IMG/VR virus record: IMGVR_UViG_3300042894_003102
Span: 1-20,457 of that record
DNA: 20,457 nt
Strand: one strand, 5' to 3'
Source: a virus
Made by a program: the position numbers and the translations under genes. The notes below the pieces were generated by a model that saw nothing but the letters and a program-made list of their open reading frames with translations, made no database searches and was not told where the DNA came from. Shown in pieces: positions 1-20,457 of the stretch. Position 1 is the first letter of the stretch. Each line of letters begins with the position of its first letter.

Positions 1-697
1 ATCCAATGTTATTTAGCGCAAAAACAAAAATTGGACGGGTTGAAAAAGCAGGAGAAACAGAAGTCGTGTTGTTATTTGAAAGTGATCCGTTTTGATAGAT
101 CGAAGCCGAAGACGCGCTTGTTCTCGTCCCGCAAAGTGAACCGCTGGTAATAAGTCCTGTAGTGATTCTGGGGACAGCACCAATAGCTCCAGAAGCTGAC
201 CTGTATGCGCGACTGAATATACTCGCTGAGTAAAAGTCGAGGATGAACAGGGTGGTTGCAGGGCCGCCATTGTAAACTCCGGCTGGAATTCGGTCGCCGC
301 TGGTTTCAAATCCTGAACCCTCTACAAATATATGATTGCTCGTTCCGCTTAAAGCATTATTCGCAAGCCCCGTGTTTAGGTATTTGCTCGATCCGTTTCC
401 GAGGAGTCCAGTTGTCCGGTTGTGGTCGCCACCGGCAAAGTTTGTGTTAGATAGAGATCCGGACCCTTTTGCTTTAACGAGGCATCCCGTTAAATTATCA
501 ACGCCAGCGAACAAATAAAGCTCCGAAATCAAGGTCCAGATCGACTGCGTTTTGAGCGCGAGAAACAGAGTGTTGACCGCCGCCTTGTTATCAACGCTGA
601 TGCTGCTGCCTGACGCCACTATGCGGGTGAAGTAGTCGGCGGCGTCAGGATCAAACCGTCTACGACTTCCTGCTATAACAGATATTAATGAAGACAT
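1..697 (-). CDS. Tail-fibre/adhesin protein, 3' end cut off by window edge
   Basis: The frame is open from an ATG at 697 through the left edge: 232 codons with no stop. It begins MSSLISVIAGSRRRF, followed by a segment of the form DPDAADYFTRI..ASGSSI, then KTQSIW and RTTGLLGNGS. This is clearly paralogous to the protein at 2348-3082 (DSDALAYFSRI, AAGSSI, KADGIW, RTTGLLGGGG), so both probably share a fold. I recall this N-terminal signature from structural proteins of marine phages, where its function is not established. It is the last visible gene of the minus-strand fibre operon and starts 3 nt after the stop of the upstream gene. Base composition is near half GC by eye, well above most of the window, which suggests a recently exchanged receptor-binding module. 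A virion adhesin role is inferred from position and paralogy only. Confidence 0.7.
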   Translation of the reverse strand, partial: MSSLISVIAGSRRRFDPDAADYFTRIVASGSSISVDNKAAVNTLFLALKTQSIWTLISELYLFAGVDNLTGCLVKAKGSGSLSNTNFAGGDHNRTTGLLGNGSSKYLNTGLANNALSGTSNHIFVEGSGFETSGDRIPAGVYNGGPATTLFILDFYSASIFSRAYRSASGAIGAVPRITTGLITSGSLCGTRTSASSASIYQNGSLSNNNTTSVSPAFSTRPIFVFALNNIG

Positions 698-700
698 AAT

Positions 701-1624
701 TTAGATAAAGTCAAAGGTTCCACCTCCGAGATGTTTAAGAGCAAAAGCACCAAACTGAGGTACACTTGATATATTACCTCCACCATTCACTGTGCCACCA
801 CTGAGAGCAAGACTCGCTGATGTAGCACGATAGAATGTAAACTCATGACCAGTCTGAATGTCTGATCCTGTCAGTGTTATGGTTTGAGTACCACTTAGTT
901 TAGTTAATCTAGTATACTTACCAGCATCAGCTCCACTGAGAGTGAAGTCATCAGTTCTAGTGACTATGTTGTTGTTTACTACAAATGTTCCAGCGGCTAA
1001 GCTGGTGTAAGTTAGACCGGTACCATCCGTAATATCAAGACCTGTACCATTTCTCTTGATAGCTGGGAAACTTGCTGACGTTCCTCCAAGTTGAAGTCTG
1101 TTGAAATCATTCAAAGTCGGAGCGTTCCCTATAGTGATAACACCATTGCTGGGACTTTGGATTGTCGATCTAGTGTCGAAAACAATAGTGTTATCAGCGC
1201 CAACAGTAATACTACCTGTAGCGCTGATATTACCTACAACGGTTAACTTTTCATTAGGTGTGGCTGTGCCAATACCAACCTTATCATTCTTTACAACCAA
1301 TGCATTTGTAGGGTAAGCACCTAATGTAATTGTATCATCAATACCGCTGTTTACTTCAATGAGAGGTAATCCAGAAATATCATTAACACTGAATATAATA
1401 CCTGTTAAAGCATCAGATACACTAAACAATCTACCAGTAGAACCATCGACCGTAAATCTATCCAATGCTGATGTGCCTGTTGTATATGATGTGATGTTAA
1501 GACCTCCGGCATTATCATATTGTAATCTAGGTGCTGAAGATAAAGGAGAAATAGTTGATGAACCTGCTGTTTGGTTATCAAAGATTATAGCACCGCTTGC
1601 TGGAACTGTAAGGACATTAGCCAT
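701..1624 (-). CDS. Beta-repeat tail-fibre protein
   Basis: The 307-residue protein is rich in G, S, T and N. It carries the phage-fibre repeat VGIGTATPNEKLTVVGN at about residues 115-131, of the GIGTxxPxxKLxVxG type found in many trimeric fibres and before S74 chaperone domains. A second segment, NRLQLGGTSASFPAIKRNG, recurs near the C-terminus of the long fibre at 3084-6641. No catalytic motif or S74 Ser-Lys dyad was seen. The start at 1624 is supported by an AATAAATA late-promoter-like octamer 6 nt upstream; there is no Shine-Dalgarno sequence. It lies 29 nt downstream of the LamG-like gene. A trimeric beta-structured virion fibre is inferred; whether it binds the receptor or another fibre cannot be told. 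Confidence 0.75.
   Translation of the reverse strand: MANVLTVPASGAIIFDNQTAGSSTISPLSSAPRLQYDNAGGLNITSYTTGTSALDRFTVDGSTGRLFSVSDALTGIIFSVNDISGLPLIEVNSGIDDTITLGAYPTNALVVKNDKVGIGTATPNEKLTVVGNISATGSITVGADNTIVFDTRSTIQSPSNGVITIGNAPTLNDFNRLQLGGTSASFPAIKRNGTGLDITDGTGLTYTSLAAGTFVVNNNIVTRTDDFTLSGADAGKYTRLTKLSGTQTITLTGSDIQTGHEFTFYRATSASLALSGGTVNGGGNISSVPQFGAFALKHLGGGTFDFI
1050..1078. repeat. 29-nt direct repeat, copy 1 (fibre genes)
   Basis: These 29 bases are identical to 3496-3524. Both copies code in frame for part of the ASFPAIKRNG segment in two different fibre proteins. Two mismatched positions apart, the match resumes with TTCCTCC. Confidence 0.85.
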
Positions 1625-1630
1625 TGTTAT

Positions 1631-1638
1631 TATTTATT
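1631..1638 (-). promoter_or_regulatory. Late-promoter-like octamer AATAAATA
   Basis: AATAAATA lies on the minus strand with a 6-nt spacer (ATAACA) to the ATG at 1624. It matches the T4 late consensus TATAAATA at 7 of 8 positions. Similar octamers sit at the same distance before several other virion and lysis genes here. Confidence 0.5.
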
Positions 1639-1653
1639 GTGTTGTTCGGTTTA

Positions 1654-2343
1654 TTAAAGCCCGAATCTTGATTTTGTAGCATTATAGTTTTGGAGGACTT
1701 CTGCTTGAGACAGCACTCTATTATAAATCTGAACACTACCTATAGAACCATTAAATCTTTCACTACCAGCATCAGTTGATCCTATATGAAGGTTAGAAGC
1801 AGAAGTTATGACATTACCTGTTTTACTTATAGAGAATAATAATGATCCGTTTTTATAAACTAAAATATCAGTATTTGATCCATTTTTTCTAAAAACACCA
1901 ACAACACTATGCCATACACCATAGGGAAAGTTTGAAGTACTAACGGATGCTACTTGAAATCCAGATCCAGTATTATAATAAACTTGAAATATACTAGGAG
2001 TAAAATTTATTCCATAGTTTGTAGTAGAATCTCTTTTAGCTATCAAGCCATTTGACCCTGTTGAAGTTATAGAAGTATTAAACCATACACCAAAAGAAAT
2101 ATTATCTACAATATTAATAGAGCTATTATTACCACAATTTACATAATCATTACTTCCATCAAAAACTATACTACCTCCATTAGCAGAACTATAAGTTGGT
2201 CCATTTACCAGCGTTCCATTATTACTATTCCTGCTAATATCAGTCCATACTGTGCCGGAACCACCGTATGATTTAGGTGAACCAGCATCAAGATACATGA
2301 CCAAGCCATCAGTAACTATTTTTGGTGAATGATTAAATGACAT
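1654..2343 (-). CDS. LamG/concanavalin A-like domain virion protein
   Basis: The 229-residue protein looks like a single LamG-type jelly roll. Visible hallmarks in order are GLVMYLDAGSPKSY, WTDISRNSNNGTL, SIVFDGSNDYVNCG, ISFGVWFNT, GVWHSVVGVFRKNG, VYKNGSL, LHIGSTDA and FNGSIGSVQIYNRVLSQAEV. These are the expected strands of the laminin G-like 3 family, which typically binds carbohydrate. There is no signal peptide. In the fibre operon it sits between two structural genes, so a glycan-binding tip or decoration is likely. The ATG at 2343 is 4 nt past the stop of the 2348-3082 gene, consistent with coupled translation; the TTTAAATA just before it is also close to the late octamer. The ligand cannot be predicted. 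Confidence 0.8.
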   Translation of the reverse strand: MSFNHSPKIVTDGLVMYLDAGSPKSYGGSGTVWTDISRNSNNGTLVNGPTYSSANGGSIVFDGSNDYVNCGNNSSINIVDNISFGVWFNTSITSTGSNGLIAKRDSTTNYGINFTPSIFQVYYNTGSGFQVASVSTSNFPYGVWHSVVGVFRKNGSNTDILVYKNGSLLFSISKTGNVITSASNLHIGSTDAGSERFNGSIGSVQIYNRVLSQAEVLQNYNATKSRFGL

Positions 2344-2347
2344 ATAT

Positions 2348-3082
2348 TTAAATTATGGAAGACATGTAGGTTGCGAGGCGGGCGTCAAGAAGTGCCAGGT
2401 TGAGGTTTCCGCCGAGGGAGTAAAAAGACGCACGCCCACCCCAACCAGTGTTGCCGAATGTATCGCGAGCAAAAATTGCAATACCAAAACTGGAAGTTCC
2501 TGTAGAAGCAACGTTTAGCGTAAAACTGGAATTGCCATGGCGGCGAATATAGCTACTTGGCGACGATCTGCTTATTCCGATTAGCCCTGAGGCAGGAGCT
2601 TGATATACATTACCGGAAATGTCATTGCAAGCGGCAGAGGTCCGGTAAATTCGACGCTGTGCGACGCCGGTATTGCTGTTCGATCCAATAAGGCCAACGC
2701 TTGTTCCGCCTCCTGTTTCCGTGACCCAAATCGCTGCGTGGCAGTCGTCTTGCAGGTCCGCGCTGTTCACTCTATTGGTGATAATCCGTCGTCCCCCTCC
2801 ACCCAGTAATCCTGTCGTCCTTGAATAGTCGCCAGAGACAAACAGTCCGCCGCCATTCGTCGGCGCTGGACCAACTAACGGTACTAATGCACCAGCTAAT
2901 GTATCTGGACCAGCAAGCAAACAACTTGCTTTGATAGCACTCCAAATACCATCAGCCTTGCAACCTCTAATAAAAGCAATAACCGCTGCTCTGTTAGTTC
3001 GATTAATGCTGCTTCCCGCTGCTTCAATTCTGCTAAAATAAGCAAGAGCATCAGAATCATGAGTGTTATAATATACTGCCAT
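2348..3082 (-). CDS. Tail-fibre/adhesin protein, paralogue of the left-edge gene
   Basis: The 244-residue protein begins MAVYYNTHDSDALAYFSRIE, followed by AAGSSINRTNRAA, GCKADGIWSAIKASCLLAGP and SGDYSRTTGLLGGGG, all with counterparts in the protein at 1-697. The rest is a Gly/Ser-rich beta-type region without catalytic motifs. The coding sequence is a composite: the first roughly 65 codons (about 2890-3082) are AT-rich like the neighbours, while about 2348-2885 is clearly GC-richer. This suggests that the C-terminal module was swapped onto a resident N-terminus. The start overlaps the upstream stop context (TAATATG), with GGAAGG 5 nt away, although those bases also encode the end of the upstream fibre. 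A receptor-recognition role is inferred. Confidence 0.72.
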   Translation of the reverse strand: MAVYYNTHDSDALAYFSRIEAAGSSINRTNRAAVIAFIRGCKADGIWSAIKASCLLAGPDTLAGALVPLVGPAPTNGGGLFVSGDYSRTTGLLGGGGRRIITNRVNSADLQDDCHAAIWVTETGGGTSVGLIGSNSNTGVAQRRIYRTSAACNDISGNVYQAPASGLIGISRSSPSSYIRRHGNSSFTLNVASTGTSSFGIAIFARDTFGNTGWGGRASFYSLGGNLNLALLDARLATYMSSII

Positions 3083-3083
3083 A

Positions 3084-6000
3084 TTAACCTTCCAATTCTA
3101 CTTCTAACTCAGGTACATCTTTACGAGTACCATAGATTGTGTAATTATAAGATCCTTCGACCCCGCCTATTTTTACTGTTTTATTATTTTGTTCAACAAC
3201 CCATAGATTCATTGATTTACCGATTGGTGTAACCTGAACAGTCACCTTGCTTTCATCAACAAGCCATTCCCAATGATCAGGTAGGATTATAGTCTCTTCT
3301 GAGGTTTTACCTCGAACATAAATACTATGCTCGTTAGACTCTACAACACCGTATTGTAGTTTACCACCCTTTATGGGGTTGTCGATTAAGAATGATTTTG
3401 TAGTAGCGGCTAGATGACCTGATGCTGTTATATTAGCTGCTCTTAGATCGGTAAAACCAGCATCAGCAGCATCTCTGATATCAATCCCTGTTCCGTTTCT
3501 CTTGATAGCTGGGAAACTTGCTGAAGTTCCTCCTAGCTGTATTCTATTGAAATCAGGACTTGTGTTATCAGTGAATGTAACTACACCATTACCGTTTGGA
3601 GTTATATATGTATCACCAGATATACCTGATAATCTAAGTTGAGTTGATGTTACATTAGCAGCTCTGAGATCAGTGAATCCAGATAATGGAGTTGAACCAG
3701 CTGTGGTTTGATCAGCAAGAACTATGTCAATACCGGTACCGTTTCTCTTGATACCAGCAGACTCTGACAACACATTACCACCTAGTTGTAATATATTGAA
3801 ATCATTATTAGCACTGTTAGTTAATCTGAAAAGCCCGTCTGCTGATGAGAAAATTTTGGATCTCTGAGCAATACCTAGAAATGCTGTGTTACTAGTAGTA
3901 GAACTTCCAGCCTGAACGTTGGCTATGCTTTGTATTTGACCACCGGCTTGTACTTGACCACCAATAAAAAGTTCCGAACCAATTCGTACAGTACCACCAA
4001 CACCAACACCACCAGCTACAAGTAATGCTCCTGTAGTAGTGTTTGAAGATGCTGTTGTATCTGTAATCTGTAAGCTATTTACCAACACTCTATCATTAAC
4101 TGATAATGGATTAGCCAAGATTATTGGCCTTGTTCCAATTAAAGCAGGTTGTGGTGTTACTATAAATTCTCTAACAGTATCACCACTACTACCTACATAA
4201 AAACACTTCTGAGCATCATCATTATAATACATGCCTCCCAAGTTAGTATCATTTGCTGTATCTACTGTTCTTCCAACGAAGCTAACATTCTCCAAACTAT
4301 AAGGTGTAGCTAATTTGAACTCGTAAATTCTTATGTTTGTAACTCCTGCTACAAACAAACGGGTACCATTATTATTAAAAGATATATTTCTAAGACCATT
4401 GTCAATGGTGGCAGCAATCAAGTAACTTGTTACAAGAGTCATGGTTGATGCTAAGTCCCATGCCAAATTCAGCGAGATTTCGTATATACGGTTAGTAAAA
4501 TCATCACAAACAAACAATTTCAAACCATCTGGACTAAATTCAAGACCACGGGGGTCAAATGAAGCACCAGCAGGCATTCCTGATATTGTTGTTAGTACTT
4601 TTGTTTGCCCAGCATCTAAAGTAGCTGTAGATACATCCCAAGCTGATGTTAAAGAATAACGACCGACTCTATCACCTGTAGAGTCAAGTATAAACATCAT
4701 TAAACCATCACTCGTAAAATACATAGCAGTAGGCGCTCCACCAGTTGCTGTAACCAAAGCACTTCCAGATAATACACCAGTTGTTGTATCCCAAGGCGTG
4801 TCTAAAATATAGCGATAAACACTGTCATTTATTTGCCCAGTTACAAACATGTATGAACCATCAGGACTAAATGTTAATCCCTGTGGTTGTGATTCTGCAA
4901 CGGGTAATTCATTTGTTCCACGAACCCATGTTCTTATGTCCGTTGATCTTGTAAGCATTCCGTCTGTTCCAGTCACATCATACTCAGGAGAATTGATAAT
5001 GCCAGAAGCGCTTAGGTTTCCAGTTAGAGAAACTCCGTTCGTAGCCCTTAAGTTAATATTTGGAGCTATAAGATCTATTTTATCACTAACAAAAGTTCTG
5101 AATTCAACACCACCGTCGAAGTTAACACTATCACCTACCGTCAAAAATCCATCTACATTTAAATCACCATCTAAAGTTCCACCGCTTAAAGGTAGATAAT
5201 CACCAGATACTCCTCCACCTCCTCCGCCAGACAGTCCTAGATACTGAGAAGCGGAAATGGTGCCAAAAACAGTTAGATTACCATTCATCACACCCCCATT
5301 GGCGAACTGTTGAGCAACAGAACCACCACCAGACATCATCTCCATCATTCTCTTAAGAGACATTACCTCTGTAGAGAATTTTGTTGTTATAGACTTTTCT
5401 AGCTCTAGTTTAACTTTCTTAAGATCAATTGTTTGATTTAATCCATCTTTACGTTCGATGATTATATTAGGTACATCAGTCTTTATTTCGCTGATTGTCT
5501 GTAATAGTGAATTCTTACTCTCTGTAATTAAGTCAATACACGACTGTTTATTCTCTTCGCTTAGTAAATTAACTTTATCATTAATATTATCTAGCTTTAC
5601 ATCGTAGAACTTTGTTATACGATCTTCAGCGAGTGTTATATTATTCTGAATAGCGTTAATTTCTTTTGCTATACTATCATCAATTTGCTTCTTAACGTTA
5701 CCTACTCTACTAAGTACTTTGTTTATATTACGTGTAATAGCATCGTTTAACTCTACATTAGCACGCTCTAGAGAAACTAGATTTGTATTATGTTGATCTA
5801 CAGTCTCATTAACTTCAACTCGTAATTGATCAATCTCTTTTGAAACAGTGTTATTAATATTCTTTACTTCAGAACTAATAGTCTTCTTAGCATTTCGAGA
5901 TAACACTTCAATGTTTTCTGAGAGAAGCTTGCCTACTGTATCTGATGCAAATTTAGATATTTTTTCTGAAAATTGCGTGTAAGCTTCTTCTGACTTTGAA

Positions 6001-6641
6001 TCAATATTATCTATTAATTCCTTATAGATATCACTTACGGATGTAGTGATTAATTCCTCTATATTATCACTCTCAGCAAGTTTATATTGATGAAAATTAC
6101 TTTTTAGATCTGCAGTTACTTTAATAAACTCGTTTATTAAATCTGATTTGATATCAGCAATTTCATTGTCAATACGCTTCTTACGAATAGCAATAGCTTT
6201 GTTAGCTTCTTCTAATTTTTGCTGCTTAATGTTATCAGCATATTGCTTAGCATTATCTTTTGCTTCCTTTATTTCCTTAGCGAAATTCTCTCTCTTCGTT
6301 ATAATAAGCTCGTCTACTAAATCAGCTTCTTCTTGCTCAACATGGAGATCAATATTATCAGATAAATCGGAGACAAAGACAGTGTTGTGTTCATTATATA
6401 GAACTTCAAACTTACCTTTTTGTAGCACAAACGGCACTGTAGTCTGTTTATTTTTATAAATGATAGGAATCTCAACAACAGGGTAACCGTTGTGTGTATC
6501 TATCTTTTCTGTAATATATTTATTTCCATTTATCTCTAACTCATAAACATCAAAAAAGATTTCTGTATAATCTTTAACTGTTATAATGTTAAGGTTAGCG
6601 TTAGTTAAGGTAGGAATTACCTCTTCGCTAAATAGTCTCAT
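3084..6641 (-). CDS. Long tail-fibre protein with coiled coil and beta-propeller
   Basis: This 1185-residue protein has five visible zones. Residues 1-95 form a beta-rich head (MRLFSEEVIPTLTNANLN). Residues about 100-435 are a long Lys/Glu/Ile/Asn coiled coil ending in MMEMMSGGGS. At about 440-560 there is a fibre shaft with GDYLPLSGGTLDGDLNVDG. At about 570-830 there are five propeller-type repeats (FSPDGSYMFV, FTSDGLMMFI, FSPDGLKLFV, FNNNGTRLFV, DDAQKCFYV). At about 840-1080 there are shaft repeats containing GGTSASFPAIKRNG. The last about 105 residues (SFLIDNPIKGGKLQYG, IYVRGK, WEWLVDE) resemble a C-terminal domain I recall from T4-like marine phages. It is presumably a trimer fixed to the baseplate by its head and acts as the main host-contact fibre. 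The start is supported by AATAAATA 6 nt upstream. Confidence 0.82.
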   Translation of the reverse strand: MRLFSEEVIPTLTNANLNIITVKDYTEIFFDVYELEINGNKYITEKIDTHNGYPVVEIPIIYKNKQTTVPFVLQKGKFEVLYNEHNTVFVSDLSDNIDLHVEQEEADLVDELIITKRENFAKEIKEAKDNAKQYADNIKQQKLEEANKAIAIRKKRIDNEIADIKSDLINEFIKVTADLKSNFHQYKLAESDNIEELITTSVSDIYKELIDNIDSKSEEAYTQFSEKISKFASDTVGKLLSENIEVLSRNAKKTISSEVKNINNTVSKEIDQLRVEVNETVDQHNTNLVSLERANVELNDAITRNINKVLSRVGNVKKQIDDSIAKEINAIQNNITLAEDRITKFYDVKLDNINDKVNLLSEENKQSCIDLITESKNSLLQTISEIKTDVPNIIIERKDGLNQTIDLKKVKLELEKSITTKFSTEVMSLKRMMEMMSGGGSVAQQFANGGVMNGNLTVFGTISASQYLGLSGGGGGGVSGDYLPLSGGTLDGDLNVDGFLTVGDSVNFDGGVEFRTFVSDKIDLIAPNINLRATNGVSLTGNLSASGIINSPEYDVTGTDGMLTRSTDIRTWVRGTNELPVAESQPQGLTFSPDGSYMFVTGQINDSVYRYILDTPWDTTTGVLSGSALVTATGGAPTAMYFTSDGLMMFILDSTGDRVGRYSLTSAWDVSTATLDAGQTKVLTTISGMPAGASFDPRGLEFSPDGLKLFVCDDFTNRIYEISLNLAWDLASTMTLVTSYLIAATIDNGLRNISFNNNGTRLFVAGVTNIRIYEFKLATPYSLENVSFVGRTVDTANDTNLGGMYYNDDAQKCFYVGSSGDTVREFIVTPQPALIGTRPIILANPLSVNDRVLVNSLQITDTTASSNTTTGALLVAGGVGVGGTVRIGSELFIGGQVQAGGQIQSIANVQAGSSTTSNTAFLGIAQRSKIFSSADGLFRLTNSANNDFNILQLGGNVLSESAGIKRNGTGIDIVLADQTTAGSTPLSGFTDLRAANVTSTQLRLSGISGDTYITPNGNGVVTFTDNTSPDFNRIQLGGTSASFPAIKRNGTGIDIRDAADAGFTDLRAANITASGHLAATTKSFLIDNPIKGGKLQYGVVESNEHSIYVRGKTSEETIILPDHWEWLVDESKVTVQVTPIGKSMNLWVVEQNNKTVKIGGVEGSYNYTIYGTRKDVPELEVELEG
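3496..3524. repeat. 29-nt direct repeat, copy 2 (fibre genes)
   Basis: This is the second exact copy of 1050-1078. A diverged third copy begins near 3741 and shares GTTTCTCTTGATA with this one. Such in-frame identity could support recombination between fibre genes. Confidence 0.85.
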
Positions 6642-6647
6642 TACAAC

Positions 6648-6655
6648 TATTTATT
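6648..6655 (-). promoter_or_regulatory. Late-promoter-like octamer AATAAATA
   Basis: AATAAATA on the minus strand, then GTTGTA, then the ATG of the long fibre at 6641 (6-nt spacer). It matches TATAAATA at 7 of 8 positions. Confidence 0.55.
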
Positions 6656-6681
6656 GAATAAGATATAATATACAACGTATA

Positions 6682-7002
6682 TTATTTGGAAGGATTGTAA
6701 CTAAAGTACTGAGTACGATAAAAAACAGGTCCTGGTGTAGCAGCTTTTGCAGAGAGTTGATCAGCATTAGTCAAACCTCTAAAAATCAGTTCATCATCAT
6801 TCTTCAATAGCATAGCAAACGGCTCAGTAGAGTAGCCACTATCATATGCACTTAATGTTGACCCTGTTCTATTAATCAGTATAACTTCAGAACACGGCTG
6901 TGAAGATAGCTTTGTCATTGCAGTGTTAATTGTTTGATTAAAAGATCTGCAGACGTTAATGTTGTAAAAAGTACTACCGTTATTGGAAGTTGGTACAGGC
7001 AT
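6682..7002 (-). CDS. Small probable virion protein, function unknown
   Basis: This is a 106-residue protein starting MPVPTSNNGSTFYNINVCRS. It contains CSEVILINRTGSTLSAYDSG and LLKNDDELIFRGLTNADQLS and ends FYRTQYFSYNPSK. The alternating hydrophobic and polar pattern suggests a small all-beta protein; no enzyme motif, membrane segment or signal peptide is visible. I recall similar FRGLTN-type proteins from other marine myoviruses, but not a proven role. The start is well fixed: a perfect TATAAATA octamer lies 5 nt upstream, and a strong terminator closes the preceding queF transcript just before it. It therefore begins a new late transcript that probably runs into the fibre genes, which suggests a baseplate, fibre-attachment or capsid-decoration role (inference). 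Confidence 0.65.
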   Translation of the reverse strand: MPVPTSNNGSTFYNINVCRSFNQTINTAMTKLSSQPCSEVILINRTGSTLSAYDSGYSTEPFAMLLKNDDELIFRGLTNADQLSAKAATPGPVFYRTQYFSYNPSK

Positions 7003-7007
7003 ATAAT

Positions 7008-7015
7008 TATTTATA
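7008..7015 (-). promoter_or_regulatory. Perfect T4-type late promoter octamer TATAAATA
   Basis: TATAAATA on the minus strand, then ATTAT, then the ATG at 7002. It is identical to the T4 late -10 consensus. It begins about 8 nt after the terminator T-run, so transcription is reset between the modification genes and the structural genes. Confidence 0.7.
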
Positions 7016-7023
7016 TGAGCAAT

Positions 7024-7062
7024 AAAAAAACCCTTGATATAAGACGTCTTATATCAAGGGTT
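7024..7062 (-). terminator. Rho-independent terminator after queF
   Basis: 7029-7062 is a perfect 34-base palindrome (17-bp half-sites, centre GACGTC at 7043-7048). It is followed on the minus strand by a run of seven T (7030-7024, the first two inside the stem). It begins 18 nt after the queF stop. Stem plus U-tract orientation fits termination of minus-strand transcription. Confidence 0.85.
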
Positions 7063-7080
7063 AGTATGATGTTATGAACT

Positions 7081-8019
7081 TTACTGCTTAGGAGTCTTTA
7101 TATGAGCAAAAGTTGGATCTTGCAAATAACTGTGTAGTAGAGAACTATCTGAAGCCCGCTCAGGATTAATATCAATACCTCCACGTCGAGCATAGAGACA
7201 CCTCACACACAATTCATCAGGTGCTAGAGCATCCCACAATCTCTTGTATATTGCTTCGCAAATTTCTTCATGGAAATGACACTCATCACGAAATGATACG
7301 ATATATTGAAGTAGAGATATAGGATCAACAGTCTTTTTACCTTTAATATAGATATAAACATCACCCCAGTCGGGTTGAGATGTAACACGGCAATTAGACT
7401 TTAGTAAGGTACTATGATAGTAAACTTCATCTATTTCTGAATCTAACACTTTTAACAGTTCAGGAGTTTCGTTATAAACAGAGAACTCAACACCTTCAAC
7501 AGGATAGACATCTTCAATAGTAAGATACTCTCTAATGTGTCTATCATCAAGCTGCCACTCATCCGCTACTCCGATGACGTCTGTAGTTGCTATCACATGA
7601 CTATTACTAGCAATACGAACCTTTACATCTACTTCAAGAAGATCAGATAAATCAGCAATTACTTGCTTAGTAATATTCTCACGAACTTCAGCAGCAGTAG
7701 CGCCGAGACGAGTCATGTTATACGAATTAAAATAAAGCTTAATCGACTTAGATTCAACAATATACTTACCGCTACACGGATATACAATCTTTGCAATACC
7801 TGTAACAGGTAATCCTTGATTAGTGAGAGCGGATACTTCATACGCGTTCCACGTATCATTTCCAACAAATGGTAGATCATCATCATTAATATTCAGGTGT
7901 GTTCGATTTGACTGCCTTGGCTCGCGTACTAGCAAAGATCTATCATAGGTAGATTTATACTGCGATGTTTGACCGAGATGCTTACTAATTCTAGAGTTAT
8001 CTAGTGTTTGTGACTTCAT
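7081..8019 (-). CDS. queF: QueF, 7-cyano-7-deazaguanine (preQ0) reductase
   Basis: This enzyme reduces the nitrile of preQ0 to the aminomethyl group of preQ1, using NADPH, in the cytoplasm. The 312-residue protein is full length for the two-domain (E. coli-like) QueF type. Visible residues: substrate motif ESKS at 89-92 followed by IKLYFNSYN; catalytic Cys210 in LLKSNCRVTSQPDWG with Asp217; FHE at 249-251; and a C-terminal RRGGIDINP. All match the E. coli enzyme as I remember it. It is the last gene of the minus-strand DpdA-formyltransferase-kinase-QueF block and is followed by a strong terminator. A TATAATATA element lies 4 nt upstream of the ATG. In a phage next to a DpdA-like gene, it most likely makes preQ1 for DNA modification rather than for tRNA queuosine. 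Confidence 0.95.
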   Translation of the reverse strand: MKSQTLDNSRISKHLGQTSQYKSTYDRSLLVREPRQSNRTHLNINDDDLPFVGNDTWNAYEVSALTNQGLPVTGIAKIVYPCSGKYIVESKSIKLYFNSYNMTRLGATAAEVRENITKQVIADLSDLLEVDVKVRIASNSHVIATTDVIGVADEWQLDDRHIREYLTIEDVYPVEGVEFSVYNETPELLKVLDSEIDEVYYHSTLLKSNCRVTSQPDWGDVYIYIKGKKTVDPISLLQYIVSFRDECHFHEEICEAIYKRLWDALAPDELCVRCLYARRGGIDINPERASDSSLLHSYLQDPTFAHIKTPKQ

Positions 8020-8023
8020 ATGC

Positions 8024-8032
8024 TATATTATA
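8024..8032 (-). promoter_or_regulatory. TATAATATA element before queF
   Basis: The minus strand reads AAGTATATAATATAGCAT immediately before the ATG at 8019. The TATAATATA core recurs before the kinase, DpdA-like, ThyX and 20061 genes. It is probably an early/middle -10-type element. Confidence 0.4.
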
Positions 8033-8035
8033 TAC

Positions 8036-8599
8036 TTAAATGTTAATTTCAAGACCCTTTTCTTTTAAAACTTTCTGTATTGTCTCTAATCTTGCTGTAA
8101 CATCACCTTTTAATATTACTGCATTTATACCAAAATCATTTATATAAGAGTTAAAGAGCTTAATGATATCATCTCGAAATTGTACATTTATGCTTCGTTC
8201 GCCATCATCTTCAAGAACAACATCATCAGGTGATGTATAGAATATCACATCATACTTAGAAATAGTAGCTTTAAAGATTAGACTAGCGAGGCTATATACA
8301 CCCATACTTACTGCCTTACGATCACAAAGCCAGTGTGTATAAACTAACCCATCTAGAGAGCATCTATCAAGAATGTAAGGTACTTGACCTATATCATTTT
8401 TAAGAGCGTTACGTAAATGCTCTCCCATGATCATTGTTTGTGTTATATCATTACCATCTTCATTAATAGGTAAATTATAATCACGTTTGATAAGTCTTGT
8501 TACTTCAGGTACAAATGATACGTGATTATTTTTTTGCTGGAGGAGTTTAAGAAGAGTTGTCTTACCAGAACATTGAGGACCACTAAAAGAAATTAACAT
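8036..8599 (-). CDS. P-loop nucleoside/nucleotide kinase-like protein (AAA_28/NadR-like)
   Basis: The 187-residue protein opens with a Walker A motif, GPQCSGKTT at residues 7-15. Glu32 lies in VPEVTRLI, LDRCSLDGLVYTHW fits a substrate-side Asp-Arg motif, DVIFYTSPDD ends a beta strand of the P-loop core, and DDGERSINVQFRDDI could be the lid. This pattern fits the AAA_28 group of small kinases (NadR and thymidylate-kinase relatives). The substrate is not evident. It lies between the formyltransferase (6-nt gap) and queF (16-nt gap), with its own TATAATATA element 2 nt before the ATG, so it may be expressed with the 7-deazaguanine genes. It could be a general dNMP/nucleoside kinase or could act on a modification intermediate; the latter is speculation. 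Confidence 0.75.
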   Translation of the reverse strand: MLISFSGPQCSGKTTLLKLLQQKNNHVSFVPEVTRLIKRDYNLPINEDGNDITQTMIMGEHLRNALKNDIGQVPYILDRCSLDGLVYTHWLCDRKAVSMGVYSLASLIFKATISKYDVIFYTSPDDVVLEDDGERSINVQFRDDIIKLFNSYINDFGINAVILKGDVTARLETIQKVLKEKGLEINI

Positions 8600-8601
8600 A
8601 A

Positions 8602-8610
8602 TATATTATA
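8602..8610 (-). promoter_or_regulatory. AAAG-TATAATATA element before kinase gene
   Basis: AAAGTATAATATA lies on the minus strand and TATAATATA ends 2 nt before the ATG at 8599. The same 13 bases precede thyX. Confidence 0.45.
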
Positions 8611-9148
8611 CTTTATTTTTGAAAAAACTCAACCAAGAATCTAGAGATGTTTTACGTAGCTCACTATATGTATCATCAAGCGATGTACACTGCGTAGATA
8701 AAACTCTCTTACTTTCGATAATTTCACCTCCGTCAACTTCAGGTACGACTCGGTGTATGACACTACCTACATACATATATGTTGCAATATTATCCCATGT
8801 TCGTACTTGCGGATCTTTACCTTTAAGCTCGGGATAAACAGTAATAAGTCCTGGATGCCCGTTATAAATTTCATACTTACTACACACACTTTTTGGAACA
8901 ATATTCAACCAACCGTGTAGTGTTATGACATCGTAATCGTCAAGAACATCGTGATATGATTCCTTTTGCGACTTAGTTAATGTTTTATATTGACCAAAGA
9001 TAGCTTTTTTAGAGTTACCAATTCTACTATCTGTTCGCGGTAAACCTAAAACATTATCTGATATAACAAGATCAGGATATCTACCTATTTGTTCTGAAAT
9101 ATTACAAATTTCAGAACCTGACTGTGAGTATAATGCAGCCCATTTCAT
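8606..9148 (-). CDS. dpdN: Formyltransferase, likely dPreQ1 N-formyltransferase (DpdN-like)
   Basis: The 180-residue protein has the formyltransferase (PurN/Fmt N-terminal) fold signature: ITLHGWLNIVPKSVCSKY, then YNGHPGLITVYPELKGKDP with Asn96 and His98, then VGSVIHRVVPEVDGGEII with Asp139. These correspond to the catalytic Asn-His-Asp of E. coli PurN (N106, H108, D144). 10-Formyl-tetrahydrofolate is the expected donor. The N-terminal phosphate-loop region is degenerate (SQSGSEI), so the natural purine substrate GAR is unlikely. The ATG overlaps the stop of the DpdA-like gene by 4 nt (ATGA), a sign of coupled expression. From memory, DpdN is the name given to a phage enzyme formylating preQ1 in DNA; neighbours DpdA and QueF make that the best assignment. 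An alternative is a formyltransferase for a sugar nucleotide. Confidence 0.72.
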   Translation of the reverse strand: MKWAALYSQSGSEICNISEQIGRYPDLVISDNVLGLPRTDSRIGNSKKAIFGQYKTLTKSQKESYHDVLDDYDVITLHGWLNIVPKSVCSKYEIYNGHPGLITVYPELKGKDPQVRTWDNIATYMYVGSVIHRVVPEVDGGEIIESKRVLSTQCTSLDDTYSELRKTSLDSWLSFFKNKV

Positions 9149-9948
9149 TGTTTAGTAATTTTCTTAAATTCTGCAACGTTAAAGCTAATATCAATAGCCT
9201 GCTCAGGAGTGACATCATGGTCAATTAAATCAGCAAGTAAAATCGAAGGTTTATCTTGTAAACCATAGTTTGCTATATATCTTTGATTTAAAATACCTGC
9301 AACAACGGGATTAGAAGTATCTACAGATCTTATACTTTTGATATCTGAATATGCAGAAAATTCTCGAGCTAAGGAGCAGCCTAGTAGATGGTGAGGCTTA
9401 TCATGATTCCAAATTCCGTCTCGGATTAGTGCAGAGATAAGCCATCGACGACCACTACACATACGTTCCAGTTTAGCTACTCTAGGATCATGACTAAATG
9501 ATAACCCGACTTGCTGATACCACGAAAAGTCAAATGAGATTGCAATATAGTCTGCGTTCTCTGACATAAACTTATAGCACTTTACAATATCTTCATATGT
9601 TTGACCTTGAACAGCACCAATCCATAAACCAGGTAGATGTCGGTAAGTATCTCGAAATTTAATATAGCTCGTAATAGTAGCCTTTGAATCCTCGAGAACA
9701 TCAGGTACAATAAAATAAGTCGGCTTGAGCTCCATGATGTACTTTGCGTATTTGTCTGGATCAAAAGCTGTTTTAAGTTCAAAGATAGAATTATCAAGTA
9801 ACACTTCCCTATCATTTAACAGCGATGATTTAAAGAATGAATAATATTCAGGATGCGTCTCAAACAAATGAACAAGCGCATAATCATAATCATTATAGTA
9901 TATCGATTCAGAAAGAAAGCTGATCGGCGTTTCGTGAGATATTAGCAT
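9145..9948 (-). CDS. dpdA: DpdA-like DNA guanine transglycosylase (TGT fold)
   Basis: The 267-residue protein resembles tRNA-guanine transglycosylases in the order of its barrel motifs. LLDNSIFEL with Asp52 takes the place of SDSGGFQ, VPDVLED holds Asp83, and AVQGQT at 112-117 fits the IVQGG strand. HHLLGCS at 186-192 fits the MGVG turn. SVDTSNP with Asp210 fits the FDCVxPTR nucleophile region. TGT-like phage proteins of the DpdA family exchange guanine in DNA for a 7-deazaguanine. I chose the ATG at 9948. A frame-mate ATG at 10050 would run through the divergent promoter and the start of the plus-strand baseplate gene, and the extra 34 residues are low-complexity. A TATAATATA element lies 4 nt upstream of 9948. 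The TGT zinc-site cysteines are not obvious, as expected for a shortened DpdA. Confidence 0.78.
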   Translation of the reverse strand: MLISHETPISFLSESIYYNDYDYALVHLFETHPEYYSFFKSSLLNDREVLLDNSIFELKTAFDPDKYAKYIMELKPTYFIVPDVLEDSKATITSYIKFRDTYRHLPGLWIGAVQGQTYEDIVKCYKFMSENADYIAISFDFSWYQQVGLSFSHDPRVAKLERMCSGRRWLISALIRDGIWNHDKPHHLLGCSLAREFSAYSDIKSIRSVDTSNPVVAGILNQRYIANYGLQDKPSILLADLIDHDVTPEQAIDISFNVAEFKKITKQ

Positions 9949-9952
9949 ATAA

Positions 9953-9961
9953 TATATTATA
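9953..9961 (-). promoter_or_regulatory. TATAATATA element before the DpdA-like gene
   Basis: The minus strand reads GATATAATATATTAT directly before the ATG at 9948. It shares the TATAATATA core with the kinase and thyX upstream regions and supports the shorter DpdA start. Confidence 0.42.
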
Positions 9962-9986
9962 TCATAGTTCCAAACGATATTCAACC

Positions 9987-9994
9987 AGTAAATA
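9987..9994 (+). promoter_or_regulatory. Late-promoter-like octamer AGTAAATA
   Basis: AGTAAATA, then ATTTT, then the ATG at 10000 (5-nt spacer). It faces away from the TATAATATA element of the DpdA-like gene, so this 51-bp gap carries divergent late and non-late signals. Confidence 0.5.
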
Positions 9995-9999
9995 ATTTT

Positions 10000-10728
10000 A
10001 TGTATATTAGAGGTGTTGATGAAGCACGTGAGTATAATAGAGATGATCAAAGTTTCTATAAAGGTATTGTTGTTAAAAATAATGATCCAAAATCTCTGTA
10101 TCGTGTTAAAGTTTATATTCCTGAGCTATCAAATCAACCTTTAGACAATTGGTTAGCGGAATATAAATCATTTAGTATGAGATTTCCGGGTAAGAATAAC
10201 AAAACGGATTCCTGGGCTGATACAAAAATGTTTGAAGAGATTTCAAATTTTATTCCATGGGCAGAGCCATGTTTTCCTCTAATGGGTGAGTCAGGGCCTG
10301 CTCGTTATAATTCACCATTAGAACTTGCTGTACTCACAGATGGTAATTATGAAGAAGGATTTGAAACAAATAATAGTGTGACACCTACATCTAAAATTGG
10401 AGCTGTGACTCCTTCATTCTTTTATGAATTTTACAATACATCTATTGGAGACGCATTTTGCGATATAGAAACACAAGTAAGTAATAATAATAACCCATAC
10501 GGCTTTGTAGGTAGACCTACCAATAACGTTAATAAAAGCAAAGGAGTTTTTGGTGTACCTTCTGTAGGATCTAAAGTGTGGGTATTCCATAATAGTGGTG
10601 ATATAAACTTTCCTGTTTATTTTGGTATACGTCACGACTTCAGAGAAATAAGTCTTATAAATAATCTCGATCAACCTAATAGTAAAGGACAATCACAAGA
10701 TTATCCAGGTAAATTCGAAAACAAATAA
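10000..10728 (+). CDS. gp5-like baseplate OB-fold protein
   Basis: The 242-residue protein contains FYKGIVVKNNDPKSLYRVKVYIPEL at about residues 20-44. This is the first strands of the OB fold that starts T4 gp5 and other spike proteins. A later KGVFGVPSVGSKVWVFHNSGDINFPVYFG segment (about 184-212) matches the closing strands of such domains (GxxxxPxxGxxVWVxFxxGDxxxPVyxG). A PWAEPCFP segment lies between them. T4 gp5 is a single chain of OB fold, lysozyme and beta-helix; here the OB domain stands alone and no lysozyme motif is present. The spike protein follows after 9 nt. It probably connects the baseplate hub to the spike. The start is supported by AGTAAATA 5 nt upstream. Confidence 0.75.
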   Translation: MYIRGVDEAREYNRDDQSFYKGIVVKNNDPKSLYRVKVYIPELSNQPLDNWLAEYKSFSMRFPGKNNKTDSWADTKMFEEISNFIPWAEPCFPLMGESGPARYNSPLELAVLTDGNYEEGFETNNSVTPTSKIGAVTPSFFYEFYNTSIGDAFCDIETQVSNNNNPYGFVGRPTNNVNKSKGVFGVPSVGSKVWVFHNSGDINFPVYFGIRHDFREISLINNLDQPNSKGQSQDYPGKFENK

Positions 10729-10737
10729 CATACAATA

Positions 10738-12306
10738 ATGTCAGAGCCCTTAGACCTCCAGTATCAGAATAAATTTACTTTCAATCAACGCGGTGGAGCT
10801 ATAGAAATTAATAATTCTACAGAACGCGAGGAAGTACAAATATCGCAATTTAGTGGATCTAATATACTTCTTTCTAATGTTGTAACAAGTGAATTAGCGA
10901 CAAATAATAAGCAAACTAAAGTGTTGTTTGATGAGTTTAAAACTGTAGGTCACACTCTTAATGAATTCACAGGAAAAGATCGTAATACAAGAACAGGTCA
11001 AAATACCTATGATATAAAAGGAGCGCAAACTCAATCGGAGATAAATGCATTCACAACATGGCGTGAAGCTTATAGAGATCTTGCTAATATTAACGCTGAG
11101 TTTTGGATCAATAGAGGTGGAGTGAGTTACCCTGATATAGTACCTGTATCCACACCCTTAGACGGAACCAGAGCGCCAAACCCAGATTTAAATGTTACGC
11201 GACTTATAGTAGAAAATAATTTCTCAGGTTACTCAGGTATACCAACTGTAACAAAGAGTACTAATGAAGTTACATTATATGTAAAGGTGCCTGATGCTGG
11301 TAGAACTGTAGATGCTACAACAAAGGCACCTACACCTGCCGATATTGTATCTACGTTTGGTGAACCTGGGTCACGTGCACCAGGGGTAATACAGTATGGT
11401 GGTGTTATATCATCTGCAACACAAGACGGTCAGTGGAATTCTAATACTGATAAACAAGAATTGAAAGATAACGTTATAGAACGTCAACCAAGTTTATTAG
11501 ATATTGAAAAACAAATGGGAAATGGTGGTGATGAGATTGAGTTTGTAAAGCGTCACAAAATTACTAACATTGGAGCTTCAATTAATAATTATCCGTCTGT
11601 AAGAGTAGATAAGCAAGGACGATCACAAACAACAGAAATTGGTGTTGCTCCTACAGGTACATTTCTACATAATGACTTTATATCTCATGTTGAAGTTGTT
11701 GATAACAGTTCTACATACCCTTGCGGTAATCACGATTTAGTTGTTGCTAATAAATATAATGTTGTTGTCGGTTCAGGTGGGGTTCAAATTAAAACATCAG
11801 GACCTCTTACACTTAACGGTACAGATGTAAGGTTAGGAGCAGTTAAACTTACAGTAAGCTCATCAGATGGTACAACAATCGGTAGTGAGACAAGTATAGA
11901 TTTATTAGCTCCTAAAATACAAATAAGATCTAATAGACAAGTTTTAGTTGATAGTGCTCTTGGAGTTAAGAATAATTTAATAGTCGGTGGAGCTTTTTTC
12001 GTAGAAGGTGAATTATATGTCAATCATATAACAGCTCCTATAGAAGCTCAAGAGACTGAACCGACTATAGTTTACGGGGAACCTGTTGCAGGTAAAATTA
12101 TAGGATATGCGGGTGCAGTACCTGTTATAGGTGTTGCTACTCCTGATTCAATAGTAATGTACAATCATACACACCACTTTAATAATATACCTTTAACCTT
12201 GTTAAACAGCAATTCAGATGTACGAATTGCCGCTCAACAAGCTGGAATTAATAACCCTGAAACATTGACCGCTGCTCGTAAGCAAGATCACGCTCACAAA
12301 GGTTAA
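10738..12306 (+). CDS. Baseplate central spike, gp5 beta-helix-like, with His-rich tip
   Basis: This is a 522-residue protein. Residues 1-190 are polar and unassigned. From about 330 on, short beta-strand repeats appear (HDLVVANKYNVVVGSGGVQI, GPLTLNGTDVRLGAVKLTV, SIDLLAPKIQIRSNRQVLV, NNLIVGGAFFVEGELYV). These are typical of a trimeric beta-helix such as the gp5 C-terminus or VgrG. Near the end it has MYNHTHHFNNIPL, and it finishes DHAHKG. Clustered H-x-H residues at the apex are known to bind iron in other phage spikes (P2 gpV, phi92 gp138). There is no lysozyme domain. The gene follows the OB-fold gene by 9 nt and meets clpP tail to tail with a few shared bases. A membrane-piercing spike is the best inference. 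Confidence 0.72.
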   Translation: MSEPLDLQYQNKFTFNQRGGAIEINNSTEREEVQISQFSGSNILLSNVVTSELATNNKQTKVLFDEFKTVGHTLNEFTGKDRNTRTGQNTYDIKGAQTQSEINAFTTWREAYRDLANINAEFWINRGGVSYPDIVPVSTPLDGTRAPNPDLNVTRLIVENNFSGYSGIPTVTKSTNEVTLYVKVPDAGRTVDATTKAPTPADIVSTFGEPGSRAPGVIQYGGVISSATQDGQWNSNTDKQELKDNVIERQPSLLDIEKQMGNGGDEIEFVKRHKITNIGASINNYPSVRVDKQGRSQTTEIGVAPTGTFLHNDFISHVEVVDNSSTYPCGNHDLVVANKYNVVVGSGGVQIKTSGPLTLNGTDVRLGAVKLTVSSSDGTTIGSETSIDLLAPKIQIRSNRQVLVDSALGVKNNLIVGGAFFVEGELYVNHITAPIEAQETEPTIVYGEPVAGKIIGYAGAVPVIGVATPDSIVMYNHTHHFNNIPLTLLNSNSDVRIAAQQAGINNPETLTAARKQDHAHKG

Positions 12307-12947
12307 ATTATACTATCAACAAGACCAAACTCAAGACACTTCTGCGAATCAAACCACAAGTCGTGCTTGAGTATCTCGTCAATTTGCTTCATAGGTACTT
12401 TGGTATACTTCTTGTAAATCTCTTTAATGATAAACATCAATCGCTTATTGTTTTCCATATCATCTTCCATCTCTGTAAATTTACCATATACACCACCAGA
12501 GAGTTGATGAATAAGCATTAGAGAGTGTCTACCAATAAATCTCTTCTTACCTATTACGGATATAAGCGTAGCTGCTGAAGCAGCAGCACCATCGATATAT
12601 GTATGAACCTCTGAGCTTAGATTACGAATAGTATCAACAACAGCTAGACCAGCAAAAAGAGAGCCGCCATAAGAGTTAATTCTTAACTTAATGTGTGGTA
12701 CGAATTCTGAACCTAAGAAGTTAGCAGTAACTTTAAGTTTATTATCTACTTCATACAATGCTTGATTTAAATCAAGTACAGATTGCTCTGTAACATCAGC
12801 GTAGAAAAATATCGTATTCTCTACTACCCTGACATTAGGACCAGAAGACATTCCGCTATTACCTTGTGAAGCAATATAGATTTGAGGTGAAACCTGCGGT
12901 TCACTTGGTTCATCTTCTGATAGTATGTACTTATAGTTACGTTTCAT
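12303..12947 (-). CDS. clpP: ClpP-like serine protease (family S14)
   Basis: The 214-residue protein has a ClpP core after an about 40-residue extension without homology clues. Residues 91-100 NSYGGSLFAG equal the ClpP INSPGGSVTAG loop. Ser124 in DGAAASAATLI is the nucleophile, His147 in LMLIHQLSGG the base, and Asp196 in KHDLWFDS probably the third member; the C-terminus EFGLVDSII is typical. The catalytic triad therefore seems intact. It sits at the end of the nrdB-nrdA operon, not beside capsid genes, so a prohead-protease role is not supported by context. It may cooperate with host Clp ATPases, or replace host ClpP, during infection (inference). There is no Shine-Dalgarno sequence; the ATG follows the upstream stop by 7 nt. 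Confidence 0.9.
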   Translation of the reverse strand: MKRNYKYILSEDEPSEPQVSPQIYIASQGNSGMSSGPNVRVVENTIFFYADVTEQSVLDLNQALYEVDNKLKVTANFLGSEFVPHIKLRINSYGGSLFAGLAVVDTIRNLSSEVHTYIDGAAASAATLISVIGKKRFIGRHSLMLIHQLSGGVYGKFTEMEDDMENNKRLMFIIKEIYKKYTKVPMKQIDEILKHDLWFDSQKCLEFGLVDSII

Positions 12948-12954
12948 AATATTG

Positions 12955-13278
12955 TTATCTTTGATTTTTTACTGTGTTATATTGTTCATGGGTACCAACC
13001 CACTTTATAAGATGCTTACCTGTTTCAGGATCCTTTGAGCCTATACCTCTATAGAACTGAGGAAACTCATAACTTAGATCACCGTATATAATATTTTTTG
13101 ATTTAAATGCCTTTACACCGACACTTCGCTTATGATTTAAAAATATATTATTAAATATAGGATTCTTTTTTATAAGTTTTAAAGCTTTAGGCCCAAAGAT
13201 CCAATCTCCGTAATTAATATAGTATGCAGCGGACTCAAATAAGCAAGCACGTTCTAAAAGATACTCAAAGTCAAACAT
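12955..13278 (-). CDS. Hypothetical 107-residue protein
   Basis: I do not recognise this protein. It begins MFDFEYLLERACLFESAAYY, has a basic middle (NHKRSVGVKAFKSKNI) and ends KHLIKWVGTHEQYNTVKNQR. The C-terminal WVGTHEQY resembles the end of HigB-type toxins (xxGTHxxYD), but the remaining sequence does not fit that family. It lies between nrdA (8-nt gap) and clpP (7-nt gap) on the same strand, so it is probably co-transcribed. It also carries a CATAAATA late-like octamer 5 nt before its ATG, which could make it and clpP late-expressed while nrdA/nrdB are transcribed from upstream. No membrane segment or signal peptide is present. Confidence 0.6.
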   Translation of the reverse strand: MFDFEYLLERACLFESAAYYINYGDWIFGPKALKLIKKNPIFNNIFLNHKRSVGVKAFKSKNIIYGDLSYEFPQFYRGIGSKDPETGKHLIKWVGTHEQYNTVKNQR

Positions 13279-13283
13279 TAATA

Positions 13284-13291
13284 TATTTATG
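13284..13291 (-). promoter_or_regulatory. Late-promoter-like octamer CATAAATA
   Basis: CATAAATA on the minus strand, then TATTA, then the ATG at 13278. It overlaps the last codons of nrdA. It matches TATAAATA at 7 of 8 positions and has the 5-nt spacing seen elsewhere. Confidence 0.45.
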
Positions 13292-14933
13292 CTTCACAAC
13301 TTGCGCAATTAAGAATTGATCGTGCGAGTTCTTGTGCAGGGTTAGCAGAGCGTTGATAGTAAAGAGACTTAATACCTTGCTCCCAAGCAAATATTAATAA
13401 TTCGTTTACATCCTTAGGCTTAGTAAGAGGTGCTATAGTTAAGTTAAGTGATTGACCTTGATCTATCCACTTCTGTCTTTGAGCAGCTTGTATAATAATT
13501 TCTTTCTGAGAAATTTCACCGAATGTCTTAAACACATCTTTTTCTGTTTGAGAAAGAAAATCTAGATGTTGAACAGAGCCACCATGCACAAGAATATCTT
13601 TCCAAACATCTTGTGTGTCTTTACCCTTACTCTTAAGTAGGTTTTCAAGATGAGGATTTTTATGAGTAAATTTACCCTTAGCTAAATCCTTTACAAAGTA
13701 GTTACTATTGAGAGGTTCAATAGAAGGTGATACTTGACCTAGAATAAATGAACTAGATGTTGTGGGAGCAATAGCAATTAGAGTTGTATTGCGTTTGCCA
13801 TAACCTTCGAGCAATGGTGGTTCACCAAACATATGAGCTAATGAACCAGTCGCAATATCACACAGTGTACGTATATGCTTGAATATTTCTATGTTACGCA
13901 TTTTAGCTTCCATAGATTCAAACGGAATCATTTTTGATTGTAGATATGAATGCCATCCGAGAACTCCTACACCTAAAGCGCGTTGATTAACAGCAAACTT
14001 ACGAGGTGCAGCCATATGCTTATCACCTTCAGTCTTTTCAATAAACTCAGACATTACAGCGTCCAAGAAATACACAAGTGTTTCTACTGCATCTGTTGTT
14101 TTAATTTCATCCCATAACTCTAAGTTAAGCGATGATAAATCACACACAAACGACTCATCATCACTTGTAGATAAGAAGATTTCCGTGCATAGATTTGAAG
14201 CATTAATTCTAAGACCTTTATCTTTATAAACCTGAGGTGCATTATTATTAGCAGTATCTGAGAAGAATATATAAGGGTATCCTGATTCGAAACGCTTCTT
14301 AATAACTTGACCCCAGATCTTACGCTTATCTTTATCACCATCAACCATGGAACTCATCCATTCATCTGATACACAGACACCAATAGATAGGTTTTGAATA
14401 GCATTTCCTTCTGATCGAATCTTAAGGAACTCTTCAATATCAGGATGGTCTATAGGTAAATAAGCAGCAAAGGAACCTCTACGTACATTACCTTGAGATA
14501 CATAATCAATAAGAGAGTCAAATACAGTTAACTGATGATGAACACCAGTAGCGTTACCTCCTGTAGATATAGGCGCTCCACGACCACGAACAGCACCGAA
14601 ATAAGCAGAAGTTCCACCGCCTACTTTTGACATAGTACCTACTTCACTTAACTTATCTAAGATAAGTTCCATATCATCAGGTATAAAGCTACCGAAGCAT
14701 GAAATAGGTAAACCACGCTTCCTACCAAAATTAGACCATATCGGTGACGATAGAGAGTAAAACCCTCTACTCATATAGTCTTCAAACTTAGTAGCAAAGC
14801 CATCAATACCTAATAGATCTTCTGCTCTCTTACTAATGTCTAGAATACGTTGTTCTGGTGTTTCGTTAGATTCTAAATACCCCCTCTCAAGAAACTTTCT
14901 TGAGTCCTTGTTAAGCCACTTATATTTCGTCAT
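13287..14933 (-). CDS. nrdA: Class I ribonucleotide reductase, large subunit, no ATP-cone
   Basis: This subunit reduces ribonucleotides to deoxyribonucleotides with NrdB. In the 548-residue chain all key sites are visible: Cys79 in PISCFG and Cys264 in FVCDLSSLNLE (redox pair), Asn247-x-Cys249-x-Glu251 in SNLCTEI (thiyl radical site), Tyr525-Tyr526 in SLYYQRS (radical transfer), and Cys543/Cys546 in the C-terminal NCASCEA, which re-reduces the site. It is far shorter than E. coli NrdA (about 760) because the N-terminal ATP-cone is missing, so the overall activity switch by dATP/ATP should be absent. Its ATG lies 5 nt after the nrdB stop. The short form with the CEA tail recalls Bacteroidota-type NrdA (recollection). 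Confidence 0.95.
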   Translation of the reverse strand: MTKYKWLNKDSRKFLERGYLESNETPEQRILDISKRAEDLLGIDGFATKFEDYMSRGFYSLSSPIWSNFGRKRGLPISCFGSFIPDDMELILDKLSEVGTMSKVGGGTSAYFGAVRGRGAPISTGGNATGVHHQLTVFDSLIDYVSQGNVRRGSFAAYLPIDHPDIEEFLKIRSEGNAIQNLSIGVCVSDEWMSSMVDGDKDKRKIWGQVIKKRFESGYPYIFFSDTANNNAPQVYKDKGLRINASNLCTEIFLSTSDDESFVCDLSSLNLELWDEIKTTDAVETLVYFLDAVMSEFIEKTEGDKHMAAPRKFAVNQRALGVGVLGWHSYLQSKMIPFESMEAKMRNIEIFKHIRTLCDIATGSLAHMFGEPPLLEGYGKRNTTLIAIAPTTSSSFILGQVSPSIEPLNSNYFVKDLAKGKFTHKNPHLENLLKSKGKDTQDVWKDILVHGGSVQHLDFLSQTEKDVFKTFGEISQKEIIIQAAQRQKWIDQGQSLNLTIAPLTKPKDVNELLIFAWEQGIKSLYYQRSANPAQELARSILNCASCEA

Positions 14934-14938
14934 AAAAA

Positions 14939-15925
14939 TTAAAAAAGGTCGTCTTCGTCGAATGATTGATTCTTCTTAGAGTATTCAGTGGGCCTACTAT
15001 GAAAAAAATCTGCCATATTATTACCATGAAGCTCTTCTTCGAACCACATAGTAGACTCTAGTAGACCTTTATCTACTTCGAAAACAGGTTTGAATTTAAT
15101 TTGTTCTAGTGATATATTAATACGATTTTTAATAAACTCTTTCAAAATAGGAGCTGTTAGGCCTGTCTCTTGAATACCATTTACCATCCAATCAACTATT
15201 TTAGATTCAGATTTAAATGCCTCTTCTGCTTCGTGTGCGATTCTAGCTTCTAATTCTTCATCAAATAACTCAGGGTGTTCTTCACGTATAGTATTAATAA
15301 GCTTCATACCTACAAGAGCATGAATATTTTCTTCATTACGTGTATACTTGACTTGCTGATCTGTATCCTTTAGTACATTTTTAAATCTTGCAAACCAATT
15401 AATAATATAGAATTGAGAGAATAGAGAAACGTTTTCAACAAATAGAGTAAAGAGAATTAAAGCGTATAGATACTGCTTCTTAGCATCTTTGTAGAACTTA
15501 CGTGTATACTTTCTAAGATACTTAACTCTACCTTGAATCCATTCTAATTTAAGATTTTCTTCAAATATATCTTCTAGATCTAGAATCTTTAACAAGCGTT
15601 CGTATGCGTTATTATGAATAACTTCTATATTAGCCATAACATAACCGAGATCCTGCAAGGAAGGATGCGGTAAGTTATCTCCAAGCTTAGCCCAGAAAGT
15701 CTTTACAGCAACTTCAATTTGACCAATTGCAGATAAAGTACGTACTATAATTTCTCTCTCTTGATCGTTAAGATCAACTTTAAATTGTTGTACGTCTGAC
15801 TTGAAGGAGAACTCTTTATCAGTCCAGAAACCATTATGCATAGCTTCAATAAATTGCTCGGTCCACGGATACCTATCAGGTTTCCGACTAATTTGTTCTT
15901 CGAAAATGCTATACTCTAATGACAT
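14939..15925 (-). CDS. nrdB: Class I ribonucleotide reductase, small subunit
   Basis: This is the di-metal radical subunit of RNR, 328 residues. Ligands are visible as Glu71 in GQIEVAVKTFW (where E. coli has Asp84), Glu101 and His104 with radical Tyr108 in IEVIHNNAYERLL, Glu164 in FVENVSLFSQF, and Glu199 and His202 in RNEENIHALVG. The C-terminus SKKNQSFDEDDLF is the NrdA-docking tail. The QIEVAVKTFW, VENVSLFSQF and SFxEDDLF strings resemble Bacteroidota NrdB sequences as I remember them. No N-terminal ATP-cone is present. It is the first gene of nrdB-nrdA-unknown-clpP. An AGTAAATA octamer lies 7 nt upstream of the ATG, which is unexpected for a nucleotide-metabolism gene and may be chance. 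Confidence 0.95.
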   Translation of the reverse strand: MSLEYSIFEEQISRKPDRYPWTEQFIEAMHNGFWTDKEFSFKSDVQQFKVDLNDQEREIIVRTLSAIGQIEVAVKTFWAKLGDNLPHPSLQDLGYVMANIEVIHNNAYERLLKILDLEDIFEENLKLEWIQGRVKYLRKYTRKFYKDAKKQYLYALILFTLFVENVSLFSQFYIINWFARFKNVLKDTDQQVKYTRNEENIHALVGMKLINTIREEHPELFDEELEARIAHEAEEAFKSESKIVDWMVNGIQETGLTAPILKEFIKNRINISLEQIKFKPVFEVDKGLLESTMWFEEELHGNNMADFFHSRPTEYSKKNQSFDEDDLF

Positions 15926-15932
15926 GGTATGT

Positions 15933-15940
15933 TATTTACT
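15933..15940 (-). promoter_or_regulatory. Possible late-like octamer AGTAAATA before nrdB
   Basis: AGTAAATA on the minus strand, then ACATACC, then the ATG at 15925. Spacing is one or two bases longer than at the clear late genes and the gene class is unexpected, so this is a weak call. Confidence 0.3.
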
Positions 15941-15960
15941 CTGTTAATATCTTACTGCTA

Positions 15961-16188
15961 TCAGGAAACTGGTATATTATTCTTTAAACTTCCTGAAGGT
16001 AAACTAAACATTTTTGTAACTTGACCTGCACCACTCTTAACGTTAACAGTTAACTCATTCTCAATCACTATTGGAGGAGACATAACTTGTCCACCTACAT
16101 TAATAATCTTATAAAGTGATCCTGTAGATGCGTCAAATATTTTTACGTTATTGTAATTGCCGGTTTGTGCGATAAATTTTCTTGTCAT
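15961..16188 (-). CDS. Small beta-rich hypothetical protein
   Basis: The 75-residue protein starts MTRKFIAQTGNYNNVKIFDA. It has STGSLYKIINVGGQVMSPPI and ends FSLPSGSLKNNIPVS. The pattern suggests four or five beta strands, like one or two propeller blades or a small decoration domain; nothing catalytic is visible. The ATG overlaps the stop of the 16185-16544 gene (ATGA), so it is translated with it. A perfect TATAAATA lies 22 nt upstream, inside that gene, and could give a separate late transcript. A virion role is suggested only by that promoter. Confidence 0.6.
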   Translation of the reverse strand: MTRKFIAQTGNYNNVKIFDASTGSLYKIINVGGQVMSPPIVIENELTVNVKSGAGQVTKMFSLPSGSLKNNIPVS

Positions 16189-16544
16189 ATGATGTTAGAT
16201 GTCTTTATATTATTTATAAAGATAGCAACATCATCGTCTGTTTTATGAGTTGCAAAATTTGAACTCGGACGTTTAGTGTTATTTGTTTGTTTGAGCTTAT
16301 AGTATGTTACAATTTCTTGAAGTTTAGGATCATCTGAATCTAGCAAGTCTTTACTATCAACACTAAGAATATTTCGTATCTCAACAACACCATAACCTCT
16401 ATCAAGTAGAGATTTAACGCGTTTAGTAACGAAAAACTTCTTTAAGGATTCAAGATCACCATATTCCTCAATCTTTTTATTGAAATAATCTTGAGCAAAG
16501 ACATACGATTTACCAGATATTTGACACTTTACATTTCTAGCCAT
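16185..16544 (-). CDS. Conserved-looking hypothetical phage protein, 119 residues
   Basis: The protein starts MARNVKCQISGKSYVFAQDY and continues with charged helical segments (KIEEYGDLESLKKFFVTKRV, SLLDRGYGVVEIRNIL) and a polar tail. The N-terminal CxxxGKxYxF element looks like half of a zinc-finger or a small beta-hairpin, and the helical part could bind nucleic acid or protein. I recall similar short proteins in T4-like marine phages without assigned function. The ATG lies 6 nt after the stop of the phosphoribosyltransferase gene, and the GGGAG about 10 nt upstream is one of the few Shine-Dalgarno-like strings here, although it is also the Trp-Glu codons of that gene. Confidence 0.65.
   Translation of the reverse strand: MARNVKCQISGKSYVFAQDYFNKKIEEYGDLESLKKFFVTKRVKSLLDRGYGVVEIRNILSVDSKDLLDSDDPKLQEIVTYYKLKQTNNTKRPSSNFATHKTDDDVAIFINNIKTSNII
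16211..16218 (-). promoter_or_regulatory. Perfect late octamer TATAAATA inside a coding region
   Basis: TATAAATA on the minus strand within the 3' end of the 16185-16544 gene, 22 nt before the ATG at 16188. It is the only perfect or near-perfect late octamer here that would leave a leader of normal length. Confidence 0.4.
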
Positions 16545-16550
16545 AATTTA

Positions 16551-16982
16551 TTACTCCCAAGGAAAATCTAACCACGCATCGTTAGCAATTGATATACCAT
16601 AATAGTCTACATACTGCGCACTAGAGTCACGTACAAATAAACTAGCAAATTCAAACTTATTTGCTTCTGTATCAAATATTTGTTTGAATATCTTAAATGT
16701 ATTACCTGAGTCGCATATATCATCTACAACAAGATACTTACCACCTTTAGGTAAAAGGTCAGGTCTTTGATATACTACATATGCATCATCTCTTACAACT
16801 CCTGTATAAGTTGCAACACCAAAAGATATAACCTTTTTATTAAGCTTATATGCAAGCATAGTTGCTGGAATTAATCCACCACGTCCTACACCAATAATGT
16901 AGTCATAGTCTGTTTGAACACGATCTGCAAGTAGATCTACTATAAAGTTTAGGTATTCGAAACTAACAGCTTTCTTCTGCAT
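16551..16982 (-). CDS. Xanthine-guanine phosphoribosyltransferase-like enzyme
   Basis: Type I phosphoribosyltransferase of 143 residues. Visible motifs: YIIGVGRGGLIPATMLAYKL at about 29-48 (the PRPP-loop-1 region), the PRPP signature YLVVDDICDSGNTF at about 83-96 with the paired Asp residues, and a C-terminal NDAWLDFPWE that parallels the QDTWIEQPWD of E. coli Gpt. It should join guanine, xanthine or hypoxanthine to PRPP, giving the nucleotide. It is the first gene of a short minus-strand operon, with the two small unknowns following at 6-nt spacing and 4-nt overlap. A DpdA-type enzyme frees guanine from DNA, so a phage guanine-salvage enzyme fits well, but ordinary purine salvage is equally possible. 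Confidence 0.85.
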   Translation of the reverse strand: MQKKAVSFEYLNFIVDLLADRVQTDYDYIIGVGRGGLIPATMLAYKLNKKVISFGVATYTGVVRDDAYVVYQRPDLLPKGGKYLVVDDICDSGNTFKIFKQIFDTEANKFEFASLFVRDSSAQYVDYYGISIANDAWLDFPWE

Positions 16983-17001
16983 ATTAAAATTATAATATAT
17001 G

Positions 17002-17009
17002 AATAAATA
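17002..17009 (+). promoter_or_regulatory. Late-promoter-like octamer AATAAATA
   Basis: AATAAATA, then TTTTCA, then the ATG at 17016 (6-nt spacer). It lies in the 33-bp divergent gap with the phosphoribosyltransferase gene, whose own upstream sequence reads ATATTATAATTTTAAT before ATG. Confidence 0.5.
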
Positions 17010-17015
17010 TTTTCA

Positions 17016-17351
17016 ATGAATTCTTTTCGTGAATTACAAGATTTATATGAAGGCTATAGAGGTGTAGCAGTTGATTTCGATGAGCTAAACTCAAAATTTG
17101 CACCTAGATCTGATATTAAGAATTCTTATTACGGTAAGGGTCAATTACCAACAGGGGTACCAGGTAATGCTGGTAATGCATATAGTTTTAATCAAACAAA
17201 CATGACATTCGAGGATGAGGATGAAACTGTGATATCTAAATCGATGGTCGTTAAAAAAATTAACGCTCTTCTAGCGGATGCTGAAGAGCGTGGAATGTCA
17301 TTTGCAGGAGATCAACTTTTTGATCTCCTTACGTTTATTGAGGAGTTATGA
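17016..17351 (+). CDS. Hypothetical 111-residue protein
   Basis: I do not recognise this protein. It begins MNSFRELQDLYEGYRGVAVD, has a Gly/Asn/Pro-rich middle (GQLPTGVPGNAGNAYSFNQT), an acidic FEDEDETVISKSMV, and ends in a helical segment with a run of paired acidic residues (ADAEERGMSF, LLTFIEEL). The disordered-looking centre between two helices suggests an adaptor, scaffold or assembly protein, not an enzyme. A late-like octamer lies 6 nt upstream. It converges on the 17346-17621 gene, with the two stops overlapping by 6 nt, and its 3' end holds a strong hairpin. Confidence 0.6.
   Translation: MNSFRELQDLYEGYRGVAVDFDELNSKFAPRSDIKNSYYGKGQLPTGVPGNAGNAYSFNQTNMTFEDEDETVISKSMVVKKINALLADAEERGMSFAGDQLFDLLTFIEEL
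17306..17329. terminator. Hairpin between convergent genes, possible bidirectional terminator
   Basis: AGGAGATCAA (17306-17315) and TTGATCTCCT (17320-17329) form a perfect 10-bp stem with a 4-nt loop. It lies 17 nt past the stop of the minus-strand 17346-17621 gene and within the last codons of the plus-strand gene. There is no clear U-run on either side, so termination is uncertain. Confidence 0.4.
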
Positions 17352-17621
17352 TTTAATTTTCGATATTAGTAAGTCAAGATAAAAATCAGCTACCCAGCTT
17401 ATAGCAGCACCGTATGGAGCACACATAAGAATATTATATTGCTGATGAATGCCCCCTATAATTAGGCCTGACCAAAAGCCTAAACATAATGCACAAGAGA
17501 ATAACTCTCTAAAAAAATCATAGCGTGTTAAGCGTTCACGTAAGAAAGCTAGAATACTACCATACTTAAGAATAAACGTTAGACCTATACACGATAAAGA
17601 AAAGAATATTAAATCGGTCAT
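17346..17621 (-). CDS. Small membrane protein with CxxC motif
   Basis: The 91-residue protein has an N-terminal hydrophobic stretch (LIFFSLSCIGLTFILKYG), a basic loop (FLRERLTRYDFFREL), a CALCLGFWSGLIIGG segment that combines a Cys-x-x-Cys pair with a second membrane segment, and a possible third near APYGAAISWVADFYLDLLI. The CxxCxGFW signature recalls the DUF1360-type membrane proteins seen in phages and bacilli; function is unknown there. It follows the 17625-17834 gene by 3 nt on the minus strand, so the two are co-transcribed, and it lies next to the lysis region. A role in the host inner membrane is inferred; a holin function cannot be excluded. Confidence 0.65.
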   Translation of the reverse strand: MTDLIFFSLSCIGLTFILKYGSILAFLRERLTRYDFFRELFSCALCLGFWSGLIIGGIHQQYNILMCAPYGAAISWVADFYLDLLISKIKS

Positions 17622-17624
17622 ATA

Positions 17625-17834
17625 TTAACCTAGTAGTAACTTCTCAGATATAATAGGTACATCTAAAGTCTTAACAGCATCTGAAACCATCTCTAGTTCG
17701 TGCTTTTTAACTTTGATCTTATTACCATAATCATCCGTCACTTCGTAATTATCTTCATCAATTTTTGTAATGATAGGGCAGCACTTACCTTTTCCACAAA
17801 GTTGAACTTCTTGTTCTGATAGTCTCTTAATCAT
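17625..17834 (-). CDS. Small Cys-rich hypothetical protein
   Basis: The 69-residue protein starts MIKRLSEQEVQLCGKGKCCP. It has a short beta-like segment (YEVTDDYGNKIKVKKHEL) and ends ISEKLLLG. The CGKGKCC cluster could bind metal or form a redox site; no other motif is visible. I recall similar LCGKGKCCP openings in other marine phage proteins without function. It is the first gene of a two-gene minus-strand unit with the membrane protein. A TGTAAATA octamer lies 10 nt before the ATG. Confidence 0.6.
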   Translation of the reverse strand: MIKRLSEQEVQLCGKGKCCPIITKIDEDNYEVTDDYGNKIKVKKHELEMVSDAVKTLDVPIISEKLLLG

Positions 17835-17844
17835 AATTAATAAT

Positions 17845-17852
17845 TATTTACA
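17845..17852 (-). promoter_or_regulatory. Late-like octamer TGTAAATA
   Basis: TGTAAATA on the minus strand, 10 nt before the ATG at 17834. It matches TATAAATA at 7 of 8 positions; the spacer is longer than at the other late-like sites. Confidence 0.35.
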
Positions 17853-17856
17853 CAAG

Positions 17857-18621
17857 TTAGATACAAGATTCAACTAAAGAAGCTTCTTCATCACGTCTTT
17901 TTAATAGACCATCCAATCCTTTGCCGACCCACAAACGCTTCATGTCACGTATTTCTTGAGCAATCTTCTTATAGTTTTTACTTGGGATCAATGCTCGTAT
18001 ATTAGCCATCTCTACTCTACTGCTACCTGAAACAGATGCTCCTCTATTGAATACAATTGATACAAGCGCACCGAATGCATCAGGGTGTAATGAGTCAGCA
18101 TTTGGAAATGCCTTTAGTGTTTCTTTTATGAATCTAGGCAGTGTTTCTTTTTTGAATACGATAGAAGCGCTCTCCCAATCAATTTCAATGTCTTTAACAT
18201 TACGGACTAGTTGTTTAGCAAGTGCGCTCTTAGCTCCCAGACAAGCCTCTAAACGACTGAATGTTTTATCAGATAAAACAGATTTCCAATCATTGGCGAA
18301 TTGAGCTTTTGTATTATAGCCAAGATCATAACCTATACCAATAGTCACACCTGATGCACCACCAGGATAACATGGATTTTTTAAAGCCTTATTATAGTAA
18401 ACAGACCCTCCTCCTACTTCATACTTCAAGATTAGGTTGTATGATTTATCTGATAATGGATTTACTTTTTCATCTTGTTCGTCTACCTGTGATGATTCTG
18501 TAACTGGGACAATATATTTTACAATAGCATTCCATGTTGATGGACCATCAACACCATCAACTTTTAATTTTAATAGAGACTGAACCTTTTTTACTAATTC
18601 TTCTTTTCCGTCGAATTTCAT
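17857..18621 (-). CDS. Endolysin, pesticin/T4-lysozyme-like with N-terminal wall-binding repeat
   Basis: This should be a glycosidase that cuts peptidoglycan at the end of infection; 254 residues. Residues about 5-37 (VKKVQSLLKLKVDGVDGPSTW) match the peptidoglycan-binding type 1 repeat. A linker rich in Glu, Asp and Ser follows. The catalytic part starts with Glu68 in LILKYEVGGGSVYY and continues with GVTIGIGYDLGY, which holds Thr93 and Asp99 and parallels the TIGYGH strand of GH24 enzymes; a later FGALVSIVFNRG matches the family helix. The YDLGY form is closer to the pesticin-like subgroup. No signal peptide is seen, so export depends on a holin. It is transcribed away from the holin and spanin genes from a divergent late promoter pair. 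Confidence 0.85.
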   Translation of the reverse strand: MKFDGKEELVKKVQSLLKLKVDGVDGPSTWNAIVKYIVPVTESSQVDEQDEKVNPLSDKSYNLILKYEVGGGSVYYNKALKNPCYPGGASGVTIGIGYDLGYNTKAQFANDWKSVLSDKTFSRLEACLGAKSALAKQLVRNVKDIEIDWESASIVFKKETLPRFIKETLKAFPNADSLHPDAFGALVSIVFNRGASVSGSSRVEMANIRALIPSKNYKKIAQEIRDMKRLWVGKGLDGLLKRRDEEASLVESCI

Positions 18622-18626
18622 ACTAT

Positions 18627-18634
18627 TATTTACT
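18627..18634 (-). promoter_or_regulatory. Late octamer AGTAAATA for the endolysin gene
   Basis: AGTAAATA on the minus strand, then ATAGT, then the ATG at 18621. It is arranged back to back with the octamer at 18641-18648, giving an inverted repeat separated by six bases. Confidence 0.55.
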
Positions 18635-18640
18635 TCAAAT

Positions 18641-18648
18641 AGTAAATA
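18641..18648 (+). promoter_or_regulatory. Late octamer AGTAAATA for the holin-spanin genes
   Basis: AGTAAATA, 8 nt before the ATG at 18657. With the minus-strand copy it makes a symmetric divergent late promoter, so endolysin and membrane lysis genes would switch on together. Confidence 0.55.
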
Positions 18649-18656
18649 TATATGTT

Positions 18657-18851
18657 ATGGAAATACTAATTAACTTCATTCAAACTCAACCATGGTATGG
18701 TGTTGTCGCTGCTGTTATAGCTCTTGCTTCTGCAATTGCTGCAATCACCCCGACACCAGACGAAGGTTCGACACTTGGTAAGCTATACAAAATTATCGAT
18801 TTATTTGCTCTAAATATTGGCAAGGCAAAAGATAAAGGTAAGCCAGAGTAA
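18657..18851 (+). CDS. Small single-span membrane protein, holin candidate
   Basis: The 64-residue protein reads MEILINFIQTQPWYG, then one strongly hydrophobic segment VVAAVIALASAIAAI at about 16-30, then TPTPDEGSTLGKLYK and a basic tail ending GKAKDKGKPE. Size, one membrane segment and charged C-terminus fit a small holin, and it stands directly before the spanin pair and opposite the endolysin. I recall TPTPxxGTxxGKxYKIID proteins as common in phages, sometimes labelled holin. I chose the ATG at 18657: an upstream frame-mate start would lie inside the endolysin gene, while 18657 follows a late octamer by 8 nt. Its stop overlaps the next start (TAATG). The holin role is an inference. Confidence 0.65.
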   Translation: MEILINFIQTQPWYGVVAAVIALASAIAAITPTPDEGSTLGKLYKIIDLFALNIGKAKDKGKPE

Positions 18852-19111
18852 TGGACATTATAGGTCTAATCAAAAGCGCCTTACTAGCTTTAACTGCTTT
18901 CTTAGAGTTAAAGAGTAAGGCGTTTTATTATGATATAATGCAGAAATCTAGAACAAGACAGAAAGAACTAATAAATGAAATTGAAAAATTACGTGCAGCT
19001 GGTACTAATAGCAGCAGTGATCGGGCTGACATCCTGCGGGCAGAACTCTTGGAAGAAAAACGAAGTGCTGAACATTTATCAACCTTCTATTCTCTCTCTG
19101 GAAAAAGGTAA
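18851..19111 (+). CDS. i-spanin (Rz-like inner-membrane spanin)
   Basis: The 86-residue protein has one N-terminal membrane segment (GLIKSALLALTAFLEL, about 4-19) followed by a long Lys/Glu/Arg helix (SRTRQKELINEIEKLRAAG, ILRAELLEEKRSAEHL) suited to a periplasmic coiled coil. This is the layout of lambda Rz: anchored in the inner membrane with the coiled coil reaching to the outer-membrane partner. The partner gene begins inside it at 18975, in the +1 frame, and runs past its end, the classic nested Rz/Rz1 arrangement. The start overlaps the holin-candidate stop by one base. Recognition rests on architecture, since spanins share little sequence. Confidence 0.82.
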   Translation: MDIIGLIKSALLALTAFLELKSKAFYYDIMQKSRTRQKELINEIEKLRAAGTNSSSDRADILRAELLEEKRSAEHLSTFYSLSGKR

Positions 19112-19214
19112 GCCAGTACAAACAAAAGACGGAATCTATACACCTGAAACAGACGAAGTCTGGCATTCAGATAAAAGATTCCGCCTACTTGAACGTGAGT
19201 TATATTATAAGTAA
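18975..19214 (+). CDS. o-spanin (Rz1-like outer-membrane lipoprotein)
   Basis: The 79-residue precursor MKLKNYVQLVLIAAVIGLTS is followed by Cys21. It is a basic start, hydrophobic core and lipobox Leu-Thr-Ser-Cys, so signal peptidase II should cleave before Cys21 and the mature lipoprotein of about 59 residues should sit in the outer membrane. It would join the i-spanin to fuse the two membranes at lysis. The first half of the gene overlaps the i-spanin gene in another frame and the second half is unique. It ends 3 nt before the convergent thyX stop. The lipobox plus overlap make this one of the safer small-gene calls, and it implies a diderm host. Confidence 0.87.
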   Translation: MKLKNYVQLVLIAAVIGLTSCGQNSWKKNEVLNIYQPSILSLEKGKPVQTKDGIYTPETDEVWHSDKRFRLLERELYYK

Positions 19215-19217
19215 GTC

Positions 19218-19979
19218 TTATACTTTCTTTAAATGTTTCCAACTAACAGGGAACAACTTAGATGCAATTTCATCAATCTGCTCTGCCACAACCCGTGTCT
19301 CCTTTTGAGTATCCTTCTTAAGTCGTAGATTACAAACTCTGGCAAATGCAATCAGAGAACCACTCCAATACCACTCTGTCATCATGTTCTGTGGTAGAAC
19401 CATTCTAGCTTGCTCAGGACACACACCAGCATCTAGCAATAGATGATATGTATCAACACAAGCTCCTACTGTTCTTTCAACTAGGTTACGAGTTGTAATA
19501 TTCTCAGCGGGCCAAAGATCACCATTAAAGTCCCTACAAATTAGATTTTGATGTTCAATATTTTCTACAAATTGATCTTCGTGTGATCCTTGTTTCTTAT
19601 CTTTATTTCTAGCTCTCCAATTTTCTGGATAGTAGAACGCTGGTGGTGAGTCTACATAACGACGAGATACTTCATTCCATACAAGACCAACTTGATGCTT
19701 ACCAAGTTGACGGGCTACAAATAACGGAGCCTTAACATGGAAAGAAATAGAAGCATGGCCGAAGGGTGTCCAGTGATTTTCTCTGGCAAGGAATGCAATA
19801 AGTTTCTCATCTCCCGATTTTAAATTCTTAGGCACCTTTGTAGTTGTTATGGTTCTAAAGTCTAGATCAACATCTTCCACATATTCATATTCCCAATCAG
19901 ATGCTTTATCAAATGATACTCTCGCTGCATTTACAACAGAGAGATCTGATCCCATATAATCTACTAACTTAACATTCAT
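19218..19979 (-). CDS. thyX: ThyX, FAD-dependent thymidylate synthase
   Basis: This enzyme makes dTMP from dUMP with methylene-tetrahydrofolate, FAD and NADPH. The 253-residue protein shows HWTPFGHASISFHVKAPLFV (family HxxPFxHxxxxFxxxxP strand), then RQLGKHQVGLVWNEVSRRYV at about 90-109, which stands where most ThyX have RHRxxSxNExSxRY, and later PEQARMVLPQNMMTEWYWSG and Arg in CNLRLKKDTQKETR. The signature is a variant: RHR is replaced by KHQ and the spacing to the Asn-Glu is longer by one. This is probably a phage subtype, since the rest is conserved. The gene converges on the spanins and carries AAAGTATAATATA 8 nt upstream of its ATG, like the kinase gene. Confidence 0.93.
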   Translation of the reverse strand: MNVKLVDYMGSDLSVVNAARVSFDKASDWEYEYVEDVDLDFRTITTTKVPKNLKSGDEKLIAFLARENHWTPFGHASISFHVKAPLFVARQLGKHQVGLVWNEVSRRYVDSPPAFYYPENWRARNKDKKQGSHEDQFVENIEHQNLICRDFNGDLWPAENITTRNLVERTVGACVDTYHLLLDAGVCPEQARMVLPQNMMTEWYWSGSLIAFARVCNLRLKKDTQKETRVVAEQIDEIASKLFPVSWKHLKKV

Positions 19980-19987
19980 ACTTCATC

Positions 19988-19996
19988 TATATTATA
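19988..19996 (-). promoter_or_regulatory. AAAG-TATAATATA element before thyX
   Basis: AAAGTATAATATA on the minus strand, identical over 13 bases to the element before the kinase gene at 8599, with an 8-nt spacer to the thyX ATG. Confidence 0.45.
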
Positions 19997-20052
19997 CTTT
20001 TTTTTCAGAAAAATCAACTTTCCATATAGAAAACGATTATTCTTACTCTATA

Positions 20053-20061
20053 TATAATATA
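20053..20061 (+). promoter_or_regulatory. TATAATATA element at the 20061 start
   Basis: TATAATAT abuts the ATG at 20061, so the final A of the motif is the A of the start codon. This would leave no leader if it were the only promoter; a more upstream start of transcription is possible. Confidence 0.25.
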
Positions 20062-20255
20062 TGAACGAAAAAGTATTTATAACAGAAGAGTTTAAAGCAG
20101 AACTACGCAATCTTGGGTGTATGGTATATGACCATATTAATATCTATCGTGTAGAGGGTAACAATGTTTTCTTCTCAGCAGATAAGTGTAAGTTTAGTCT
20201 AACAAAAAAAGAACTCGAAGAAGTAAGAGTTAAATCTGACTTGACAAGTATTTAA
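20061..20255 (+). CDS. Small hypothetical protein, 64 residues
   Basis: The sequence starts MNEKVFITEEFKAELRNLGC, has a short beta-like core (INIYRVEGNNVFFSADKCKF) and ends in a charged helix (SLTKKELEEVRVKSDLTSI). It is intact, with its stop at 20253-20255, and has the AT-rich composition and codon use of its neighbours. No known motif is seen; two cysteines lie 23 residues apart. It is divergent from thyX and its 3' end overlaps by 26 nt the 3' end of the minus-strand gene entering from the right. It is probably an early or middle phage gene, judging only from the motif before it. Confidence 0.5.
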   Translation: MNEKVFITEEFKAELRNLGCMVYDHINIYRVEGNNVFFSADKCKFSLTKKELEEVRVKSDLTSI

Positions 20256-20457
20256 CAGCGTGAGGAAAGTATTTAGTAAGTATTTCGTTGACACCTCTAC
20301 CACCAGTCTGTAAAATAGTGAATTCAGCTTCAGCTCTATCCTCAAGTGTACGCCAATCAACAGCGTCTAATAGATCAAAATTAAATGCTGGATGAGACTC
20401 TGGTAACATGTACCATGTGGGGTTTGCACGATTTGTTAAAGCGCCATATTTGTCTGG
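20230..20457 (-). CDS. Unknown protein, 5' end cut off by window edge
   Basis: The minus-strand frame is open from the right edge to a stop at 20230-20232, giving the last 75 residues of a longer protein. Readable parts are PDKYGALTNRANPTWYMLPE, SHPAFNFDLLDAVDWRTLED, RAEAEFTILQTGGRGVNEIL and TKYFPHAVKYLSSQI. The composition is balanced with several Trp, Tyr and Pro, as in a folded globular protein. I do not recognise the family. It converges on the small plus-strand gene at 20061 with a 26-nt overlap of 3' ends. No hairpin terminator is visible between them. Confidence 0.6.
   Translation of the reverse strand, partial: PDKYGALTNRANPTWYMLPESHPAFNFDLLDAVDWRTLEDRAEAEFTILQTGGRGVNEILTKYFPHAVKYLSSQI

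Follow-up and report, generated by a model that had tools for sequence, protein, structure and literature searches.

Some phages that carry 7-deazaguanines have all of their guanine replaced, whereas phages with a DpdA1 exchanger have only part of it replaced. What could account for this difference is the question raised by four minus-strand genes of the viral record IMGVR_UViG_3300042894_003102, analysed here as a window of 20,457 nucleotides (Table 1). The four genes almost certainly constitute a guanine base-exchange module. Such a module is of an already known kind, found for example in the Flavobacterium phage vB_FspM_immuto_2-6A (immuto); what is new is the kinase as partner of the exchanger. 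From the sequences we infer, at a probability of roughly 0.5, that the exchange takes place on the nucleotide dGMP and is followed by rephosphorylation, a reading favoured over exchange in replicated DNA.

Table 1. Predicted features of the base-exchange locus and a further gene, by position in the window
Feature	Position	Strand	Evidence
TGT-fold guanine exchanger, CP220/immuto DpdA family	9145..9948	(-)	homology, AlphaFold model, conserved residues
Formyltransferase (Formyl_trans_N), candidate preQ1 N-formyltransferase, DpdN-like	8606..9148	(-)	PF00551, immuto gp204 homology, conserved residues
AAA_28 P-loop nucleotide or nucleoside kinase (NadR/dNK/TMK-like)	8036..8599	(-)	PF13521, profiles, model, locus survey
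Two-domain QueF nitrile reductase (preQ0 -> preQ1)	7081..8019	(-)	QueF_N + QueF, conserved active site
ATGA overlap, exchanger stop / formyltransferase start (translational coupling)	9145..9148	(-)	coordinates of both ORFs
Purine-type phosphoribosyltransferase	16551..16982	(-)	PF00156 4.6e-9

The four open reading frames are intact and stand in a row, as the preliminary description had it, and the formyltransferase start does overlap the exchanger stop, by 4 bases. Gaps of 6 bases (formyltransferase to kinase) and 16 bases (kinase to QueF) separate the others. The module is not unique to this phage, since it recurs among hundreds of uncultivated phage contigs and in immuto; its gene order, repeated in immuto and in the majority of some 200 IMG/VR loci, is therefore far beyond chance. 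In immuto (gp206-gp202, NC_055915), whose host is Flavobacterium sp. LMO8, the same four genes lie in the same order on a single strand, with identities to the window of 48% for the exchanger (gp206), 42% for the formyltransferase (gp204), about 35% for the kinase and 46% for QueF. Directly upstream of them are QueD, QueE, FolE, a phosphoribosyltransferase and a PRA-PH/MazG-like gene, which the window does not have at that place; the module of the window is instead surrounded by nrdAB, thyX and tail genes.

The exchanger, of 267 residues counted from its ATG, has no confident Pfam match and no significant PDB match by sequence search, and is recognised as a TGT only via its fold. Its AlphaFold model (pLDDT 96.6) agrees with the TGT fold proposed earlier from the letters: the best 50 PDB matches listed are all tRNA-guanine transglycosylases, the top one at E 1.5e-8. 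Both of the aspartates singled out beforehand are conserved, D52 in 129/130 aligned relatives (the remaining one has a gap) and D210 in 130/130, and D83, Q114, R167, H187 and G190 are likewise kept in 130/130; D52, D210 and H187 align with D72, D215 and H196 of 9g DpdA. The protein thus combines what characterises a DpdA, namely a TGT fold, the Asp pair with the His, and a genomic link to 7-deazaguanine synthesis genes. Its identity to the immuto DpdA, and of 44-45% to CP220 gp056 over 99% of its length, places it in the CP220/immuto DpdA family, which we take to be DpdA3. DpdA3, reportedly described by Cui et al. 2023, is likened to it by expected function and complete replacement. CP220 itself replaces 100% of dG (PMC8306585).

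DpdA1 phages, e.g. Enterobacteria phage 9g, resemble the window in having a TGT-type exchanger with aligned catalytic positions and 7-deazaguanine synthesis genes. The two exchangers, however, share little sequence similarity (hhalign probability 57%), and DpdA1 phages differ from the CP220/immuto family in their partial modification and in having no linked nucleotide kinase. A scan of viral contigs with 9g DpdA found only seven relatives, and one with the Bacillus exchanger found none. Protein charge and size were considered as a sign of DNA binding and dropped, DpdA1 proteins being equally acidic and only slightly longer; these properties fail to separate them from CP220/immuto exchangers. 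R167 was likewise dropped as a family-specific phosphate-binding residue, since a conserved Arg seems to be present there in DpdA1 too.

The QueF gene contains both QueF_N (6e-32) and QueF (4e-23), far above the Pfam cut-off, and Cys210, Asp217 and His250, noted before as intact, are kept with E251 and the ESKS-x-K motif in 127/127 aligned relatives. It had been supposed that preQ0 would come from the host or from the rest of the genome. The host part of this supposition need not be assumed, since the closest large relative has QueC, QueD and FolE on its contig, away from the module; preQ0 is probably made by the phage. FolE, QueD and QueE lie close to the module in many relatives.

The kinase gene of the module matches AAA_28 (PF13521) at 1.2e-17, as well as TMK, NadR and dNK profiles, and its model (pLDDT 92.5) has NadR, dCK and TMK as structural matches. 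The GxxxxGKTT positions of its P-loop are invariant among relatives, and by P-loop and fold it is a kinase of the NadR/dNK/TMK nucleos(t)ide class. Such a kinase is the most regular partner of the exchanger. In 96/96 unique loci, those with enough flank (an unbiased filter), the gene downstream of the exchanger is of a kinase family, AAA_28 in 94 and DUF3310 in 2; these loci share ancestry, and independent kinase recruitments number only about five to seven. The Campylobacter firehammerviruses CP220 and CPt10, in which dADG replaces 100% of dG, also have a homologous exchanger directly followed by a homologous AAA_28 kinase; they differ from the window in having no formyltransferase and no QueF adjoining the exchanger, in an HD-AAA_33 protein upstream and in their product, dADG.

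Other exchanger lineages have T4 gp1-type DNMK, DUF3310, AAA_18 or TMK/dNK-like neighbours. The exchanger tree requires seven changes of linked kinase type, among NadR/dNK-like, T4 gp1-type dNMP kinase, T7 gp1.7-type DUF3310, AAA_18 and TMK-like families, of which the AAA_18, TMK-like and Bakedbeans DNMK matches are weak. In Rhizobium phage RHph_I1_18 the exchanger and a DUF3310 domain form a single protein, EVB91_073. T7 gp1.7, a dGMP/dTMP kinase (PMC7693777, PMC12846349), is a DUF3310 protein by Pfam (4.5e-23) and is matched at 8e-5 in a one-pass search; the short exchanger-linked DUF3310 proteins are without its N-terminal part and their kinase activity is putative. Ahp1 has a canonical gp1 elsewhere in its genome besides the exchanger-linked copy, and in Brevundimonas phages the dNMP kinase is about 7 kb from the exchanger. 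The genomes of nine DpdA1-type phages lack DUF3310, DNMK and TMK throughout, as well as any AAA_28 above the cut-off.

A pathway can be proposed in which QueF would convert preQ0 to preQ1 and the TGT-fold enzyme would swap the guanine of a deoxyguanosine substrate, most likely dGMP before replication, for the 7-deaza base. The formyltransferase would formylate the aminomethyl arm to yield (formylamino)methyl-7-deazaguanine, and the kinase, whose substrate is predicted, would rephosphorylate the exchanged nucleotide for incorporation by the DNA polymerase. Exchange at the nucleotide level together with a kinase would explain complete replacement of dG, as seen in CP220, whose exchanger and kinase are of the families found here. 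This route is favoured because the kinase is a constant partner, swapped among unrelated families and once fused to the exchanger, and because the nine DpdA1-type phages are without such kinases. The odds appear balanced that the whole CP220/immuto family works by pre-replication dGMP exchange with an interchangeable, sometimes fused deoxynucleotide kinase.

The product was read in the preliminary description as formylated preQ1. As QueF, formyltransferase and DpdA-type exchanger all keep their active sites and are encoded together in a conserved operon, this stands as the best guess, and we consider it likely that the final base is formylated. That reading left the kinase unexplained. Formyl_trans_N (PF00551) is matched at 4.5e-7, above the cut-off, and the predicted Asn96-x-His98 and Asp139 are invariant in 95/95 relatives. 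DpdN, reportedly described by Cui et al. 2023 as a preQ1 formyltransferase, is likened to this enzyme by expected function. The nearest matches among solved sequences are to sugar and GAR formyltransferases, with weak E-values, and the gene is absent from 31/96 related modules (about a third), both of which would suit an enzyme acting elsewhere, e.g. in sugar or purine metabolism, and a final base that is plain preQ1. The invariant catalytic residues, and the location of the gene within the exchanger-kinase-QueF operon, where starts overlap in many loci, make this unlikely; this alternative bears on the product alone and overlaps with the others. QueF and a TGT-fold enzyme are also part of tRNA queuosine synthesis, and boosting of queuosine is an idea raised for phages that lack DpdA (PMC6884629). 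That the module serves host tRNA in this way instead of modifying phage DNA is nonetheless highly improbable, the exchanger being without a tRNA TGT match by sequence and closest to the proteins of immuto and of CP220, whose DNA is fully modified (PMC8306585).

The weightiest alternative, somewhat less probable than the dGMP route, is that exchange takes place in finished DNA and that the kinase serves only dNTP supply or the recycling of host DNA. Cui et al. 2023 reportedly concluded that 7-deazaguanine insertion is post-replicative, and Crippen et al. 2019 are said to have seen no dADG phosphates in infected Campylobacter; both count against the nucleotide route, as do the distance of about 7 kb in Brevundimonas phages and the possibility that NadR/dNK-like kinases could be nucleoside kinases. 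Exchange in DNA after replication is also the view of reviews for DpdA in general (PMC12707154, PMC12783734). The fold and catalytic residues of the exchanger are common to DNA- and tRNA-acting relatives, and T4 and T7 have such kinases for general precursor supply. This alternative, however, sits poorly with Ahp1, where a general gp1 kinase is already present elsewhere, with unrelated kinase families recurring next to the exchanger and a DUF3310 domain fused once, and with DpdA1 phages, which do without these kinases; moreover, exchange on DNA frees guanine, not a nucleotide. Alternatively, the kinase could phosphorylate GMP and so provide more GTP to FolE for preQ0, as one GTP is spent per replaced base, FolE, QueD and QueE are close by in many relatives and phosphoribosyltransferases recur. 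This is improbable, given that T4 gp1 acts on deoxynucleotides and that the same FolE pathway operates in DpdA1 phages lacking these kinases. T7 gp1.7 substrates are likewise deoxynucleotides (PMC7693777, PMC12846349).

If the dGMP route is correct, complete 7-deazaguanine replacement would be a precursor-level pathway like those of T4 hydroxymethylcytosine or the Z genome, here probably yielding the formylated preQ1 form, and not exchange in finished DNA. In T4 (dCTPase/gp42/gp1) and in Z-genome phages (MazZ/PurZ) the base is altered on the dNMP, then a kinase and a polymerase act, and replacement is complete. The parallel is one of working principle: those pathways use hydroxymethylation or amination and different protein families, whereas the module would use transglycosylase base exchange. 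The view that 7-deazaguanine insertion is solely post-replicative would then be revised, a widespread phage enzyme family would be reclassified, and an enzymatic route to 7-deaza-dGTPs would be at hand. The recurrently swapped kinase and the exchanger-DUF3310 fusion reduce the matter to a simple biochemical question, namely whether dGMP is accepted by the exchanger.

Further genes occur near the exchanger. Among unique main-family loci, 24 have a MazG-like gene and 12 a DCD/dUTPase-like one, with no locus having the two together; 96 others, the window's lineage included, have neither nearby. Such genes are putative removers of the competing dGTP, as a precursor-level pathway might need. A candidate QueD-kinase fusion (L231) was dropped, its N-terminal part being unmatched by two QueD profiles; it is best described as a P-loop kinase-like domain with an additional domain joined to its N-terminus. 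Phosphoribosyltransferase genes (PF00156) recur near the module in many relatives, and the one in the window might, speculatively, salvage released guanine.

All four minus-strand genes of the preliminary description, which predicted that they put formylated preQ1 in phage DNA, are present as it described. In Pfam searches the QueF gene product matches QueF_N (6e-32) and QueF (4e-23), the kinase AAA_28 (1.2e-17) and the formyltransferase Formyl_trans_N (4.5e-7), with no confident family for the exchanger, the DpdA-type protein. An AlphaFold model of the exchanger built from 65 relatives has a mean pLDDT of 96.6, and the top structures it matches in the PDB are without exception tRNA-guanine transglycosylases (E 1.5e-8, probability 1.00); thus the predicted TGT barrel withstood the structural test. 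For the kinase, the model (pLDDT 92.5) matches NadR as well as deoxynucleoside and thymidylate kinases. The catalytic residues proposed for the module are invariant or nearly so across 95 to 134 relatives.

Coordinates of the module and of features in the window and in relatives (L, fetched loci)
Source	Positions	Feature	Remark
Window	7081-8019	QueF	minus strand
Window	8036-8599	kinase	minus strand
Window	8606-9148	formyltransferase	minus strand
Window	9145-9948	exchanger	minus strand
Window	12303-12947	ClpP-like protease gene	PF00574 4.5e-29; between baseplate-like region and nrdA
Window	13287-15925 and 19218-19979	ribonucleotide reductase nrdA/nrdB and thyX	module's strand
L004 (CP220)	13543-14574	gp055, HD-domain + AAA_33 protein	directly upstream of exchanger
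L068 contig (G008)	46135-46404	distinct formyltransferase-like gene	PF00551 1.2e-18; away from the module, which has no formyltransferase
L201 (Bacillus phage)	7896-8684	BSTP12_038, guanine exchanger	misannotated as NadR
L217	7607-8113	polypeptide deformylase gene	5.7e-35; a short way downstream, after exchanger, DUF3310 and DCD-like gene
L231	5096-5980	unknown domain, then P-loop kinase-like domain, fused	near exchanger
L232	~2300-3300	same fusion	near exchanger
L252 (RHph_I1_18)	4001-5269	EVB91_073, C-terminal DUF3310 behind guanine exchanger	annotated only as DUF3310 protein

The module is of a known kind, and its closest isolate is Flavobacterium phage vB_FspM_immuto_2-6A, in which the four genes stand in identical order, partially annotated (as DpdA and QueF); immediately upstream of them lie QueD, QueE, FolE and genes for a phosphoribosyltransferase and a PRA-PH/MazG-like protein. 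In Campylobacter firehammerviruses, CP220 among them, a homologue of the exchanger (~45%) is directly followed by a homologue of the kinase. In CP220 and CPt10, 100% of dG is reportedly replaced by dADG (PMC8306585), complete replacement in a firehammervirus being reported also in PMC10273834; in 2019 DpdA was not recognised in these phages, and modified dGTP or an undetected 2'-deoxyribosyltransferase were discussed as possibilities (PMC6884629). CP220 gp055 could belong to the pathway. A related contig of 121,925 bases (L005), whose exchanger shares 75% identity with that of the window, has QueC, QueD and FolE away from the module, and preQ0 is therefore probably made by the phage.

Separate viral-contig scans gave 536 exchanger and 368 formyltransferase relatives. 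Across about 200 fetched loci the exchanger is followed, in order, by the formyltransferase (not always present), the kinase and QueF. Of the 96 unique exchangers whose downstream flank reaches 4.5 kb or more, 95 are accompanied by QueF, 94 by the AAA_28 kinase, 2 by DUF3310 and 65 by the formyltransferase. The four main-family (CP220/immuto-type) loci without AAA_28 (L110, L122, L140, L143) have DUF3310 in exactly its place, between formyltransferase and QueF.

More distant exchangers of the superfamily adjoin kinases of other families. A T4 gp1-type dNMP kinase lies beside the exchanger in Aeromonas phage Ahp1, Vibrio phage D479 and L205, with a weak match in Vibrio phage Bakedbeans; the remaining Ahp1-type loci with flank sequence have DUF3310 instead. 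Ahp1 has a full gp1 elsewhere, so the copy next to its exchanger is an extra one. In Cellulophaga phiST, Chryseobacterium MA9V-3 and related loci, a P-loop protein of the AAA_18 family is encoded upstream, joined in L231 to an unknown domain whose HRH motif resembles QueD, yet QueD profiles give no match. Bacillus BSTP12 has a TMK/dNK-like protein beside the exchanger, and a comparable P-loop protein occurs in Weizmannia Youna2; in both phages the gene immediately downstream of the exchanger codes for DNA polymerase A. The BSTP12 polymerase bears an N-terminal uracil-DNA-glycosylase-like domain, and in sister phages the exchanger is misannotated as integrase or polynucleotide kinase. Mapped on a tree of 58 exchangers, the type of kinase switches seven times (minimum five). 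In Rhizobium phage RHph_I1_18 one protein comprises exchanger (residues 1-294, E 1e-103) and DUF3310 (334-419, E 3.6e-36), a DCD/dUTPase-like gene following directly.

In DpdA1-type phages, such as Enterobacteria phage 9g, preQ0 and replication genes flank the exchanger; in none of 8 parsed loci does a small P-loop gene lie three genes or fewer away from it, and a genome-wide search of nine genomes for DUF3310, DNMK, TMK and above-cut-off AAA_28 found none. Among the otherwise kinase-linked exchangers, Brevundimonas phages are the exception, with a dNMP kinase about 7 kb from the exchanger and none beside it. Apart from the kinase family, small P-loop ORFs in the fetched loci come to 5 of 3,538.

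A transglycosylase acting on finished DNA would release guanine and leave a dNMP kinase without work; one acting on dGMP would require a kinase able to take the altered nucleotide. The T4 gp1 family includes a known dGMP kinase, and T7 gp1.7, a DUF3310 member, has been described as phosphorylating dGMP and dTMP (PMC7693777, PMC12846349). Because a kinase-family gene recurs, two of the families having known dGMP kinases, exchange at the nucleotide level is favoured, at a probability of roughly 0.5. Cui et al. (2023), to whom the names DpdA3 (for complete replacement) and DpdN (for the formyltransferase) reportedly go back, are said to have concluded that 7-deazaguanine insertion is post-replicative. 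Exchange in finished DNA, a possible but less probable reading here, is the published view of DpdA (PMC12707154, PMC12783734). That view and the reported finding that infected Campylobacter contained no dADG phosphates are the main counter-evidence to exchange on dGMP. The kinase partnership and the exchanger-DUF3310 fusion, which a literature search leaving out several key papers did not find, point to a new variant of 7-deazaguanine entry into DNA.

Removal of dGTP could be performed by MazG-like or DCD/dUTPase-like genes near some exchangers (24 and 12 unique main-family loci, never both at one locus); 96 unique exchangers, the window's lineage included, have neither nearby, so this step stays speculative. 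A DCD/dUTPase-like gene (PF22769), for which a dGTP-removing role is conceivable, adjoins or lies near many exchangers (L205 to L229, L203, L252, L253, L204, L231). The arrangement of nrdA/nrdB and thyX on the module's strand is found again in close relatives, e.g. L007.
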